This document shows positions 1 through 62,530 of a stretch of 62,530 nt of DNA, piece after piece; positions within the stretch are counted from its first letter, which is position 1; every line of letters starts with the position of its first letter. The translations under genes and the position numbers were made by a program. Below the pieces are notes generated by a model. That model was not told the origin of the DNA. It did not search any database and saw nothing but the letters and a program-made list of their open reading frames with translations. Source of the DNA: a virus; the IMG/VR virus record IMGVR_UViG_3300044691_000381, positions 1-62,530 of that record. One strand, 5' to 3'.

Positions 1-73
1 TTCACCGGGGCGAGTGAGCCAAATCATAGCCAACGAATCCTCGAAGCTTCGCGCTCACCTGAAAGTGGCGTAA
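1..73 (+). CDS. 3' fragment of the phage sigma factor gene (duplicate by overlap)
   Basis: This stretch ends with TAA at 71-73 and is the duplicated tail of the sigma factor gene whose full copy lies at 61895-62476. It encodes the end of the region 4 recognition helix and the C-terminus. It is not a separate gene; it appears because the circular sequence was cut inside this gene. Confidence 0.95.
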   Translation, partial: SPGRVSQIIANESSKLRAHLKVA

Positions 74-127
74 GGAACTTAGGAGTTCCCATGTTTCTAT
101 CCGCACAAGACCTCGTATTCTTCGGGC
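1..127. repeat. Terminal direct repeat, left copy (circular closure)
   Basis: Positions 1-127 are identical to 62404-62530. The copy contains the last 24 codons and stop of the sigma factor gene and the start of the small membrane protein gene at 91. Joining the copies gives a 62,403-bp circle with gene order uninterrupted across the seam. The length 127 equals a widely used assembly k-mer, so I infer an assembler overlap from a circular or circularly permuted molecule rather than a biological terminal repeat. Confidence 0.97.
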
Positions 128-228
128 TGATCTGCTTCGTACTCGGCATGCTCCCTCCCATCGCTTACAACCTGAGATCCAAGCCGAAGCGTGATGAGCG
201 TGGGCGATTCAAAAAGATTGCAAAATGA
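91..228 (+). CDS. Small single-span membrane protein (45 aa)
   Basis: The 45-residue product has one hydrophobic segment (about residues 8-27, with FGLICFVLG) followed by a basic tail rich in Lys and Arg, so it should sit in the inner membrane with a cytoplasmic basic end. An AGGAG element at 81-85 precedes the ATG at 91. Its TGA overlaps the ATG of the next gene (ATGA at 225-228), so it is translationally coupled to the terminase small-subunit candidate. It lies directly after the sigma factor gene and is the first gene of the late region. Function unknown. Confidence 0.75.
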   Translation: MFLSAQDLVFFGLICFVLGMLPPIAYNLRSKPKRDERGRFKKIAK

Positions 229-701
229 ATGACTTTGGTGCAAAGGTCAAGGCGGCAGAGCGTGAGGCCAAAGCGAAATCCAAGCCTTCTCAGAACAGAA
301 AGCGCACCGTCCCGAAGAATGCATGGAAAAAAGGGCAACCCGGCAACCCTGAAACGGTGTGGCAACCCGGTCAGAGTGGCAACCCTGGAGGCCGACCCAA
401 GAAGACGCCAATCACCGATGCGATGCGGGCGTATCTTCTGCTGCCGTATGACGGCAAGGATAAGAAATATAAGGGGTTGAGCAACGCCGATGTGTTAGCT
501 ATCCGACAGTTTGAGTTGGTCATAGAAGACGGTGACATGAGTGCGGCGAAAGAGATTGCCGATCGCGTAGAGGGTAAGGTTCCGCAGAGGCAGGAGCATG
601 GTGGGCCAGACGGAGGGGCAATCCCCTTCGTGAACGTCAGCCCGGCGGAGAACGAGAAGCGCATCATGGAGCTGATGGCGAGAACTGGCGGCGGGCAGTA
701 A
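225..701 (+). CDS. DUF5681-type protein, probable terminase small subunit
   Basis: The 158-aa protein has a basic N-terminus and two copies of the G-Q-x-G-N-P motif (residues about 37-60: GQPGNP, then GQSGNPGGRPKK) that define the DUF5681 family. The family is typically encoded next to phage terminase large subunits, as here. The rest is mostly helical, with an EIADRVEGKVPQ stretch often seen in this family. I infer a DNA-recognition role in packaging. The start overlaps the preceding stop (ATGA). Direct evidence for DNA binding is limited to composition and position. Confidence 0.75.
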   Translation: MNDFGAKVKAAEREAKAKSKPSQNRKRTVPKNAWKKGQPGNPETVWQPGQSGNPGGRPKKTPITDAMRAYLLLPYDGKDKKYKGLSNADVLAIRQFELVIEDGDMSAAKEIADRVEGKVPQRQEHGGPDGGAIPFVNVSPAENEKRIMELMARTGGGQ

Positions 702-703
702 TC

Positions 704-740
704 GTGTGCAATACACACATCACCCGTGTACACTGCACAC
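704..740 (+). promoter_or_regulatory. Imperfect inverted repeat ahead of the zinc-ribbon gene
   Basis: Two 15-bp units, 704-718 and 726-740, face each other around position 722. The outer ends GTGTGCA and TGCACAC pair perfectly, and each unit is itself near-palindromic (GTGTG..CACAC; GTGTACAC). The element lies in the gap after the terminase small-subunit candidate and abuts the ATG at 741. It could be an operator, an RNA hairpin or a packaging-related recognition site; the sequence does not decide. Confidence 0.45.
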
Positions 741-1058
741 ATGGGCTACGAATCAGTCAAAGCATGGGTTTGCGACGTTTGTGGGCATCGCTGGATTGCT
801 GGCGAGATTGTTCCAACGCACTGCGCATCGAGCAAGTGCCGCAGCCGTAAGTGGGATAGTAGTTCGGATCAGGCGATCGAGCAGGCACCACCTGAAGCAG
901 TTGGCGTTCAAATCCACATGCCCCAAGGAACGCTGATCGCATCACGTATGAGAGCGCACGATCGCAAGACCTGCCGAGTATACAAATGCGGTCTTTGCGC
1001 AGCTATTGGGAGTGAGGATGTCGTCTGCGCAGATCGATCTATCCGGCCTCACCGATGA
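741..1058 (+). CDS. Zinc-ribbon protein between the terminase genes
   Basis: From the ATG at 741 (a GTG at 726 is an alternative) the product is about 105 aa. The N-terminus holds a treble of metal-binding pairs: CDVC near residue 12, a Cys near 28 and another near 33, with aromatic residues typical of a zinc ribbon; two further Cys lie near residue 78. The C-terminal 41 bp overlap the terminase large subunit gene in another frame. No ribosome binding site is evident. Function unknown; the position suggests a link to packaging. Confidence 0.55.
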   Translation: MGYESVKAWVCDVCGHRWIAGEIVPTHCASSKCRSRKWDSSSDQAIEQAPPEAVGVQIHMPQGTLIASRMRAHDRKTCRVYKCGLCAAIGSEDVVCADRSIRPHR

Positions 1059-2829
1059 AGAGAAGGCAGAACTTCGATGGAGGCTGGAGGAGCGCGAGCG
1101 GTACGCGGCGGCAACGGAGCAAGAGCAGCAAAAGATTCGGGAGACGGCGCGGCTGCAGGCTGACTTCACCGCCTTCGTCAAAGCCGCATGGCCGATCCTT
1201 GACCCGGGTAATACTCTTTCGTGGTCGTGGCACTACAACCTGATTGCGGAGTACCTGACGCTGGCGGCGGAGAAGAAGTGTCGGCGGCTGATCATCAACA
1301 TCCCGCCCCGGACACTCAAGTCCATCCTCATCACGGTGATGTTTCCGGTTTGGGTGTGGACGCGGTCGCCGCAAGCGTCGTTTGCTTGTGCCTCGTACGC
1401 CGACAAGCTCTCAACAGAGCACTCGGTAAAGCGTCGGCGGTTGATTGAGTCGGACTGGTTTCGCGGGCTATGGGGGGATCGGATCTGGCTGCAGAAGGAC
1501 CAGAACGAGAAGACTAAGTTTCAGAACAACTACCAGGCGCAGATGATTGCGACCTCGGTAGGCGGCACGGCAACCGGTCTAGGTGGTAACTTCCTCATCG
1601 TCGACGATGGATTGAAGCCGGATGAGGCAGTATCCGAGGCGGCGGTCACGGCGCTGCATGGGTGGTTCGATAACACCTGGCGATCACGGCTCAACAACCC
1701 GGCAGAAGATGTGATGATCATCGTCGAGCAGCGCATCGGGGAGCTGGACCTTACCGGCCACTGCGCCTCGGTCGACAAGGACCTTGTAGCAAAAGGGGAG
1801 AAGCCGCAATGGACCGTGCTTTGCATCCCCATGGAGGCGGATGAAGAGGCGGTCGATAAGAACACGCTGATGCAGCGGTTTGTCTTCCCCGTCTCGGGGA
1901 TGATCAAAGACCGGCCGCTGGGGGATGTGCTGCAGCCCAACCGGTTCCCGCCTGAGGTTGTGGCGGCATGGAAGATTCTGAGGATTACCTGGGCGACACA
2001 GTACCAGGGTAGGCCGTCACCGCTTGAAGGCAACATGATCAAGCGCAGCGACGTGATGTACTACGGCGGCCGCGATCCTGACACTGGGGATGCAGACGAA
2101 AGACTTCCAGAGAAGTTCGACCTCATCCTGACCAGCGTCGACGCAGCATTCAAAGACCTCAAGACGAGCGATTACGTCTGCGTGGGAACCATCGGAGTCA
2201 AAGGCCGAAAGCGGTACATTCTCGAGGTCGTCAACAAGCACCTCGACGCACCGGCAACGGAGACTGAGGCGCGGCGCCAGCGGGAGAAGTACAAGAGTTC
2301 TGCTGTTCTGATCGAGGACAAAGCCAACGGCTCCGCAGTCATCAAGAGCATGCGGCGCAATGTCTCAGGCGTGGTTCCGATCGAGCCTGAGGGTGGAAAG
2401 ATTTCCCGCTTCTTCGCGATGTGCGGGGAGTGGCAGGCGCACGACTGGTACCTGGACCGTACAGCAGCATGGGAAGACCAGACAGTAACACAGCTCACCA
2501 AGTTCCCTGGCGTCAAGAACGATGACATAGCTGACATGATTTCGCAGGCGGCAATATACCTGCGATCACACACCTCTGGCTTCCTCGCGTTGTGGAAGAA
2601 GGAAGTTGCAGAGTACAAGTTTGAGCCTAAGACGTTAGAGGCTGCCCAGATGGAGTCCTCCTCGACGTGGCAGGAGAAGACGGCACAAAAGCCGTTGGCG
2701 CCGAACTCTGAAGTTCCGAAGATTCAAGACGTCGCTGAGTGCCATGGATGTGGGAACAAGTATTTGAGCAAGGGCGCTGACGGCTACTGGAAATGCAATG
2801 TGTGTGGGAGGAGTTCGACGGATGCCTAA
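1018..2829 (+). CDS. terL: Terminase large subunit with a C-terminal zinc ribbon
   Basis: This 603-aa protein is the ATP-driven DNA-packaging motor and headful nuclease. The ATPase domain has a Walker A-like PPRTLKS (residues 96-102; the usual phage form is PPRHGKS) and Walker B LIVDD (193-197). A RNase H-like nuclease domain follows, with SVDAAF (Asp375), an IEDKANGS block and KNDDIADM as the expected acidic triad. The last 30 residues add CxxC pairs (Cys575/578 and Cys593/596) forming a zinc ribbon that most TerL proteins lack. The ATG at 1018 is chosen because GGGAG lies five bases upstream; a TTG at 1006 is in frame. Confidence 0.96.
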   Translation: MSSAQIDLSGLTDEEKAELRWRLEERERYAAATEQEQQKIRETARLQADFTAFVKAAWPILDPGNTLSWSWHYNLIAEYLTLAAEKKCRRLIINIPPRTLKSILITVMFPVWVWTRSPQASFACASYADKLSTEHSVKRRRLIESDWFRGLWGDRIWLQKDQNEKTKFQNNYQAQMIATSVGGTATGLGGNFLIVDDGLKPDEAVSEAAVTALHGWFDNTWRSRLNNPAEDVMIIVEQRIGELDLTGHCASVDKDLVAKGEKPQWTVLCIPMEADEEAVDKNTLMQRFVFPVSGMIKDRPLGDVLQPNRFPPEVVAAWKILRITWATQYQGRPSPLEGNMIKRSDVMYYGGRDPDTGDADERLPEKFDLILTSVDAAFKDLKTSDYVCVGTIGVKGRKRYILEVVNKHLDAPATETEARRQREKYKSSAVLIEDKANGSAVIKSMRRNVSGVVPIEPEGGKISRFFAMCGEWQAHDWYLDRTAAWEDQTVTQLTKFPGVKNDDIADMISQAAIYLRSHTSGFLALWKKEVAEYKFEPKTLEAAQMESSSTWQEKTAQKPLAPNSEVPKIQDVAECHGCGNKYLSKGADGYWKCNVCGRSSTDA

Positions 2830-3166
2830 CCTGCTAAAGACAATCCGCAACATCATTCGCCTCGCGTTTCAACTGTGCTCGCTCTGGTTGGAGCGTCGGC
2901 GCAATAAGGCTGTGGGCCTAGCTAATAAGTTGATCGTCCACTACCTCTACCGCGTGACCGGGAAAGAGAAGTGCCCGGCGTGCGGATCCAGAGCGAAGCA
3001 CGAGTATAAGTTCAACCCGGCATATCGGGCGGTGATTCATCGCTGCAAGGTATGCGTCGCAGAGTGGGGACAGAAGCCCCTTGTGATTGCGGACCAGTGG
3101 ATGCTTGTACCGCAGCAGCAACAGCCACAAACGCCGCGCGGGCCGGTGGGACACTACGATGCCTGA
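2822..3166 (+). CDS. Zinc-ribbon protein (114 aa)
   Basis: The ATG at 2822 lies inside the end of terL, overlapping by 8 bp. The protein starts with an amphipathic basic helix (residues 1-40, many Arg) and then has CPACGS (about residues 53-58) and CKVC (about 78-81), a classic zinc ribbon, before a Gln/Pro-rich tail. It may bind DNA or RNA, but no family function is recognised. It is the third zinc-ribbon segment within 2.3 kb of packaging genes, after the one at 741 and the terL tail. Confidence 0.7.
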   Translation: MPNLLKTIRNIIRLAFQLCSLWLERRRNKAVGLANKLIVHYLYRVTGKEKCPACGSRAKHEYKFNPAYRAVIHRCKVCVAEWGQKPLVIADQWMLVPQQQQPQTPRGPVGHYDA

Positions 3167-3276
3167 CTCCGCCGAGGATGGCAGCTAAAGTTTGAAGTTG
3201 ATCCCGCAAGTAGTCTTGGCGCGGGTACGGCCTGACGCTGGCAATAGCGTTGCTCCAACCGAAAGCGGAGCGAATC

Positions 3277-3579
3277 ATGAGAACACGTTGCAAGTTTCAG
3301 GTAGTCGGCGTAGAAGTCGTCAATCACGCACTTGGCGAGAACATCGAAAAGCCCGCAACGGAGCCGGGTGGTTACAAGTCGTACGAGTTCAAGCCCAGCG
3401 GTAAATTCGCACAGAACGTGCGTTTGGCCGCCGTCTACAACCCCGAAAGCGCGGAGGATGTCAGCTTCGCAGCTGCGACTCCAAGCGGAGAAGTGAAGAT
3501 CTACGTAAGCAACCCGGCGGTTGTCGGCACGTTCAAGCCCGGCGATTACTATTACGTTGACCTGATTCCCTGCGAATAG
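3277..3579 (+). CDS. Hypothetical beta-rich protein (100 aa)
   Basis: The ATG at 3277 follows GCGGAG at 3265-3270, so I prefer it over the in-frame upstream start at 3250. The product alternates short hydrophobic and polar strands (KFQVVGVEVV, VRLAAVYNP, EVKIYVSNPA, DYYYVDLIPCE), suggesting a small beta-barrel. It sits between terL and the portal gene and ends just before an intrinsic terminator. Possibly a small virion or assembly protein; no family recognised. Confidence 0.65.
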   Translation: MRTRCKFQVVGVEVVNHALGENIEKPATEPGGYKSYEFKPSGKFAQNVRLAAVYNPESAEDVSFAAATPSGEVKIYVSNPAVVGTFKPGDYYYVDLIPCE

Positions 3580-3604
3580 CGCCAGCAACCGGACCACTAA
3601 ACGT

Positions 3605-3639
3605 CAAAAAAGGTCGTTCCTTCGGGGGCGGCCTTTTTG
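3605..3639 (+). terminator. Intrinsic terminator before the portal gene
   Basis: A stem of AAAAAGGTCG against CGGCCTTTTT (one G-T pair) closes a loop containing TTCGGG, and the 3' arm ends in a run of five T. It separates the packaging genes from the portal gene at 3655, so head genes downstream probably have their own promoter or depend on read-through. Confidence 0.85.
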
Positions 3640-3654
3640 TTTGAACAGGTGAAC

Positions 3655-5169
3655 ATGGCAGATTTCAGCGCGGGCAAGACGACATTGACGCCTTTCCGCG
3701 CTGGCGGATCGGGGGTAACCTCTGCAGGTTGGTTCTCACCTCTCCAGCCTCTGACGCCGGTGGCACCGCAAGGCACTCTCCCGCGGCAGTACCCCTACCC
3801 ATGGGGAGCGAACTACGACTGGACGCCGCGGTCGAATGAGCCGATCGGCTTCGACATCCTCCGGACGGTCGCTGACCCTGCGCTGGGTGGCTGGGATCTA
3901 CTCAGAAACGCCATAGAGCGCCGCAAGGACATCATGTGCGGGCATGAGTGGGAGATTCGGAAGAAGACGGAGCCTGGAGACACCAAGGGACGGCGGGCGG
4001 CGAAGAACGACAAGACGGCGGCCGAGCTCAACAAGTTCTTTCAGAAGCCGGACGGCATCAGGACGCATCGCCAGTGGATGCGGATGATTCTTGAGGACCG
4101 TTATGTCATCGATGCCGTTGCCGTCTACAACCAGAAGGAAGGCATCAAGGGCACGGTTGAGAAGGTAGAGAAAGGCGTCAAGCATAAGCAGGTGATTCAA
4201 CAGGGAAAAATCTCCCGCTTCATGGTGCTGGCCGGGGACACGATTACACGCTGCCTGGACATTCAGGGGCTCACCCCTCAACCGCCCGCAGTGGCTTACC
4301 AGCAGATAACCTACGGTTCGGTCTCGAACGACTTCACCACAAACGACCTGATTTACGTGATGTCGAATGAGCGGGCCAACCGCCGGTACGGATTCTCAAA
4401 GGTTGAGCAGGTCCTGAACACGATCACCTTGGGCCTCAGCCGGCAGCAGTTCCAGCGGGACTACTACAAAGAGGGCAACATCCCGCAAGCTCTGGCGTTC
4501 CTTGACCCTATGGTGACGCCGGATCAGATCACAGAGCATCAGAACGCCTTTGACGCGCGCTTCTCGGGGAACATCAAGGCCAAGTCTCACCTGACATTCT
4601 TGCCGGGCACCAAAGACGGTAAGCCTTCGATCATCTTCCCGAAAGAGGTTTTGCTCAAAGATGAGCTTGATGTCTGGCTGATGCAGATTGTCTGCGCAAC
4701 GTTCGGCGTGAGCGCCCAGCCGTTCCAGAAGCAGATGAACCGGGCCTCTTCCGAGGAAGCCAACGACGCCTCGCAGGAGCAGTCAGTCGAGCCAGAGCTT
4801 CGGGAGAACGAAGACCTTCTCAACTCGATGATTGCAGCCCTTGGTTATGGGGACGATTACGAATTTGCCTACCAGCAGCACCGGGAAGCCGATGTACTGA
4901 AGCAGGCCCAGGCCGACAACCTCCGCGTCGGCAAGTCAGAGACGATGAATGAGCAGCGCGAAGCGAGAGGCTTGGATCCAAGGCCGGAGCCGGAAGCGGA
5001 CATGCTTGGCGTCTTCTCCCAAACCATGGGATTTATCCCGCTAGGAGTGAACCCCAATGCAGATGCAAGCGATAGCGAAACCGACAAGCCTGACGCTGAA
5101 GCCGGGAAAGCTGGGGACGCCAAAAAGCCAGCCGGAAAAGGAAAAACTGAGAAAGTAGGCGAGAAATGA
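3655..5169 (+). CDS. Portal protein
   Basis: The 504-aa product has portal-family features: a region around residues 65-110 where a helical stretch reads RNAIERRKDIMCGHEWEIR, a long central helical segment, a segment after residue 280 ending in PQALAFLDP, and an acidic C-terminus. It lies between terL and the protease/capsid genes. The dodecameric portal forms the DNA channel at one capsid vertex. The ATG at 3655 has AGGTG at 3647-3651; an upstream TTG at 3637 lies in the terminator and is not used. The stop overlaps the next start (ATGA). The family is a DUF935-like or SPP1-type portal, which I cannot separate by eye. Confidence 0.85.
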   Translation: MADFSAGKTTLTPFRAGGSGVTSAGWFSPLQPLTPVAPQGTLPRQYPYPWGANYDWTPRSNEPIGFDILRTVADPALGGWDLLRNAIERRKDIMCGHEWEIRKKTEPGDTKGRRAAKNDKTAAELNKFFQKPDGIRTHRQWMRMILEDRYVIDAVAVYNQKEGIKGTVEKVEKGVKHKQVIQQGKISRFMVLAGDTITRCLDIQGLTPQPPAVAYQQITYGSVSNDFTTNDLIYVMSNERANRRYGFSKVEQVLNTITLGLSRQQFQRDYYKEGNIPQALAFLDPMVTPDQITEHQNAFDARFSGNIKAKSHLTFLPGTKDGKPSIIFPKEVLLKDELDVWLMQIVCATFGVSAQPFQKQMNRASSEEANDASQEQSVEPELRENEDLLNSMIAALGYGDDYEFAYQQHREADVLKQAQADNLRVGKSETMNEQREARGLDPRPEPEADMLGVFSQTMGFIPLGVNPNADASDSETDKPDAEAGKAGDAKKPAGKGKTEKVGEK

Positions 5170-5447
5170 TCATCAACATCGGTTCGACTGTCAACAATGC
5201 GAGCATCTATGGGCCAGATAGCCCGTTTCCCGTGGACACGGTGATAGTGCCAGAGCCGGGAGAAGTAACTGGTTCGCGGTATAGGTTCGGCCTGAGCAGC
5301 GCAGACACGGCAGCGATGCTGCGGAAGCTCGCGGACGACATCGAGAGCAAGGCCGTCAGCATCCAGTCCACGGCCAAGTCGTACGAGCATTCAATCGAAG
5401 ACTTTGAACTGACCAGGCTGACGGTCGTTTACGGTGAGCCGCGATGA
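5166..5447 (+). CDS. Hypothetical protein after portal (93 aa)
   Basis: The gene starts within the portal stop (ATGA overlap) and its own stop overlaps the next start. The product has a beta-rich N-terminal half with NIGSTVNN and a helical middle (SADTAAMLRKLADDIESKA). No family recognised. The tight coupling suggests it is co-produced with the portal, perhaps as a minor head protein or assembly factor. Confidence 0.65.
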   Translation: MIINIGSTVNNASIYGPDSPFPVDTVIVPEPGEVTGSRYRFGLSSADTAAMLRKLADDIESKAVSIQSTAKSYEHSIEDFELTRLTVVYGEPR

Positions 5448-5707
5448 ACGACGATCTACGCCAGCACCAGTACGACGCCCTCCGCAATGAGGACACCGCG
5501 CCATTCATCCGGAAGTACCTCCGAAAGCAGTTGCACGACAACCAAGGCGGTTCACTGGGCCACGAGATTGAGCAGAGGCGCACATACCCACAAGGGGAGT
5601 CCACCATACGGCGGTCCCCTAAGCCTCTCAAGCCTGCGCACCTTAGCGGGCGGCAGTTTGCGAAGCTGCGGAAGCAGGCGCAGAAGATTGTCAGAGCAAG
5701 TTCCTAA
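5444..5707 (+). CDS. Basic hypothetical protein (87 aa)
   Basis: The gene is coupled to the one before it through ATGA at 5444-5447. The 87-aa product is strongly basic, with many Arg, Lys and His and a C-terminal helix LRKQAQKIVRASS, so nucleic acid binding is plausible. It is followed by a 160-bp non-coding stretch with RNA-like structure and then a terminator. Confidence 0.65.
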   Translation: MNDDLRQHQYDALRNEDTAPFIRKYLRKQLHDNQGGSLGHEIEQRRTYPQGESTIRRSPKPLKPAHLSGRQFAKLRKQAQKIVRASS

Positions 5708-5859
5708 ATTTGTGCGGCGGCGTGGATGGACACGCTGGGTAGGAAAGTCCCTGCGAGCGGTCTGCCGTCTTCCCGACGCAATTGCAGTTGATCGCGCAAA
5801 CGCGCTTTACGCATATCGGGCGACTCGCATAGCTGGTATCAAGCCCAGCCCGCACAATT
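5708..5859 (+). ncRNA. Candidate structured RNA of unknown class
   Basis: This gap between a stop codon and an intrinsic terminator can fold as one unit. The ends pair perfectly over 8 bp (TTGTGCGG at 5710-5717 with CCGCACAA at 5850-5857). Inside are hairpins GCGTG-gatgga-CACGC (5720-5735), CGG-TCTG-CCG (5758-5767) and CGCG-caaa-CGCG (5793-5804). No convincing start codon with a ribosome binding site opens a frame across it. The terminator at 5871 would release it as a transcript of about 190 nt, or as a 3' structured tail of the portal mRNA. I do not recognise the class. The pairing was found by eye and may be partly fortuitous. Confidence 0.4.
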
Positions 5860-5870
5860 AGGTTGCCAAA

Positions 5871-5898
5871 GGGCCGGGTTGCCTCGGCCCCTCTTTTT
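5871..5898 (+). terminator. Intrinsic terminator after the candidate RNA
   Basis: A perfect GGGCCG/CGGCCC stem (5871-5876 with 5885-5890) and an 8-nt loop are followed by CTCTTTTT at 5891-5898. It ends the portal transcript and the candidate RNA just before the protease/scaffold gene. Confidence 0.9.
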
Positions 5899-5977
5899 AC
5901 CCCTATGAAACATAGATTCGACCCTGACCCCGAAGACGGCGCGGACGCCCTGCGCTGGTGGAACGAAAGGCTGCCCG

Positions 5978-7720
5978 ATGAAACTTCTGAAGTTCAGCCA
6001 ACTGGCGAAGGTGGACGAGACGACCCACACCGTGGGGGGAATTGCAACCTCGGAAACCCCAGATAAGACCGGAGAGATCGCAGACTACAAAGCTTCGAAG
6101 AAGGCCTATCAGACTTGGTCTGCGGGGTTCAAGAAGACCACCGAGACTTCAGGGCAGGAAGAGTCTCTTGGCAACATCCGCAAGCAGCACACCCTTGAAG
6201 TTGCAGGGAAGACCATCGCGATCGACTACAACGATGCGGAGAAAACCATCTCCCTCGACACCACGCCAATCGATGACGTGATGTGGGAACAGATCAAGAA
6301 AGGCTTCTACACCGGCTTCTCGCACGGCGGAGATTACGCCTGGCGCCGTTGCGCTGAGTGCGAAACCGACATCCCTCAAGGAAACAACTGTCCATCCTGC
6401 AAGAAACAGGTCTACGTCCGATACGCGCCGATTCTCGCAGAGGTCAGCTATGTGGACAACGGCTGCAACCCGGACGCGACCTTCGCCTATGTGAAAGCGG
6501 ACGGAACTACCGAAATGCGGAAGTTTCAAGGAGCAGCTATGGAACAACTCAACATCCCCGAACTCGCCAAGCAGGTTGTGGCCGAGATGAAGAAGAACGA
6601 GCCGAAGTTCAAGAAGTTCGCCGGGGAAAGTCTCCCCTCCTCTGCCTTTCTGGTTGTCGGCAACGCCGATGACGCAGCAACGTGGAGCTACCCGGTGGAG
6701 TTCAGCGATCAGAAGGTGGCGAAGGCTCATGTCCGCTACGCGCTCTCGCAGAAGCTGGACAAGGCCGCTGCTGACCGCGTGGACGGGCTGGCGAAGAAGC
6801 ATGGACTCGACCCCGAGAAAGAGCGTGAGGGATTCGAGAAGGGCCGCGTCGCCTTGCACAACGCCATCCTGAAGACCATGGCCGGGAGCCTTGCGAAGAA
6901 CCTCTGGACCGTGGGGGATCTGGCCAACATCATCCAGACGCTCGCCTGGATGCACCAGGGCGTGGTCTACGAAGAGTTCTACGAAGAGGATTTGAAGTCA
7001 AAGTTGCCCGATAAGTTGCAGGGCAACATTGAGGATTTGATTCAGACCTTCCTCGCGATGGCTGAAGAAGAGACAGCAGAGCTTGCCGCTGCAATGACGG
7101 AACACAAGGAGACGATGCTTATGAGCACCACAGCAACCATGACCAAAGCGGCAAGCCCCGAACTCACGGAGCTCAAGAAACAGGCCGACGCACTGAACGC
7201 ACAAATCGCAATCTTGATGAAGGGCAAGAGCCCCGAAGGAGTCAAGGACAACGGAGAAGCTGGCGACGGCGAGCCTGAGTCCATCGACCCCATCAAGGAC
7301 CCCAAGCTGACCGGCAAGGCTGCCAAGGCTGAGACGGTTGACATCGCTGGGATGGTAAAGGCCGGTATCGAAGCCGGTCTGTCTGAGATCGTCAAGGCGC
7401 TCACCAAGGCCGCTGACGAGGACGACGACCATGTCAAGGGCTGCAAGTGCGACAAGTGCAAGGACGACAAGGCTGAGAAGGTGACCAAGGGCGTCGGCGA
7501 TCGCACCGCGGCTTCCAATGGCGCGTTCTTCGTTGGCTCTGCACCGGTGACCAAAGCGCAGGACGTGACCGGCGTTGTCGATACTCCTGTAGCCATCACC
7601 CCAGAGCTGATGGTGAAGGCGCGCAACGGCGATCCTGAAGCTGTCCGCGCACTCGCCAAGTCCGCACCCCCGACTACCGCAATCCCGACCACGCTTCAGG
7701 GAATGTTCGCCCCGCGCTAA
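5978..7720 (+). CDS. XkdF-like prohead protease fused to a scaffold-like region
   Basis: The N-terminal ~180 residues of this 580-aa protein match the assemblin-fold prohead protease pattern of XkdF-type proteins: a candidate catalytic His71 (NIRKQH before VAGKTI), Ser115 in GFYTGFSHGG, and the late strand AEVSYVDNGCNPDA (154-167). A zinc ribbon (Cys125/128 and Cys138/141) is inserted between Ser115 and that strand. The remainder is long, helical and charged, with a Lys/Asp/Cys-rich stretch (KGCKCDKCKDD), as expected for an internal scaffold removed on maturation. It is immediately upstream of the capsid gene. GAAAGG at 5963-5968 supports the ATG at 5978. Proteolytic activity is inferred from the motifs. 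Confidence 0.75.
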   Translation: MKLLKFSQLAKVDETTHTVGGIATSETPDKTGEIADYKASKKAYQTWSAGFKKTTETSGQEESLGNIRKQHTLEVAGKTIAIDYNDAEKTISLDTTPIDDVMWEQIKKGFYTGFSHGGDYAWRRCAECETDIPQGNNCPSCKKQVYVRYAPILAEVSYVDNGCNPDATFAYVKADGTTEMRKFQGAAMEQLNIPELAKQVVAEMKKNEPKFKKFAGESLPSSAFLVVGNADDAATWSYPVEFSDQKVAKAHVRYALSQKLDKAAADRVDGLAKKHGLDPEKEREGFEKGRVALHNAILKTMAGSLAKNLWTVGDLANIIQTLAWMHQGVVYEEFYEEDLKSKLPDKLQGNIEDLIQTFLAMAEEETAELAAAMTEHKETMLMSTTATMTKAASPELTELKKQADALNAQIAILMKGKSPEGVKDNGEAGDGEPESIDPIKDPKLTGKAAKAETVDIAGMVKAGIEAGLSEIVKALTKAADEDDDHVKGCKCDKCKDDKAEKVTKGVGDRTAASNGAFFVGSAPVTKAQDVTGVVDTPVAITPELMVKARNGDPEAVRALAKSAPPTTAIPTTLQGMFAPR

Positions 7721-7737
7721 ACCCTCCCCATCCCCCC

Positions 7738-7785
7738 GTCTCCTGCCGAGACCACAAAAAACATCACGCCGAACAGGCAGGAGAC
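7738..7785 (+). promoter_or_regulatory. Hairpin enclosing the capsid gene ribosome binding site
   Basis: GTCTCCTGCC at 7738-7747 is the perfect reverse complement of GGCAGGAGAC at 7776-7785, leaving a 28-nt loop. The 3' arm contains AGGAG (7779-7783), the Shine-Dalgarno sequence eight bases before the capsid ATG at 7792. In RNA the stem would bury the ribosome binding site, giving translational control of the most abundant virion protein, or would stabilise its mRNA. Confidence 0.7.
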
Positions 7786-7791
7786 ACCACC

Positions 7792-9363
7792 ATGAGCATG
7801 ACCGCCGACCTCCAGAACCTTGTGAAGGCGCTGCGCAAGGATGGCCCCACAACGGGCATCAGCAGCTCCTCAGACCTCAACTTCTACTACCTCGAACAGT
7901 GGGCGAAGGCGACCTACCCGGTCTTCTTCCCGCTGCTCGAGTCCACCCCCCGCGTCCACAACGAGTACAACGGCACTCGCGTGGGCGGGCCCGGCGTGAA
8001 CTGGAAGCAGATCACCTCGCTCAACATGCCAGGATCCGCGAGCGTGCCCGAAGGCAAGCGTGCCCCGTACATGGGGATGACCACGAAGAACATGTACACT
8101 CCGTTCCGCTTCCTGGGCGCGGAGAACTTTGTCACCTTCGTGGCGCAGGCTGAAGGTCTGGGCTTTGACGACAACCTCCGTCTCGCTCAGAACTCCGAAC
8201 TGCACGGGCTGCTGACGCAGGAAGAGAAACTTCTTCTGTATGGCAACTCCGGAACGGGAGCCGGCGGGAATGGCTACCAACTGGGAACGACCCCGACCCC
8301 GACTGCGACACTCACCGCTGCGGCCACCGGCATCACTGGAACCCCCACCATCGCCCTGTTCTGCGTTGCGTTGACTCCCTACGGAGCGGTGCAGGCGAAT
8401 ACCATCGGCGTGGCGCTGCCCTCGACCTTGACCGGCGCGGACAGTTCCACATTCACCCAAAACGGCGGCACGGCGGCTATCTCGGCCGTTTCGAACACGG
8501 TCACCATCTCAGCCGGCAATCGCGCTGTGACGGGGGCAGTCGCGGCCATTTCTGGCGCGGTGGCTTATGCCTGGTACGTCAACTCGACGGACACCACAAC
8601 GGCAAACGCGATCTTCTACGGCGTCACTTCGGTGAACTCTGTAGTGGTCACGTCTCTGCCAACCGTTCCGGCCGCTTCTCAGACGTTGGTAGGTTCCATC
8701 TACTACGCCGGAAAAGCCAATGGCGCGGGCGCAGGGAATCTGACCACCGACAACTCGGCCAATCCGCTTGATCCTGATGGCATTTTGACATCGGCTTTCG
8801 CGAACGCCGGGAACACCTCTGGTTTCGCAAGCTACGTCAAGGATCTTGGCGGCGCTGCGCTGACCGGGGACGGCACGGGCGGCATCGTTGAGTTCGACGC
8901 GGCGATTTACTCGGTGTGGAAGCAGTACAAGGCCAGCTTCAACTGCATCTACGCGGCTTCGAATCTGGCGCAGTCGATTGTGACCGCGACTCAGGTTCCC
9001 GGTGCAAACGGTGCGCAGCGCGTGACGTTCGAGACCGACAAGCAGGGCAGCATCACTGCCGGTTCGTTCGTCAACGGCTACCGCTCGAAGTTCTCGACGT
9101 CGCTCGAGCAGAAGCCGATTCCGGTCAAGTATCACCCCTACCTGCCGGATGGTGTGGTGCTGTTCGACATCACCGAAAACCCGTACCCCGCTGCCGGAAC
9201 AACCATTCCCGCAGTGCGGCGTGTTGTGACCCTGGAAGACCACTTTTCCATCAAGTGGCCCTACCGTGGGCTGCAGCATGAGTTCGGGGTGTACTCGTTC
9301 CTGGGCTTCCAGCATTATCTGCCCTGGACGATTGCGGTTCTGACCGGCGTCAAGGGTCAGTAA
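7792..9363 (+). CDS. Major capsid protein with an Ig-like or beta insertion
   Basis: This 523-aa protein follows the protease/scaffold gene and should build the HK97-fold shell. The N-terminal ~150 residues (YYLEQWAKATYPVFFPLLESTPR, then LTQEEKLLLYGN) and the C-terminal ~200 residues (from about 350) fit a capsid fold. Between them, residues about 165-310 are Ala/Thr/Val/Gly-rich and beta-strand-like (TPTATLTAAATGITGTP), suggesting an inserted surface domain. The length exceeds a typical HK97-type capsid by about that amount. Translation starts at an ATG with an excellent AGGAG that is part of a 10-bp inverted repeat. Confidence 0.85.
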   Translation: MSMTADLQNLVKALRKDGPTTGISSSSDLNFYYLEQWAKATYPVFFPLLESTPRVHNEYNGTRVGGPGVNWKQITSLNMPGSASVPEGKRAPYMGMTTKNMYTPFRFLGAENFVTFVAQAEGLGFDDNLRLAQNSELHGLLTQEEKLLLYGNSGTGAGGNGYQLGTTPTPTATLTAAATGITGTPTIALFCVALTPYGAVQANTIGVALPSTLTGADSSTFTQNGGTAAISAVSNTVTISAGNRAVTGAVAAISGAVAYAWYVNSTDTTTANAIFYGVTSVNSVVVTSLPTVPAASQTLVGSIYYAGKANGAGAGNLTTDNSANPLDPDGILTSAFANAGNTSGFASYVKDLGGAALTGDGTGGIVEFDAAIYSVWKQYKASFNCIYAASNLAQSIVTATQVPGANGAQRVTFETDKQGSITAGSFVNGYRSKFSTSLEQKPIPVKYHPYLPDGVVLFDITENPYPAAGTTIPAVRRVVTLEDHFSIKWPYRGLQHEFGVYSFLGFQHYLPWTIAVLTGVKGQ

Positions 9364-9391
9364 AAGATGCTCCCGTAAGGGGGCTTTCAAA

Positions 9392-9425
9392 GGGGAGGTC
9401 TTGGTGGCAGGACCTTGGCCTCCCC
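9392..9425 (+). terminator. Strong hairpin after the capsid gene
   Basis: GGGGAGGTC (9392-9400) pairs with GGCCTCCCC (9417-9425) over 9 bp with one G-T pair; a weaker hairpin (GCTCCC/GGGGGC) lies just before it at about 9369-9384. There is no T run, so this is either a weak terminator or an mRNA-stabilising 3' end that raises capsid expression over the connector genes. Confidence 0.55.
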
Positions 9426-9466
9426 AATGAATTTTCAGCAGTAAGACAACTATTCAGGCGGTGCCC

Positions 9467-10330
9467 ATGCTCGATCTCACGACATTACCGAGCGTACAGG
9501 CATGGATCAACGGCGGAAGCGCAGACGTCGTCAACCTCCAGTCGTGCATCACCGCCGCCTCCGTAAACTTCCTCAGCCTCACTGGAAGAGGTTTGACCAA
9601 CGGGGAGGACACGCAGTCTCCCTTCAATCAACCCGTGGCCTACACCGAGATCTACGACGGCAACGGCTCACGACGGCAGATGACGCGCAACGCACCGGTT
9701 CAGTCGATTCAATCGGTCATGATCGCAGGGCAGCCAGTCCCGGCGTCGACAGGTTTTGGCGTTCCAGGCTATGCGATCGATGCGAATGCGAAGTCCATCA
9801 TCCTTCAGGGTGGCAGATGGCACGTACAGAATGGCTTCGATCATCAGAGCGGCTTTTACCAGGGGCAGCAGACAGTCACGCTTGCGTACACGGCGGGGTA
9901 CACGACCAAAGCCGTCACCGGGGAGTTGCAGACGATCCCCGCCGGCCTAACCTTGAGCGCCTCGAGTCTTTCGCAGGGGCTGAACTGGCTGGCGGATGGC
10001 GGAGTGAAGTACTTCTCTGACGGCACGCCGCTGACGCCATCTCTCATCTCTCCCACAGTTGGGCAGTATTACATCGTTTCGCCTGGCGTGTACCTCTTCA
10101 ACGCGGCCGATGCAGCAAGGCAGGTGTTGCTCTCCTACACCGCCGCGGGCACACCGGCAGACATCGTGCTGGCGATCAATCAAATGGTCGCACTGAACTA
10201 CAAGCGTCGGCAATGGGTTGGGATTCGTTCTCTGGCGATGAAGGACGTCGGATCGACCTCCTACACGATGGACCTTGACCCATCGATTACCCGGGTCATC
10301 GACCTCTACAAGCGGACGGCGATTCTCTAA
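9467..10330 (+). CDS. Head-tail connector (adaptor) with embedded beta module
   Basis: The 287-aa product starts like gp6/gp15-type adaptors (LTTLPSVQAWIN, then a helical region with ITAASVNFLSLTGR) and contains YDGNGSRRQMTRNAPVQSIQSV, typical of phage connector proteins that bind under the portal. Residues about 190-235 carry an extra module (SPTVGQYYIVSPGVYLFNAADA) that recurs in the tail tube protein. The C-terminal part returns to helix (VLAINQMVALNYKRRQWVG). I start at the ATG at 9467, with AGGCGG upstream, rather than the GTG at 9461. Confidence 0.75.
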   Translation: MLDLTTLPSVQAWINGGSADVVNLQSCITAASVNFLSLTGRGLTNGEDTQSPFNQPVAYTEIYDGNGSRRQMTRNAPVQSIQSVMIAGQPVPASTGFGVPGYAIDANAKSIILQGGRWHVQNGFDHQSGFYQGQQTVTLAYTAGYTTKAVTGELQTIPAGLTLSASSLSQGLNWLADGGVKYFSDGTPLTPSLISPTVGQYYIVSPGVYLFNAADAARQVLLSYTAAGTPADIVLAINQMVALNYKRRQWVGIRSLAMKDVGSTSYTMDLDPSITRVIDLYKRTAIL

Positions 10331-10797
10331 TGTTCGCCCTTGACGTCGAGCAGGCAGTAACGGGCATCGAGGAGAAACGCTCCCTCCTGACCGACATGCT
10401 AGCGGAGCGCATCGACCGCGTGAACGCAATGATGGCCGAGAGGGTCAGAGGAAACCTCTCCGGTGCCGTACTCAACCGGCAGAGCGGAAAACTTCTGGAC
10501 ACGGTGCAGCAAGTCCCCACGCAACTCTCAGGCGACGAACTTTACGCCTCAGTTTCAGCCGGGGGGCCGGAAGCGCCTTATGGAATTTACTTCGAAGAGG
10601 GCGGCACGGAGTTCTACACCATCGCCCCCGTGAATGCGCGTGCGCTGGCGTTCATGATGGGCGGCCGCAAGATATTCGCCAAGATCGTGAACCATCCGCC
10701 TACTCCGAAGTTGCCGTGGTTCCAGCCTGAAGTCCTGACGGCGATGGACGAAATGCCTCAGCAGCTCAGGCAGGTCATCAGCGAGGTTCTGGCATGA
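10330..10797 (+). CDS. HK97 gp10-like head-closure or tail-completion protein
   Basis: The start codon shares its A with the preceding stop (TAATG). The 155-aa product has the gp10 pattern: a helical N-terminus, a glycine-rich segment (AGGPEAPYGIYFEEGG) followed by aromatic strands, and a C-terminal helix after HPPTPKLPWFQPEV. The family sits at the head-tail joint. It occupies the expected slot between adaptor and tail terminator. Confidence 0.75.
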   Translation: MFALDVEQAVTGIEEKRSLLTDMLAERIDRVNAMMAERVRGNLSGAVLNRQSGKLLDTVQQVPTQLSGDELYASVSAGGPEAPYGIYFEEGGTEFYTIAPVNARALAFMMGGRKIFAKIVNHPPTPKLPWFQPEVLTAMDEMPQQLRQVISEVLA

Positions 10798-11240
10798 CGA
10801 ACACCGAGCAGATGATGACGGCGCTGTTCAACCTCGCTCTGACTCTGAAGGACTCGTCGACACCGTTCAAGGTGATGAGCCGGAGATTCAGGCACTTCAA
10901 CGACGTAGCGGCAGAGGACATGCCCGCATTCTTTCAGTTCCAGGCGCCAGGCCGAATGACGGAGGGCGGTGTACGAGCCCTTCCAGTGAAGCGGCAGAAG
11001 GTCTACTGGATCGTTTACCTTCCAGGAAGTCCGGACCTGAACACAACCGTTTCTCCTGCAATGAACCAGTATTACGACGCGCTCTCCAGCCTTCTCGTCT
11101 CTCCGATCCAAGGAAGGCCGAACACGTTAGGCGGGCTGGTCGCCAACTGCTACGAAGAGGGGCAGGGCATCAACGACGAAGGTCTGCTTGATACCCCATC
11201 CCTGATTTCAATCCCCATCACCATCCTCACAGGCTTTTAG
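10794..11240 (+). CDS. Probable tail terminator protein
   Basis: The 148-aa product overlaps the previous gene by 4 bp (ATGA). Size, position before the tail tube gene and the mixed alpha/beta pattern (N-terminal helix, strand KVYWIVYLPG, helix MNQYYDALSSLL, C-terminal strands LISIPITILTGF) fit the tail terminator family that caps the tube and joins it to the head. Assignment is by gene order and predicted structure; no motif is unique to this family. Confidence 0.65.
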   Translation: MTNTEQMMTALFNLALTLKDSSTPFKVMSRRFRHFNDVAAEDMPAFFQFQAPGRMTEGGVRALPVKRQKVYWIVYLPGSPDLNTTVSPAMNQYYDALSSLLVSPIQGRPNTLGGLVANCYEEGQGINDEGLLDTPSLISIPITILTGF

Positions 11241-11272
11241 CTCCGACCTGACCCGGAAGCAAGGAGAAAACT

Positions 11273-12028
11273 ATGTCTCAGCTCAACGGAATCCAGTTCG
11301 GGTCAGGCGTTGTCTTTGCCACCCCCGTCGCAGGCAATCTCGCCACCAATCCCACGCCGGTTGAAGTCGGCATCATCCAGGACGTAAAGCTCACGCTGGG
11401 TGCCGAGATCAAGGAACTCTTCGGGCAGTATCAGTGGCCCGTCGACACCGCCGTCGGCAAGCGCACCGTCAAGGGCTCGTTCAACTTCGCGCAGATGTCG
11501 AACAGCTTCTTCAACCAGACATTCTTTGCTGATGCGGTGACCACCGGAACCATCTCCACCGCCTACAACGAGGCTGGAGCGATTCCGGCGACGACCACCT
11601 ACACGGTTACGGTCACGAACTCCGCGATGTTTGTGGGCGACCTCGGCGTTACCTACGCGCTCACCGGCAAGAAGTTCACCCACGTCACCACCGGCCCCAC
11701 GGTCGGGCAGTACACCTATGCTGCCGGCGTCTACACCTTCGCCGCGGCGGACGCGAGCGTTGCAGTGCTCATCAGCTACACCTACACCACTGCCACAGTC
11801 GGTACGACCCTCACGGTTGGCAATCACGTCATGGGTTATGGACCGATCGTGTCCCTGACCATCCCCTTGCTGTACCAGGGCGGCGCGGCATCGATCGTGC
11901 TCCCCAACTGCCGTCTGGGCAAGATCGACTTCACCACGAAGCTCGATGACTACCTCATGATGTCCACCGACTTCCAGGCCTTCGCTGGAGCAGGCGGGAA
12001 TCCCATCAACATCTACAACCTTCAATAA
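11273..12028 (+). CDS. Major tail tube protein
   Basis: The 251-aa product begins with FGSGVVFATPV and has the strand-rich pattern of siphovirus tube subunits (EVGIIQDVKLTLGAEIKELFGQYQWPVDTAVGKRTVKGSF). Residues about 145-175 contain GPTVGQYTYAAGVYTFAAADAS, the beta module also found in the connector. A strong AAGGAG lies at 11260-11265. It is followed by the tail chaperone pair and the tape measure, the normal order. Confidence 0.85.
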   Translation: MSQLNGIQFGSGVVFATPVAGNLATNPTPVEVGIIQDVKLTLGAEIKELFGQYQWPVDTAVGKRTVKGSFNFAQMSNSFFNQTFFADAVTTGTISTAYNEAGAIPATTTYTVTVTNSAMFVGDLGVTYALTGKKFTHVTTGPTVGQYTYAAGVYTFAAADASVAVLISYTYTTATVGTTLTVGNHVMGYGPIVSLTIPLLYQGGAASIVLPNCRLGKIDFTTKLDDYLMMSTDFQAFAGAGGNPINIYNLQ

Positions 12029-12053
12029 TCCACGCAGTAAAAAGGAGTAATTC

Positions 12054-12395
12054 ATGCGGAAAGTCCTGTCACTTGACGGCATCGACTACACCCTGTCGAC
12101 CATCACCAATGAGGTCGCCAAAAGCTTTGGCGATTTCAAGTCGGAAGATGGAACGATGTATAAGGGCCGCGAGTTCAATACGGCCATCATCACAGCATCA
12201 CTCAAAGCTGGCGGTCACTCCGACGCCAGCGAGTTGATTTCTGCGCTGCCATATTTCATCGCTGACACGTTTGTTGCGCTGCGCGACGCCGCATACGAAG
12301 TCAACGGATTCAAGCCCGTCAAAACGGGGGAAGAGGCGCCGGGGGAGACTCCGGCGGAAGCGGTATCGACTGGCTCCTCGTCTACGGACGCCTAG
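12054..12395 (+). CDS. Tail assembly chaperone, short (G) form
   Basis: The 113-aa protein (MRKVLSLDGIDYTLSTI...) has an N-terminal beta segment and helical core, then a flexible Gly/Thr/Ser-rich tail. It precedes the tape measure, where siphoviruses encode the G/GT chaperones that coat the tape measure during tail assembly. AAGGAG at 12042-12047 sets the start. A -1 frameshift near its end extends it into the next frame. Confidence 0.8.
   Translation: MRKVLSLDGIDYTLSTITNEVAKSFGDFKSEDGTMYKGREFNTAIITASLKAGGHSDASELISALPYFIADTFVALRDAAYEVNGFKPVKTGEEAPGETPAEAVSTGSSSTDA
12326..12345 (+). other. Candidate -1 programmed frameshift sites
   Basis: Two CGGGGGA runs, at 12325-12331 and 12340-12346, each place a GGG codon in the zero frame preceded by G, so the P-site tRNA can re-pair perfectly one base back. 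The A-site re-pairing (GAA or GAG to GGA) is imperfect, unlike the lambda GGGAAAG heptamer. Either or both runs could serve. Confidence 0.55.
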
Positions 12396-12688
12396 CCAGA
12401 GAGTTCCACCTCACTTACTCCCAGATCGACGCCATGTTGCTAACGGAGACCTGGGAGCGGCTTGAATATCTCGCCATCGAGCCATCCCAGGCCCACCTGC
12501 TCCTAGTCATCGCTCAGATGCTCGGGTATAAACACCAGAAAAACACCCAGAAAACCCAGCAACAATCGTCTCCCGGCGAGATCCAGGCGGCCCTTGGGTC
12601 ATTTCCAAAAGCCTCCTACGCCCACATGCCTGAGTGGATCAAAAACTCCCCGGGATTCCAGAAGCTGGTCGCTGAATTGAGGTCGTAA
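12326..12688 (+). CDS. Tail assembly chaperone, -1 frameshift extension (T part of GT)
   Basis: The -1 frame is open from inside the G gene to the TAA at 12686-12688 and encodes GIDWLLVYGRLAREFHLTYS then QIDAMLLTETWERLEYL, a segment typical of T-domain extensions. The only ATG in it (12434) has no ribosome binding site and would delete the conserved WLLVYGRLA part, so I infer ribosomes enter by frameshifting, giving a GT fusion of about 211 aa. The stop overlaps the tape measure start (TAATG). Confidence 0.8.
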   Translation, partial: GGRGAGGDSGGSGIDWLLVYGRLAREFHLTYSQIDAMLLTETWERLEYLAIEPSQAHLLLVIAQMLGYKHQKNTQKTQQQSSPGEIQAALGSFPKASYAHMPEWIKNSPGFQKLVAELRS

Positions 12689-15600
12689 TGGATAACGAGC
12701 TCAGTTTTACGACGCGGGTTGACCTCTCCGGCCTGAATGCGGGAGCCTCCGAAGCGCAAGTCATCCTGGAGAAGCTTTTAGAGACGACGGTCGGCGCAAT
12801 GGAACAGGAGGCGGCTGCTTTCAATGCCGTCTCTGAGGCTTTCGCGGAGTTCGATGCATTTCTAGAGCAGGGGGTAGCGGATAGCAACGCTTATGCAGCC
12901 TCCATCTCGGAGATTGCGGCTAGCTATGGGGCCAAGGCTCAGGCAGAGCAGGAATCCATAAACCTGATGCAGCAGGAGGCCGAGGCCTTCAATGCTGTTT
13001 CTTCAGCCTTTGCCGAGTTCGATTCATTGCTGGCGGCCGGAATCTCCGAAAACGAAGCGTATGCAGCGTCGCTGACTCAGATTTCCACGGGTTACGAGGC
13101 TCAGGTTGCGGCCCAGCAGGCCGCCGCCACCGCCGCCGCCGATGCCGCCGCGTCACAGGCAATTGCAGAGATAATGCTGCAGGCGCTTTCGCAACAGAGG
13201 ACCGATCAGGAGATCAAGTCTGCGGCGTTCATGCGGGGCATCTATGCCGAACGCGCTTCAGCCACGGCGTTTGCTGTCGAGTCCAACGCTTCCTATGCGG
13301 CTTCTGTCGCACAGGTAACCGCTGCCTACCAAAGCCTCACCGGCGTCCAGTCCGAGCAGGTGGCAGTTCAGGAAGCTTCCGCCAGCACTGGTGTAGCTTC
13401 ACTGGAAGCCGCCACAGCAGCCGAGACTGACTTCGCCACCACGGTAGAAGCAGCTAATGCCCAACTTGAGGCCCAGGGCGTCCTCTGGCTTCAGAATGCA
13501 CAAGCCGCAGAGGCTGTTGCCGCGCCCGTCGCAGTCATCACGGAAGCGAATGCGGCGGTTGGGGCAAGTGCCGTTGCGTCCGCCGATGAAGGCGTAGCCG
13601 CCTATGCAACTTTGGAGCAGGCCACCCAGGCCGTTGCCGATGCAACCATGCTCCTTGCTTCGGTTCAGGAGCAGTTTGGCCGACAGGCGGCTCTCGGCAA
13701 CGAATGGGCCATTTCCACCATCAAGCAATATGAAGTTGAGCTGGCTCAGGCGAATGAGGCCGTCCAGATTCTCTCTGCATCGCAGGCGGAAGAGACCGCA
13801 GTACTCTCCGAAAACACCGTAGCGGTAGCCGCGAACACCGCAGCGAACTACAGCCGCGCAGAGGCTTTGGGCGCCGCAAGGGTGGGCGCTGCGGCTACCA
13901 CGGGCTCTCTGGGCGGGATGGAGATGGGCCTGGCGCGGGTCGCCGCCGCCTCTTCGACGCTGGGGCCGATCCTTCAGGCGATCTTTCCCTTCGCTGCGAT
14001 CGCTGCCGGCGTGTTCATCGTCTACCAGTTGGGCGAGGCCTTCGAAAAAGCCTACGAGAAGGCTAGCCAAGCCGGTCAGGAGATGGCGCGCGCCTTCGAT
14101 GAGGCAAACGACAAGATCGATCTCCAGAACTCCGAACTTGATGTCCAGAACGACAAGCTCCAGCAGCAGATAGACAAGCTTGAGGGCAACCATAACAACG
14201 GGCTGAAGACGGCGCTGGATGAGGCAATCGTCTCTGCTGACAAACTGCAAAAGATGCTTGCGGGCGACACCGCGGAACTGGCAAAGCTCCTCAAGGAGCA
14301 TGACGTCACCGCCTTTCAGGGCGCAGTATTCAGTGTTGGTTCGACCACGGCGGTAGGCAAGGAACTCACCGAGGCTTCGAAGAAGAAAGAGTTGGACGAG
14401 GCGAATCTCCGCGACTCGCACACCGACAAGTTGACCGACATCGCTTCGCGCGCACCTGCGGCCAAAACAAAGGATGAAAAGGACGCAATACGGGCAGAAG
14501 AGACCAAAGCGCAGGACGAATACTACAAGGGCCTCCAGAAGATTCAGCAGCACTATATCGACTTCGTCAAATCGAAAAACGATGAGCAGCTGAAGCTTCA
14601 GCGGGAGAACAACAACGCTGTCAGGCTGGCCGCGCAGGGATTTGTCGAACGCGGAAACGCACCCGCAGACACCGACTACAGCCCCGGCGTTGCCCTTACC
14701 GGCGGGGAACTGAGCAACGCCCAGCGGAGAATGAAAACGCTGAAGGCCGAGCAGCTGCAGGGTTCGCTTGATGCCGAATTGGATCCCCTGAAAGCCGCGA
14801 AGGGACCGAAGGGGCCAAAAGGCCTCGACCCTGCACAGGCGCGGCTGAAGGAGATTGAGGAGCAATTCTCCGAACTCCAGGCGGCTACTGCCAGCATCCA
14901 CGCACGCCCCCTCAATCCAGAGGAAGCCCTTGCGTTCTGGAGTCCATTCCTCGCTGAATTTGAAAGCGGGAGCCAGCACTATAAGAAGCTTGTCGATCAG
15001 GCCAGCGACTACGAGCCTGGCAGCGCAATGTCCAAGAAGCTCCTGATTGAGGCTGGAAAACTATCCGGAGCGAACTCGGCATACAAAAAAGTTCTCGATG
15101 AGGTCAACAAGGGCAACGAGGCGAAGCACAAGGATACCTTCAAGGAACTGCTGACATACGACCCAAGCGCCGCGAAGCAGTTCGCGAGCGGGGCGGCCGA
15201 GTATCAAGTGGCACTGAAGGCTATCGCCAAGGACACCGACGAAGACCTCCGCGCCCAGAGCGAAATCGGCAAGAGTCAGATTGAGATCAGGAAAGAGTTT
15301 GCCAAGACAAACGATACCCTGACGCACACCGGAGAGGCTTGGGTCGCCTACACCAGAGAAGTCGCAAAGGGGCAGGAGATCCAGGCAGACAACGCCGCTA
15401 AGTTCCGCGCTGCCAACACGGCAATTGATGAGGCCGATGGGCGCATCACCCACCTCGCCGCCGTCGAGCGGAAGGCCAAGCAGGATGCTGAGGATTGGAC
15501 CGAAAAGATCAAGCTTCTGCGGGATGAACTGAAGGCCCTGCAGGCGCAAGCGCAGATCAAAATCGATCCAATCACCGGGCAGTCGGTCAACACCGACCCG

Positions 15601-16503
15601 AAGAATGCGCAGCAGCAACAGCAGGTTCAGAACAAGATTGCGCAGGCCGAGGGTGGGCAGGCCGTCAGCGGTGCCAACAATAATCAAGCGCAGGCACAAG
15701 CACTCGCCGCCCCATATCTTAAGGCGTTCGACCAGATCAATCAGGGATGGCTCAAGGTGCAGAGCGATCTGATCATGGGCAACAAGAACATCGCCCGCGA
15801 CTTTGTGCAGATGGGAGCGAACCTTGTTCAGGCTGGTGCGCAGGCGGCTGAGAAGTGGCTCGCAAAGCAGATCTCGACCTACATCCTGGATGTTGCGCGC
15901 CACCACATCGCAACCACCACGAAGACGGTCGCAACGACCGCCGCTACCACTGCGGAAACCACCGCTCAGACCACGGCGCTCGCCGCCCAGACCGCAGCAG
16001 TTACCACTGCGGTAGCAGCGCAGACCGCGGCTGTAGCGACAGGAGCGGCAGCACAGACTGCGGCGATTATTACGGCCACCACCGCAGCACAAACCGTAAC
16101 GGCAACAGCCGACGTCGCCGAAGCCTCAAGCTACGCAGCAGTCGCCGCAGCGGGCACGCTCGCCTACTATTCAGGCTTCGCACCAGAAATCGCACCGGAA
16201 ATGGCCGCTGCGCAATACGGAATCGGCATGGCATTTGCGGGAATGGCCGCTTTCGACACTGGTGGCGTCATCCCGGGATCAGGAGCAGTGCCAATCATCG
16301 GCCACGGTGGAGAGCGCGTCTTGACGCCGGGCCAGACCAACACATTCGAGAACTTCGTCTCAAACATGACCAACAACTCGCAGGGTGGAAACAGCACCGT
16401 GAATGCGAGCGTTCAGCAGAACTTCCACGGTGCCAAAGCCTCATCCGCAAGGGAGACGCAGGCCTCGATAAAAAACCTGATGCGGCGAGGAAAACTCGCC
16501 TAG
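12688..16503 (+). CDS. Tape measure protein
   Basis: At 1271 aa this is the longest ORF, as expected for the ruler of a siphovirus tail (roughly 190 nm if 0.15 nm per residue). Residues 40-90 and 97-146 are near repeats (FNAVSEAFAEFD.. and FNAVSSAFAEFD..), with a diverged third unit near 190-230. A hydrophobic segment at about 426-450 (IFPFAAIAAGVFIVYQLG) is a likely membrane span for DNA entry. Long coiled-coil stretches follow, then an Ala/Thr-rich region and the signature C-terminal segment FDTGGVIPGSGAVPIIGHGG. It starts by TAATG coupling to the chaperone. Confidence 0.95.
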   Translation: MDNELSFTTRVDLSGLNAGASEAQVILEKLLETTVGAMEQEAAAFNAVSEAFAEFDAFLEQGVADSNAYAASISEIAASYGAKAQAEQESINLMQQEAEAFNAVSSAFAEFDSLLAAGISENEAYAASLTQISTGYEAQVAAQQAAATAAADAAASQAIAEIMLQALSQQRTDQEIKSAAFMRGIYAERASATAFAVESNASYAASVAQVTAAYQSLTGVQSEQVAVQEASASTGVASLEAATAAETDFATTVEAANAQLEAQGVLWLQNAQAAEAVAAPVAVITEANAAVGASAVASADEGVAAYATLEQATQAVADATMLLASVQEQFGRQAALGNEWAISTIKQYEVELAQANEAVQILSASQAEETAVLSENTVAVAANTAANYSRAEALGAARVGAAATTGSLGGMEMGLARVAAASSTLGPILQAIFPFAAIAAGVFIVYQLGEAFEKAYEKASQAGQEMARAFDEANDKIDLQNSELDVQNDKLQQQIDKLEGNHNNGLKTALDEAIVSADKLQKMLAGDTAELAKLLKEHDVTAFQGAVFSVGSTTAVGKELTEASKKKELDEANLRDSHTDKLTDIASRAPAAKTKDEKDAIRAEETKAQDEYYKGLQKIQQHYIDFVKSKNDEQLKLQRENNNAVRLAAQGFVERGNAPADTDYSPGVALTGGELSNAQRRMKTLKAEQLQGSLDAELDPLKAAKGPKGPKGLDPAQARLKEIEEQFSELQAATASIHARPLNPEEALAFWSPFLAEFESGSQHYKKLVDQASDYEPGSAMSKKLLIEAGKLSGANSAYKKVLDEVNKGNEAKHKDTFKELLTYDPSAAKQFASGAAEYQVALKAIAKDTDEDLRAQSEIGKSQIEIRKEFAKTNDTLTHTGEAWVAYTREVAKGQEIQADNAAKFRAANTAIDEADGRITHLAAVERKAKQDAEDWTEKIKLLRDELKALQAQAQIKIDPITGQSVNTDPKNAQQQQQVQNKIAQAEGGQAVSGANNNQAQAQALAAPYLKAFDQINQGWLKVQSDLIMGNKNIARDFVQMGANLVQAGAQAAEKWLAKQISTYILDVARHHIATTTKTVATTAATTAETTAQTTALAAQTAAVTTAVAAQTAAVATGAAAQTAAIITATTAAQTVTATADVAEASSYAAVAAAGTLAYYSGFAPEIAPEMAAAQYGIGMAFAGMAAFDTGGVIPGSGAVPIIGHGGERVLTPGQTNTFENFVSNMTNNSQGGNSTVNASVQQNFHGAKASSARETQASIKNLMRRGKLA

Positions 16504-16511
16504 GAGAAACC

Positions 16512-16670
16512 ATGCATTGCTCAGTCCATCCGCAATTCCATCCGTTTTGTCCGCAGTGCATCGTCCTCAGCCGGGAACCAGTGCCTGAACCGGTAGCCGA
16601 GCCAGAAGCGAGCAATGGAACGACAGAAACCGCTGTGAGGTTCGATGACTCTGCCGATATTTCCCTCTAA
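16512..16670 (+). CDS. Small Cys/His protein (52 aa)
   Basis: The ATG at 16512 has AGGAGA at 16502-16507. The product opens with MHCSVHPQFHPFCPQC, a compact C-H-H-C-C set that can bind one zinc, then an acidic Pro/Glu tail. It lies between the tape measure and the DUF2460 gene, overlapping the latter by 26 bp. Function unknown. Confidence 0.6.
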   Translation: MHCSVHPQFHPFCPQCIVLSREPVPEPVAEPEASNGTTETAVRFDDSADISL

Positions 16671-17394
16671 TGTCAGAGGATTGACCTATCCGGTCACCAA
16701 AACACCGGGATTCAACACCGTCGTCCAGAGCGCGCCGAACCTCTTAGCGACCACCGTTGCGCAAACCTACAACCCTGCGTGGACGTGGGAACTTATTTAT
16801 GAGTTTCTGAAGGAAGACCCGAACGACTTACTCTCTGGCTCGACTTACACCGACTACAGGCTGTTCCAGGGCTTTCTCCTTCAGGCACAGGGGCAGGCTA
16901 ACTCGTTTTTGTTCGATGACCCGACCGACGATTACGTGGGTCCGGCTCTGATTTTGGGGAGTCCAAACCCCCACGCTCAATTGCAACTCGTCAACGACGG
17001 GGCAGGGAATTACTACTCGCCGATTCAACGAAACTTCGGCGGGCAGTTCTACGAGGACATCACCGACCTGAACGGCGCGATCGCGGTGTATGCCAATGGC
17101 ATCCTCCAGAACAGTGTTTCGGGGGGCACGGCGGGTGCCTACACTATCGTCGGGCCCGGGCTGGCGCTTCCAGGTTCTTCCTATATGGGACTTGTCATCA
17201 AGTGGGCAGCAATGCCTACGGGTCCGATCAATGCACAATTCAACTTCTACTTCAGGGTGCGGTTTCCTGAAGACAAGACCGGCATCTCTCAATTCTCCAG
17301 TCAGCATTGGACGATTGGCGGATCATTCGGCGGAAGCGGCTCTTCTTCCGCGATGTCGATCATGCTGACTTCATCGCGGCCGGTGCAGGTATGA
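16645..17394 (+). CDS. DUF2460 distal tail protein
   Basis: The 249-aa protein matches the family first described for gene transfer agent gp12 (TIGR02217): an N-terminal FPSNVRGLTYPVTKTPGFNT, then VAQTYNPAWTWELIYEFL, an FLFDDPTDDYVG core and a C-terminal FYFRVRFPEDKTG. In the GTA tail this protein forms the distal ring after the tube. It starts a four-gene block in GTA order. Its stop overlaps the next start (ATGA at 17391). Confidence 0.85.
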   Translation: MTLPIFPSNVRGLTYPVTKTPGFNTVVQSAPNLLATTVAQTYNPAWTWELIYEFLKEDPNDLLSGSTYTDYRLFQGFLLQAQGQANSFLFDDPTDDYVGPALILGSPNPHAQLQLVNDGAGNYYSPIQRNFGGQFYEDITDLNGAIAVYANGILQNSVSGGTAGAYTIVGPGLALPGSSYMGLVIKWAAMPTGPINAQFNFYFRVRFPEDKTGISQFSSQHWTIGGSFGGSGSSSAMSIMLTSSRPVQV

Positions 17395-18305
17395 AGCAGG
17401 TCACCGGGGGCAACGGGCAGGATACGACAGCCGCCGTCGTGGCGCATCTTGCCGCGCATAAAGATCTGAAGCTCGCGAACCTCTACCTGATCGGCGAGGC
17501 CGACGACCCCGCGGCGCTGTGGCTGACCGACTATGAGTCGCCGCTGCTGTGGTCGGCGTGGGGAACGTTCCTGACGACGGTGATCACGCGCGGCACGGTG
17601 TCCAGCAAGATCGGCCTCGAGGCGGAGAGCCTCGACCTGACCTGGTCGCCGAAGAACGAGGTGCTGACGACGTCGATCGCGACGGCCAGCCCGTACCAGT
17701 TGGCGCGCATGGGCTACTACGACAACAAGCGCGTGCGGGTGTGGCGCTGCGTGATGCCGACTGCGGGAGACGCCAACACCTTTGGCGCGTATGAGCTCTT
17801 CGGCGGGTTCGTCGGGCAGTCCGAGCCGACGCGCGGGTCGATCAAGTTTTCGGTCAACAGCTACATGTATGTGCTGGATCAGAAGGTGCCGAGCGGCGTG
17901 ATCGAGGTGACGGATACGCTGGCGAGTTATACCGGGTTCAAGCCTCCAAACACTTTCGGGGTGATTCCGCAGTTCGCCATCTTCGCCGGCAGCACGACGA
18001 ACGTCCTGGTGTGCGATCAGGTGACGCCGAACGCGCTGGGGATTCCGGGCAACGATGTTCTGAACGATGCGTTCGCTGTCTTCAACGGCGGCGCGGGCGC
18101 GACCCTGCAGGGGCAGTACAGCATCATCGGACGCAACACGACATTTATCGACGGGCACGGCAACCATCACACGCAGCTGCAGCTGATGGCGCCGCTGGAG
18201 TGGGCACCGACGCCGGGAGTGGATACGTTCTTTATCGCCGCTGCGCCGAATATGCAGGGGGCAAAGGGATTTCCGTTTGTGCCGAGTGCGGAGACAGCAT
18301 TATGA
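17391..18305 (+). CDS. DUF2163 tail protein (GTA gp13-like)
   Basis: The 304-aa product matches the TIGR02218/DUF2163 family: an early HLAAHKDLKLANLYLIG-type segment, FLTTVITRGTVSSKIGLEAE, central YYDNKRVRVWRC and C-terminal PLEWAPTPGVDTFFIAAAPN. In the GTA this is the hub partner below the distal ring. I use the ATG at 17391 (AGG three bases upstream) instead of the much longer ORF start, because it gives an ATGA overlap and family-like length. GC content here and in the next genes looks higher than in flanking genes. Confidence 0.85.
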   Translation: MKQVTGGNGQDTTAAVVAHLAAHKDLKLANLYLIGEADDPAALWLTDYESPLLWSAWGTFLTTVITRGTVSSKIGLEAESLDLTWSPKNEVLTTSIATASPYQLARMGYYDNKRVRVWRCVMPTAGDANTFGAYELFGGFVGQSEPTRGSIKFSVNSYMYVLDQKVPSGVIEVTDTLASYTGFKPPNTFGVIPQFAIFAGSTTNVLVCDQVTPNALGIPGNDVLNDAFAVFNGGAGATLQGQYSIIGRNTTFIDGHGNHHTQLQLMAPLEWAPTPGVDTFFIAAAPNMQGAKGFPFVPSAETAL

Positions 18306-18658
18306 GCAAACTTCATCAAATGGCAGACGGAATGTATGCCTTTCATTGTCCCGGCTGTGGATCTTCCCATCAGGTTACAGTGGAAGGCACACGCAATGGC
18401 TCTTTGGCAAAGTGGGGATGGAACGGCTCGATAGATAAGCCGACCTTCTCCCCGAGCATCCTGATCAGGTCAGGTCACTATGCCGACGGCCTCAGCGGCC
18501 AGTGCTGGTGTACCTATAACGCTGCTCGTCCGAATGAGCCGGCATCATTTGTCTGTTCTGTCTGTCATTCCTTCGTTGCCGACGGGAGGATTCAATTCCT
18601 CGGCGACTGCACGCATGCGCTTGCTGGCCAGACGGTTGAAATTCCGGAGTGGGAATGA
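18302..18658 (+). CDS. DUF6527 family protein
   Basis: The 118-aa product has the pattern HCPGCGSSHQV, W..NGS.DKPTFSPSIL and CHSFVADGRIQFLGDCTHA followed by LAGQTVEIP, which I recognise as the DUF6527 family common in phages. CPGC and CSVC could hold zinc. It is coupled by ATGA on both sides and sits inside the tail-tip block between DUF2163 and the peptidase, an unusual place. Function unknown. Confidence 0.75.
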   Translation: MSKLHQMADGMYAFHCPGCGSSHQVTVEGTRNGSLAKWGWNGSIDKPTFSPSILIRSGHYADGLSGQCWCTYNAARPNEPASFVCSVCHSFVADGRIQFLGDCTHALAGQTVEIPEWE

Positions 18659-19113
18659 TCAGCCGCGAATATGCCGTCGAGACTGCGCTGGCCTGGAAGG
18701 GCACGCCCTACATCAAAGGCGCGCGCATCCAGGGCGTGGGGTGCGACTGCGAGACGCTGCTCGAGGCTTACCTGATCGCCATCGGCGCGGCGAAGAGCTT
18801 CGAGCATCTGCCGCTGTTCCAGCAGGACTGGTTTTGTCACACCACGGAGGAACGCTACCGCGATGAGCTGGCGAAGTATGCGGCCTGTACCTGGGAGGGC
18901 CGCTGCATCGGCACGCCGCCGGCGCTGCCCGGTGATATTGCGATCTACCGCGTTGTAGGCAGCAAGGTCTACAACCACGGCGGCATCATCACCGGCTGGC
19001 CGAAGGCGATTCATGCTTATGGCGACAGGGGCGTCTGCGAGGCGCGGCCGGCGCTGCATCCGCTGACGGCGTATCAGGAGATGGCCGTGTTTAGCCCGTG
19101 GGAAAAGCGATGA
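18655..19113 (+). CDS. NlpC/P60 tail-associated cell-wall peptidase (GTA gp14-like)
   Basis: The 152-aa protein resembles TIGR02219 phage peptidases: WKGTPYIKGARIQGVGCDCETL places the catalytic Cys at 30 or 32, and YNHGG (His108) and a later His120 supply the rest of the triad. The enzyme would cut peptide bridges in peptidoglycan during DNA entry. The ATG at 18655 overlaps the previous stop. The order DUF2460-DUF2163-NlpC/P60-hub is conserved in GTA-like tails. Confidence 0.85.
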   Translation: MISREYAVETALAWKGTPYIKGARIQGVGCDCETLLEAYLIAIGAAKSFEHLPLFQQDWFCHTTEERYRDELAKYAACTWEGRCIGTPPALPGDIAIYRVVGSKVYNHGGIITGWPKAIHAYGDRGVCEARPALHPLTAYQEMAVFSPWEKR

Positions 19114-19118
19114 AGCAG

Positions 19119-19141
19119 ATCCTCCGCCTGCGGCGAAGGAT
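19119..19141 (+). promoter_or_regulatory. Hairpin before the hub gene
   Basis: ATCCTCCGCC (19119-19128) pairs with GGCGAAGGAT (19132-19141) with one mismatch around a TGC loop. It lies in the only clear gap of the tail-tip block. With no T run it is more likely an mRNA-processing or stability element than a terminator. Confidence 0.4.
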
Positions 19142-19182
19142 GACAACCAAGTAAAGCTCTTTTGTTGTGAGGATTTTTCTTT

Positions 19183-22100
19183 ATGATGTCCGGCAAAAAT
19201 CAATCCGGCCAGGCCCCCACCGCGTTCGGCTCCATGCTGCAGGCCTCCACCTACGGGATGACCATTCCGGTGATCTACGGCCGCACCATCTCGCCCGCGC
19301 TCGCCATCTGGGCGAACAACCTGCGCCAGGCCGGATCCTCGAAGAAGTTCAAGCAGCTGAAGAAGGGCATCACCGCCTACTGCGAGAATATCGATTTCCT
19401 GCTCGGCAAGAATCCGATTCTGGGCACGCTGCAGTTCTACGTCAACAACGGCAAATATCCGCTGAACTTTGTTGCCTATTCGTTTGGCGCAGGGCTCTCC
19501 AGCAGGGTTCAGGTCGGTAATTTCGCGGGGTTACCCGATCCGAACTTCTATGCCGTGATCGGCGTCACCGTCGCGCAGACTTACACTGTGACCTTCGATG
19601 ATTATGGCGGGAGCGGACCGCGGACCCTTACGGGGAGCCACGAGATACCGCTATGGAATGAAGCCGTCTCCGGCCCCGATCCGACGCAAAACTCGGGGTA
19701 TCGCAATTGGCCTTATACCTATAGCTGGAAGCCCGGCGATGGCCCCTACGTCACCGTGAATACCTTCCTTGACGCCCTTCTGCTGAAGACGGTCACGATC
19801 CACTATGCTCAGCTCTCCTCTGCCACGATACCGGATACGCCGCTGAGCAAGCTGCGTCTGCACTGGGAGGCCCGGCTGGGCGATGGCGATGAGTACGACG
19901 GCAACATCCAGGGCACCTCCACGCCGCTCTCCACCCAGCAGATCATCTACGACGAGTACGCCGGCATCGGTTCGGCCTCGATCGACCTGGGCTCCAGCGG
20001 GACCATTCCTTCCATCAAGCCGGAGCTGCAGGGCAAGTTCGGCCTCTACCCCTCGGGCGACTGCGACTTCGTGGACATCATTGAAGACATCCTCAAGTCC
20101 GGAATCACGCAGGCAGGCATTGGCGGATCGGTCGGTTTTGGCGCGACCCAGCATGGGGTGGGCTGCTTCGATTATCCCGGCTGCATCCAGCAGAAGTCGT
20201 GGGGGGACACGGAATCTTTCACGAGAGCGCCTATCCCCTACAACCTCCCGGTGACTCTGGGTAACTTTCTCGTTGTTGTTGCTGCGACCAATGGAATAGG
20301 CGGAGCGGCGCTCAGTGTCTCCGACAGCTCCGGAAACACGTGGACGCCAGTCTTCAGCGGGGCCCCGAGTAATCAGGTGTGGTATGCCCAGGCGAATGCG
20401 AGCGGCCCCTGCACCGTTACCGTGACCGGGCAGTCTTTCGATTGGAGCACGATGCTGCTTGAGATTGCCGGAGTGGATACCTTCGACTCCGTCTCCATCG
20501 GCGCAAGCGGCACGGCGAGCATGACGACGACGAATGCACCGGGGCTCCCAGCCTATCTGCTGGCCTTTGGCCTTTATCCGGGTGCTTCTTTCTCGCAACC
20601 GGCAATACCGCAATGGAGTGTCCTGACTGCGAAAACCTATCTTGGCGTAAACCCCGCGGGCTATTCCGTGCAGGAGCGTTCCGTTCAATCGCCTGGAACG
20701 TATGCGATCTCGATTCCGTCCGCATCTCTCGCCGCGCAGTGCATCCTCGCGTTCAAATGCGTGCAGCCGCCGAGCAATCCCAAGCCTCTGGTTGACTTTC
20801 TCGATCAGCCCTCCGCCGACCTGACGCGCAAGCAATGCCGCGCCGCGGGGCTGTGGGGTTCGCTGTCGATGGCCTCGCAGAAGGCGGCTTCGGAGTGGAT
20901 TGGCGACCTGGTGACGGCGGCGAACTGCGCTCCGGTGTACTCCGGGTTCCGGCTGAAGCTGATTCCGCGCAGCGAGGTCTCGGCCGTGGGCAACGGCGCC
21001 GTCTATATCGCGCCGACTGCTTCCGGTCCGGTGGCGGATCTCGACGCGGATCGCGGCGACTTCATCGGCACCACGCCGATTCAATGCGTGCGGACCGCGC
21101 GTACGGACCTGGACACGGTGCTGCAGATGCAGCATCTGAACCGCAACTCCGATTACCAGCAGGTGGTGACGGCGGAGGCGGACCCGGCCAGCATCGCGCT
21201 CTATGGCACGCGCAAGAAAGATCCCATCGTCAACAATGCGATTCAGGATGTCGCGGTGGCGCAGCCGATCCTGCGCATCATGACGCGGCGGCAGAACTAT
21301 GTCGATCCGCTGGCCTACAAATTCAAGCTGAATGCGCGGTGGGGGCTGCTGGAGGCGATGGATCTGGTGACCATCACCGATCGCCAGCAGGGCATCTTCA
21401 AAGTGCCGGTGCGGCTGAAGAGCGTGGAGGAGGACGACAAGTACGAAAACGACTGCGAGGCGGAGCCGTTTATCTATGGCATCAGCGCGCCCCAGACCAT
21501 CGCGGTGACGAACCCGACATCCTACCGTCCGGGGACGAACGAGCAAGTCGTGATTGGCGTCAATTATCCCATCATCTTTGAGCCGACGCCACGCCTGGCC
21601 CATCAGACGAGTCCGGCGCAGATATGGTGCGTCGTCTCCGACTCTGACCCGAACTATGGTGGTTGCATACCCTATCTGTCGACCGATGGAGGACGGAGTT
21701 ACAGCCCAGTCAGCGATAGCCCGATCATCGGATCAGCTCTGCAGGGCGGGGTTACGGTAGATTGGCCGGCAAATACTGATCCAGATACAACAGACGACTT
21801 GGCCATATTTTTTCAGTCGACGTTGCCTGCCGGCGTTACTATTCCCAGCTATACCGCCGCCCAACGAGATAAGTTCCAATACCCTGCCTATGTTGGTTTT
21901 TCTCCGCATGCCACAAGCACTGCAGCCTTTACGGCCGGCGATTCTGCGCAGATAACAGAACTTGACGTCCTGTTCTCAGGGGCGACGCTCAACAACGCTC
22001 TTCCGAGTGACGCAACCATTCTCAACATCTTCCCCATGATCTACATGGAGACCCTGACAGCAGACTTTGGTTCGCCAGCAGTGGCGCAAGCTTACTATGG

Positions 22101-22836
22101 CACCGGAATGACGCCTACAAGCGGGGGGCTCAACCTGTTTGGTCCATTTACGGGGCCCTTTCCTGCCACTATTGGTTCAGCCACGCCGCCTAACATTGGC
22201 ACTTCTTTGACTGGGGCCGAGATTCGCTACAGGCTAACCCTACCGACTACCGGGGCTGCTGCATGCACTGGACATATCAGAGGTGTGGGGTGGGCGATCT
22301 TTTACAACAGCGCTGCGCCGATTATCGATCCGCTGGTGCTCGCACCCTTCGGTGCACCGGCGGGTTCTGGATGGGGATGGGCTGTACCTGGCACTGTTAC
22401 CCTCGGGCAGGTCGGAACTGGAACCAACGGGTCCATTGTGGCTAACGGCGCCGTCGCTCCTCCGGGAATGGGCTACGAGATTATCTCCTACAACAAGGCC
22501 ACTATGCATGGCCTCGGCGACTGGACGATCAATGCAACGGGGACAGGTAATGCTATTCGTCGCGGTGTAGATGCTGCTCCGGCCCCGGGAGTGGGAATGG
22601 ATCACCCGCCTGAGTCCCCGTTCGCGCTTCTCGATCCCGGCGGCGGAGGTCTCGTCAAAATCAACATGGACCCTGTCTGGATCGGAACGCAATTGTTGTT
22701 CAAATTCCTTCCCTTTAATACCTTTGGCGGCGTGACAGCGTTACTCGCCAATTGCCAAGCTTTCCCCTACACACCCACCGGCATCCCCGGCAACATCGGC
22801 CCGGCAACTGGCGGCATTCTGGTGAACGGAACATAA
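19183..22836 (+). CDS. Tail hub / host-specificity protein (J-like)
   Basis: The 1217-aa protein starts with SGQAPTAFGSMLQASTYGMTIPVIYGRTI, typical of phage tail-tip proteins, and contains a hub-like region (about residues 560-790: WIGDLVTAANCAPVYSGFRLKLIP, later VTITDRQQGIFKVPV). Residues about 345-520 form a beta-rich insertion (FLVVVAATNGIGGAALSVSD) resembling a carbohydrate-binding or fibronectin-like domain. The C-terminal third is Gly/Ser/Thr-rich and beta-like. It closes the tail tip and probably contacts the host. GTGAGGA at 19166-19172 precedes a double ATG. Confidence 0.8.
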   Translation: MMSGKNQSGQAPTAFGSMLQASTYGMTIPVIYGRTISPALAIWANNLRQAGSSKKFKQLKKGITAYCENIDFLLGKNPILGTLQFYVNNGKYPLNFVAYSFGAGLSSRVQVGNFAGLPDPNFYAVIGVTVAQTYTVTFDDYGGSGPRTLTGSHEIPLWNEAVSGPDPTQNSGYRNWPYTYSWKPGDGPYVTVNTFLDALLLKTVTIHYAQLSSATIPDTPLSKLRLHWEARLGDGDEYDGNIQGTSTPLSTQQIIYDEYAGIGSASIDLGSSGTIPSIKPELQGKFGLYPSGDCDFVDIIEDILKSGITQAGIGGSVGFGATQHGVGCFDYPGCIQQKSWGDTESFTRAPIPYNLPVTLGNFLVVVAATNGIGGAALSVSDSSGNTWTPVFSGAPSNQVWYAQANASGPCTVTVTGQSFDWSTMLLEIAGVDTFDSVSIGASGTASMTTTNAPGLPAYLLAFGLYPGASFSQPAIPQWSVLTAKTYLGVNPAGYSVQERSVQSPGTYAISIPSASLAAQCILAFKCVQPPSNPKPLVDFLDQPSADLTRKQCRAAGLWGSLSMASQKAASEWIGDLVTAANCAPVYSGFRLKLIPRSEVSAVGNGAVYIAPTASGPVADLDADRGDFIGTTPIQCVRTARTDLDTVLQMQHLNRNSDYQQVVTAEADPASIALYGTRKKDPIVNNAIQDVAVAQPILRIMTRRQNYVDPLAYKFKLNARWGLLEAMDLVTITDRQQGIFKVPVRLKSVEEDDKYENDCEAEPFIYGISAPQTIAVTNPTSYRPGTNEQVVIGVNYPIIFEPTPRLAHQTSPAQIWCVVSDSDPNYGGCIPYLSTDGGRSYSPVSDSPIIGSALQGGVTVDWPANTDPDTTDDLAIFFQSTLPAGVTIPSYTAAQRDKFQYPAYVGFSPHATSTAAFTAGDSAQITELDVLFSGATLNNALPSDATILNIFPMIYMETLTADFGSPAVAQAYYGTGMTPTSGGLNLFGPFTGPFPATIGSATPPNIGTSLTGAEIRYRLTLPTTGAAACTGHIRGVGWAIFYNSAAPIIDPLVLAPFGAPAGSGWGWAVPGTVTLGQVGTGTNGSIVANGAVAPPGMGYEIISYNKATMHGLGDWTINATGTGNAIRRGVDAAPAPGVGMDHPPESPFALLDPGGGGLVKINMDPVWIGTQLLFKFLPFNTFGGVTALLANCQAFPYTPTGIPGNIGPATGGILVNGT

Positions 22837-22838
22837 AA

Positions 22839-25184
22839 ATGGCGACTGAGAAGAATTTCCAAGGGGCAGATCCAGCGGCACCAGCAGGGGCCAGAAATGT
22901 AACCTGGCAGGTTGACCCTGCGACCGCGGGCACCGATGCGACTACAGGCCAGCCGTACTTCAACACGTCGGCCTACATGCCCGACATGGTGGGGGATACC
23001 GGCTCGGGCGGGAAGGACGGGCTTGTTCCAGCTCCTCCAGCGGGTTCGGCGGCTGCGGGTAAGTTCCTGAAGGCGGATGGGACGTTTGCTGTGCCAACGC
23101 CGACGGGCGCTGCCGGTGGGGATCTCTCGGGCACCTACCCGAACCCCACTGTCGTCAAGATCAATGGAACCTCGCTCGCCGGGCTTGCGACCGGGCTGCT
23201 GAAGAATACGACGGGCACAGGTGTACCTTCCATTGCGGTAGCGGCCGACATTCCAAACATCGCCGAGTCTCAGGTAACCAACCTTGTGACGGACCTTGCG
23301 GCGAAGGTGCCTACGAGCACGACGGTTAACGGTCATCCGCTGTCATCCAACGTCGTGGTGTCGGCCTCTGACCTGACGATCGGGCTGCTGGCAGTAGCGC
23401 AGGGAGGAACCGGAACGGCTTCGCCTGGAATCGTGGCTGGGACGAATGTGACCGTTACAGGGACTTGGCCTAATCAGACCGTCAGTGCCTCCGGCGTCAG
23501 CGGTGGTGGTGGTTATGTGCCCGCACTCTTATTGGCTCCACCGGCACTCGGTGCATGGACCTGGTTCAATCAAGGATCGGCCACGGCTACCTACAGCAAC
23601 AGCATGCTGACAATAGTTGCACCAGCCTCAGCCTCTTTTTCACTTCGTGGACTTACCCAGCCGCTTACCTCAACGCCCTATCAGTTCGCAGCTACCTTCA
23701 GACCGTTCATCATGGCTGATGGGCACAGCTATGCGGCAGGTATATGCCTGCGAAATGGCGCTGGAAATTTAATCTTTATGTATTTAGGCAGCTTCGGAAC
23801 AGGAGGTGCACTGCGCATAGGTGTGAGCCGGTATACCAATCCCACTACGTTTTCAGCTAACGTAATTGATATTGCCAACCCCAATCTTAGCGAGAACGGA
23901 AACATCTCTTTCCAGATTCAAGAAACAGCCACTACGCGCACTTATCGTTGGTCAAGCGATGACGGTAATAGTTGGTTCACGCTTGCAAGTGAAGCTGTAG
24001 GCAGTTTTCTTACTCCAACACAAGTAGGCATAGTTGCTGACTCAGAAAACGCGGCATCTGCTGCAGCAAACACGCTGGTTGGATGGAGTCTCAACTATCC
24101 CACAGGCTTTTCTGTCAATAGCAGTGGCGGTGGTGGAGGTGGGGGATTCGCTAATCCCATGACCACAGCAGGTGACTTGATCGAAGGTGGCTCAGGGGGA
24201 TCGGCTGGTAGGTTACCAGTAGGCACCGCAGGACAAGTTCTTACTGTTGTAGCCGGTGTTCCGGCCTGGGCTGCGTCTGGCGGCGGTGGCTTTGCGCCTG
24301 CAAACACATATTTTGTTGGGCTTTCAGGATGCCCGTACACTACAATTGCTGCGGCTATCGCAGCCATCAACGGAGGCGCAGCACCTACAGAGAGCACTCA
24401 AGCGGTCATCTTTATCTACCCCGGCCTATACACGATGACCTCTGTAATCACAGTGCCGCAATGGGTTTCTGTCGTCGGCGTCCAAAGCAATTTCCCTGTC
24501 ATTCTCCAAAACAATACGACGGACATCTTTACGTGTGCTGGCTTCAATCAGTTTGAAAATCTAACAATTGCCCAAGGGAGTGCGATTAACACATGGGTCT
24601 TCAATGTCGGGAATAACTCCGATGTGAATATCATGCGGTGCGCGATGTGGCCGACCCTCGGCACCGCAGGTAGTTACAATCAAGGCTTTCTCTTTGCTAG
24701 TGGGGCTAACTGGGCAAGACTTTCCGCAAAGAATTGCACTATCAATAATGGGATGACCAACAACAACACCGGAGGATGGTTTGGTGGTTCTCAGTATTGC
24801 GTGGTGCTCATCAACACTTCGGCTGCGGTTCGTTTCTGCGATGCCTGGTTTCAGGAGTGCTTTTTTGATTGCTACCAACTTACAGCATTTGGTGGCGGAT
24901 TCCAACTTCTGAACGTGCAGGATGTCAGGATTGAGCGTTGCACACTTCGCGGTGCAAATACATGGAACACAAGTATTCGATGCACCTATGTGGCTGGCGT
25001 CACCGGAACTCCCCAAGTCGAAGTGCGCCACTGCTACACGACAGGCGGCGTGAGTGTTTTCAACGATGCGAACACGAACATTATCATCATCAACTCTGAT
25101 TGTTCAGGATGGGCCTCCAGCGGCACATCAACGATCCACAATAGCTACACGGGAGCCGCATATAACCCGCTGGGGCCGATCTAG
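22839..25184 (+). CDS. Tail fibre with C-terminal beta-helix (receptor-binding candidate)
   Basis: The 781-aa product opens with modular fibre sequence: GAAGGDLSGTYPNPTVVKIN, GLLKNTTGTGVPS and AGQVLTVVAGVPAWAA are repeats seen in many phage fibres, separated by GGGG linkers. A beta-sandwich-like domain (about 230-430) is followed by a parallel beta-helix from about 520 on (AVIFIYPGLYTMTSVITVPQ, then NVQDVRIERCTLRG), the fold of polysaccharide-binding or depolymerising tailspikes. The ATG at 22839 comes two bases after the hub stop. It probably sets host range. Confidence 0.8.
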   Translation: MATEKNFQGADPAAPAGARNVTWQVDPATAGTDATTGQPYFNTSAYMPDMVGDTGSGGKDGLVPAPPAGSAAAGKFLKADGTFAVPTPTGAAGGDLSGTYPNPTVVKINGTSLAGLATGLLKNTTGTGVPSIAVAADIPNIAESQVTNLVTDLAAKVPTSTTVNGHPLSSNVVVSASDLTIGLLAVAQGGTGTASPGIVAGTNVTVTGTWPNQTVSASGVSGGGGYVPALLLAPPALGAWTWFNQGSATATYSNSMLTIVAPASASFSLRGLTQPLTSTPYQFAATFRPFIMADGHSYAAGICLRNGAGNLIFMYLGSFGTGGALRIGVSRYTNPTTFSANVIDIANPNLSENGNISFQIQETATTRTYRWSSDDGNSWFTLASEAVGSFLTPTQVGIVADSENAASAAANTLVGWSLNYPTGFSVNSSGGGGGGGFANPMTTAGDLIEGGSGGSAGRLPVGTAGQVLTVVAGVPAWAASGGGGFAPANTYFVGLSGCPYTTIAAAIAAINGGAAPTESTQAVIFIYPGLYTMTSVITVPQWVSVVGVQSNFPVILQNNTTDIFTCAGFNQFENLTIAQGSAINTWVFNVGNNSDVNIMRCAMWPTLGTAGSYNQGFLFASGANWARLSAKNCTINNGMTNNNTGGWFGGSQYCVVLINTSAAVRFCDAWFQECFFDCYQLTAFGGGFQLLNVQDVRIERCTLRGANTWNTSIRCTYVAGVTGTPQVEVRHCYTTGGVSVFNDANTNIIIINSDCSGWASSGTSTIHNSYTGAAYNPLGPI

Positions 25185-25205
25185 TGCTTATCGACTTAGT
25201 TCGCA

Positions 25206-25352
25206 TTACACCTCTTCCCAGCCTTCGGGAGGCCAGCGGTTGCAGGTATAGCACTGCGAAAGCCTAGCGCCTTGGCTGTTTTTGTAGTGGCGGATCTTGT
25301 GTCGGAAGATGACGGCGTGAAAGGCGAGACCAATACGGCGGAATAAGTTCAT
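25206..25352 (-). CDS. Small basic protein with a CxxC pair (48 aa)
   Basis: Read leftward from an ATG at 25352 with GAGGA just upstream, the 48-aa product has a basic amphipathic N-terminus (MNLFRRIGLAFHAVIFRHKIR) and a CYTCNRW motif. It lies between the fibre gene and the GT-C gene, outside the left direct repeat of the cargo cassette. It may be transcribed as an extension of the GT-C transcript. Function unknown. Confidence 0.45.
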   Translation of the reverse strand: MNLFRRIGLAFHAVIFRHKIRHYKNSQGARLSQCYTCNRWPPEGWEEV

Positions 25353-25379
25353 GTGTCCTCATCTCTAGTGTCCGAAGGC

Positions 25380-25396
25380 CTACCACCCTACCATCC
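25380..25396. repeat. Direct repeat flanking the cargo cassette, left copy
   Basis: CTACCACCCTACCATCC here matches CTACCACCCTACCACCC at 26952-26968 in 16 of 17 positions. The two copies bracket the - strand GT-C gene. They look like recombination joints left by cassette insertion. Confidence 0.6.
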
Positions 25397-25418
25397 TCCA
25401 CACCGCAAACCAAGCGGG

Positions 25419-26903
25419 CTAGTGCGTGGCGGGATCAGTGAGACGGAACACGTGATAGGTTCCGTCCGTTTTGAGTGGATAGACCTTCCATCCAAGGCCC
25501 CGCAGTTCTGAAACAAGATAGAACGTGGGCGGCCAGTCATCGAACAGGATGAGATACTGGGCACCGCTTTGCCGGGCAAGATCCGCAACGGCTGTACTGC
25601 GCAGTCTTCCCGCGCTCGGCAGGGTGAACGCTCGGTTGAGCGGGATCGCAGAGGGCGTCTTCAGCCCAACCATATCGACGACGCGGAAATGTGTCGCATA
25701 AGCGATATAGCCAGCATCGTGCACGAGGAGAGTTGAGTCGGGTTGCAAGTTGCGCGTGCACCACGTCGCCACGTCGTGCACGCCGTCGCCGAACCGTCGG
25801 CAATCGCGCACGTAGAAGTTGACCGCGACAACCGCAAAGACGAGCGAATAGACGAGAGAGAGGTATAAAAGTCGCCGTGCGCGGCGATCGGTGCGCAGGC
25901 GATCACCGAGAGCCCAGATGAAAATCGGGATCAGAATGACGGGATACCGGCTGCGGTTCCAGCCCATCGCTCCGGGAAACTGCAGGTAGATTGAGAGGTA
26001 AAAGGCACCAATGAATAGCAGCATTCCCCGTCCCAGCATGGTCCGAAAAAGCTGCCGGCCAGCCACGCACAGTAACCCAGCGCTGAGCAGGAAGCCAAAA
26101 AAAGAACTGGACTCCACGACAATCTTCGCAATCCATCGCCATCTTGACTCGGCGAAAAAAGCCTGTTTCGCGATCCCGGTCTGCGGGAACGGCAAACCTG
26201 TTGCATGGAAATACCATGCTGCACAGAGAGCAATCGGCAGTAGCGCTAAGGCGAAGACGATCACGATGCGCGATGACCCGCTGCGTTTGAGATGCAGCCT
26301 GCCCACGAGGATCAGAACGACAATCCCCGCGAACGGCAGTAGGTCTGGCCGAATGCTCGCGGTAGCGCCAGCGGCGGCTGCTGCCCACGGCCACCAGCGC
26401 GGGCTGTCGGACGCGAGAGCAAGCGTCCATGCGATACCGGCAAGCGCCCACGACGTCTCAAGACCGTTCAGCAAGTGATAGGGCACGTAGGACGCCGTAA
26501 GGCCAAGCAGGAAGAGCAAAGTGCCGTCGCGGCGAGAGAGATGGAAAGCGCGGGCCATCCGGAGCAGACCTAAGCAATAGAAGAGGACGCCAAGCCAGCA
26601 AGCGAAATCGAGTGCGGCAATAGGTTGCAACGCAAAGAGAAGCAAGTAGACCAGGCCAAGGAACGGCGCGCTGGTCGCCCCAAAGAGTGGAGAAATTCCA
26701 GGATAGTTGCGGTCGTATCCGGAATGCAGGACTTGAGCCGAGTGGAGGGTAATGTAACCGTCATCGAGAGGGAAGACGGGCACTGAACGCAGCGCGTGGA
26801 TGAGAATGAAGCACAAAGCCACGAAAGCTACGGCTAAGCCATAATCCTTGCTCGCCTGCAACACTGTAGGCCGTGCGGGCGCTGGCATAGTGACCGTACT
26901 CAC
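25419..26903 (-). CDS. GT-C type membrane glycosyltransferase (cargo gene)
   Basis: The 494-aa protein is a multi-span membrane protein with about ten hydrophobic helices. The first luminal loop has FPLDDGYITLHSAQ (Asp47-Asp48), the acidic motif of GT-C enzymes that use polyprenyl-phosphate sugars. The C-terminal ~110 residues form a soluble periplasmic domain. I infer glycosylation of a surface polymer or lipid, possibly changing the phage receptor in lysogens. It is the only long - strand gene within the late region and starts with GTG at 26903 after GGAG. It is flanked by 17-bp direct repeats, so it was probably acquired as a unit. Confidence 0.8.
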   Translation of the reverse strand: MSTVTMPAPARPTVLQASKDYGLAVAFVALCFILIHALRSVPVFPLDDGYITLHSAQVLHSGYDRNYPGISPLFGATSAPFLGLVYLLLFALQPIAALDFACWLGVLFYCLGLLRMARAFHLSRRDGTLLFLLGLTASYVPYHLLNGLETSWALAGIAWTLALASDSPRWWPWAAAAAGATASIRPDLLPFAGIVVLILVGRLHLKRSGSSRIVIVFALALLPIALCAAWYFHATGLPFPQTGIAKQAFFAESRWRWIAKIVVESSSFFGFLLSAGLLCVAGRQLFRTMLGRGMLLFIGAFYLSIYLQFPGAMGWNRSRYPVILIPIFIWALGDRLRTDRRARRLLYLSLVYSLVFAVVAVNFYVRDCRRFGDGVHDVATWCTRNLQPDSTLLVHDAGYIAYATHFRVVDMVGLKTPSAIPLNRAFTLPSAGRLRSTAVADLARQSGAQYLILFDDWPPTFYLVSELRGLGWKVYPLKTDGTYHVFRLTDPATH

Positions 26904-26951
26904 AGGGAAACTCCGCGGTTCAAGTGAAGGACAACTTTTGTCTGTATAGAG

Positions 26952-26968
26952 CTACCACCCTACCACCC
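26952..26968. repeat. Direct repeat flanking the cargo cassette, right copy
   Basis: This is the second copy of the 17-bp repeat (1 mismatch to 25380-25396). It lies in the 100-bp divergent gap between the GT-C gene and the secreted beta-helix gene, where promoters for both must sit. A TATAGA at 26945-26950 could be a -10 element, but no matching -35 is clear. Confidence 0.6.
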
Positions 26969-27004
26969 AAGATTCAACAATTCCAGCAAATTTCAGGAGT
27001 TTCC

Positions 27005-29155
27005 ATGAAAAAGCTACTCTACGCAGCGGCTTGCGCCTTCCTGTGCCTCCCCGCGCTCGCCCAGACGAAGTGGTACGTCCGCCCTGATGGAGGCACCCGG
27101 TACTCTTCCAGCGCTACAAACGGGCAATGCAACGGCAAGTTTGACGCTTCCTACGCCTCGACTGGGGGTACGGGAACCAATCAAAACTGCGCCTTCAATG
27201 ACCCTCGCTACCTCTGGACAGACAAGAGCGGAAGCCCGCGCGCCTGGGTGATTGCAGGCAGCGATATTGCGACCATTCGCGGCGGCCCTTGGCGCATTGG
27301 CTCCGACACCGACGGAACCGTGAACGGTTCATGGTGCCCTGACGGCAATCAGATGTGCTACCCGCCTGACCCTCCGGCTGGTACAGCATCGGCCCATACG
27401 ATCATTCAGGGCGAGAACTGCATCAACGGTTGCCCATCCGTAAGCGGAATCGGACCCGACACCACGAAACTCGTGGAACTCTATGGAGGTTTCGGACTCT
27501 ACAAAGTCATACAGCAGAGTTCCGCGCACGTGACATGGAAGGGCTTCGGCGTCACCCGGCACAGCGACTGTATCCAGCATGGTCAGCCAGCTTTGCCTTC
27601 AGTCTGTAACAGAAATCCACCATTCTCCGATTACGCGGTTGGTGGCATCAACACCGGCCCGACTACGGACGACGTGCTCTTTCAAGATATGTGGGTGCAT
27701 GGGTTCCCCGATAGAGGAGTCTTGGGAGCGATCGGCGGAACGGTTACCGCTGAACGCGTGCAGATCAGCTACAACGGAATGGCAGGTTGGGACTTCGACG
27801 ACGGCAACCAAACCCCCAGCGCCAACAACCCGACGTGGAACTTCCTCGATTCGATCATAGAGTTTTCAGGGTGCAATCAGGAGTACCCATACACCCACGC
27901 GATTCCGGTCTCAAGCTGCTACTCACAGAGCACCGGAGGCTATGGTGATGGTGTTGGGACTCCTCCGGGTACCGCGCTCAATATCAACGTGAAGAACTCC
28001 ATCTCCCGATACAACACGCAAGACGGGATGGACCCGGGCCACGTCGATACGGGAGCATCTACGCTGAGCGTCACCAATTCTCAGTTCTACGGCAACGGCG
28101 GCCAGCAGTTCAAGTGGGGATACAACTTCACTTCCGCAACGTTTACAAATAACCTCGTCGTGGGCAACTGCAACCGCATGTCGGCTCCCCTTGCCGGGGC
28201 ACCCTCAACCTATAACGCAAACCTAAGCGATTTCTGCCGTGCAGGCTCGACGATCTCATGGAACCTTCGCGACGGGCAGACCGGGAATCTCTCCAATAAC
28301 ACCATCTTCTCCTATGGGCCTGTGGCGTTTGTGCTCGGCTGCTCCACTGTTGGTGGATGTCCGCATTCGACGACGACCATTCAGGGAAACATCATTCTCG
28401 GCTATGACAACCAGTCGATCTACAACAATGGCGGTCAGGCTGGGGGGCCGGGCTTCCTGTACTGCCAGGACAATACGACGAATGGCACAGGGGTCAACTG
28501 CGCTCAGATGGGAATCATCAACCGGAGCAACAACACTCTCTTTGGACTCCGCAGCGCCACGCTGGCACCAACTGAGATCGGGAGCGACCCCAGGTTTGTG
28601 GGCGAGGCCCCTCCGTTCATCAACACCTCACCGCTGGCCTTGACATTGGCTCAGGCAACGGCAAACGAGCAGAGCCTGGATGTCTACTCGGCAACCTTCC
28701 CAGTATTGAGCGCTGGCAGCCCCTCAGCAGGGCAGGGAGCTACGAGTACCAGCACCGTGCAACCGCCTCCCCCACCGCCTCCAGCCGTTATCCCAACCAC
28801 GCCGACGATCACATGGGGCAACCCGGCCTCGATCGTCTACGGAACCGCACTTTCCAGTACGCAACTCAACGCCAAGGCATCCATCCTCGGCTCGTTTACC
28901 TATTCTCCCGCGGCCGGAACTGTGCCTGCCGTTGGAACGGATACGCTCTCGGTCACCTTTGTGCCTACCGACACAACAGACTTCACCAACGCCACGGCAA
29001 GCGTGCAGATTGTGGTAACAGCGCCCGTCGTCATTCCGCCGCCGCCGCCTCCAGTGCCGACGCCGAAGGCCTTCACCTTTACCATCACCCACTCCGAGAC
29101 CATCACCTGTACGCCTACCTTATCCGGCAACGCCTACAAGTGGACCTGTAAATAG
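27005..29155 (+). CDS. Secreted beta-helix protein with C-terminal MBG/Ig-like domain
   Basis: The 716-aa product has a Sec signal peptide (MKKLLYAAACAFLCLPALA, cleavage before Gln20). A right-handed beta-helix follows, with many Cys pairs fitting disulfides (WCPDGNQMC, ENCINGC), then Pro-rich linkers flanking an Ig-like MBG domain (about 615-695: TPTITWGNPASIVYGTAL, later FVPTDTTDFTNATASV). Virion proteins are not exported by Sec, so this is probably a host-surface or exported protein made by the lysogen or infected cell. Beta-helices of this type often bind or cleave polysaccharide. AGGAG at 26995-26999 fixes the start. Confidence 0.8.
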   Translation: MKKLLYAAACAFLCLPALAQTKWYVRPDGGTRYSSSATNGQCNGKFDASYASTGGTGTNQNCAFNDPRYLWTDKSGSPRAWVIAGSDIATIRGGPWRIGSDTDGTVNGSWCPDGNQMCYPPDPPAGTASAHTIIQGENCINGCPSVSGIGPDTTKLVELYGGFGLYKVIQQSSAHVTWKGFGVTRHSDCIQHGQPALPSVCNRNPPFSDYAVGGINTGPTTDDVLFQDMWVHGFPDRGVLGAIGGTVTAERVQISYNGMAGWDFDDGNQTPSANNPTWNFLDSIIEFSGCNQEYPYTHAIPVSSCYSQSTGGYGDGVGTPPGTALNINVKNSISRYNTQDGMDPGHVDTGASTLSVTNSQFYGNGGQQFKWGYNFTSATFTNNLVVGNCNRMSAPLAGAPSTYNANLSDFCRAGSTISWNLRDGQTGNLSNNTIFSYGPVAFVLGCSTVGGCPHSTTTIQGNIILGYDNQSIYNNGGQAGGPGFLYCQDNTTNGTGVNCAQMGIINRSNNTLFGLRSATLAPTEIGSDPRFVGEAPPFINTSPLALTLAQATANEQSLDVYSATFPVLSAGSPSAGQGATSTSTVQPPPPPPPAVIPTTPTITWGNPASIVYGTALSSTQLNAKASILGSFTYSPAAGTVPAVGTDTLSVTFVPTDTTDFTNATASVQIVVTAPVVIPPPPPPVPTPKAFTFTITHSETITCTPTLSGNAYKWTCK

Positions 29156-29161
29156 GCAACA

Positions 29162-29187
29162 GAAAAGCCCTCCGAAGAGGGCCATCT
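29162..29187 (-). terminator. GCCCTC-cgaa-GAGGGC hairpin, - strand terminator form
   Basis: A perfect 6-bp stem (29167-29172 with 29177-29182) has a CGAA/TTCG tetraloop. Read on the - strand it is followed by TTTTCTGTT, a proper intrinsic terminator; on the + strand it lacks a T run and would mainly be a 3' stability hairpin for the secreted-protein mRNA. The same core recurs in the terminator at 47837-47872. Confidence 0.6.
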
Positions 29188-29272
29188 GAGCGCCCGATAG
29201 GAGACTTTCTAGATCATCCCGTCAAGCTAGGCTTTTGCTTGAACCAAGCATACCACCGAATAAGAGGACAAC

Positions 29273-29746
29273 ATGGACAGAGCTCTAATTGAGAATCTGA
29301 TAGAGAAGCACGAAGGGCGGCGGCACGGCGTCTACAAGGACACATTCGGCAACCTGACTATCGGCGTCGGCTGGAATCTTGAGGATGCCGATTCGGAGAC
29401 GATCTGCGAACACTTCGGACTGAGACTGTCCGACTTGAGGTGTGGACTCGCCACCCTCACCGATTCTCAGATCAGCCAAGTGTTCGACTACCAGGTGACG
29501 GCCGTAATTTCTGCGGCCATGAGCATCTTCCCAAACTTCGTCAACATGCCGGATGGCGTTCAGGCTGTGGTGTGCGACCTCATCTTCAATATGGGAGAGA
29601 CGCGCTTCCGGAAGTTTGTCAGCACCATTGCAGTGCTGAAGGCTGGGGACTGGAAGCAGGCTGCAAACGACCTCACAAGTTCTCTGTGGTTCCATCAGGT
29701 AGGGCACCGGGCAACGGAGGATGTTGCGCTACTGAGATCGGCGTAG
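29273..29746 (+). CDS. T4-type lysozyme (endolysin, GH24)
   Basis: The 157-aa enzyme has the T4 lysozyme triad at exact spacing: Glu14, Asp23 and Thr29 (EGRRHGVYKDTFGNLTIGVG), equivalent to E11, D20 and T26 in T4. It hydrolyses the MurNAc-GlcNAc bond. No signal peptide is present, so release would need a holin, and hydrophobic small proteins follow. AGAGG at 29261-29265 precedes the ATG. Confidence 0.93.
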   Translation: MDRALIENLIEKHEGRRHGVYKDTFGNLTIGVGWNLEDADSETICEHFGLRLSDLRCGLATLTDSQISQVFDYQVTAVISAAMSIFPNFVNMPDGVQAVVCDLIFNMGETRFRKFVSTIAVLKAGDWKQAANDLTSSLWFHQVGHRATEDVALLRSA

Positions 29747-29843
29747 AGACCAGGAACACCCACGTTTGGAATACCTTCGCATCCGAGAACCACGCATAGG
29801 GCCCCGCACGAAAATCCAAAATAAGAAATAAGAGGGCCCGCCC

Positions 29844-30221
29844 ATGTCAGAAGGGGAAGTAGCACAACTGCGCCGCGATATTGCCTCACTATCTGCCAAA
29901 GCCGACACACAACATGAAGCCAACCAAAAAGACCGAGAGGCTGACCGCAAGATATTCCAAGCGGCTATGCAGCAGCAGCGCGACGACTTTCAGAAGGCCA
30001 TCAACGCGCAATTCCTGGAACACGTCGCTCTTGAAACAAAGGTGGAGGTGGGGAATACGCTGCTGAGGCTTGCGGTGGGTTCGGGGCAGGCGGGGGAAGG
30101 CCGGGTGGGTGTACTCGAGAAGACCGTTGAAACCCTGAAACAGTTCCGCTGGCAGACGCTGGCGATCATATCGTTCCTGCTGCTGCTGGCGGAGAACCTG
30201 AAGGACTTTTTCAAGCACTAG
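29844..30221 (+). CDS. XhlA-like coiled-coil membrane protein of the lysis cassette
   Basis: The 125-aa protein has a long charged coiled coil (residues 3-95) and one C-terminal transmembrane helix (about 101-118, WQTLAIISFLLLLAE) with a short cytosolic end. This matches XhlA-like accessory lysis proteins. Together with the next gene it is a candidate for the holin system of the endolysin. Confidence 0.6.
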   Translation: MSEGEVAQLRRDIASLSAKADTQHEANQKDREADRKIFQAAMQQQRDDFQKAINAQFLEHVALETKVEVGNTLLRLAVGSGQAGEGRVGVLEKTVETLKQFRWQTLAIISFLLLLAENLKDFFKH

Positions 30222-30229
30222 GAGGCGCG

Positions 30230-30484
30230 ATGACCATCAACTGGAGTCAGGTTTGGGACTATCTCTACGGCAATCGAGTAGCCATCGGCGGCGGCGCGAT
30301 GCTGGCGCTTACGGCTGCGATCAAGACCGCCCCAACTCCCGCTTCTGTGATAGGTAAGTGGCTCTACGACTTCTTTCATCAGGTTTTCAACATCACGAAT
30401 ACCCGCCTGAATACGACCCCAACGTTGACGCCTCCGGCGATTAATGAAGAGGCCAAAAACCCTATAACTCCCCCGGCGAAGTAA
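30230..30484 (+). CDS. Small membrane protein, holin candidate (84 aa)
   Basis: One hydrophobic segment (VAIGGGAMLALTAAIKTA, about residues 17-34) is followed by an amphipathic helix and a Pro/Thr-rich polar tail. Size and position after the lysozyme and XhlA-like genes suggest a one-span (class III-like) holin or co-holin. AGGAGG at 30221-30226 serves as ribosome binding site. Confidence 0.5.
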   Translation: MTINWSQVWDYLYGNRVAIGGGAMLALTAAIKTAPTPASVIGKWLYDFFHQVFNITNTRLNTTPTLTPPAINEEAKNPITPPAK

Positions 30485-30525
30485 CCGAGGGGACCGCAGC
30501 ACCCGCGAAAGCGGAGGAGAGCACC

Positions 30526-30972
30526 ATGTCTTTTTTTAGCAAGATCGTAGCCGCCGAGCACTCCACCGTAGCCTGGCTGGAGAAGGAGCTTATCGCGTTG
30601 GAAAAGCAGGCGCCCACCATTGAACGCGTCATCGACGCTGGTCTGACTTACGTTGGGCCCGTGTTGCAGATCGGCCTGACGGCTATTGGCGATGCGCCGG
30701 AAGCTGCGTTGGTCGCCGCCGTTATTTCGAAGGCGCAGATTGCCCTCAAGGCCGCGAGCGCGTTGGTTACAGATTTCGGGCCTACCCCCACGGCGGCGAG
30801 CATGTTCTCCGCAGTTTCCAGCGACCTCGGATCCCTATTGTCAGCCGCCCAGGTCAAGAACGCCACGACCATCGCCACCGTCACGAAGGCTGTCAGCGAA
30901 GTCGGCCTGCTCGCGTCGGCGGTACAGACTGCGGCAACCGCTGTGGTTGCTGCTGCGGCTCCGGCTGCCTAG
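30526..30972 (+). CDS. Alanine-rich hypothetical protein (148 aa)
   Basis: The product is dominated by Ala, Val, Ser and Thr helices (VLQIGLTAIGDAPEAALVAAV, SEVGLLASAVQTAATAVV) that are amphipathic to moderately hydrophobic. It has a good GGAGGAG before the ATG and lies in the lysis/end-of-late segment. It might interact with membranes; no family recognised. Confidence 0.6.
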   Translation: MSFFSKIVAAEHSTVAWLEKELIALEKQAPTIERVIDAGLTYVGPVLQIGLTAIGDAPEAALVAAVISKAQIALKAASALVTDFGPTPTAASMFSAVSSDLGSLLSAAQVKNATTIATVTKAVSEVGLLASAVQTAATAVVAAAAPAA

Positions 30973-30973
30973 C

Positions 30974-31693
30974 ATGACCCGCGCTCTCCAGTTGGCTCAT
31001 CTAGCCCTGCTCATCGCCGCTACAGCCCTCATAGGCGTAGTGGCATGGCAGGGCTTCGTGATTTCCAGGCACGTCGAAGCCACGATCAACAGCCTGAACA
31101 ACACGCTGACGAACATCAACCGACCATGCAAGGGTAAAGCCGGTCCCGACGCGTGCGGAACCCTGGCGCAACTAAATAAGACCGTCATCGACATCGGCAA
31201 CATCACAGTCACCGCTCAGACGCAGGTAAAGCAATCGGCCACGCTGATCGCTCAGTATGGCCAAATGTTGAACGGCATCGCTCAGGATATCCACGGGGAG
31301 ATGGGCGAGGCACAGAAGGCTACCGCAGCATTGACGGGCACGGCTCAGGCAGCCACGAAGACGCTCGGGACGGCGGATTCCCTCATCTCTTCAGAGCAGC
31401 CGCGTGTAGACGCCATTCTGGCGCAAACAGACACCGTTTTAGAGAGTGGAAACGAAGCTGTCAGGCGCTTCGATGCGATGCTGGCGGATCCGAACTTGGC
31501 TTTGACGATGAAGAACGTCGAGGGCATCACGGCTACGACAAACCACATGCTCTTCACGGCGGATGCGGTCGAGACCAAGGCGACGAAGAGCTATCTCCAC
31601 CCGTCCACAAATCCGGCCGCACGCACATGGGAGGCGGTAAAGCCATTTATCTACCCGGCGGCTCAGGTCGGGGCTGCAATCGCACTTCACTAA
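30974..31693 (+). CDS. Membrane-anchored coiled-coil protein (239 aa)
   Basis: The ATG at 30974 follows the previous stop by one base. An N-terminal transmembrane helix (about residues 9-30, ALLIAATALIGVVAWQGFVI) anchors a long helical domain with Asn/Thr/Gln-rich heptads and a Cys pair (PCKGKAGPDAC) that could form a disulfide outside the cytoplasm. It is the last + strand gene of the late region, facing the left early operon. The topology resembles spanin or chemoreceptor-like helices; function not assigned. Confidence 0.6.
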   Translation: MTRALQLAHLALLIAATALIGVVAWQGFVISRHVEATINSLNNTLTNINRPCKGKAGPDACGTLAQLNKTVIDIGNITVTAQTQVKQSATLIAQYGQMLNGIAQDIHGEMGEAQKATAALTGTAQAATKTLGTADSLISSEQPRVDAILAQTDTVLESGNEAVRRFDAMLADPNLALTMKNVEGITATTNHMLFTADAVETKATKSYLHPSTNPAARTWEAVKPFIYPAAQVGAAIALH

Positions 31694-31760
31694 TTTCGGA
31701 GAGGAAGGGAGGTCGCGGAGAATCGCCAGAGCTGGCGGAGGAGATCATCCCTCCGTCGTT

Positions 31761-32117
31761 TTACCTCAGATCCAATACGCGCTCTACATCAAAGCCCCTG
31801 AGTTCTCCAACCCCTGACCATGACATGGAACCGTAAATGTTCGGGCTTTCGGGCGCGGCACCCGTGAGAATCATCGTCCCCCTATATCTCCCCGTCGAGA
31901 ACTTGAGGCATTCGCGAACATTAGAGAGCGTGTCAACGAGGCGCGTATCGATGGAATAGCGGATCATTCCCGGCAGCGTTATCTTAGTGCCGTCAGGGTA
32001 CTCGACTTCCTTGAAGTCACATTGAACCGTAAGTTCCCCATCTGGGGCGGATGCGATCAACTCGTTATCGGTGTTCCAGAAATGCACTTCCTGCAGGTCT
32101 TCCCGAACTCGTGCCAT
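31761..32117 (-). CDS. Hypothetical protein, last gene of the left early operon (118 aa)
   Basis: The beta-rich 118-aa product (EVHFWNTDNELIASA, LTVQCDFKEVEY) has no recognised family. It starts by TAATG coupling to the gene at 32117 and ends 67 bp from the converging late genes. A weak GCCAG/CTGGC hairpin lies in that gap. Confidence 0.65.
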   Translation of the reverse strand: MARVREDLQEVHFWNTDNELIASAPDGELTVQCDFKEVEYPDGTKITLPGMIRYSIDTRLVDTLSNVRECLKFSTGRYRGTMILTGAAPESPNIYGSMSWSGVGELRGFDVERVLDLR

Positions 32118-32278
32118 TATCTCCTCGATTCAACCGCGTTGACTACAGCGTTGGTTAACCGCAACTGACAATTCAGGCAGTTCGACTCCTGATGTGACTT
32201 GCAGGTCAGGGCCAACTGTCTAAGCAGATCCTTTTCAATCGCATCGTTGTAAACAAGCTTTCCATTCTCGAATAACAT
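32117..32278 (-). CDS. Small zinc-finger-like protein (53 aa)
   Basis: The ATG at 32278 has GGAG six bases upstream and the TAA overlaps the next ATG. The 53-aa product contains CKSHQESNCLNC, a Cys-His-Cys-Cys set that could bind zinc. Such small zinc-binding proteins recur along this operon. Confidence 0.6.
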   Translation of the reverse strand: MLFENGKLVYNDAIEKDLLRQLALTCKSHQESNCLNCQLRLTNAVVNAVESRR

Positions 32279-32302
32279 GATGACTCCAGTTGCCCATCGC
32301 TA

Positions 32303-32539
32303 TCAGGCGGTGGGCTTTTGTTGTTTAAGTTCCATCTCGCGTTCCATGCGAGCCTCATACGCCATCGGGCCTTCGCGCAAGACGATCTCTGTTGACTTAT
32401 GAGGATGGTCGGCGCATCGCCGATGGAGTTCACCTGGCGACATCTTCTCAGCCCAATGTCCATCAAAAGGAATCTCGACAAAAACGTTTCGTGAGAATTG
32501 TGTCGCAAGCGCTCCGCATACTTCGCAGACGCCGAGCAT
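32303..32539 (-). CDS. Small Cys/His-rich protein (78 aa)
   Basis: The N-terminus holds CEVCG and the middle HRRCADHPH, a probable zinc site of the HNH-like or treble-clef kind without a clear catalytic pattern. A charged helix closes the protein. No family recognised. Confidence 0.6.
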   Translation of the reverse strand: MLGVCEVCGALATQFSRNVFVEIPFDGHWAEKMSPGELHRRCADHPHKSTEIVLREGPMAYEARMEREMELKQQKPTA

Positions 32540-32556
32540 GTCGCGCTGTTCCTGTG

Positions 32557-32931
32557 TCAGACTTTCAATGCCGGTGAACTTAATCGCTCCTCCGCCTGGT
32601 AGAACTCCGTCTCTTCGGAATATGCAAACGCCTCGTTATTTCTGGCCTTGGCCTCATGCGCACACTTGTCAGAGGCTTCCTCTGTGGTGAATACGCCGCA
32701 CACGCTGATTGTGTCATTGCCGTTGTTGGTGAGAGCGACCCAAACCTTCATCGGAGGCTCTATCTCTATCCCATCAGCAGTTACGTTGCATGGGGCATAT
32801 CCAGTGTCGGTATGCGTCCATACTTCATATAGCCCGTTGCGAACCCCAAGGCCCACCAAATCGCGAACATGGCGCAACTCTCGACCGCACTTATCGCAGG
32901 GCTTTACGTTCTGATCTAGTTCCACCATCAC
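32557..32931 (-). CDS. Zinc-binding hypothetical protein (124 aa)
   Basis: The N-terminus CDKCGRELRHVRD plus HTDTGYAPC gives a C-C-H-C zinc site. The C-terminal part is an EEASDKCAHEAKARNNEAF helix. Its start overlaps the stop of the upstream gene (ATGA). Widespread in phages as a small treble-clef protein of unknown role. Confidence 0.65.
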   Translation of the reverse strand: MMVELDQNVKPCDKCGRELRHVRDLVGLGVRNGLYEVWTHTDTGYAPCNVTADGIEIEPPMKVWVALTNNGNDTISVCGVFTTEEASDKCAHEAKARNNEAFAYSEETEFYQAEERLSSPALKV

Positions 32932-33176
32932 AGATCCCTCTCAGCCTTCATAACAGCCTTCACTGCCGCCTCCAGAAGCGGTCGCCTCTCTGGAACGACC
33001 CCTACCCTCCACTCATCATCCAGCAATGCTTTCAGCGCCACAAGCAACTCTTCCGAAGCGGCGAATAAAGCTGCATGCCGCGGATAGAACGCTGTGCCCA
33101 CCGACCCATAAGCGGCTGTGATGGTGTAACCCACTAGTTCGGCTTGCTCGGCTGTGAGGCATTCAATCATCGGCAT
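32928..33176 (-). CDS. Hypothetical protein (82 aa)
   Basis: A mostly helical small protein (LTAEQAELVGYTITAAYGSV, then ELLVALKALLDDEW). Coupled downstream by a 4-bp overlap and separated from the upstream gene by only 3 bp, so it belongs to the same operon. No family recognised. Confidence 0.6.
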   Translation of the reverse strand: MPMIECLTAEQAELVGYTITAAYGSVGTAFYPRHAALFAASEELLVALKALLDDEWRVGVVPERRPLLEAAVKAVMKAERDL

Positions 33177-33179
33177 AGG

Positions 33180-33608
33180 CTACTCCTTTGCGTCCAGAGC
33201 GGCGAGGATGCGGTCGGTAAGAAGTTCAGCCGCATTGCGATCCCAAGACTGATATCTCGGAAGACCGGCATCCAAGGAATTGATGACCTTCTCCCGCCGT
33301 GGGTCTACCGGCTTGGGGATGAGTGAGGCGTTGCGGTTACCGATGAATATCGCAAGCGCGTCCAGTGTCGCCATGATATTTGAACCATTTCTCTGGCGAT
33401 CTGAAATCTGGTAATCGATGAAGTTGGTAGCCTCGTCAAAGGTGGCTTTATCCCACGGCACCTGCAGGAAGGGAGCGGCGGCTCTGGCCATTTCCATGTA
33501 GACGGCCTTAGCTTCGGATGCAATCTCGCTCCACTTGTAACCCGATCTGTCCGAACTTGCCCATATTCTCTTCGCTGCTGCTTCTATCTGTTCGTCGGTA
33601 AGGTTCAT
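33180..33608 (-). CDS. Hypothetical protein (142 aa)
   Basis: A helical protein beginning MNLTDEQIEAAAKRIW, a pattern common in phage early proteins of unknown function, with a conserved-looking ATNFIDYQISDRQRNG stretch. An AGAG-type site precedes the ATG. Part of the left early operon. Confidence 0.6.
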   Translation of the reverse strand: MNLTDEQIEAAAKRIWASSDRSGYKWSEIASEAKAVYMEMARAAAPFLQVPWDKATFDEATNFIDYQISDRQRNGSNIMATLDALAIFIGNRNASLIPKPVDPRREKVINSLDAGLPRYQSWDRNAAELLTDRILAALDAKE

Positions 33609-33655
33609 GCTCTCCTCTTTCTCGCTCCGCTACAGTACCACTAACCCAACAGGTT

Positions 33656-34201
33656 TTAGTCACGGTAGACCGCATGGGGGAAATTCAGTTTCGCGAACTC
33701 TCCGAATAGCTCAATCGCCTTCATGTCGACGGCCCGTGCCGCCGCTTCGGGTGACTTGTGGTTCCCACAGTGATATTCGATGCCATTGGCGACAACCCTC
33801 CCGCGATATCTAGCTTGGCTCTGACGCCAACTAACACCCTTGAATCCCGAGGTGTTTATTCGTCTTTTGCCGCGATTAGCCCCGTTCTGGGAAACGGTCG
33901 CTAGGCGAAGGTTGCCATTAAAGTTGTGGAGTTTGATCCCGTTGCGATGGTCAACGTCCAGCTCGTCCGGAGGATTTGTCAGGACTCGATGCATCAATAT
34001 CAGGCCGCATGGGCCACCCTCGGATATACGTCTGTTTCGGGCGACATAGCCGTTCGAAGTGACGTGCCAAGCAAAAAACGCTAAGCGATCTGCACGCTCT
34101 TTATTTACCAGCGTGAATCGTTCTCTCGGTAAAGGTATGTAGGCTATCGACGGCCCGATCACGTGAATAGGATTTCGTTTTGGAATGAACTGATTAGCCA
34201 T
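33656..34201 (-). CDS. HNH homing-type endonuclease with AP2 domain, copy 1
   Basis: The 181-aa product has an HNH motif (MHRVLTNPPDELDVDHRNG, then NFNGNLRLATVSQN) and a C-terminal AP2-type DNA-binding domain (SGFKGVSWRQSQARYRGRV, ending GEFAKLNFP). These free-standing nucleases behave as selfish elements in phages. It begins at 34201 with AGGAG upstream, overlapping the dnaB end by 8 bp; the longer ORF start is inside dnaB. A paralogue lies at 37129-37707. Confidence 0.88.
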   Translation of the reverse strand: MANQFIPKRNPIHVIGPSIAYIPLPRERFTLVNKERADRLAFFAWHVTSNGYVARNRRISEGGPCGLILMHRVLTNPPDELDVDHRNGIKLHNFNGNLRLATVSQNGANRGKRRINTSGFKGVSWRQSQARYRGRVVANGIEYHCGNHKSPEAAARAVDMKAIELFGEFAKLNFPHAVYRD

Positions 34202-35603
34202 CGGCTCTCCTGTCGTGGTAATAGCCATCCAAATATGGCTGCCCTTGGGAGGAACTAGTTGGGTCTTCCCAGCGAAGAATGTTGCCCCTATAGCGGCACT
34301 CACACGTCTTGGTGATGCCCTGCCTGTTCTTCGAAATAATCATGTGCCCTATCCCCTTGAGTGCCTCATCGGATTTGTCGAAGAGTTCGGGCCGGTGCAG
34401 GAATGCCACGATATCCGCATGGTTCTTCACCTTCCCCGACCCTGCAATGTCCGTGATCCTCGGGGTTGGGTCGGTACGCTTCGCCGCCTCCTGCGTCAAC
34501 TGGACAAGCAAAACGACCGGAACGCCTAGTTCTTTGGCTATCTTCTTTGCCATTTTCGCCTGTCGCCCAACAATCTCCTCTGGATTGACGCCCCTCTCGT
34601 AGACGTCAGTGTTTTCGGTGTGGCTCAACTGGTCGATCACTATGAGGTCTAAGCCCGTCGGATGGCCTTCGGCAAGCTTCTGGCGCTTCAGCTTGGCGCA
34701 CTTGGCCTTGATGCGGGTCATGGTCATCTCTGGCGTCTCGTCGAGGTACAGCGGGGCGGCGGCGAGCTGGGCGCGGCACTCGAGAATAAGAGACTGGTCG
34801 CGAGGCCCAAGGTTCCCATCTCGGATGGCGCGGTGGTCTACCTCGGTGGCTGCGGATATCATTCTCCGGACCGCGGCTCCACGGCCATCCTCGAGAGGGA
34901 AGTAGGCTGTGACCTTTCCGAGGACCACCGACGTGTAATAGACCGCGTTGCAGGCCCACGCCGTCTTCCCGGAACTCGCCATGGCTGCCAGCACAATCAA
35001 TTCTCCCGGCTGCAGCCCTCCGGTGCACTCATCCCACTGCGTCCAGCCCAACATGAGGCCCCCGGTGGTTGCCATGGCCTCAAGAGCCTCTGAGTCGTCC
35101 CCCTGGGAGGCGAGGTAGGCGCCGACGTGCTCCATGTCGGCGTCCGGCGAATCTTCCGCGAGGTCCTTGAACTCCTCGATGACGCGCTCTAAAAGGTGCT
35201 GGTCGTCTTCCTGCTCATCGCTGGCGTCTGACTCTGCCCGGTTTGCCAGAAGCATGACGGCGCGGAGCCGGGCCTTCTTGCGGAGGAGTTTGACGTAGCT
35301 GCTGATATCGAACTTGCGCGGGACGCCTTCTGTGAGTGCAAGGATGTACTGGAGGCCGCCGACGGCATCAAGTTCCCGCCGCCGCTCAAGTTCTTCAATT
35401 ACGAGGGATGAATCGACCACCGACGTACTCTTGGCGAGATGCAAGATAACCGCGTAGATGCGCTTGTGGGAGTCGAGGGCAAAGTCGGTGACTCGTAGGC
35501 TCTCCTGAGCGAGTACCAGCGCCTCTGGCTCCAGCATGACCGCGCCAAGGGTCGCTACTTCGATGTGTCCGCTCTTTGGGAGTGGCAATTCTTGCGTGCT
35601 CAT
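34194..35603 (-). CDS. dnaB: DnaB-like replicative helicase
   Basis: The 469-aa protein has an N-terminal helical domain (residues 10-120: ATLGAVMLEPEAL, IYAVILHLA) and a RecA-like motor with Walker A MASSGKT (208-214), Walker B LIVIDQ (320-325), motif VPVVLLVQLTQ (361-371) and SGKVKNHADIVAFLHR (389-404). It unwinds DNA 5' to 3' at the phage fork as a hexamer. The ATG at 35603 overlaps the previous stop (ATGA); the longer in-frame ORF is rejected. A cognate loader is probably encoded in the right operon (56679-58023). Confidence 0.93.
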   Translation of the reverse strand: MSTQELPLPKSGHIEVATLGAVMLEPEALVLAQESLRVTDFALDSHKRIYAVILHLAKSTSVVDSSLVIEELERRRELDAVGGLQYILALTEGVPRKFDISSYVKLLRKKARLRAVMLLANRAESDASDEQEDDQHLLERVIEEFKDLAEDSPDADMEHVGAYLASQGDDSEALEAMATTGGLMLGWTQWDECTGGLQPGELIVLAAMASSGKTAWACNAVYYTSVVLGKVTAYFPLEDGRGAAVRRMISAATEVDHRAIRDGNLGPRDQSLILECRAQLAAAPLYLDETPEMTMTRIKAKCAKLKRQKLAEGHPTGLDLIVIDQLSHTENTDVYERGVNPEEIVGRQAKMAKKIAKELGVPVVLLVQLTQEAAKRTDPTPRITDIAGSGKVKNHADIVAFLHRPELFDKSDEALKGIGHMIISKNRQGITKTCECRYRGNILRWEDPTSSSQGQPYLDGYYHDRRADG

Positions 35604-35974
35604 TCGGCTCTTTCGAGCCATTGGCTGAGTGCATCGCGCAGTTCGCTTGCCTGCTTCTTGGTAAGGATTACCGATTGCTGATAGCCGCCACGCAAATGGA
35701 CACGGAGCCACGGACGCCACTTCCCCTTCTCTGGCCTGTCGTCTCTTCCATTGCGTGTAATATGATCAGGAATCGCCGCGATTCCCAAACATCCTCTATG
35801 CTCATCGGAATTTGAGGGCAACACATGGCTCCCTTGGTATCGGACTGTGCAACTCCCGCATGTACAGGGCTTTGAATCGTCCTGCTCGTAGATGCCTTTC
35901 CGAATTTTCTTGATGCGCCCGCACCTCGGCAAATGATCGTCGCCGAAACCGAAGATGCTGCAATAAATACTCAT
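35600..35974 (-). CDS. Hypothetical protein with CxCGxC (124 aa)
   Basis: Starting at 35974 with GGAGG seven bases upstream, the product has Cys clusters (SIYCSIFGFGDDHLPRC and CTCGSC) suggesting metal binding, and a C-terminal LTKKQASELRDALSQWLE helix. Its stop overlaps the dnaB start, so the two are translationally coupled. Function unknown. Confidence 0.65.
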   Translation of the reverse strand: MSIYCSIFGFGDDHLPRCGRIKKIRKGIYEQDDSKPCTCGSCTVRYQGSHVLPSNSDEHRGCLGIAAIPDHITRNGRDDRPEKGKWRPWLRVHLRGGYQQSVILTKKQASELRDALSQWLERAE

Positions 35975-36038
35975 GCCATTTCCTCCCATCGCAAGGGGTT
36001 GGGGGCGGCGAGTGGATTGGACCCGCCGCCGGGGTGAG

Positions 36039-36731
36039 CTACATCAACTGGATTGCTTCTTTGGCCTTCGCTATCTGCTGGCTTTCAGTGAGGGGCTTCT
36101 TGGCCGGAGGAGTGGGCTTTGGAGCGACTACGACCTTTGCGCTGCGGCGAGCGGCCTGGGCTTCTAACTCGTCCTCTTCCTCGTCGTCCTCGTCGTCTTC
36201 GTCGTCCTCTTCTTCGCCAAGGGGCAGATCCTCTTGGTCGTCGTCCTCTGCGCCCGTGCCGGCGAAATTGAGGTCGCCCTGCGCTTCTTCAAACGCAGCC
36301 CAGAAGTTCGCCGTCTTGTGGTCGAACGTCCATTCGTGAATCTCTTTGCGCCCCGGAAAGTAGGCAGAGAATGAGAGCGTAACGACCGCATCCTCATCGC
36401 CCTTGCCGGTGCGGGTCATCACGAAGCTGGACAGCGTGGCGTCCATGATGGGGGAGAAGAATCTACGGCCCTTCGGGGTCGGGAACATCTCCACCGTCGC
36501 ATTCTCCAGCCGCACATCGAACTTCTGCATGGTGGCGAGGTTGCCGGTCTTGATGAGGTTGGTGTAGGCGTTCTGGACCCATTCGGGCATCCCGTTGAGG
36601 GCGTCATCGCCATCTGAGAGGATGATGTCGACTTTGAAGTGATGGCGCTTTTCTTCTCCTCTTCGGAGCAGTGCGGCGTCGCGGAGGGTGAGTTTGACTC
36701 GCTTACCTTTGTCTATGAATACGTTGGGCAT
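36039..36731 (-). CDS. Probable ssDNA-binding-type protein with acidic linker
   Basis: The 230-aa protein has a beta-rich N-terminal domain (residues 1-140, NVFIDKGKRVKLTLRDAALL; FDVRLENATVEMFPTPKGRR), a very acidic stretch of Glu/Asp (about 160-190) and a Pro/Lys-rich end. The layout, an OB-like domain followed by an acidic segment, and its place between dnaB and the recombination genes suggest a single-stranded DNA-binding or DUF2815-like role. I do not see a diagnostic motif, so the function is inferred. Confidence 0.5.
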   Translation of the reverse strand: MPNVFIDKGKRVKLTLRDAALLRRGEEKRHHFKVDIILSDGDDALNGMPEWVQNAYTNLIKTGNLATMQKFDVRLENATVEMFPTPKGRRFFSPIMDATLSSFVMTRTGKGDEDAVVTLSFSAYFPGRKEIHEWTFDHKTANFWAAFEEAQGDLNFAGTGAEDDDQEDLPLGEEEDDEDDEDDEEEDELEAQAARRSAKVVVAPKPTPPAKKPLTESQQIAKAKEAIQLM

Positions 36732-36768
36732 AGTGCATTTCTCCGATCTGGTGAGAGGTGCGTGGGGG

Positions 36769-37086
36769 TTAGGATGCGACGGTAGTTTCTTCGCGGGCTG
36801 ATTCCATCAGCATCGCTAGATTCAATGACTTCTCTAAAACGCAGGATTGGCAGATATTGATTTCGGTCATGAGTTCAGGCTCCTCATCGCCCATGACCTT
36901 CACGCAATCCGGCTCTGGTGCCATTACTTCGGCCAAGGCGAGATTGCCGCCGAATATCTGGGCAAGGCCCATGACACCGTTTGCCGCACGAGGGCTGATC
37001 ATTGCCATCGAGAAGCGGACGACGTACCACAAGGGTGCGATCTTTCCTTCACATACTGCACACGGCTTCAATTCGGATAACTTCAT
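36769..37086 (-). CDS. Zinc-ribbon hypothetical protein (105 aa)
   Basis: CAVCEG near the N-terminus and CQSC near residue 80 form two CxxC halves of a zinc ribbon, separated by a helical insert with an Ala/Met-rich stretch. Part of the left operon; no family name. Confidence 0.65.
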   Translation of the reverse strand: MKLSELKPCAVCEGKIAPLWYVVRFSMAMISPRAANGVMGLAQIFGGNLALAEVMAPEPDCVKVMGDEEPELMTEINICQSCVLEKSLNLAMLMESAREETTVAS

Positions 37087-37128
37087 GCTGGCCTCACGTT
37101 CGGTTGATAGTGCGCTGCGGTTTAGGGT

Positions 37129-37707
37129 TTAGAAATCTTCCTGTAAAGCAAGGACTCCGGTAGTTGGTAACTGTGGACGAGGGAAATTCGTTCGCGCGAA
37201 CTCGCCAAAGTGTTCAATGGCGGCTTCATCGTAGGCTTTGGCGGCCTCAATCTCTTGCTCGATTGGATAGAATCCGAGATTGATCAACTTTCCGTTGACG
37301 CGAATCATCGAGCGGCAATATTGGGTATCTCCGAACCGGGTCACGCCTTTGTACTTGCGCGTAGCGTGGGTGGACTGATTCATCGAGTTTTGGTGAGCTG
37401 TAGCTATACGAATTTGCGATCTTCGGTTATCGAGCGTCTTCGCATATCGATGATCAACGGTTTTGCCTAGTGGTGATTGGAGAAGCTGACGCGCCATGAA
37501 CACGGTCCGTTGCTTCCCATCCACAACCTCAGTGCGACCCGCATAGAACTTGCCTGGCGTTAGCTGCAAGGCCTGCCAAGTCCACTGAGATAGCAATTCG
37601 GCATCATCACGGTCGACCAACGCGTATAAGCCTTGAGTGAGTTGGATGTATGCGATTGAAGGACCGGCTGGGATGATTGCAGGGCGAATTGTTCGTGGTC
37701 TTCCCAT
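37129..37707 (-). CDS. HNH homing-type endonuclease with AP2 domain, copy 2
   Basis: The 192-aa product shares its plan with the nuclease at 33656-34201: GPSIAYIQLTQGLYALVD, an HNH region (LGKTVDHRYAKTLDNRRSQI) and an AP2-like end (KYKGVTRFGDTQYCRSMI, GEFARTNFP). In the HNH region Asp-His is present but the following Asn is within LDNRR, a variant. It starts at 37707, four bases after the rusA stop. Probably a mobile nuclease gene inserted in the operon. Confidence 0.85.
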   Translation of the reverse strand: MGRPRTIRPAIIPAGPSIAYIQLTQGLYALVDRDDAELLSQWTWQALQLTPGKFYAGRTEVVDGKQRTVFMARQLLQSPLGKTVDHRYAKTLDNRRSQIRIATAHQNSMNQSTHATRKYKGVTRFGDTQYCRSMIRVNGKLINLGFYPIEQEIEAAKAYDEAAIEHFGEFARTNFPRPQLPTTGVLALQEDF

Positions 37708-37711
37708 TGGC

Positions 37712-38131
37712 TTACCACTCCTCTCTTGCTGGCATAGGCGCATCCAGAAGGGCCAACTGCCCCACTGGACGTATGAAAATCTCTGTGCGTGGATTGGTGC
37801 GGTCTCTGACCTTATAGGCGTGCAGGGCTGTTACCTTGTGGTCGCTGTCGATGACGCCAGCTTTCACAATGGAATCGAGGATGCACTTTCCGTAGTTGTC
37901 GACGTCGCCCCGCTCATTGCTCCCCTGGTAGACCACATAGGCGACTTCGAACCAATTGGCAATGAGCGACCGCCCACCGGCGCAGATGCCGACAGCGCGC
38001 CACCATTCCTTAGCTTCCTTCGAGGGGTACGCCATCACCGTAGCGATGCCATTGATGGTCGCAACGCGGTGCTTCATGTAGTGGTTTACGCTGGGCGGGG
38101 TAAGTGGAACTGTAACTCGCAGGGTCGACAC
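37712..38131 (-). CDS. rusA: RusA-family Holliday junction resolvase
   Basis: The 139-aa protein matches RusA: N-terminal VPLTPPSVNHYMK, core RGDVDNYGKCILD with acidic catalytic residues Asp76, Asp78 and Lys82, and IDSDHKVTALHAYKV with another acidic pair. RusA cuts four-way junctions and fits with the nearby RecT/YqaJ pair and DnaB. It resolves recombination or replication intermediates before packaging. Confidence 0.9.
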   Translation of the reverse strand: MSTLRVTVPLTPPSVNHYMKHRVATINGIATVMAYPSKEAKEWWRAVGICAGGRSLIANWFEVAYVVYQGSNERGDVDNYGKCILDSIVKAGVIDSDHKVTALHAYKVRDRTNPRTEIFIRPVGQLALLDAPMPAREEW

Positions 38132-38200
38132 GGGGCTGCCTCAAATGGATGAAGATGGGTGAATCCATGAGACTGGCGTGAGCCTGTTAGTAGGTGGGAG

Positions 38201-38464
38201 TTATAACGATACGTCGATTAGTTGTGGCTGTTTCTCTATTTTACTTCCCGAGAGCGTCCTATCGTTACAATCGCGGTGAAATATTAAAGATCCTATGGCA
38301 TGCCACTTATCGTTGCGTCCTATCTTCTTACGGCACCTGGCGCACGATCGCTCACCTTTGACCGGCAGAGGTTGCGAGCAGCAAGGGCATACTTCCTTCA
38401 TCTCTCCCCCATCAGCAGCAACAATGTGTAGTTCATGGACGGCTCCCGCAAACTTCATTTGCAT
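38201..38464 (-). CDS. Double zinc-binding small protein (87 aa)
   Basis: Starting at the ATG at 38464, the product has CPCC, CARC and FHRDC spaced like a LIM-type or treble-clef double zinc module (CPCCSQPLPVKGERSCARC.....WHAIGSLIFHRDC). The long ORF upstream of this start overlaps the neighbour, so the short start is preferred. Function unknown. Confidence 0.6.
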   Translation of the reverse strand: MQMKFAGAVHELHIVAADGGEMKEVCPCCSQPLPVKGERSCARCRKKIGRNDKWHAIGSLIFHRDCNDRTLSGSKIEKQPQLIDVSL

Positions 38465-38645
38465 ATCGTGTGGCCTTGCGACTCTGGCGCCTGAATGCAG
38501 CCTCATACTCTTTGCGCGTGTCATGCTGCGCATAGCCGTCTTCATGGTAATTGCGGCGGTAATCATGGAATTCGTCGTAGTACAACTGCCACCAAAGCCG
38601 CCGTCGGAATAGAAGCGTGAACCTGTTCTTATCGCGCCGCATCAT
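38433..38645 (-). CDS. Small Arg/Tyr-rich protein (70 aa)
   Basis: The product is basic and aromatic (FRRRLWWQLYYDEFHDYRRNY) and may bind nucleic acid. Its start overlaps the upstream stop by ATGA (a second ATG follows immediately) and its end overlaps the next gene by 32 bp. No family recognised. Confidence 0.5.
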   Translation of the reverse strand: MMRRDKNRFTLLFRRRLWWQLYYDEFHDYRRNYHEDGYAQHDTRKEYEAAFRRQSRKATRYANEVCGSRP

Positions 38646-38803
38646 TTCGTCTCCGTTGGTTCTGATTTAGGTGATGGAAATATCTTGCTCATAATCCACT
38701 TAGCCGCAGACTTGCTCCAGTGGTCAAATAATGCGGAAATAAGAATCCCCACCTCAATGCCGAGGCAGAATCCCATTGCGAAAACAATCATTATCAAAAT
38801 CAT
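38642..38803 (-). CDS. Small single-span membrane protein (53 aa)
   Basis: The 53-aa product has an N-terminal hydrophobic helix (MILIMIVFAMGFCLGIEVGILISALF) and a polar Lys/Ser/Pro tail. It overlaps both neighbours through ATGA junctions, which strongly supports translation. Function unknown. Confidence 0.6.
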   Translation of the reverse strand: MILIMIVFAMGFCLGIEVGILISALFDHWSKSAAKWIMSKIFPSPKSEPTETK

Positions 38804-39837
38804 GGACGGCTGCTCCCCTCTGGAGAGAGTAAGGATATCTGTGCGCGAAGTTGAAGTACGTAGCGAATTTCATAACATCCCTGACACTTGCAATTGTCAG
38901 AGTATTCAAATAAGTCCCTGAAATCATCCTCGGTGACTTGACTCCAATCTTTACCCTTCATCTCTCCATCGTCTTCGAACAGATTGCGGGTATAAAAAGG
39001 TTTTTCCTCCCAATGTTTCAACTCCTCCATTGCTAGGCGTAGGGCTTCCTGGGAGGCTGCTAGTTGGCGTTCGCGGCAATGAAGGACGGCTCTAACCTTG
39101 TCCAATTCCGAGTAAAGGTCGTCAGTCCTGAATGCCGAATCTTTGGCTTCGTAAATCTCTTGTTTCGCGATGTCGTCAAGCGGAGGCAATCTCCCTCCAT
39201 CCGCGCATTTCTCGCAGACTATCTGTTTCCCCGGCGTGGTGCCCGTGGTTGGGATAGTGAATGACTTCTTGCCGTAGAGTTTGACTGAGCACGTCGCGCA
39301 CTCGGAATTGGCATAGAAGGGCGAGGCCAATCCCCCTCCATCCGCTACTGGCTGCGGTATAAGGGAGGGATCACACTTGATGAATCTCTCTACGGCACCC
39401 ATGATTATCCCGTCTTCCTGAACGGCCCCGAGCAGATATTGCAGCATTCTCTTCTGAAACTCCCCCTCGTCTTCAATGAAGTCCCGCAGAACCTCGCAGA
39501 AGGCGTTGTGGTAGATGCGGATTACGAAGTCCGGAGGCTGTGACTGAAGCCACGTATCGAACTTGTCTATGTCGGCTGGCGTGCCCCCTCCATCCTCTTG
39601 GAGTGACTCTGCGGGGGCGGATTTGAGTTTTGGCAACTTGGCGCGTGCATCAGCCCATGCTTCGGCTTCAGTTTCGCCGCCGCCAATAGCACGGTCGTTG
39701 CGATATTCCCCGGTCCACAGCGTCCAGCCCTCTTCCATCGCTCTCCATCCGCCCCAATGCTTAGCGCTTGCTTTGGGGTAAGCCTGCCGCACTGCCTGCT
39801 CGTCCCCCATCCCATCTTCTACGCCCTTAGTTTTCAT
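38800..39837 (-). CDS. Hypothetical early protein with internal CxxC motifs (345 aa)
   Basis: The largest unassigned protein of the left operon. It has a low-complexity Ala/Glu-rich N-terminal third (EAWADARAKLPKLKSAPAES), a CATCSVKLYGKK...CEKC zinc-ribbon-like segment around 190-225, and a helical C-terminus ending with CKCQGCYEIRYVL. It looks like a mosaic of small early domains. Coupled on both sides by short overlaps. Confidence 0.6.
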   Translation of the reverse strand: MKTKGVEDGMGDEQAVRQAYPKASAKHWGGWRAMEEGWTLWTGEYRNDRAIGGGETEAEAWADARAKLPKLKSAPAESLQEDGGGTPADIDKFDTWLQSQPPDFVIRIYHNAFCEVLRDFIEDEGEFQKRMLQYLLGAVQEDGIIMGAVERFIKCDPSLIPQPVADGGGLASPFYANSECATCSVKLYGKKSFTIPTTGTTPGKQIVCEKCADGGRLPPLDDIAKQEIYEAKDSAFRTDDLYSELDKVRAVLHCRERQLAASQEALRLAMEELKHWEEKPFYTRNLFEDDGEMKGKDWSQVTEDDFRDLFEYSDNCKCQGCYEIRYVLQLRAQISLLSPEGSSRP

Positions 39838-40169
39838 GCTTTTGGCTCCTGTGCTTCCTCATGTGGCTGCGAGAGTTTTGCTATTGCTTCATCAAAGGCC
39901 CGCAGAACTTCAGCGTGAGTGCGGGCGTCATTGAAGTGCTGGAAGCTCCACGGATACGAAACTTTCTCCAATGCCGTCTGGCATCCGCTGACAATTTCGC
40001 GATCTTGCGTGGTCGCTAGAACGGCACCAGCAGAGCACCAGCAGACAGCGTTGGGGCTTGTTGCCCTGCACGGCCTGCGAGACTGGGTTCGGGCTGTCTG
40101 TCGCTGCGTCCACCGCTCTCTTGGCGTAATCTTCTTTCGCGCGGCCCTCAATGTTTCCAAGATCGTCAT
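39834..40169 (-). CDS. DUF6197 family protein, copy 1 (111 aa)
   Basis: The pattern fits DUF6197: an N-terminal TLRAARKKITPRERWTQ, AVCWCSAGAVLATT in the middle and FNDARTHAEVLRAFDEAIAK at the end. A second, diverged copy lies at 44607-44942. The family occurs in many phages and plasmids with no known role. Confidence 0.7.
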   Translation of the reverse strand: MTILETLRAARKKITPRERWTQRQTARTQSRRPCRATSPNAVCWCSAGAVLATTQDREIVSGCQTALEKVSYPWSFQHFNDARTHAEVLRAFDEAIAKLSQPHEEAQEPKA

Positions 40170-40214
40170 TTCTCAAATCTCCTTTTGTTATTCCCCAGCT
40201 ATGGGTTCAGGGGG

Positions 40215-40484
40215 TTAGCGTTCCATCTTGGGAATCCATGTCTTCAACCACTGCCGCAGGCCGATCTTGGTGGTTCCCTCAAACCAATCTTTGATGATTG
40301 CGAATTGCATAAACGCACCGCGAAAGTTGCCAGCGTCATCAATCCAGATGTTGATTGCTCCGTTATGGCCTGCGGCGGTTCCCGCTCGATTGTCGCGAAT
40401 GACTCTCATCGCTCCCTCGACCGTTCTAAATCCGCCAGCCTCTATTGATTTCTGCGAAACTCCCGGTAATCCAGTCAGTATCAT
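40215..40484 (-). CDS. Hypothetical protein (89 aa)
   Basis: The ATG at 40484 follows a strong GGAGGGG and is preferred over an upstream ATG at 40523 lacking a ribosome binding site. The product reads ILTGLPGVSQKSIEAGGFRT and ends with a basic aromatic helix (IGLRQWLKTWIPKMER). Upstream (40524-40657) I see no supported gene, only a 16-codon ORF with a good ribosome binding site. Confidence 0.55.
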   Translation of the reverse strand: MILTGLPGVSQKSIEAGGFRTVEGAMRVIRDNRAGTAAGHNGAINIWIDDAGNFRGAFMQFAIIKDWFEGTTKIGLRQWLKTWIPKMER

Positions 40485-40657
40485 TTCTTTCCCCTCCCTC
40501 TCAACCTCTCGATATACAACCATTGCAGTGCTCTCGCGTGTCTAGTTTCATCAGCCGCCCCTCCTTGTTAGCAATCAGGGAAAGCACTGCAATCGTCATA
40601 TACCTCGATATAACCTCTGTAAGCTACCTTCTGGTTCATTTAGGGCTGGCCGTGCTT

Positions 40658-40804
40658 CTACTCACTCCGGAAGGAATCAGCTAACTCCCGGTACATCTCC
40701 TCAGCCTCGGCTAGTTCTTGCTTGTCGGGCAGCTTAGGTGCTGGTGGGGGTGCAGGCCCCAGGCACCGCTCAAACTGTGCGACAAACCTCTGCCAGCGCG
40801 TCAT
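40658..40804 (-). CDS. Small hypothetical protein (48 aa)
   Basis: This 48-aa ORF starts within the HNH gene stop (ATGA at 40801-40804). The product MTRWQRFVAQFERCLGPAPP ends in an acidic helix (DKQELAEAEEMYRELADSF). Coupling to the HNH gene is the main support. Confidence 0.55.
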   Translation of the reverse strand: MTRWQRFVAQFERCLGPAPPPAPKLPDKQELAEAEEMYRELADSFRSE

Positions 40805-41157
40805 GGCTTCACCTTGGGAGGGACGCTCTTTGGATTGTGCTCAAGCACTAAATGGCAGTGAATGCATTTCGTCAGAAGGTTGCTGGCGAGATCCCCGTTA
40901 TTCCTCTTGGCCCGAATGTGCGCCAAGTGACCGGAGTTCCATTCGCCGCGCTCGAAGACAACCGCCGACAGGCAGATAACGCCATCACCGAGATCATGCT
41001 GGCAGCGGTAGCCGTCGCGCTCGAATACTTCACGGCGAACCGCCTCCATGTCTTTGCCGACAACGCGCACGATGCCAAGCTTTCCCGGTTTACCAGAGCG
41101 CTTCTTTCTATGCTTCGACACCTTGCGGATGGGCTTGGAGATGCGGAAGAGGTTCAT
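40801..41157 (-). CDS. HNH endonuclease-like protein (118 aa)
   Basis: The sequence RDGYRCQHDLGDGVICLS, GHLAHIRAKRNNGDLASNLL and CIHCHLVLEH shows the HNH/treble-clef layout (Cys pairs, His and the Asn-Leu-Leu signature) with a basic N-terminus. Lying directly after recT and overlapping it by 4 bp, it may act in recombination like NinG-type nucleases rather than as a mobile element. Confidence 0.8.
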   Translation of the reverse strand: MNLFRISKPIRKVSKHRKKRSGKPGKLGIVRVVGKDMEAVRREVFERDGYRCQHDLGDGVICLSAVVFERGEWNSGHLAHIRAKRNNGDLASNLLTKCIHCHLVLEHNPKSVPPKVKP

Positions 41158-42083
41158 GGGATACGGTCAACCTCGACGTTGAGGAGGCTCTTGATGTCCT
41201 CTTCTGATTTGCCCTTGTGTTCATCGAGGAAGGCTTTGCGCTGGGCTCCGTCCCACTCGAGGATGTCGAAGGCCTGGTCGTAGGGCGTGGGATCAGCGGT
41301 AACGGCCGGCGGAAGCTCTGCACCCATTACACCTTCAATCACATCGTTGGGCCGGATGCGCTGCGTCCCCATCTCTGCGGCGGCGTCGAGGTCCGCAGCC
41401 TGCTCCATCTCGAAGCTGACCGGCATGTATTTCAGAACCTGCAACAGGGGAATCTTGCGCCCGTACGCCTCCATCCCCTCCGGGGACTTGTAGGAGTAGT
41501 GCTTGTCGCCGGACTTATTGAAGCGCGATCGATGCTCCAGAATCTCCTCCATCGACCAAACATCGATGACCGGATACTCGGCACCGCGGACCTTGCCGCA
41601 GGCGTAGAAATGGGTGACCTTGTCCGCGCGCGAACCCTTCTTCTCATGCTCGATTCCCGGCCGTGAGCCATAGTAGGCTTTGAAGTAGTCGCCATCGCGC
41701 ACAACATCCGTCCAGACGTCTGCGGCTTTAGTGCGGTGCATGAGCGACATTAGGCCTTTCCAGCCAGGTACGAAGGTGCACTCGCCCTTGAAGGGGATGA
41801 GGTAGGCCTGGCCGCCGACGCCGAGCTGCAGGCCCAGAGACGCCGAGGTCATCAGGCACGCCAGAATGCTCATCGGGTCACACTCGAAGAGTTTGGGGTT
41901 GCGGCGAATCTCCATCATCGCCAACTGCCCGAACCGCTGCGTCATGGTGGGATTCTGGATGAGCCGCTGAATGCGCGGCATCTCTGCTTTGATCATGCCG
42001 CTGATGACATCCTGCGGGCTCTGCGGCTTCTTCTCGATGCCCGTTACTTGCTTGAGTGCTGCGGTGCTGCTGGTGGGTGCCAT
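41154..42083 (-). CDS. recT: RecT-family single-strand annealing protein
   Basis: The 309-aa protein has the RecT core: MTQRFGQLAMMEIRRNPKLFECDPMSILACLM, SASLGLQLGVGGQAYLIPF (the central GLxLG.GQAYLIPF motif), then FVPGWKGLMSLMHRTK and VFEMEQAADLDAA. It anneals single strands produced by the YqaJ exonuclease encoded two genes upstream. Together they form a phage double-strand break repair and recombination system. Confidence 0.95.
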   Translation of the reverse strand: MAPTSSTAALKQVTGIEKKPQSPQDVISGMIKAEMPRIQRLIQNPTMTQRFGQLAMMEIRRNPKLFECDPMSILACLMTSASLGLQLGVGGQAYLIPFKGECTFVPGWKGLMSLMHRTKAADVWTDVVRDGDYFKAYYGSRPGIEHEKKGSRADKVTHFYACGKVRGAEYPVIDVWSMEEILEHRSRFNKSGDKHYSYKSPEGMEAYGRKIPLLQVLKYMPVSFEMEQAADLDAAAEMGTQRIRPNDVIEGVMGAELPPAVTADPTPYDQAFDILEWDGAQRKAFLDEHKGKSEEDIKSLLNVEVDRIP

Positions 42084-42109
42084 TCGGGTGGTGCCTCCTG
42101 TTTCTTGGG

Positions 42110-43318
42110 TTAGTAGGAAATCGAAACGTTGGGGACCTTGCCATGCGCGATCGCAGTGACGACAAGCATTGCCGCCCCTTCGGTGAGTCCGGTGGTTATA
42201 AGCGCGACCATGGCGGCGCGGTTGATGCTGGCGCGGTGCTTCTTGTTGGCCTCGCGCTTGACAGCAGCTTCTTCCTCGATGCGCTTGGCCTCAGCAACTC
42301 GCCGGCGCTCAGCTTCGATGGCTGCTTGCTTATCGGCCTCAGCCTTGCGCTCCGCTGCTGCCATTTCTTCCGCGTGGCGCTCCTCAGCGGCTACGCGGGC
42401 AGCCTCAGCTTCGATACGCTCGTATTCCGCCTTCGCCGCTTCACGCTTTTGCCGAGTCTCCTCCGCCACCCGTGCGCGCTCTGCGGCTTCGATCGCATCC
42501 AGTCTCGCAGCCTCAGCTCTCGCCGCTCTGACCTCCGCCTCTGCCTTCTCTTGCTGGATGCGGTCATGTACCGCCTTAGCCGCCCGCTCAACCGCCGCCG
42601 CCTCTTCCATTGCCCGCGCTTCCGCTACGGCTTTGGCCTCTGCGGCAGCCTGAGCCTTGATGCGCTCCTCGCGCTCCGCCTGCAACCGCTCCGCCTCGAG
42701 CTTTTGGAGGCGGGCAAGTTCTGCCTGTTCTTCTTGGCGGACCCTGATTGCATGGGCGGCGGCGGAGAGACGCGAGAGGCACCCCAGGGAGGCGCGGCCG
42801 TATCGTTCCTTGAACTCTTGTGGGTTGCGCGCGACGTACTCTTCAACGCGCTTCATCTGGATGTCGATATCCTCGAGCGTGTTCGCCGGCAGCATGTTAG
42901 CCATCTCGTTGACGGCATCTTCATGCGCCTGGACGCGGGACTTCTCCGCATCTTCCCACTCGGTAAGCGGGCGGCGGGTGTCGTCCCGAAGCTGGTCGAG
43001 TTCATCGCGCATCCGCTTGCGCTCTGCGTCAATCTGGCCAACCTGGGCCTTCACCTCACAGACAAGTTCTTTGCCGAGGTCATCCAGCCGGACCTTTGAG
43101 GATGCAACCTTGCGGGCCAGCGATGAGATTGCCTTGCGTCCGCGCTCCGTCGATATGTCTGGAACGTGGAGGGCAACCTCAGAGCGGATCTTGTCGAGGA
43201 TTTGGTCGAGCCCGTTGGGCTGGAACAGGGCGAGAGCGTTCGGCTTGCCGATCAGGGCTAGCTCGACGACGTCTGGCGCGGATGTTTCGGTGGCTGTTGC
43301 TTCGTAAGTCAATTCCAT
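42110..43318 (-). CDS. Coiled-coil protein between exonuclease and RecT (402 aa)
   Basis: Residues about 60-150 and 190-360 form long charged coiled coils very rich in Ala, Glu and Arg (EAKAVAEARAMEEAAAVERAA), with ordered ends (IGKPNALALFQPNG at the start; RAAMVALITTGLTEGAA at the end). Genes of this kind, DUF1351-like or named TolA-like by composition, often sit between the exonuclease and annealing protein genes of phages, suggesting a structural or loading role in recombination. AAGGAG precedes the ATG. Confidence 0.75.
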   Translation of the reverse strand: MELTYEATATETSAPDVVELALIGKPNALALFQPNGLDQILDKIRSEVALHVPDISTERGRKAISSLARKVASSKVRLDDLGKELVCEVKAQVGQIDAERKRMRDELDQLRDDTRRPLTEWEDAEKSRVQAHEDAVNEMANMLPANTLEDIDIQMKRVEEYVARNPQEFKERYGRASLGCLSRLSAAAHAIRVRQEEQAELARLQKLEAERLQAEREERIKAQAAAEAKAVAEARAMEEAAAVERAAKAVHDRIQQEKAEAEVRAARAEAARLDAIEAAERARVAEETRQKREAAKAEYERIEAEAARVAAEERHAEEMAAAERKAEADKQAAIEAERRRVAEAKRIEEEAAVKREANKKHRASINRAAMVALITTGLTEGAAMLVVTAIAHGKVPNVSISY

Positions 43319-43327
43319 TGACGCTCC

Positions 43328-44341
43328 TTATTTCGTTCGAAGTACGCGGGTGGTTGTGGTTTCGGTAAACAGTTCGGCGATGTCTGGATGTTCGGCGCGG
43401 AGTAGCTTGACGGCGATGCGGTTGGTCTGCTGACTGTTCCAGGTGACAGCCGGTTTTCCATCGGGCCCGAGGATGGCGAACTTCTGGGAGTCGCCCTCGA
43501 CGCCATTTTCTGAGGCTGCGTTGGCCAAAGATGTCTTGACGGCGATCTCCAGACCCTCCCGCGTGGCCTCGAGGCGCTTCTGTGCTTCTTTCACGCCTTT
43601 GAGGATGCCCAACTGCTTCCATACCTCTTCATTGCCGGCCCATGCGAAGCCCTCGAAGCGAGACAGCACTTTGCTGGCATCTTCTGAGGACTTGATACCC
43701 GGCGGGACGCTCGCAATGACATGGTTGAACCAGAAGTCGACGGCTGCCTTGCGGATGTAGGCAATGATCTGGTCGTCGCGGTCGACCTCGTACACGCGGA
43801 GGTCGTCGGCGCCGATGAGCGCTCCCACCTTTGTGTGAGTCCGTCCGGTGACCATGAGGCCGAACTGGAACTGCGCGCCATAGTAAGCGGGGAATTCGTC
43901 GCTTCCTTCGATCCCCCAATCACCAGCGGCGCGCGGATGGACGGTCTTTATGTCGCCGTTGGCAACAGTACCCCCTCCATCCATCACGTATTCGAAGTCG
44001 ATCTCAGCACGAAGGAATGGGAACTCTTTGTCGACGTGGATCTGGTTGCGGTCAATCACCCAGACGTCGTGCTCCTCCTGCAACATCTCAATGACCATCG
44101 GTTCCAGCTTCTTACCGCGGCGGAGAACCTTGTCGCGCTCCTCGGAGGACTCTTCCTGCCAGTCCGTCGTCTTCTCTTGCCAAAGTTCATAGGCTGTCTT
44201 CCAGGGGGAGATTCCGAGGATGGCCGCTATGTCGGAGCCACCCAGAAATCCTTTGCGGTTCATCTTCTCAGGCGCGGGGTGTCCATTCTTTACTTTTCGC
44301 AGAAGGTCTATGGTTTGCTGGTCTACGTCTAACGCTGGCAT
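43328..44341 (-). CDS. YqaJ-family viral exonuclease
   Basis: The 337-aa protein carries the YqaJ/lambda-exonuclease core: FLGGSDIAAILGISPWKTAYELW (residues 32-54), RRGKKLEPMVIEML, FLRAEIDFEYV and NGDIKTVHP, the PD-(D/E)xK nuclease motifs that bind two metal ions. It degrades 5' strands at DNA ends to expose 3' tails for RecT. AAAGGA precedes the ATG. Confidence 0.93.
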   Translation of the reverse strand: MPALDVDQQTIDLLRKVKNGHPAPEKMNRKGFLGGSDIAAILGISPWKTAYELWQEKTTDWQEESSEERDKVLRRGKKLEPMVIEMLQEEHDVWVIDRNQIHVDKEFPFLRAEIDFEYVMDGGGTVANGDIKTVHPRAAGDWGIEGSDEFPAYYGAQFQFGLMVTGRTHTKVGALIGADDLRVYEVDRDDQIIAYIRKAAVDFWFNHVIASVPPGIKSSEDASKVLSRFEGFAWAGNEEVWKQLGILKGVKEAQKRLEATREGLEIAVKTSLANAASENGVEGDSQKFAILGPDGKPAVTWNSQQTNRIAVKLLRAEHPDIAELFTETTTTRVLRTK

Positions 44342-44352
44342 GGTGATCCTTT

Positions 44353-44607
44353 CTAAAGCGTCATGAAGCTTGCATCCCCCGGCGCGGCGCCGAGCTTGCG
44401 AAGAATGGTTGGCTCAACCGTGGGAGAGAAGGGCTGGGCGTTCTGCTGGGTGATGTAGCGCAACAGGATCCTTGCCTCTGGGTTCGCTCTCAGCTTGCGA
44501 AACGCTTCCCGCTCCAAGCGCGATACCTCGGCCTGAGAGATTCCCAATCGGAGCGCTACTACTTCCTGACTACGTACGGCGACTTCGCGGACGCGGCGGG
44601 ATTCCAT
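44353..44607 (-). CDS. Small HTH protein, sigma region 4-like (84 aa)
   Basis: Residues 10-42 (VRSQEVVALRLGISQAEVSR, then EREAFRKLR) look like the helix-turn-helix of sigma-70 region 4, without a region 2. A regulator of early or middle transcription is plausible. It starts by a 1-bp overlap with the DUF6197 gene stop. A second region 4-like small protein lies at 55425-55634. Confidence 0.65.
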   Translation of the reverse strand: MESRRVREVAVRSQEVVALRLGISQAEVSRLEREAFRKLRANPEARILLRYITQQNAQPFSPTVEPTILRKLGAAPGDASFMTL

Positions 44608-44942
44608 CAGCGAGCCTCCGCCGCAGTGGCGTTGGCTATGGCCAGGTCGAGGGCATAGAGAACTTGTTCGTGGGTGGCGTGGTCGTTGTAGTACGGGAAA
44701 TTTCTCGCGTAGGCAGGAAAAAAGGGCTCAAACTGGTCCATAAGGCTGTAGACGCCGGGGACATTGAGCACCTTCTGCATCGCGCCTTCCATGCACCAGC
44801 ACGTAGCCTCCGGATCATTGCCATACAGGGCTAAGACCGCGCGCTGCGACCTCTTGGCGTATACCTTCTTGCACCAATTCTTCTTCGGCGTCAGCAGATT
44901 TCGCGTGGCCCGCAGTGTTTTCAAAACGTTGACCTTTCTCAT
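44607..44942 (-). CDS. DUF6197 family protein, copy 2 (111 aa)
   Basis: It shares the pattern of the protein at 39834-40169: VLKTLRATRNLLTPKKNWCK, CWCMEGAM in the centre and YYNDHATHEQVLYALDLAIA at the end. The start at 44942 (ATGA overlap with the gene upstream) is preferred over the ORF start seven codons earlier. Confidence 0.7.
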   Translation of the reverse strand: MRKVNVLKTLRATRNLLTPKKNWCKKVYAKRSQRAVLALYGNDPEATCWCMEGAMQKVLNVPGVYSLMDQFEPFFPAYARNFPYYNDHATHEQVLYALDLAIANATAAEAR

Positions 44943-45181
44943 TGCGGTCCCTTTCGTATGCATGCGTCTAACTGCTCCTCACGCGTCTCAAGCTCATTGA
45001 AGGTCTTGCGTAACTCCCACTCGTATCTGGAGTAGTGCTTGGCTTCTTTGCCTTCGGCGTCCATCTGCTCCCACCTCTTGAGCCACTTGGCGCGCTGCTC
45101 TGGCGGGATGCGGGTGAAGATGGGCCGGTTGGTTTGGGAGTCGTAGGCGATCGCCGGAAGTAATCTGAGGTCTACGCTCAT
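44939..45181 (-). CDS. Hypothetical protein (80 aa)
   Basis: The ATG at 45181 has GGAGG five bases upstream. The product MSVDLRLLPAIAYDSQTNRP followed by a charged helix (RAKWLKRWEQMDAEGKEAK) has no known family. Coupled by ATGA at both ends. Confidence 0.6.
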   Translation of the reverse strand: MSVDLRLLPAIAYDSQTNRPIFTRIPPEQRAKWLKRWEQMDAEGKEAKHYSRYEWELRKTFNELETREEQLDACIRKGPQ

Positions 45182-45309
45182 CGCGACCTCCATCGCCGGA
45201 ACAGGCGGATACTGTCGAGAGCCAGGGAGCCCACACCAACCAACGTGAGGCCGGAGAGCACGATCAGGATTGCCAGCACTGCGAAGCGAAAGCCGTCAGT
45301 AGCGTTCAT
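45178..45309 (-). CDS. Small single-span membrane protein (43 aa)
   Basis: A strong GGAGG precedes the ATG at 45309 and the TGA overlaps the next ATG. The product is one hydrophobic helix (FRFAVLAILIVLSGLTLVGV) with a basic C-terminal tail (LFRRWRSR). Confidence 0.6.
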   Translation of the reverse strand: MNATDGFRFAVLAILIVLSGLTLVGVGSLALDSIRLFRRWRSR

Positions 45310-45463
45310 AGTCGGCCTCCTCTTCTGGTGAAGGTGCAGCAAGAGGGCCGAGGAAGCGCGTTACGGCAAAGTCCCTTACCTGCTCCTCATGCTCTGAGGC
45401 CCACAGGATCGCAACGCAGAGGAGAAGCATGAAGCCGCAGCCGGAGATGCCGTAGTAGTTCAC
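45296..45463 (-). CDS. Small membrane protein, GTG start (55 aa)
   Basis: The GTG at 45463 overlaps the preceding stop (GTGA). The product has an N-terminal hydrophobic segment (GCGFMLLLCVAILWAS) and an acidic C-terminus (SPEEEADYERY). It overlaps the next small membrane gene by 14 bp. Confidence 0.55.
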   Translation of the reverse strand: MNYYGISGCGFMLLLCVAILWASEHEEQVRDFAVTRFLGPLAAPSPEEEADYERY

Positions 45464-45726
45464 GATTGCACCTCATGGCGGATAATCTCCCGGATCACGT
45501 CTTCTAGCGTGGGCGGGTTAGGAGGATTGAGAGTTGTTTTCTCCTTTGGAGTGGAGGCTAATCCAAACTCATTCAAGCACCCGTGGCACCAGTCTTGACG
45601 GAACGACTTGAACCACGCATCCGATCCGACGTATTCGCCTACGCCAGCGGACACGCACTTTATGGCTTTGCGGTCGGAAAACTCGCTCTTGCATCGGTCA
45701 CACGCGTAGGTGGTTTTAGTGCTCAT
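45460..45726 (-). CDS. Zinc-ribbon protein (88 aa)
   Basis: CDRCKSEFSDRKAIKC and WCHGCLNEFG supply two CxxC halves of a zinc ribbon, followed by a Pro-rich linker and an acidic helix (LEDVIREIIRHEV). Coupled to its upstream neighbour by a 4-bp overlap. Confidence 0.65.
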   Translation of the reverse strand: MSTKTTYACDRCKSEFSDRKAIKCVSAGVGEYVGSDAWFKSFRQDWCHGCLNEFGLASTPKEKTTLNPPNPPTLEDVIREIIRHEVQS

Positions 45727-46034
45727 TTCAACCTCTTCTGTTCTGCGGCCTCATGCCGCCATTCATCGCGGTCCCGACTACCAGCGGGCTCCGGTGCCAG
45801 ATCATCGAAGAGTTTGTCGAAGCAAGGGCCACAAGTCCCCGAGATGAGGATTTCGCGGTCAGCCTCGGGAACGGACGGCATTACATTCTGAATGAGGCCG
45901 CCGCCAGTCCACGCTAGCCACTCAGATTCGGGGATATTGAAGGTCTTCTTGCCGTGGCACATCTCGCATTCTGTTACCACCACGACGCAATAGACCCCAT
46001 CCTTCATGCGCTCATCAATCGCTTGGTAACTCAT
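45723..46034 (-). CDS. Zinc-binding phage protein (103 aa)
   Basis: The sequence TECEMCHGKKTFNIPESEWLAW then GGGLIQNVMPSVPEADREIL and ISGTCGPCFDKLF is a pattern I have seen in many actinobacterial and proteobacterial phages: two CxxC pairs around a W-x-x-G...IQ...P segment. Function unknown. GGAGG at about 46039-46043 on the - strand precedes the ATG. Confidence 0.7.
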   Translation of the reverse strand: MSYQAIDERMKDGVYCVVVVTECEMCHGKKTFNIPESEWLAWTGGGLIQNVMPSVPEADREILISGTCGPCFDKLFDDLAPEPAGSRDRDEWRHEAAEQKRLK

Positions 46035-46207
46035 GCGGCCTCCTGGTGAGCCGCCGCGACGACTTCGACGATGGAAGTTTTGGCGACGGTTAGATGGGTG
46101 TATCCGGTGACACTCAGAGGGCCTGGATCGGCCAGCGCCGCATCGATCAACTGGCGGATGAGGACGAGCCGGTTGTGGCGCATGTTTTGGGCTATGGTCT
46201 GGTTCAC
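46031..46207 (-). CDS. Small helical protein, GTG start (58 aa)
   Basis: Both ends overlap neighbours (GTGA at 46204-46207 and ATGA at 46031-46034). The product MNQTIAQNMRHNRLVLIRQL and a C-terminal AKTSIVEVVAAAHQEAA helix has no recognised family. The double coupling is the evidence for translation. Confidence 0.55.
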   Translation of the reverse strand: MNQTIAQNMRHNRLVLIRQLIDAALADPGPLSVTGYTHLTVAKTSIVEVVAAAHQEAA

Positions 46208-46443
46208 AGCGACACCTCGATTCGAGCGGCGCGAAGCTCTCGTGAGCGCTGGCGAGCTTTAGGTGTGCGCGTGGAGTCGGGATGCTTGATGCTGAATCCC
46301 CAGAGAGCGGCGTAAGCCTTATCCAGCTTCATCAGGCGGTGACGCTTTGCCTTGATGTAACCGAAGGAGCGAGGAACCCCTACAGAGCAGGTGCCTCCTA
46401 GCCGCATGACTTCTGCGTTTTGGATGAACTGGTAGATGCTCAT
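46204..46443 (-). CDS. Basic hypothetical protein (79 aa)
   Basis: Starting at 46443 (ATGA overlap, AAAGG upstream), the product is rich in Lys, Arg and His (SFGYIKAKRHRLMKLDKAYA) and may bind nucleic acid. No family recognised. Confidence 0.55.
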   Translation of the reverse strand: MSIYQFIQNAEVMRLGGTCSVGVPRSFGYIKAKRHRLMKLDKAYAALWGFSIKHPDSTRTPKARQRSRELRAARIEVSL

Positions 46444-46628
46444 GCTGCCAACCTTTCCGGCAGTCCAAGTTCTTCGCAGATCATCTCGCCAGCGCAATCA
46501 AAACAGTGATTACCTGCCTGGGCCTCGTCCTTGCCGCACTCCCAGCACAATGCGGATTCTTCTTCGCAAGCTGCCGCCGTGAATCCTGGGTGTAGGTCGC
46601 CGAGGTCTATGTCGTATTCGCCGATCAT
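46440..46628 (-). CDS. Acidic zinc-binding protein (62 aa)
   Basis: CWECGKDEAQAGNHCFDC gives a compact C-C-H-C-C zinc site within an acidic protein. Overlaps both neighbours by 4 bp. Confidence 0.6.
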   Translation of the reverse strand: MIGEYDIDLGDLHPGFTAAACEEESALCWECGKDEAQAGNHCFDCAGEMICEELGLPERLAA

Positions 46629-46822
46629 GCGACCCTCCGCATATCCTCAAGCTCCCCGCAAAGGGTTATTGCCGTCAGGAGTGTTTCGCTATCCATTTCC
46701 AGTGATACCTCCATGCGGGCGTCGATTATGACTATGGCCGCGCTCGCGTCACGGAAGGCGTGCCAGAAAGCCGAGTTGAGCATCATGTAGGCGTTGATTT
46801 GCTTGGCTTGAAGTGTGGTCAT
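46625..46822 (-). CDS. Hypothetical protein (65 aa)
   Basis: An alpha/beta small protein (QINAYMMLNSAFWHAFRDAS, AAIVIIDARMEVSLEM). The ATG at 46822 comes immediately before the preceding small gene's stop region. No family recognised. Confidence 0.55.
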   Translation of the reverse strand: MTTLQAKQINAYMMLNSAFWHAFRDASAAIVIIDARMEVSLEMDSETLLTAITLCGELEDMRRVA

Positions 46823-46909
46823 TTATTCGGCCTCCGAGAGAATGCGCAGTGCTGCGAGAAAAACGACAAACCAGATGAGGACCACGGAAGCCACGAGATG
46901 GGAATCCAT
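46823..46909 (-). CDS. Tiny membrane protein (28 aa)
   Basis: AAGGAG eight bases upstream of the ATG at 46909 supports this 28-aa peptide, almost wholly one hydrophobic helix (LVASVVLIWFVVFLAALRIL). It is one of two consecutive tiny membrane genes separated only by stop and start (TAAATG). Confidence 0.5.
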   Translation of the reverse strand: MDSHLVASVVLIWFVVFLAALRILSEAE

Positions 46910-46999
46910 TTAGCGGTCTCCTTTTCTGACCCAAAGAGTGGGAAGGCAGAACAGACCGGCGATGACGATCCAGCCGAGGACGATGTGGTTGAATGTCAT
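46910..46999 (-). CDS. Tiny membrane protein (29 aa)
   Basis: The 29-aa product has one hydrophobic helix (IVLGWIVIAGLFCLPTLWV) and a basic tail (RKGDR). Its ATG overlaps the stop of the gene at 46996 and AGGTG lies upstream. Such peptides can modulate host membrane proteins, but no target is suggested by sequence. Confidence 0.5.
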   Translation of the reverse strand: MTFNHIVLGWIVIAGLFCLPTLWVRKGDR

Positions 47000-47097
47000 C
47001 GCGCACCTGCCTTCGTGATCACTTTGAGTTCGCGGCTGGATCGCAGATAGATGGAGAGCTTCTTGGCGGAAGGCTGGCGGCTGTTGTCGATTCTCAT
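46996..47097 (-). CDS. Tiny basic peptide (33 aa)
   Basis: A strong GGAGG six bases before the ATG at 47097 and 4-bp overlaps at both ends support this 33-aa basic peptide (MRIDNSRQPSAKKLSIYLRS). Confidence 0.5.
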   Translation of the reverse strand: MRIDNSRQPSAKKLSIYLRSSRELKVITKAGAR

Positions 47098-47342
47098 CGT
47101 GCACCTCCAGCGGCAGCCATCTTGCCGTCGGCTACCGGCTTGGGTTCCACGGCTCCGGTGCCATGGCAGAAAGAGCAGGGGATGTGAAAGGTTGCGTACC
47201 CGCAGGAGTAGTTCTTGCGTGCGAAGCGGGTGGGAATCTCAGCAACGACCTTGCCGCTGCCCTTGCAGTTGCCGCAGACCTTGCGGGTGGACTGGATGTT
47301 GGCAATCTCGCGCTCACTGAGGACTGGAGTTTTAGTCGCCAT
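47094..47342 (-). CDS. DnaJ-type zinc-finger protein (82 aa)
   Basis: CGNCKGSGK and, 30 residues on, CSFCHGTGA form two CxxCxGxG repeats, the zinc-binding signature of the DnaJ central domain, without a J domain. A further Cys lies at YSCGY. Related small proteins occur in many phages and may act as adaptors. Confidence 0.75.
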   Translation of the reverse strand: MATKTPVLSEREIANIQSTRKVCGNCKGSGKVVAEIPTRFARKNYSCGYATFHIPCSFCHGTGAVEPKPVADGKMAAAGGAR

Positions 47343-47542
47343 TAGCGGCCTCCCTCTGCGGTGAGAAGGTTGGGAAGCTGCACCATCTCTTCGGGAGTGA
47401 TCGGCGAGAGCCAGTCGTGAACCGCGTGCGCCGCATCGTTGGGGCAGCGCCGGCAGGGGGCGGGATCGCCCAATTTGAAGGGTCCAGGTACGAAGGGATG
47501 TGTTCCGAGGTGAACCCGCGTAATGCGAGGGTTATTTGGCAT
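47342..47542 (-). CDS. First gene of the left early operon (66 aa)
   Basis: The 66-aa product contains CRRCPNDAAHAVH, a probable zinc site, and an acidic C-terminus. It is the first gene after the leftward early promoter; GGAGG lies 11 bases before the ATG. Its leader closely resembles the leader of the gene at 48267. Confidence 0.65.
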   Translation of the reverse strand: MPNNPRITRVHLGTHPFVPGPFKLGDPAPCRRCPNDAAHAVHDWLSPITPEEMVQLPNLLTAEGGR

Positions 47543-47572
47543 CGTTATCGACCTCCTACAGCCGATGACGAC

Positions 47573-47602
47573 ACTCTAGTCTCAACTAGTGTGCAAAGTC
47601 AA
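47573..47602 (-). promoter_or_regulatory. Leftward early promoter with embedded ACTAGT operator
   Basis: On the - strand, TTGACT (47602-47597) and TAGAGT (47578-47573) are 18 bp apart, good -35 and near -10 hexamers. The spacer contains CACACTAGTTG (47593-47583), sharing the ACTAGT core with three other sites around the lysogeny region. A repressor bound here would block polymerase and shut off the whole left operon. Confidence 0.7.
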
Positions 47603-47615
47603 CTTAAATTAGTTT

Positions 47616-47631
47616 CATACACTAGTGTATG
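47616..47631. promoter_or_regulatory. 16-bp perfect palindrome, putative operator
   Basis: CATACACTAGTGTATG is a perfect 16-bp palindrome centred on CTAG, 14 bp upstream of the -35 of the leftward promoter. It shares the ACTAGT core with the site inside the promoter spacer, so it is a likely high-affinity or cooperative repressor site. Confidence 0.7.
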
Positions 47632-47702
47632 ACTAGAATCAACCCGAAGGGTGCTATTGTGAATCTCGGGTTCCCCGCATAAGTGGGTTGAGCCTCGCCG
47701 GG

Positions 47703-47748
47703 CCGCTCCCGTTGTGCTCCCGAGGGCGCACTCCTACCGCGGGGGCGG
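47703..47748. other. GC-rich nested hairpin in the control region
   Basis: CCGCTCCCG (47703-47711) pairs with CGGGGGCGG (47740-47748) over 9 bp with one G-T pair, and inside it GTGC..GCAC with CCC/GGG (47714-47731) forms a second hairpin. It lies in the 356-bp gene-free region 47543-47898 between the early promoter and the lysogeny terminator. It could be a regulatory or antisense RNA, or part of one. No T run follows on either strand. Confidence 0.45.
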
Positions 47749-47836
47749 TTCCGGCACACTAAAGATTGTGATGGGGACGGGATTTCATGGAGTCCAAGGC
47801 CACCGTCTCAAAAGAGCCAATAAAGCTGCCCATTGC

Positions 47837-47872
47837 AAACAGAAAGGCCCTCCGAAGAGGGTCTTTCTGTTT
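47837..47872. terminator. Bidirectional terminator at the end of the lysogeny operon
   Basis: A 16-bp stem (47837-47852 with 47857-47872, one G-T pair) has a CGAA loop and T-rich 3' arms on both strands. On the - strand it ends the operon that runs from the excisionase-like gene to the gene at 47899. On the + strand it protects that operon from opposing transcripts. Its GCCCTC-cgaa-GAGGG core is shared with the hairpin at 29162-29187. Confidence 0.9.
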
Positions 47873-47898
47873 GCCCGGCCACCCAGCCGGGGAGCGCA

Positions 47899-48267
47899 CT
47901 ACTTCTTAGTATTCCATTCAGGCAGGCCCAGTAACTCCTCTTTGCCGGCCACGGTCAGGCTGCCAACTTTTAGCGCGATCCTGATGCCCACTTCAACATT
48001 CGACGCGGCGCGCTTCTTTCCTATGGCGACGCCGCCATCCATGAGGATCTTCTGCAGGTCTACCTTCGGCATGGGATTGCCATGTTCTTCCAGAACGGTC
48101 CGTATGGCAACCAGCGGCCTAACATTGTAGAAGCGGGTTGCCGGGGAGTCCGCCAGCCCTTCGGACAGCGCCTCGAATCTGTTGAGGGCTGCCAGCGCGG
48201 CCTTGCGGGGCTTGAGTTGTGCTTTCAGTTGCTCGATCTCTAGTTCCAGGGTTTCGCGTGAGTTCAT
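47899..48267 (-). CDS. Coiled-coil plus winged-helix-like protein, paralogue A (repressor candidate)
   Basis: From the ATG at 48267 the product is 122 aa. Residues 1-35 form a coiled coil (LELEIEQLKAQLKPRKAALA) and residues about 50-122 resemble a winged-helix (HARE-HTH-like) domain: IRTVLEEHGNPMPKVDLQKI, ASNVEVGIRIALKVG and the end LLGLPEW. It is paralogous to the next protein. Lying last in the lysogeny operon, between the two operator regions, it is one of the few candidates for the ACTAGT-binding regulator. DNA binding is inferred only. Confidence 0.6.
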   Translation of the reverse strand: MNSRETLELEIEQLKAQLKPRKAALAALNRFEALSEGLADSPATRFYNVRPLVAIRTVLEEHGNPMPKVDLQKILMDGGVAIGKKRAASNVEVGIRIALKVGSLTVAGKEELLGLPEWNTKK

Positions 48268-48302
48268 TGTCGTTGTCGCCCTCCTACAGGGGACGTACCG
48301 AT

Positions 48303-48710
48303 CTACTTCTTGTTCGCCCACTCAGGAAGGCCGATAAGCTCGTCGTCAGCTATTTTTGCTTTCTTATCTTTGCCCGACCGCGTGATGTTGTTGTTCCTGG
48401 CATTGATCTTGATTGACAGGTCGATGTCGCTCTCAGGGGTCTCGTTTCCGTCTGCCGCGCCGCCGTCAAGCAATATCTTTCGCAGTTCGGCCTTCTTCAT
48501 CGGCTTGCCGTGCTCTTCAAGGATTTCCCGGATCGAGGCTTTGTGTTTCTTCTTGTAGAAGCGGGTCGAGGGGGAGTCGGGCAGTTCTTCGACCTCCCCC
48601 TTTTTGAGGACTGCACGAGCGGCCTTCTTACGCTTTAGCAGAGATGCGATCTGCTCCATTTGAGCTTCCAACTCCTCGATCTCCCGGTCCAACATTTCGC
48701 TTGAATCCAT
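48303..48710 (-). CDS. Coiled-coil plus winged-helix-like protein, paralogue B (repressor candidate)
   Basis: The 135-aa product has the same plan as paralogue A: coiled coil (DREIEELEAQMEQIASLLKR), PSTRFYKKKHKASIREILEE, HGKPMKKAELRKILLDGG and the end IGLPEWANKK. Tandem duplication of a small regulator with different basic patches suggests division of labour, for example repressor and anti-repressor or Cro-like partner. It is transcribed with the excisionase-like and integrase genes. Confidence 0.6.
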   Translation of the reverse strand: MDSSEMLDREIEELEAQMEQIASLLKRKKAARAVLKKGEVEELPDSPSTRFYKKKHKASIREILEEHGKPMKKAELRKILLDGGAADGNETPESDIDLSIKINARNNNITRSGKDKKAKIADDELIGLPEWANKK

Positions 48711-48714
48711 AGTT

Positions 48715-49221
48715 TTACAAGATCGCCCGAATGGCGTGTCCTTCCATCGGCTCCAATTTTTCAGATATGCGCTCGATGAGTTTCAATTCTTCCCCGTACG
48801 TCCAGAGAAGATCGCAGGTGTAATGTCTACCGAGTCCGAGTCTACCAATAACCTTCTCGATTACGGAAAGAAGAATTTGCCACCGCAGTTTTGCGTGGTC
48901 CTCACGCATGATCTCGAACATGGTCGCCATCTCAGAGTCCTCCGATTGAACGATTCTGGCATGGTTGGCGAAACATACGAACTGCCGTGAGTTCCAAAAT
49001 ATATTCAAGAGGTCGTCCTTCGATAGATGCACGTCCTGCCTAGAGGCTGGGTCTTTGCCGGAACGTATGCCGTGGAGTGTTACCCGTCCAGATTCACTGA
49101 GCGGGCGTGTCTCGCGGAGAAATGTTTCAACGGTGATGCCCCTTCGGTGGAAGCGGGATATGGAAGAGGAGGCTAAGGCTCCGGCCAGGAGAGCGGCTGC
49201 TCCGGAATAGATCGAATTCAT
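48715..49221 (-). CDS. Membrane-anchored protein, possible lysogenic cargo (168 aa)
   Basis: The ATG at 49221 overlaps the upstream stop (ATGA). One N-terminal transmembrane segment (about residues 4-22, IYSGAAALLAGALASSSIS) precedes a soluble helical domain (FWNSRQFVCFANHARIVQSE, WTYGEELKLIERISEKL). Co-translated with the multi-span protein upstream, so the two may form one membrane complex. No family recognised. Confidence 0.6.
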   Translation of the reverse strand: MNSIYSGAAALLAGALASSSISRFHRRGITVETFLRETRPLSESGRVTLHGIRSGKDPASRQDVHLSKDDLLNIFWNSRQFVCFANHARIVQSEDSEMATMFEIMREDHAKLRWQILLSVIEKVIGRLGLGRHYTCDLLWTYGEELKLIERISEKLEPMEGHAIRAIL

Positions 49222-49976
49222 GAGGTTAGGGACCTTTCGTGTCGTGACGGTTCGTGGAGGTGGCTCCGGTACTTGCGGAGAGCCGTCTTCAGGAGTTCCG
49301 TCTGGGCGGGGTCCCACTGATGACTAGCGACTTGGTAATTGGAGGAGATGAACCAAAGTACGAGGGAGATGAGGTAAGTGATTTCGGTGACGTGGGTGAC
49401 TCGGACCGCCAGATGCGTCCTGATGGCGGTATCAACTGCCCCAGAGCGGGCAATCGCATAGAGCGAAAACCCGAGGTAAACCAGTAGCAGCCGGGTATCT
49501 TTTGCGGAGTCGACCATCCAAGCATAGAGCGGTGCCGCTGCCAGCATCAGGCAAAACCAGTACAGTGCGACGTGATCGACCGCAAGAAACCACTTCCATC
49601 CCGGATCGATGTTGCTGGTGAGGGGGAAGCGCAGCGTCAGAATCGCGATTGCAAGCATGCAGCCAGCGAAGACCTGGAGGAGAACAGGATTCCTGTCCGG
49701 GATGCCGGTCTTGCGGATCGCCTGGAAGAGGGCCACCACGAGATAGATATGGGCGGCATAATCAACAAACCACCCTACCCAGCAGGCCGCGTGGTAGACC
49801 TGCCATGGAGCCAAGCGAGCCACAGCGAAGAGCCAGATGGAATTGCCGACCACCGCCCCTAGATATGCCGCCAACGCGATGTTGCGGCGCCTATAGGCCC
49901 ACAGGCCGACAGTAAGTTGACCGAGTACGACAGCAAGCCAGATGCAAAGCTGGAGGTGGGTGATTTTAGTATGCAA
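49218..49976 (-). CDS. Seven-span membrane protein, possible lysogenic cargo (252 aa)
   Basis: The product has about seven hydrophobic helices (LCIWLAVVLGQLTVGLWAY, NIALAAYLGAVVGNSIWLFA, and so on) and a short charged C-terminal tail. It starts with TTG at 49976 because no ATG or GTG lies in frame nearby; the ribosome binding site is weak. I associate similar unnamed proteins with Acidobacteriota genomes. In a lysogen it could change the envelope or exclude related phages; this is inference from location. Confidence 0.6.
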   Translation of the reverse strand: MHTKITHLQLCIWLAVVLGQLTVGLWAYRRRNIALAAYLGAVVGNSIWLFAVARLAPWQVYHAACWVGWFVDYAAHIYLVVALFQAIRKTGIPDRNPVLLQVFAGCMLAIAILTLRFPLTSNIDPGWKWFLAVDHVALYWFCLMLAAAPLYAWMVDSAKDTRLLLVYLGFSLYAIARSGAVDTAIRTHLAVRVTHVTEITYLISLVLWFISSNYQVASHQWDPAQTELLKTALRKYRSHLHEPSRHERSLTS

Positions 49977-50009
49977 GGCGCCCCCGGATGGAAGCGCCCT
50001 GCACGGGGT

Positions 50010-50201
50010 CTACTTCTTGTGAGGCTTGACCGGCAAAGGTGCCGGCGCCTTGTGGGAACCGCAGGCGGGGGGACACGGAGTTGGAACTCCTACCGGGCCT
50101 TGTGCGAGAAGAGACGCATCGTTGCGCGTGGCAACATGCATAGACGCAAACAGGGCCAGAACAAGAACAAAGGCGAAGAATAAAGCCAGACGAGTTTTCA
50201 T
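50010..50201 (-). CDS. Small exported Pro/Cys peptide (63 aa)
   Basis: AAGGAG seven bases before the ATG at 50201 is a strong start. Residues 1-20 (MKTRLALFFAFVLVLALFAS) are a signal peptide or anchor; the rest is polar with PTPCPPACGSHKAPAPLPV, two Cys that could form a disulfide. It lies between attP and the membrane genes, the usual position of lysogenic conversion genes. No family recognised. Confidence 0.6.
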   Translation of the reverse strand: MKTRLALFFAFVLVLALFASMHVATRNDASLLAQGPVGVPTPCPPACGSHKAPAPLPVKPHKK

Positions 50202-50479
50202 TGAAAGCTCCTTTGGCGCGTGAATGCGCTACACAGAGCTTACGAAGGGAAAGGTGCTGGCAATAGAGAGCAGGCGAGGTAACTTTGCTGCGAACCAGAA
50301 CAGTAACCAAAGTCATAGGAAAAGACAAGAGGAATTTCCGATGACACGGAAGTCCTTTGTCTACTACACGACGATGAGGTAAATGGGGACCGGGTGAGAC
50401 ATAGCTGGAACTGGCTGTGGAAAAAACCAATGGGGGAACGCATCGCATGAAGGCCAAATCACTGTCAGAGCAATTTCTG

Positions 50480-50500
50480 CCAGTGGCAGTTTGAGTGGCA
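50480..50500. repeat. 21-bp direct repeat, attP left arm
   Basis: A 21-bp sequence containing two AGTGGCA units separated by GTTTG is repeated exactly at 50744-50764. The copies lie about 125 bp and 57 bp from the tRNA core, fitting integrase arm-type sites. The surrounding 50202-50624 contains no supported gene. Confidence 0.6.
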
Positions 50501-50624
50501 CCTCCAGCCTGTACTCGGTGCACCTTATGCGCTTCTATGCAATTCAGACGTTTTGCGGAAGTTCTTGTCTTTATTGGTCTATGCGGCTTTATGCGTCTCG
50601 GTGCAAAGCTAGCGTACATGGCTT

Positions 50625-50687
50625 GCAGCGGACTTAAAATCCGCAGGGAGCAATCCCATGAGGGTTCAAGTCCCTCTCCGGGCACCA
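50625..50687 (+). other. attP: attP core: 3' part of a tRNA-Leu(UAA) gene
   Basis: The sequence has a complete anticodon arm (GCGGA-CTTAAAA-TCCGC, anticodon TAA at 50635-50637), a short variable arm (GGGAGCAATCCC), a T arm (GAGGG-TTCAAGT-CCCTC, 50660-50676), the 3' acceptor strand TCCGGGC, a discriminator A and encoded CCA (50685-50687). The matching 5' acceptor strand GCCCGGA and a D arm are absent upstream. This is the usual form of attP for phages that integrate into tRNA genes and restore the 3' end. The integrase gene ends 26 bp away. Confidence 0.9.
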
Positions 50688-50712
50688 ACAAACTAAAGGT
50701 GCTTAGCTCCAT

Positions 50713-51795
50713 TTAGCCAGCCCTTCCGATCTTCTTGGAATTCCCAGTGGCAGTTTGAGTGGCAGTTCCAATTGAAACCACGTTTCGGAGTGCTGGCGCT
50801 GTCAGTATCTTCTCGACCTCGATCTGTTTATGGTCTGGGCAGAGGTGCGCATACTGTGCCGTGATGGAGATGGTCTTATGTCCGGCGAGTTCTTGGATTG
50901 TCTTCAGGGGAACCCCGGCAATCGCCAGCCATGAGCAGAACGTGTGCCGGTTGCAGTGCCAGACGTAATCCTCGATCTCAGCCGTCTCCATTGCCGGATG
51001 GAACCATGAGCGGGTATCGAAGTTGGCGCCCTGCCGGGGGAAGACTCGCTCTTTCCGCTTGGGTGTTACGCGGGCCTTGCGTGTGGCCAGAATCTCTTTC
51101 ACCTGGGAGTTCATCATCACGGTACGATCGTCGCCATTCTTTGTCGCAGTTAGGTTGATTTCATCGCGCTCAAAGTCTACCTGCCACCACTCCACGGTGT
51201 ACTGCTCAGTGAGGCGCATTCCGGAGAGCACCGAAACCGCGAACTCTTCCTTGTGGGGATCTTTGATGGCAGCGTACAGGTCGGCATATTCGGAGCGGGA
51301 GAGGAAGCGCTTGCGGCCCTTTGCTTGCGGACGTTGGTGGATTAGACGAGCCGTGTTCATCTTCACCTTCCCCAACCGTATGCCTTCTTTGTAGGCCAAG
51401 GAGACAAAGGCCTTGTAATGGTTGAAGGTGCTGTCACTGACGTCGCGCGCCTTGATCCAATCGCTGATCTCATCGGGGCCGATCTCATCGGCAATGCGCG
51501 TACCGAGCCCGTCCTTCAGCAGTGCGGCCTTAGTCACATAGTCCCGAACCGACTTGTTGTGTTCGCGCGCATAGGCAAGCGCCAGGTCTGCCAAGTCTCC
51601 AACCGTCACCTTCTTCCTCCGCAGCTCGGGAAGCTTATCTCCCGTGAGGAGTTCCGTACGGCGCTTCCGGTAGAGTTTGCCTGCGTCGGTCTTGGTGCCA
51701 GCGCGCTCCCGCCGCCGCTTGCCATGATCGAAATACTGACACCACCAGATACCGCTGCCTACCGGGCATTCGTAAACGCCCCGCTCTTTAGCCAT
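50713..51795 (-). CDS. int: Tyrosine integrase
   Basis: The 360-aa protein has a core-binding domain (about 60-155) and a catalytic domain with Arg194 (SGMRLTE), Lys219 (TKNGDDRTV), His280-x-x-Arg283 (WHCNRHTFCSWL), His306 (LAGHKTIS) and nucleophile Tyr315 (AQYAHL). It recombines attP with the tRNA-Leu(UAA) gene. Its C-terminus contains the right copy of the 21-bp repeat, so arm-site DNA and coding sequence overlap. Transcribed with the excisionase-like gene just upstream. Confidence 0.97.
   Translation of the reverse strand: MAKERGVYECPVGSGIWWCQYFDHGKRRRERAGTKTDAGKLYRKRRTELLTGDKLPELRRKKVTVGDLADLALAYAREHNKSVRDYVTKAALLKDGLGTRIADEIGPDEISDWIKARDVSDSTFNHYKAFVSLAYKEGIRLGKVKMNTARLIHQRPQAKGRKRFLSRSEYADLYAAIKDPHKEEFAVSVLSGMRLTEQYTVEWWQVDFERDEINLTATKNGDDRTVMMNSQVKEILATRKARVTPKRKERVFPRQGANFDTRSWFHPAMETAEIEDYVWHCNRHTFCSWLAIAGVPLKTIQELAGHKTISITAQYAHLCPDHKQIEVEKILTAPALRNVVSIGTATQTATGNSKKIGRAG
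50744..50764. repeat. 21-bp direct repeat, attP right arm (inside int)
   Basis: This exact second copy of the repeat at 50480-50500 lies within the last codons of the integrase gene, encoding part of its TATQTATG end. See the left copy for spacing. Confidence 0.6.
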
Positions 51796-51804
51796 GGGTT
51801 TCTC

Positions 51805-52020
51805 CTAAGCGGACACCATATCAGAATGCATAATCTCGGCGGCGACGCGCTTGACGTCTTCGCTGGGGATGAGGACGCGCCGACCCTTGCGGCGGGTTCG
51901 CAGCTTGCCATCGCTGATGAGGTAGTCGATTGCCCGGACCGACATAGCCAGGGAGCTCGCGGCTTCGTAGCGGGAATAGAAGAACTTTTCGAAGGCTACA
52001 ACCTTTGCACGCTGCTGCAT
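51805..52020 (-). CDS. Excisionase-like HTH protein (71 aa)
   Basis: The 71-aa product has a MerR/HTH_17-type fold: YEAASSLAMSVRAIDYLISDG, KLRTRRKGRRVLIPSEDVKR. Such proteins act as excisionases or as small repressors. It lies first in the lysogeny operon, directly downstream of an operator-bearing promoter and 9 bp before int. I favour a recombination directionality factor, but it could also be the operator-binding regulator. Confidence 0.7.
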   Translation of the reverse strand: MQQRAKVVAFEKFFYSRYEAASSLAMSVRAIDYLISDGKLRTRRKGRRVLIPSEDVKRVAAEIMHSDMVSA

Positions 52021-52055
52021 GGACTTGCTCCGAGGAAGAATTTGGTTGAGTGACG

Positions 52056-52085
52056 ACTATGGTACTTTTGGACACTAGTTGTCAA
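52056..52085 (-). promoter_or_regulatory. Leftward promoter of the excisionase-integrase operon
   Basis: On the - strand TTGACA (52085-52080) and CATAGT (52061-52056) are 18 bp apart. The spacer holds the ACTAGT-core site GACACTAGTTGTC (52071-52083 on the + strand), so the same protein that controls the left early promoter probably controls this one. Confidence 0.7.
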
Positions 52086-52096
52086 TCTATTTTTAA

Positions 52097-52131
52097 ACTA
52101 GTTGACTAAATAGTGTTAGCTGGGTTAGTGT
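52097..52131 (+). promoter_or_regulatory. Rightward early promoter with ACTAGT operator
   Basis: TTGACT at 52102-52107 and a weak TAGTGT at 52126-52131 lie 18 bp apart, the same -35 and spacing as the left early promoter. The operator AAACTAGTTGAC (52095-52106) overlaps the -35. It would drive the right early operon starting at the TTG at 52157. Confidence 0.6.
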
Positions 52132-52156
52132 TTGGCTTCCGACACAGGAGCGTCCC

Positions 52157-52306
52157 TTGTTCTTCAATCTCGTCCTCTGCCTTGCAGTGTGTTTGCTCGT
52201 CACCTCACCCCTAACCTTCCACAAAGCCCGCATTCTCAAAGACAAACTGGTCGACTGGATCGAGCGCAAGCAGTTCGAGAGGCTTGTAGACCGGGTGGGC
52301 CGATGA
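52157..52306 (+). CDS. First gene of the right early operon: small membrane protein, TTG start (49 aa)
   Basis: AGGAG at 52146-52150 precedes a TTG start, and the TGA overlaps the next ATG. The product has an N-terminal hydrophobic helix (MFFNLVLCLAVCLLVTSPL) and a charged amphipathic helix (LVDWIERKQFERLVDRVGR). As the first gene of the operon it would be made earliest after induction. Confidence 0.55.
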   Translation: MFFNLVLCLAVCLLVTSPLTFHKARILKDKLVDWIERKQFERLVDRVGR

Positions 52307-52698
52307 GCGCCACGCCAGAGCTGCCCGAAATAACCTGCCCGTACTGTCGCAAGCCTGCCGAGCTTGGCGGTGGGAAATGGTTTTGCGCACCCTGCAAAGC
52401 TTGGGTGAGAGCCTACCCCAACAGCCCCACTCAGAAACCCATGGGGCGGCTGGCGAAGGAAAGACTTCACAGCATGCGCGTCCGAGCCTATGCAGCCTTC
52501 GACAGCGTGTGGCAGATGGTTTCTGGGGTGCAAGGTTGGCCGGAGGCGCGCGCACGGAAAGCGGCGTACTGGTGGCTGGCGCAGGAGCTGGGACTCCATC
52601 AGAGCGAGTGCCAAATCTCCTTCTTCAACGAGTTCAATACCCAACGGGTGATTGACATCTGCATGGCTGTGGGTGGGAAGAAGGACGTGGCGGCGTGA
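52303..52698 (+). CDS. DUF3268 zinc-finger protein (131 aa)
   Basis: The product matches DUF3268: CPYCRKPAELGGGKWFCAPC zinc site, PMGRLAKERLHSMRVRAYAA, FDSVWQM and AAYWWLAQELGLHQSECQI. The family is common in phages and prophages; function unknown. The ATG at 52303 overlaps the previous stop. Confidence 0.8.
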   Translation: MSATPELPEITCPYCRKPAELGGGKWFCAPCKAWVRAYPNSPTQKPMGRLAKERLHSMRVRAYAAFDSVWQMVSGVQGWPEARARKAAYWWLAQELGLHQSECQISFFNEFNTQRVIDICMAVGGKKDVAA

Positions 52699-53369
52699 AC
52701 AGGCGTCCTTGGACTCCGGGAGAATTGGAGATCGTTCGCCGCGAGTATGCGAACACGCGGACGGATGCAATCGCGAAGCGGCTAGGGCGATCACTGACGA
52801 ATGTCTATCAAGCGGCTTATCGGCTGGGGATATTCAAGAGCGGAGAATATCTCGCTAGTCCGGACGCGTGCAGGCTAAGACGAGATTTCACGCCAGCCTC
52901 GATAGCGAAGCGCTTCAAGCCGGGGCAGGTACCGGCGAATAAGGGTCTGCGTCGACCGGGTTGGGCACCGGGCCGCATGAAAGAGACGCAATTTGGCAAG
53001 GGTCAGATGCCGCACAATTGGCATCCCGTCGGGCATGAGCGCCTGACGAAAGAAGGCTATCTACAGCGCAAGATGGCCGACACCGGGAACACCGTGGAGG
53101 ACTATGTCGAGGTTCACCGGCTGCTATGGGAAGAGCGTCATGGCCCGATTCCTTCCGGCCTCGTGCTCGTCTTCAAAGATCGCAACAAAACGAACATTGT
53201 CCTCGAAAACCTCGAACTGATCACCCGCCGCGAACTTATGGCTCGCAACTCCATTCACCGTCTCCCGAAGGAGTTGGCAGACTTGATCCAACTCAACGGC
53301 GCACTGAAACGAAAGCTGAGGACTCTTAGTGAAAAACAAAATGTCGGATCTTCGCAACCATCTCTTTGA
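52695..53369 (+). CDS. HNH-type protein with N-terminal Myb-like HTH
   Basis: Residues 1-50 (NRRPWTPGELEIVRREYANT, AKRLGRSLTNVYQAAYRLG) form a SANT/Myb-like DNA-binding helix bundle. The C-terminal part (EVHRLLWEERHGPIPSGLVL, then KDRNKTNIVLENLELITRRE) is an HNH_3 domain, but the usual second His of the metal site appears replaced (VFKD instead of the usual His-His-Asp/Lys-Asp), so activity is uncertain. Widespread phage gene. Confidence 0.8.
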   Translation: MNRRPWTPGELEIVRREYANTRTDAIAKRLGRSLTNVYQAAYRLGIFKSGEYLASPDACRLRRDFTPASIAKRFKPGQVPANKGLRRPGWAPGRMKETQFGKGQMPHNWHPVGHERLTKEGYLQRKMADTGNTVEDYVEVHRLLWEERHGPIPSGLVLVFKDRNKTNIVLENLELITRRELMARNSIHRLPKELADLIQLNGALKRKLRTLSEKQNVGSSQPSL

Positions 53370-53580
53370 AACTCTCGAAGCGCTCAAGGATGAAGAGAAA
53401 CCCATGGATATTGCGCGTGCGAAGGCTATCAGCGAGGTCGCCCAAACGCTCATCAACTCTGCAAAGGTGGAGTTGGAATTCATGGAAGCGACCGGCGAGA
53501 TTGAAACAGGGTTCTTTGATGCTCGGCTGGATGCCAAACCGCAACCATTGAGACTGCCAGGAGAGAGAAAGACAGCATGA
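53329..53580 (+). CDS. Conserved small helical phage protein (83 aa)
   Basis: The sequence MSDLRNHLFETLEALKDEEK then DIARAKAISEVAQTLINSAK and VELEFMEATG is a pattern I know from many phages and prophages, function unknown. The GTG at 53329 has GAGGA seven bases upstream; the ATG at 53341 is the alternative start. It overlaps the HNH gene end by 41 bp. Confidence 0.75.
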   Translation: MKNKMSDLRNHLFETLEALKDEEKPMDIARAKAISEVAQTLINSAKVELEFMEATGEIETGFFDARLDAKPQPLRLPGERKTA

Positions 53581-53582
53581 CC

Positions 53583-53765
53583 CTACTCCTCCTCCACCCA
53601 AGTAAGGTCTCTAGTCGGCACTCGGTAGCGATTCAGGAGAGTTCCTTTGAGTTCAAGGTTCACCTCGGAGCCGTCCGCACTCACAGCCCACACCGTCCAG
53701 ACCGATTTGGAGGTTCCGGGAATTACCTTATCGCCCACCTTCGGGATGCGCTGCTTCTTTGCCAT
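53583..53765 (-). CDS. Antisense small protein (60 aa)
   Basis: On the - strand within the + strand operon. The product is basic then beta-rich (PKVGDKVIPGTSKSVWTVWA, VNLELKGTLLNRYRVPTRDL), resembling a small SH3-like barrel. AGGAAG six bases before the ATG supports translation. It lies directly downstream of the - strand gene at 53769. Confidence 0.6.
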   Translation of the reverse strand: MAKKQRIPKVGDKVIPGTSKSVWTVWAVSADGSEVNLELKGTLLNRYRVPTRDLTWVEEE

Positions 53766-53768
53766 AAG

Positions 53769-54068
53769 TTACTTCCTAAGCTTTCTATACTCCTCCGGCG
53801 TAAGCGCAAGCCACACGCCCCCCGGCCTTCCCATTCGAATCTCCCGCTCGAGCTGGCTACGTGCCTCGACGGTCCGGTCTTCTCCCCATCGTGCCTGCAT
53901 CTCGAGGATCTTGTCGGGTGTGGCGAAGATGAGTTTGAGGGGCAGGGAAGTACGGCAGTCCTCCTCAAGGAAGCTGATGCGGTAGCCATCACGAAGCATG
54001 AAGTTCATAAGGACGCGGTGTTGGTTGGTTCGTTTGATAGCGCCCTGAGAACAGAAGTGTGCACCCAT
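53769..54068 (-). CDS. Antisense hypothetical protein (99 aa)
   Basis: The product (VLMNFMLRDGYRISFLEEDC, LKLIFATPDKILEMQARWGE) has coding-like composition and an ordered alpha/beta pattern, but no clear ribosome binding site. Starts at 54008 or 53999 are possible. With the 60-aa gene it forms a two-gene island opposing the right operon. Confidence 0.5.
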   Translation of the reverse strand: MGAHFCSQGAIKRTNQHRVLMNFMLRDGYRISFLEEDCRTSLPLKLIFATPDKILEMQARWGEDRTVEARSQLEREIRMGRPGGVWLALTPEEYRKLRK

Positions 54069-54109
54069 GGTGGGATTTTAGGCGGTCTGGTTGTGGAGGT
54101 GAAAGGGTA

Positions 54110-55168
54110 ATGGGAAGAGAAACGAATATCAGTTGGACAGACAGCACTTGGAATGCGATTCGCGGTTGCTCGCGCGTCAGCGAAGGATGCAGGCATTGCT
54201 ATGCAGAATCCATCGCGCACCGTTTCAGCGGGCCGGGCTTGGCATACGAAGGGCTCGTGCAACTCGACGCATCCGGCAAGTCTACGGGCAAGTGGAACGG
54301 GCAAATAAAGTTCCTAGAAGCACACCTGCTCGACCCGCTGAAGTGGAAGGAACCGCGTCGCATCTTCGTCAACTCGATGAGTGATCTGTTCCATGAGAAC
54401 GTCACCGACGAGATGCGCGACAAGATTTTTGCCGTGATGGCGCTTTGTCCGCAGCACACCTTTCAGGTGCTGACGAAGCGGCCGGAGAGGATGCTGGCTT
54501 ATCTGAGCGACGACAATCCGCGGTACACCATCCGAAGAATCTTCGATGCAGCCGAGAAGATCGATGCAGAGAATGGTTATGTCTTCGACTGCGATATCTA
54601 TAAACCGCTGTCGAACGTTCACCTGGGCGTATCAGTGGAGGATCAGAAAACGGCTGACCTGCGCATCCCGCTGCTGCTGCAGACGCCGGCGGCGGTTCGG
54701 TTCATCAGCGCGGAGCCGTTGTTGGGGCCAGTGAATCTGGGGGCGCTCAAGTTGGACGGGCCGAATGCGTGGACGACCCACGAATGCAAGCTTGACGGGC
54801 TGAGCGTGCGCAGCAATGGGTCGCCTGCGTTGGGCTGGGTGATCGTAGGCGGCGAGAGTGGGGCTGGGGCGCGTCCGATGCATCCGGACTGGGCGCGGAG
54901 TCTGCGCGATCAGTGCAAGGCCGCTGGCGTGCCGTATTTTTTCAAGCAGTGGGGGGCGTGGACGCCCGGCGAGAATGTCGATCGGGTGACGGGAACCGTC
55001 GACACGGCTGTCTGGTTCAACAATGAGTGGCTGATTGGCATGGAAACACTTTCCAATGACGAAGGCCACGTTGACGACCAGCCTGACCTATACCGCGTCG
55101 GCACAAAGGCCGCTGGCTGTCTTCTGGACAGTGTCGAGCATCATGAGTTCCCGGCGGTGCCAGCGTGA
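54110..55168 (+). CDS. Gp37/Gp68 family protein (DUF5131, radical-SAM-like Cys motif)
   Basis: The 352-aa protein starts like the family: TNISWTDSTWNAIRGCSRVS followed by EGCRHCYAE, giving Cys20, Cys27 and Cys30 (Cx6Cx2C), then FVNSMSDLFHENV, VLTKRPERML and WVIVGGESGAGARPMHPDW. The Cys triplet and TIM-barrel-like strand order suggest an iron-sulfur, radical-SAM-related enzyme; the substrate is unknown. GGAGG and AAAGG lie upstream of the ATG at 54110. Confidence 0.88.
   Translation: MGRETNISWTDSTWNAIRGCSRVSEGCRHCYAESIAHRFSGPGLAYEGLVQLDASGKSTGKWNGQIKFLEAHLLDPLKWKEPRRIFVNSMSDLFHENVTDEMRDKIFAVMALCPQHTFQVLTKRPERMLAYLSDDNPRYTIRRIFDAAEKIDAENGYVFDCDIYKPLSNVHLGVSVEDQKTADLRIPLLLQTPAAVRFISAEPLLGPVNLGALKLDGPNAWTTHECKLDGLSVRSNGSPALGWVIVGGESGAGARPMHPDWARSLRDQCKAAGVPYFFKQWGAWTPGENVDRVTGTVDTAVWFNNEWLIGMETLSNDEGHVDDQPDLYRVGTKAAGCLLDSVEHHEFPAVPA
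55138..55159. repeat. 22-bp direct repeat at gene 3' ends, copy 1
   Basis: A 22-bp sequence around ATGAGTTCCCGGCGGTG recurs exactly at 57993-58014. In both places it encodes HHEFPAV just before a stop that overlaps the next start. A partial match (GGCGGTGTCAGCGTGA) ends the gene at 56576. Confidence 0.8.
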
Positions 55169-55428
55169 TTGTTTCGGCTCGCCAGAAGCCAGTTGAGCAG
55201 TTGCCTGAATGGGCGCTGTGCTGCGACACGATGCGACAAGAGCACATGACCGAAGAGAAGCTTGGCAGCATCCTGAAAGTCGAGTCGGAATCAGCGTTCT
55301 CGGGTGAGGCCGAATGTCACCACTGTCATCGAATAACCCCGAATATCAGGGTTTTACTATCCACCAGCCGCCCAAAGCTTGCGATCCCAGTGGACAACTA
55401 CGACTTTGATGAGGGGGAATCAGAATGA
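55165..55428 (+). CDS. Small CxxC protein (87 aa)
   Basis: The GTG at 55165 overlaps the previous stop (GTGA). The product has CHHC (about residues 51-54) and an earlier CC pair, consistent with one zinc site, and an acidic C-terminus. Function unknown. Confidence 0.6.
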   Translation: MIVSARQKPVEQLPEWALCCDTMRQEHMTEEKLGSILKVESESAFSGEAECHHCHRITPNIRVLLSTSRPKLAIPVDNYDFDEGESE

Positions 55429-55634
55429 GCCGCCCCCGCAAAGTCCTCTCTTCCCGACCGCAGATGAGTTTAGCCGAGATTGCCGAGGAATTGGGCACGA
55501 CCAAGAGCGCCGTAAATATGTGCCTGGTCCGCGCCCTGAAAAAGCTCCGCTCTCAGGGACTCGTAATCAAGATGCAAGAACTTGCGGATGACCTTGACCG
55601 CAACCGAAAGGGAAGTGCGCACTATGAGACCTAG
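55425..55634 (+). CDS. Small HTH protein, sigma region 4-like (69 aa)
   Basis: The core SLAEIAEELGTTKSAVNMCL then RALKKLRSQG is a region 4-type helix-turn-helix. With the similar protein at 44353 and the full sigma factor at 61895, the phage encodes three region 4-like modules. A transcriptional role is inferred. Confidence 0.65.
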   Translation: MSRPRKVLSSRPQMSLAEIAEELGTTKSAVNMCLVRALKKLRSQGLVIKMQELADDLDRNRKGSAHYET

Positions 55635-56046
55635 AAAGAAGATCCTCTGTGTGGATTGCAATGAGCAGACTCTCTCGGTTCGCAAGTTCTTCCTTGAGAC
55701 GCGCGGCTTCCGTGTGGTTCCAATGGCGACCTCAGACGAAGCGCTCGCGATTCTCGAGCGGGCACTCCCGTACTCCATCGACCTGATGATCTGCGAGCTT
55801 TTGATGCCGCAGATGGACGGCAATGAGTTGGTGAGGCGCGCCAAGCAACTGCGTCCCGAACTGGCAGCAATGGTCATCTCCAGTGGGGTCGGTGCGCTCG
55901 AGTTCGCCAAGCATGCCGACGTGTTCCTTGCAAAGGGCTGTAGCTCCCCGACTGAAATATACGGCTTCGCGCGTCGCTTAGTGGCACGCAAACCGGGTCC
56001 AAAACCAGCTTCTCATTCAGGGTCCCAGGCTGGGAGGGTGGCGTGA
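55624..56046 (+). CDS. Stand-alone response-regulator receiver domain, phospho-Asp replaced by Glu
   Basis: The 140-aa protein matches a CheY-like receiver: ILCVDCNEQTLSVRKFFLET, DLMICELLMPQMDGNELVRR, MVISSGV and VFLAKGCSS. Asp11 of the acidic pocket is kept but its partner is Cys12. At the phospho-acceptor position (before LLMPQMDG) there is Glu58 instead of Asp. Ser86/87 and Lys104 match the Thr/Ser and Lys positions. A Glu can mimic the phosphorylated state, so this may be a permanently active partner of a host signalling or transcription protein. Rare in phages. Confidence 0.8.
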   Translation: MRPRKKILCVDCNEQTLSVRKFFLETRGFRVVPMATSDEALAILERALPYSIDLMICELLMPQMDGNELVRRAKQLRPELAAMVISSGVGALEFAKHADVFLAKGCSSPTEIYGFARRLVARKPGPKPASHSGSQAGRVA

Positions 56047-56576
56047 GGGACACTGGCTTATTCGAATCTGACGCGGACACGGCGCAACTCTCGCCATGCC
56101 GCACTTGGCGGTACACGCTCAACCGGGAGTGGGCGGACGGGACCTGCGTCGGCTTCCTGATGTTCAACCCGAGCACGGCGGACGAGAATCTCGACGACCC
56201 TACCATCCGGAAGTGCCGCGGCTTCGCGCTGCGCTGGGGATACGGCCGCATGGTCATCGTCAACCTCTTCGCCATCCGTGGCAGCGATCCGCGCATCGTG
56301 CGCCGCGTGGGTGACCCCGTGGGGCCAATGAACAACTATCACATCGTCGACGCGACGAAGGAGTGCAGGGAGTTGGTTTGCGCGTGGGGATGCGGCGGCC
56401 ACATGAAAGGCGATCTACTCAAGCGCCCCGGCGCCGTGCTGAAACTCTTGGAGCAAGAGCGATGCGCCATGCCGATAACATGCCTCGGCTACAGCGCAGA
56501 TGGCAGCCCACGGCATCCGTTGATGCTTGCCTATGACACGCCACGGGAACCCTATCGCACGGCGGTGTCAGCGTGA
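56043..56576 (+). CDS. DUF1643 family protein
   Basis: The 177-aa product has the DUF1643 pattern: CRTWRYTLNREWADG, VGFLMFNPSTAD, DPTIRKCRGFALRWGYG, VNLFAIRGSDPR and a C-terminal CLGYSADGSPRHPL. Found in phages, mobile elements and bacterial genomes, function unknown. It starts at a GTG overlapping the previous stop. Confidence 0.88.
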   Translation: MRDTGLFESDADTAQLSPCRTWRYTLNREWADGTCVGFLMFNPSTADENLDDPTIRKCRGFALRWGYGRMVIVNLFAIRGSDPRIVRRVGDPVGPMNNYHIVDATKECRELVCAWGCGGHMKGDLLKRPGAVLKLLEQERCAMPITCLGYSADGSPRHPLMLAYDTPREPYRTAVSA

Positions 56577-56692
56577 GCGATCCGGCGCCGCAATACCTGA
56601 TACCTCCTCCAGTAGAGTTTGACCTTCCGCTGGAGTGGCTACTGACTGACGAAGATTTAGAAAGCGTAGGGGACGTAGATGGGCAGGATTAG
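56573..56692 (+). CDS. Small acidic protein, GTG start (39 aa)
   Basis: The GTG at 56573 overlaps the DUF1643 stop (GTGA) and the gene ends 14 bp inside the replication gene. The product is Pro-rich then strongly acidic (LEWLLTDEDLESVGDVDGQD). Support comes from coupling and codon phase only. Confidence 0.5.
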   Translation: MSDPAPQYLIPPPVEFDLPLEWLLTDEDLESVGDVDGQD

Positions 56693-57572
56693 AACAATAA
56701 AACCCGAGTTCCACTCCCATGAGGAGTTGTCAGCGTTGCCAGCGGAGACACACCTCCTCGCCGGTGCCCTCACCAACTACGCCGACGATGAGGGATATTT
56801 CAACGCCAACCCTGGACTCGTCAGGGCCGGCACACATCCTCTGCGGGACGATCCAACACCAATAAGAGCGCAACTCGACCAACTGGAAGCCATGGGGTAC
56901 ATCGAGATTCATTCGTGTGCGGACGGCAAGATGATCGGGCGAATCGTCAACTTCAACTCACACCAAAAGGTGTCACACCCCTCAGAATCAAGGCTAAAAC
57001 ATAGATTCAATGAAGGCTCACGGAAACCTCCGGAGAATTTCGGGAAAGCTCCGGAGCCTCTCCGCCCTGATCAGGGAACAGGGAATGGAATTGAACAGGG
57101 AACAGGGAACAGGGAAGCGTCCACCGCTGTCGCGGTTCCCGCCAGCCCCACGTTCATCGCGCTACCCCTCACAGGGAAGAAGTTTCACATCATCACCCAG
57201 GCCGACGTAGCGGTCTACGAGCAATCGTACCCAGCGGTCGACGTGCGCCAGCAGCTGCGGGAGGTGTGCGTGTGGCTCGACGCTCACCCGGACAAGTGCA
57301 GCCAGTCGGTGAACGGATCCAAGCAACGAATCGCCCGGTGGCTAGGCAAAGAGCAGGACAAGGGAGGAAGTACTCATGGAAACACCAACGGGAAACAGCG
57401 CAATTTCGCAGACATCGCCAACACAAGCCGCGGCGCTCTCGAACTCCTCGGCGATATGGATACTCCAGCGTATCTCGGCGGGGGAGGCGCTCAAGCCCGG
57501 CCCCACGCTGGACAAGTTCTCGAAGGCGCTGATGGTTCAGCTTTGGCAGCAGACGCTCGACGAGATCGGTGA
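56679..57572 (+). CDS. Replication organiser (initiator-like) with iterons in its gene
   Basis: The N-terminal ~110 residues follow the DnaT/phage replisome-organiser winged-helix pattern: GRIRTIKPEFHSHEELSALP, LLAGALTNYADDEGYF, RAQLDQLEAMGYIEI and VNFNSHQKV. A flexible linker (about 115-150) is encoded by five CAGGGAA repeats, and a C-terminal domain follows (LREVCVWLDAHPDKC, RIARWLGKEQDKGG). The layout recalls lambda O, whose origin lies inside its own gene. The last 66 codons overlap the next gene in another frame. Confidence 0.75.
   Translation: MGRIRTIKPEFHSHEELSALPAETHLLAGALTNYADDEGYFNANPGLVRAGTHPLRDDPTPIRAQLDQLEAMGYIEIHSCADGKMIGRIVNFNSHQKVSHPSESRLKHRFNEGSRKPPENFGKAPEPLRPDQGTGNGIEQGTGNREASTAVAVPASPTFIALPLTGKKFHIITQADVAVYEQSYPAVDVRQQLREVCVWLDAHPDKCSQSVNGSKQRIARWLGKEQDKGGSTHGNTNGKQRNFADIANTSRGALELLGDMDTPAYLGGGGAQARPHAGQVLEGADGSALAADARRDR
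57072..57116. other. Candidate replication origin: five CAGGGAA iterons
   Basis: CAGGGAA occurs at 57072-57078, 57079-57085, 57096-57102, 57103-57109 and 57110-57116: two tandem copies, a 10-bp gap, then three. They lie in the linker-coding part of the initiator-like gene, as lambda iterons lie in gene O. No strongly AT-rich unwinding stretch is obvious next to them; 56985-57015 is the most AT-rich nearby. Confidence 0.6.
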
Positions 57573-58023
57573 GGCGCGGTTTGATGAAGCGTTCCGCCTG
57601 GCGCTGAATGCGTCGGTGTACCGGCCAGACATCGCAGAGATTCGCCGCTTCGCCGGCCTCGTCACTGCGGCACCGCTCGAGCAGGAGGCCAAGGCTGAAC
57701 TCACGAAACTCATCTGCCTCATGCGTCATCACGGCTGGAAACTAACGAATCGCGGTAAGCCGGAGAAAGAGCCGCCGGTCCTGTCAGACATTGTGGCGGG
57801 CACGATTTGCGATATCGGAGACGGCGACAAAATGGAAGGCTTCAAGGTCGTATGGCGCCACCCCGCGTTAGATCTCACGCGCCCAGGGGTTGAGTTGGAT
57901 GAGTTGGAATCCTTCCGGGCAGTCGCAGGAGAAAAGATTGAGCGCAAGTGGGTGGAGTTTTACACGCGGCGCAAGGCTGAGGGATTCAAGAGGCATCATG
58001 AGTTCCCGGCGGTGTCGGCATGA
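57376..58023 (+). CDS. Probable helicase-loader-like replication protein (215 aa)
   Basis: The ATG at 57376 follows GGAGG by nine bases. After a low-complexity start, residues about 45-130 resemble phage replication partner proteins (WQQTLDEIGEARFDEAFRLA, VYRPDIAEIRRFAGL), often encoded directly after the organiser. The C-terminal half (WRHPALDLTRPGVELDELES) is family-specific. It may load the DnaB encoded in the left operon. It overlaps the organiser by 197 bp, an unusually long overlap. Confidence 0.55.
   Translation: METPTGNSAISQTSPTQAAALSNSSAIWILQRISAGEALKPGPTLDKFSKALMVQLWQQTLDEIGEARFDEAFRLALNASVYRPDIAEIRRFAGLVTAAPLEQEAKAELTKLICLMRHHGWKLTNRGKPEKEPPVLSDIVAGTICDIGDGDKMEGFKVVWRHPALDLTRPGVELDELESFRAVAGEKIERKWVEFYTRRKAEGFKRHHEFPAVSA
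57993..58014. repeat. 22-bp direct repeat at gene 3' ends, copy 2
   Basis: An exact copy of 55138-55159, again encoding HHEFPAV immediately before a stop codon (here TGA at 58021-58023). See copy 1. Confidence 0.8.
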
Positions 58024-58418
58024 TCTGCAAGTCGATCAATCTTGGAGTGTCGGGCTCCTGTGTAAAGGCGGCTGCTGACCTGGTAACCAAACAACTCACT
58101 GCCGAGAGCGGCCGTCCAGCTGCAACTGCACTCGAAAGCGATTCCGCTGTCTGGTTTGAGGAGAACGGTGCAATCACTTCGTTCCTGGTTTGGCGTGAGT
58201 GGGAAGAGGAGAACGCACTATTCATCGTCTTGGCCTGGACAGAGCCAAAACGCCGAAGCCAAGGGCGTTACCGGAAGCTATTCAACCTGGTGAAGGAAGA
58301 TGCGAAACGGATGGGCATTTCACGCCTGATCCGTGGAATCGCCCCAACCGACACACTATCGCGTGAGGTTCACGAGGGCATGGGCATGAAGCCGGTGATG
58401 TTTGAGGTGACGGTATGA
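58020..58418 (+). CDS. GNAT-type acetyltransferase (132 aa)
   Basis: Residues about 65-125 fit the GNAT core: LFIVLAWTEPKRRSQGRYRK (the Q/R-x-x-G-x acetyl-CoA loop), KLFNLVKEDAKRMGISRLIR and SREVHEGMGMKPVMF. A phage acetyltransferase could modify a host or phage protein; the target is unknown. Coupled by ATGA at both ends. Confidence 0.75.
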   Translation: MICKSINLGVSGSCVKAAADLVTKQLTAESGRPAATALESDSAVWFEENGAITSFLVWREWEEENALFIVLAWTEPKRRSQGRYRKLFNLVKEDAKRMGISRLIRGIAPTDTLSREVHEGMGMKPVMFEVTV

Positions 58419-58792
58419 GCGCGGTAAAGAAGAGCGAAGCGCTCAAGGGAGTGCCGGTCACGTCAATCGAAGCGGTTGTAGACCGCGCCATGGAGTACCT
58501 CCCAACCAGTCTGGACTTAGCCCTTCCCGAGCATCGCATGAGGGTGCGGGAGTGGATGGTACGGATTTGCCATGTCGTCGTCACGGAGAACGCGGATTCG
58601 TTCGCCGCGGCGGCGCAGAGCGCTATCCAAGAGGCGGCAGCGCTGGTGATCAACCCCGACTATCACCGCGAGAAGAAGCGTGGGATGGAGAGGCGCAAGG
58701 CGGCGCGCGCACTTCGTCAGACTGTCGAAAAGCCGAAGACGAGAGCGGAAGTGGCGTTTCATCGCCTCGATGATGCAGCGGTAAAGATGTGA
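58415..58792 (+). CDS. Hypothetical helical protein (125 aa)
   Basis: Helical throughout, with a basic segment (DYHREKKRGMERRKAARALR) that may bind nucleic acid. Starts by overlap with the GNAT gene; an 88-bp gap follows. No family recognised. Confidence 0.6.
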   Translation: MSAVKKSEALKGVPVTSIEAVVDRAMEYLPTSLDLALPEHRMRVREWMVRICHVVVTENADSFAAAAQSAIQEAAALVINPDYHREKKRGMERRKAARALRQTVEKPKTRAEVAFHRLDDAAVKM

Positions 58793-58880
58793 TCAACACG
58801 CGGCATGACTAAAACCTGCACGACTTGTTGTACTGTGAGCGGCACAGGAGGCAGAAGAAAGTCTCCAAAAGGATTCACCC

Positions 58881-59363
58881 ATGAGTCACAAGCACCGCGA
58901 CGAAGAGTTCAACGACGACATCCTCCGCGAGATCCTGCGCACCGAGCAGGAAGAGTTGCACGTCCTGCGCAAGATCGAACACGACCTTCACCGACCAACC
59001 CCAACCAGCGTCATGTTTCAGGAGATCACCATGCTTTCTGCATCAGCCGGCAACACTCTTGTCTACACAGGAACACTCTCTCCCTCGGGATCCGCATTCC
59101 CCGCAGGCACAACCTTTGCGCTCGCGACCAGTGACCCGACGGTAATCCCGACCGTCGATGCCACCGGCCTGATCGTTACGATTCCTCTGCCGGCAACCTT
59201 CGTGGACGACCCAGCGAATCCCCTCACCGTGACTTATACGGCGAGCGGCATCACGCCTGAGCCATCCACATCCCCAACATCGTTGACGGCCGCAATCACG
59301 CCGACTGTGCCGACGCCACCAACTCCCACGCCCACCGGCATCACTTTCGCGCAGACGACCTAG
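58881..59363 (+). CDS. Small protein with a single Ig-like domain (160 aa)
   Basis: Residues 1-45 are a charged helix (ILREILRTEQEELHVLRKIE) and the rest is one Ig-like or fibronectin-like beta domain (LVYTGTLSPSGSAFPAGTTF, NPLTVTYTASGI) with a Thr/Pro-rich tail. Ig-like proteins usually belong to virions, yet this gene lies in the early operon, with no signal peptide. It may be a late-made decoration protein or an adhesin. Its ribosome binding site (about 58866) is weak. Confidence 0.6.
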   Translation: MSHKHRDEEFNDDILREILRTEQEELHVLRKIEHDLHRPTPTSVMFQEITMLSASAGNTLVYTGTLSPSGSAFPAGTTFALATSDPTVIPTVDATGLIVTIPLPATFVDDPANPLTVTYTASGITPEPSTSPTSLTAAITPTVPTPPTPTPTGITFAQTT

Positions 59364-59403
59364 CACCAAAATCACAGAATCACACAATTGAGCAAGTTCA
59401 AGC

Positions 59404-59427
59404 GCCGACGGCTCCCATAGCGTCGGC
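59404..59427 (+). promoter_or_regulatory. Hairpin in the gap before the gene at 59447
   Basis: GCCGACG (59404-59410) and CGTCGGC (59421-59427) pair perfectly around a 10-nt loop. No T run follows; the ribosome binding site AAGGAAGG comes 14 bases later. Probably an mRNA stability element or weak attenuator. Confidence 0.5.
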
Positions 59428-59446
59428 ACTTCAAAAAGGAAGGAAC

Positions 59447-59692
59447 ATGGAACTCAATCCGAACCACCCAGTAACGCGAATGACTCACGATCAGTGGCAC
59501 AAGATCGTGGGCGTTCTAATGCTCAAATTCGGCGTGACCGACGTTGAAATCGAGAGCGACGATGTGGTCCGTCTTGGCGATAACGAAAAGGCTGTGGTCG
59601 CCGATTGTCGCGGGGGAAGATTCATCATTCGAGTAGTTGGCATGGACGAAGCACGGAAACTCGCACATAGAGAGGGAGGCTTGCCGGTATGA
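59447..59692 (+). CDS. Hypothetical protein (81 aa)
   Basis: The alpha/beta product (HDQWHKIVGVLMLKFGVTDV, GGRFIIRVVGMDEARKLAHR) has an excellent AAGGAAGG before the ATG. Such small proteins are frequent in phage early operons. No family recognised. Confidence 0.65.
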   Translation: MELNPNHPVTRMTHDQWHKIVGVLMLKFGVTDVEIESDDVVRLGDNEKAVVADCRGGRFIIRVVGMDEARKLAHREGGLPV

Positions 59693-60186
59693 GCGACAGC
59701 AGATTGGACGCATTAGAGGAACGGGTCAGAGCGCTTGAACTGAAGAATTCCCGCCTTGGACCGAAACCTGAGGATCCAGCAGAACGAAAGCGCCTCACCG
59801 AGCAGATCGTCGGCTCCGTGCGCGAACGGACGGCCGCTATCGAGAAGGAACCGCCGCCGCCTACGGACTGGAGTGCGCGTGTTTTGGCTGATGGATCGCC
59901 GGTCACCGAGGACCACAAGGAGCTGAAGCCCAACGGGCAACAGAAAGACTACGTGGTACTGACTGCCGAGGAGCGTTCCAAGGGATTCGTGCGTCCGGTG
60001 CGGCGTTCCTATAAGCATTTGCCGTGTGGCAGTGTAACCACGATGGGGCAAAGCATCGCGGAGACGTATGCGCGGGAGCCACGCTTCTACTCTGGAACCT
60101 TCTGTTGCCATTGTGCCGCGCATCTCCCGGTTGGCGAGGATGGGCAGTTTGTTTGGATCGATGACGGCACGAAGGTAGGTACATGA
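59689..60186 (+). CDS. Conserved phage protein with C-terminal CxxC (165 aa)
   Basis: The N-terminal 60 residues are a charged coiled coil. The C-terminal part (LPCGSVTTMGQSIAETYARE, PRFYSGTFCCHCAAHLPVGE) matches a family common in phages with a Cys and a CHC set that may bind zinc. Function unknown. ATGA coupling on both sides. Confidence 0.75.
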   Translation: MSDSRLDALEERVRALELKNSRLGPKPEDPAERKRLTEQIVGSVRERTAAIEKEPPPPTDWSARVLADGSPVTEDHKELKPNGQQKDYVVLTAEERSKGFVRPVRRSYKHLPCGSVTTMGQSIAETYAREPRFYSGTFCCHCAAHLPVGEDGQFVWIDDGTKVGT

Positions 60187-60437
60187 GCATACGCGGGACT
60201 AGCGCGAAGCATAGGTGTCCACCGCGCTGCCACCTATGCCCGCTGATCGACGGCGACCTGATGCCATTGTGCATGGGGTCTGCGGCAATGGCATCAGGTC
60301 CGCGTGATCGAAGCCGTTGCACGTGCAAAGTCCAAGAGCGAGATCGAAGGCGCGATATTGACCAAATTGGGGAAACCGTAAGGAGTTTGCTGAGGCGGGT
60401 CCGGGAACTTGAGAAGCAGCTAGGGGAAAAGAGTTGA
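60183..60437 (+). CDS. Cys-rich small protein (84 aa)
   Basis: CPPRCHLCPLIDGDLMPLC and CTC give at least five Cys in the N-terminal half, probably zinc or metal binding. The C-terminal half is a charged helix (ETVRSLLRRVRELEKQLGEK). Confidence 0.55.
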   Translation: MSIRGTSAKHRCPPRCHLCPLIDGDLMPLCMGSAAMASGPRDRSRCTCKVQERDRRRDIDQIGETVRSLLRRVRELEKQLGEKS

Positions 60438-60637
60438 TGAACCTCACCGGCCAGCGCATCGAGCCATGGAACGGCGTCGAGCGGCCCCAGAAGCGGCGCC
60501 AGGATCCCGAGACCTGCCACTGCGGTAAGCCAGCGCTCTACCGTCACCCCATCAAGCACCACGTCGGCTACTGCAAGGACCATCACCAAGAGGCCGTCAA
60601 GGTCACTACCGGAACAAGGCACAAGAGCGAACGATAA
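60437..60637 (+). CDS. Small zinc-binding protein (66 aa)
   Basis: The ATG at 60437 overlaps the previous stop by one base (TGATG). CHCGKPALYRHPIKHHVGYC followed by DHH gives C-C-C-H ligands for one zinc. Function unknown. Confidence 0.55.
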   Translation: MNLTGQRIEPWNGVERPQKRRQDPETCHCGKPALYRHPIKHHVGYCKDHHQEAVKVTTGTRHKSER

Positions 60638-60650
60638 TCAGGAGAGAACA

Positions 60651-60851
60651 ATGGGATACAACGATTTGAGTGAATGCACCTTGACGCAGGATGAGCGCGT
60701 GGCCGAGAAGGACCGCATCGTCTCGCGACTCACCGGAATTCAGGATGAGATGACGCCGAAAGAGCGGGAGTTCGTAACGAAGATGCACGATTACAACTGG
60801 GTCAGCGTCAAGCAACTGTTCTGGCTCCGCGATATCAATGAGAAGTATTAG
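60651..60851 (+). CDS. Hypothetical helical protein (66 aa)
   Basis: Helical and charged (TGIQDEMTPKEREFVTKMHD, VSVKQLFWLRDINEKY), the pattern of a small phage early protein often seen next to replication genes. GGAGAG precedes the ATG. Confidence 0.65.
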   Translation: MGYNDLSECTLTQDERVAEKDRIVSRLTGIQDEMTPKEREFVTKMHDYNWVSVKQLFWLRDINEKY

Positions 60852-60894
60852 CTCGGTACCTTCTGAGTTACGTGTTCAGTAATCGCACGCGTCG

Positions 60895-60903
60895 TGGTAT
60901 ATT
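60895..60903 (+). promoter_or_regulatory. Extended -10 promoter candidate
   Basis: TGGTATATT matches an extended -10 (TGn plus TATATT). No good -35 is present, which is tolerated by extended -10 promoters. It lies in the 253-bp gene-free stretch 60852-61104 and could give separate expression of the sigma factor gene and its two upstream genes. Confidence 0.45.
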
Positions 60904-60939
60904 CAAACCCGAACAGTAGCAGACAACTGAAACCAAACG

Positions 60940-60965
60940 TTGCTCCCCGCTAAGAGCCGGAGCAA
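60940..60965 (+). promoter_or_regulatory. Leader hairpin upstream of the sigma factor gene cluster
   Basis: TTGCTCC (60940-60946) pairs perfectly with GGAGCAA (60959-60965) around a 12-nt loop, about 37 bases after the candidate -10. It would lie in the mRNA leader. Without a T run it is not a simple terminator. Confidence 0.4.
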
Positions 60966-61104
60966 TTGTTACGAGGAAGCCGCTCGAATCAGGCTCGATC
61001 TTAGCGATGTACACCCGACCCACCCCCTAAATACCCTACCCCCACCAACAGGGCTCGCGCCCAGTAAGACGGTATCACCCAATCCCATTCAATTGAGGTT
61101 CTGG

Positions 61105-61473
61105 ATGATTGCACGTCCTGCTGCCAAGTTTGATCGTCCTCGTGTGCATGTGAGCCAGAGGTCGAGGCCCCACGAGAAGCGATGCGTGCTGATTATACCC
61201 ACCAGCGACGCTGCCTCTATCGATCCAAAACAGGCCGTGCCGGAGCGCGATGGTCTCAGCTACTACACCAGGGGCAAGGTTGTGGATGCCGTATCTCGTG
61301 GGGAGATGCGCTGGGTTGACAGATTCCACAATGCTGCGACGTTCACCGAAACCGCCTCCGGCACATGGCAGAAGACCCAAAGCGGCCCAGTCTGCACGAT
61401 GCAGTTGAGGGTGGGATTCAAGGGCCGTCACGTACCGGCCGGGCAAAGAGAGCCGGAGTTGGTGCTGGCGTGA
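61105..61473 (+). CDS. Hypothetical protein (122 aa)
   Basis: GAGG six bases before the ATG at 61105 fixes the start; the longer ORF from a TTG at 60940 begins inside a hairpin. The product is basic with beta-like strands (KRCVLIIPTSDAASIDPKQA, TMQLRVGFKGRHVPAGQREP). No family recognised. Confidence 0.55.
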   Translation: MIARPAAKFDRPRVHVSQRSRPHEKRCVLIIPTSDAASIDPKQAVPERDGLSYYTRGKVVDAVSRGEMRWVDRFHNAATFTETASGTWQKTQSGPVCTMQLRVGFKGRHVPAGQREPELVLA

Positions 61474-61907
61474 GAGCCAAGCGCCCACTCTTTGGTTGGT
61501 CCGTCGAAACGCCATCTAAGTCCGCAATATCCAAGCCCACTACCGGTCCAACGTGGAACGACGCCGACAACATACCCGATCCCAAAGCCCGCAGCATGGA
61601 CGAACAGGTAGAGATGCGCTGCAAGACCAAGCGTCTGGCCGACTGCGAGCTGCCTGAAGGATTCAGGTTAGTCACCAAGACGCCCCGGCAGTACTGGATT
61701 GACTCTCAGTTGCGATGGGGCTTCGAACTTGCATTTGGGGAACATCGGCACATAGCGCGGTATATCCAGCAGGTAGCCGATGACGTGCAGATGCAGTGGG
61801 CAATCGCTGACTTCACCGCAGAGCTGATGTTCAACGGCGTGTCGCTCAACCCAAACAGGAAGCGGCACGAGACCGCGCGCAAGGAAGCGCGTCCATGTCT
61901 GGTTTAG
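61470..61907 (+). CDS. Hypothetical protein before the sigma factor (145 aa)
   Basis: The GTG at 61470 overlaps the previous stop (GTGA). The C-terminal 80 residues are helical and aromatic (RQYWIDSQLRWGFELAFGEH, QVADDVQMQWAIADFTAELM) and may bind a protein partner. It overlaps the sigma factor gene by 13 bp, so the two are co-translated. Confidence 0.6.
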   Translation: MRAKRPLFGWSVETPSKSAISKPTTGPTWNDADNIPDPKARSMDEQVEMRCKTKRLADCELPEGFRLVTKTPRQYWIDSQLRWGFELAFGEHRHIARYIQQVADDVQMQWAIADFTAELMFNGVSLNPNRKRHETARKEARPCLV

Positions 61908-62476
61908 AGGCTGTGGACGACACGGCCCATCTGATCGAATCTCAACTTGAGACCGTAAAGCGTATCGCCGGTCACATTTTCCACAAAGTCAAGGGGAAGG
62001 TGGAGTACGACGACCTTATTGGAGCTGGAAATCTCGCACTCGTGCAGTGCATTGGATCATACGATCCCTCCCGCGCCTCCCTAAAGACATTCGTCTCGCG
62101 CAGGGTATTCGGCGCAATGATTGACTTCCTGAGGCTGGAAGACCCCGCATCGCGTAACCGGCGGAAGGAACTCGGACCATCTTTCCAAATCTCGCAGCAA
62201 TTTGCAGACGAGGCAGACGAGACCGGGCTGAAGCTTTCAGAACTGCATTCATGTTTCATTGATCCACAAGCGGCCGCGATTCGATCAAACCTCTTTGATT
62301 CGCTGAATGCTTATCCCACGGACAATCCCCGTGACCGTACGGTGCTTGTGATGGCTTTTGTTGAAGATAAGCGTCAGGAAGAGATAGCGAAAGAGTTAGA
62401 CGTTTCACCGGGGCGAGTGAGCCAAATCATAGCCAACGAATCCTCGAAGCTTCGCGCTCACCTGAAAGTGGCGTAA
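61895..62476 (+). CDS. Phage-encoded sigma factor, FliA/WhiG type
   Basis: The 193-aa protein has sigma region 2 (residues 15-90: EYDDLIGAGNLALVQCIGSY, FVSRRVFGAMIDFLRLEDPA, with GAMIDFLR close to the GAMLDELR of FliA/WhiG) and region 4 (145-190: DRTVLVMAFVEDKRQEEIAK, LDVSPGRVSQIIANESSKLR). Region 3 is short and region 1.1 absent, so it can bind core polymerase directly. It is the last gene before the packaging genes on the closed circle, so I infer it directs host RNA polymerase to late promoters. AAGGAAG precedes the ATG. Confidence 0.9.
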   Translation: MSGLEAVDDTAHLIESQLETVKRIAGHIFHKVKGKVEYDDLIGAGNLALVQCIGSYDPSRASLKTFVSRRVFGAMIDFLRLEDPASRNRRKELGPSFQISQQFADEADETGLKLSELHSCFIDPQAAAIRSNLFDSLNAYPTDNPRDRTVLVMAFVEDKRQEEIAKELDVSPGRVSQIIANESSKLRAHLKVA

Positions 62477-62530
62477 GGAACTTAGGAGTTCCCATGTTTC
62501 TATCCGCACAAGACCTCGTATTCTTCGGGC
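62404..62530. repeat. Terminal direct repeat, right copy (circular closure)
   Basis: This is an exact copy of positions 1-127. See the left copy for interpretation. Confidence 0.97.

Follow-up and report, generated by a model that had tools for sequence, protein, structure and literature searches.

The window, meaning the whole stretch of DNA that was analysed, is the entire IMG/VR record IMGVR_UViG_3300044691_000381, with a length of 62,530 bases. The first and last 127 bases of the record are identical, so the phage genome is complete and circular, about 62.4 kb in size. The phage is environmental and temperate. Its structural genes run rightward, starting at the terminase, and its replication and recombination genes, with RecT and RusA matches among the products, run leftward, starting at about 47.5 kb. 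A second rightward operon begins at 52.1 kb and reaches a phage sigma factor at 61.9 kb. The word ACTAGT recurs in two control regions, here called OL (left) and OR (right), both of them non-coding and located where opposed operons begin. Between them lie the genes for a tyrosine integrase, a probable excisionase and two paralogous proteins, together with attP (Table 1).

Table 1. Features in and around the two control regions, with positions as in the window.
Feature	Position	Strand	Basis or remark
Predicted leftward early promoter PL, TTGACT-18-TAGAGT	47573..47602	-	Consensus scan; leads into the replication/recombination operon (RecT, RusA, others)
Putative operator OL1, CAACTAGTGTGCA	47585..47590		Exact ACTAGT; in the -35/-10 spacer of PL
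Putative fifth operator OL2, degenerate, AAATTAGTTT	47608..47613		Matrix hit; just upstream of the PL -35
Putative operator OL3, perfect 18-bp palindrome, TCATACACTAGTGTATGA	47615..47632		Longest perfect palindrome in the window
Predicted structured RNA with terminal hairpin terminator (47835-47874)	47645..47874	+	RNA fold
Coiled-coil/winged-helix paralogue A, candidate repressor	47899..48321	-	No significant family match
Coiled-coil/winged-helix paralogue B, candidate repressor	48303..48710	-	Weak HARE-HTH match, E=0.02
Candidate integrase arm-type site, 27-bp direct repeat, copy 1	50480..50506		Repeat search
attP, 3' part of a tRNA-Leu(UAA)-like gene	50612..50684	+	Rfam RF00005, 29.9 bits
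Tyrosine integrase	50713..51795	-	PF00589 E=1.4e-23; phrog_1 E=4.6e-55
Candidate integrase arm-type site, copy 2	50744..50770		93% identity to copy 1
71-aa HTH_17/excisionase-family protein, probable Xis	51805..52020	-	PF12728 E=1.6e-5; TIGR01764 E=2.3e-6
Predicted xis-int promoter, TTGACA-18-CATAGT	52056..52085	-	Consensus scan, 10/12
Alternative PR, TGGACA-17-TTTAAA	52069-52097	+	9/12
Putative operator OR1, GGACACTAGTTGTC	52074..52079		Exact ACTAGT; in the spacer of the xis-int promoter
Putative operator OR2, AAACTAGTTGAC	52097..52102		Exact ACTAGT; 23 bp from OR1; abuts the proposed PR -35
Proposed rightward early promoter PR, TTGACT-18-TAGTGT	52102..52131	+	8/12; poor -10
Small membrane-type ORF, 49 aa, TTG start	52157..52306	+	Sequence; first gene right of OR
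DUF3268 gene, directly after the 49-aa ORF, right of OR			PF11672 match

What is unusual about ACTAGT is its placement rather than its total, since the word occurs six times in the 62.5 kb against 4.5 expected. Four of the six copies (47585-47590, 47621-47626, 52074-52079 and 52097-52102) fall within the 229 bp of the two intergenic control regions, and the remaining two (33133 and 34254), both inside ORFs, are the only copies in the other 62.2 kb. The initial annotation had placed four ACTAGT sites at the two control regions, and the exact word is indeed present at all four. The possibility that the motif is equally common in coding DNA is contradicted by these densities. When both control regions were shuffled with their dinucleotides preserved, four copies of ACTAGT were reached in 2 of 20,000 shuffles, and palindromic hexamers of whatever sequence came to four copies in only 6 of 20,000 (0.03%). 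If non-palindromic words are also allowed, the share of shuffles with four copies of some hexamer rises to 4.5%, which means that the palindromic nature of the word matters. The shorter word CTAG is clustered as well, with 6 of its 57 genomic copies in the control regions (6 of 10,000 shuffles). The left control region is the densest CTAG cluster of the window, and bare CTAG words in it recur 10 and 11 bp apart. The palindrome at OL3 had been described as a perfect one of 16 bp; it is perfect, and its length is 18 bp.

The sites of one region also predict those of the other. Symmetric 16-bp matrices were trained on the two ACTAGT sites of a single region, and their matches were ranked genome-wide. 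The two highest-ranking new hits are 47585 (rank 3) and 47608 (rank 4) for the right-only matrix, and 52097 (rank 3) and 52074 (rank 4) for the left-only matrix. As a caveat on this cross-prediction, the palindrome at 47621 takes only rank 45 with the right-only matrix. The two coding copies of ACTAGT rank far lower, so the flanks of the sites, in addition to the core, are common to both regions. A direct alignment of the left and right regions is not significant, as 314 of 5,000 shuffles reach its score.

The hit at 47608 is degenerate. It holds rank 5 genome-wide with a four-site matrix and rank 74 with the left-only matrix, and its score was reached in 73 of 3,000 shuffles of the residual sequence (p ~0.024). 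These values are suggestive of a fifth operator, OL2. The distance from OL1 to OL2 is 23 bp, as is that from OR1 to OR2, with one of the four sites involved (OL2) being the degenerate one. Distances between the strong sites are 13, 23 and 36 bp. A possible third site in OR, at 52109, scored 1.6 bits (rank 141) and was not retained.

Promoter predictions fall on the same sites. In the 6.2 kb scanned, where about 2.4 consensus hits would be expected by chance, the only hits are PL and the xis-int promoter, and both are at ACTAGT sites. Each has its -35 between the operators of a 23-bp pair, with one operator in the spacer and the other upstream. Three promoters had been thought to share TTGACT/A and an 18-bp spacer. 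This holds for PL and the xis-int promoter, but the third, PR, is not secure because its -10 is poor and it has a better-scoring rival (Table 1). PR is the least certain part of the switch.

The pair of operator-like clusters is real and non-random, and it is functionally analogous to OL and OR of phage lambda. The ACTAGT sites are probably operators of the dimer type, through which a single regulator would control the early transcription of the phage; a rough probability for this reading is 0.6. It is supported by the enrichment of the word, the cross-prediction, the equal 23-bp spacing, the promoters at the sites, the location of both regions at non-coding operon starts, the complete circular genome with its attP position, and the lack of any other recognisable lysogeny repressor among the listed matches. 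It is weakened by the lack of relatives showing conservation, the low-confidence structure models and empty fold searches for a binder, the poor -10 of PR, the degenerate OL2, the non-significant alignment and the low rank of the palindrome. The proposal of a two-sided operator system on early promoters, made in the initial annotation, is well supported by the sequence statistics and by the architecture common to both regions.

The sites form two similar modules, OL (47585, 47608 and 47621) and OR (52074 and 52097), each containing a 23-bp site pair with a predicted leftward promoter running through it. With these pairs occupied by the regulator, RNA polymerase would be kept off PL and the xis-int promoter, and probably off PR too. 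Replication, recombination, excision and the right operon would then be shut off together, leaving the lytic genes silenced. The position of the sites points to repression by operator binding, and the bound dimers may cooperate with each other.

The general kind of switch is already known, and the details are new. As in lambda, short dyad sites are grouped in two clusters of up to three that overlap opposed early promoters, and one operator word is used at two separate early promoter regions, where it overlaps promoter elements. The centres of the lambda operators are about 23 bp apart; here 23 bp separates the paired sites in both regions, one of the four sites being degenerate. Unlike lambda, this phage has no CI or Cro homologue among the listed matches, and its operator word is a different one. 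Also, xis-int is transcribed from OR here and from PL in lambda.

A further difference concerns attP, which adjoins int. In lambda, attP is outside the OL-OR interval, whereas here it lies between the two operator clusters, so that they separate on integration. The distance of 4.5 kb given in the initial annotation is therefore correct for the phage circle and does not hold for the prophage, in which the modules come to lie at opposite ends. On the prophage map, about 1.4 kb separates one cluster from its nearest end and about 3 kb separates the other from the opposite end; the two are about 58 kb apart. For comparison, the two sets of three operators in lambda are about 2.3 kb apart (PMC5880393). 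Judging from the map, looping of the lambda type between OL and OR would be possible mainly before integration and would be largely lost afterwards.

At attP itself, ARAGORN reports no complete tRNA. The 27-bp direct repeats flank attP, as expected of integrase arm sites. The idea that ACTAGT is the arm site of the integrase was rejected, the repeats flanking attP being different ones. There is no ACTAGT-like site at attP, where the best score is 4.8 bits (rank 29 genome-wide), and short words common to attP and the control regions show no excess over random windows. The 71-aa protein beside OR has matches to PF12728 and TIGR01764 that are both just under the cut-off, matches to annotated excise genes, and 40% identity to a mycobacteriophage gene annotated as Xis. 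It is most likely the Xis of this phage.

Which protein would bind the operators is a separate question. The lack of a visible CI- or Cro-like gene, already remarked on in the initial annotation, is borne out among the listed matches of the 113 ORFs: no CI-, Cro- or S24-like family is among the 25 best-represented families per search, and no CI-type (HTH_3 plus S24) repressor with a Cro was found between the operators. Matches to HTH_3 reach E=0.0014 at best, which is weak, and are located on sigma-region-4-like proteins. By elimination, the two paralogues are the best remaining phage-encoded candidates, and one or both of them (47899 and 48303) may be the binder, a tentative choice that falls somewhat short of even odds. 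They are 45% identical to each other and sit in a leftward gene group ending beside the left operator cluster. A coiled coil is predicted for both, along with a helix-helix-strand-strand pattern that is consistent, at low confidence, with a winged helix. The AF2 model of paralogue B has a long N-terminal helix followed by H-H-E-E (mean pLDDT 58), and fold searches with such low-confidence models gave no match. A weak match of 48303 to nucleotidyltransferases was judged spurious, since its paralogue lacks the DxD motif. A bolder proposal is that the paralogues are a new repressor family acting on CTAG-core operators and that integration rewires the switch, with OL-OR contact only in the unintegrated circle. 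In this full form, the proposal is rather unlikely.

Among the other explanations, the one that survives best is a host regulator, for example one of LexA type or another global repressor, which would bind the sites in a phage without a repressor of its own. This too is unlikely. The contiguous CTAG core differs from the spaced half-sites of familiar LexA boxes. What speaks for a host regulator is that the listed matches include no CI, Cro or S24 family and that a precedent exists. In the temperate phage GIL01, which is described as lacking a recognised CI-type repressor, the host LexA serves as the phage repressor (PMC4551915). GIL01 differs in that its sites are SOS boxes. The phage studied here has no lexA family of its own.

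Next in order, and also improbable, is the view that the 71-aa excisionase occupies the sites itself and thereby keeps the early promoters repressed, in the manner of Apl in phage 186 and Cox in P2. Dual-role excisionases are established, and the sites of Apl are 6-bp direct repeats with a spacing of 10-11 bp, present at promoters and at att (PMC7498355). Several features fit: the protein belongs to an HTH/excisionase family, its gene adjoins the control region OR, the short operators are at early promoters as in 186 and P2, and the CTAG words of the left region have a spacing of 10 and 11 bp. The strong sites, however, are palindromes at the distances given above, with a 10-11 bp spacing seen only for the bare CTAG words, ACTAGT-like sites are absent from attP, and shared k-mers are not in excess. 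The initial annotation had listed the 71-aa protein among the possible binders, but its excisionase-family matches and the lack of such sites at attP make it a poor candidate.

It is quite unlikely that a small early protein, of the Cro or activator type, binds the sites and regulates lytic timing instead of lysogeny. Stand-alone sigma-region-4-like HTH proteins (44353-44607 and 55425-55634) with HTH matches are encoded by the operons that follow OL and OR and could fill such a role, but an operator in the spacer would favour repression over activation, and the sigma-region-4 character suggests action at -35 elements belonging to other promoters. That a hexamer recurs merely by chance in two promoter regions rich in AT, for which the 4.5% for any hexamer speaks, is very unlikely in view of the 0.03% for palindromic words, the cross-prediction of sites from one region to the other by their flanks, and the 23-bp spacing found in both.

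For the reading of the sites as operators of one regulator, conservation is not usable as evidence, because no close relatives of the switch are present in the collections searched; this is its main limit. Searches of viral contigs gave no close relative for the paralogue, the integrase, Xis or the DUF3268 protein. Relatives of the terminase do exist (47-59% identical), but neither a similar integrase or paralogue nor an ACTAGT cluster is present in the stretches compared. In the phylum to which one terminase carrier belongs, 289 genomes gave no integrase match at E <= 1e-25, and at the DNA level the switch region matched nothing in phage records beyond a tRNA. Scanning viral contigs for the OR arrangement gave two hits, both in coding sequence, and scanning them for a 23-bp pair with TTGAC gave eleven, of which nine are in coding ORFs and two are intergenic in unrelated phages. 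These numbers were judged to be about what chance gives. The phage is without close relatives in the collections searched, and no relative of its switch was found in them.

If confirmed, this would be a lysis-lysogeny switch whose repressor escapes current family models. The distance between its operator sets would change on integration, making it directly comparable with the looping model of lambda.

The left control region is also followed by a predicted structured RNA, whose direction of transcription is away from OL3. Its fold has z=-5.6 with the terminator included and z=-2.1 without it, and the other strand gives +1.0.

The record carries an exact terminal direct repeat of 127 bases (1-127 = 62404-62530), which shows it to be a complete circular genome. 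The gene for a FliA/WhiG-like sigma factor lies directly upstream of the terminase genes, which suggests that late transcription is under phage-encoded control. Each early operon also codes for one stand-alone protein resembling sigma region 4.

Predicted features of the phage genome
Feature	Position	Strand	Remarks
HNH/AP2-type endonuclease ORF	33656-34303	-	Replication operon
HNH/AP2-type endonuclease ORF	37129-37743	-	Replication operon
Sigma-region-4-like HTH protein, stand-alone	44353-44607	-	Leftward early operon
Structured rightward RNA	47645-47874	+	GC-rich; start adjoins 18-bp palindrome
Sigma-region-4-like HTH protein, stand-alone	55425-55634	+	Rightward early operon
Response-regulator receiver domain protein	55582-56046	+	PF00072, E=3.1e-9; in phage early operon
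FliA/WhiG-like sigma factor	61895-62476	+	TIGR02479, E=1.2e-26, below model cut-off

The structured stretch beside the left operators, which ends in a bidirectional hairpin, folds with z=-5.6 with the terminator and -2.1 without it, compared to +1.0 for the opposite strand; a small regulatory RNA is one possible reading of the predicted fold. Elsewhere, an unrelated GC-rich phage contig has two ACTAGT sites 23 bp apart with TTGAC in an intergenic divergent region (L039:3235-3267), an arrangement that may be due to chance.

Copies of a 27-bp direct repeat (93% identity; 50480-50506 and 50744-50770), one falling within the 3' end of int, sit on either side of the tRNA-derived attP core and are likely integrase arm sites. 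A further repeat, TTATGCG...TGCAA, occurs nearby at 50525 and 50589. The two endonuclease ORFs are alike, match the same region of another compared sequence (L041), and are probably homing elements.
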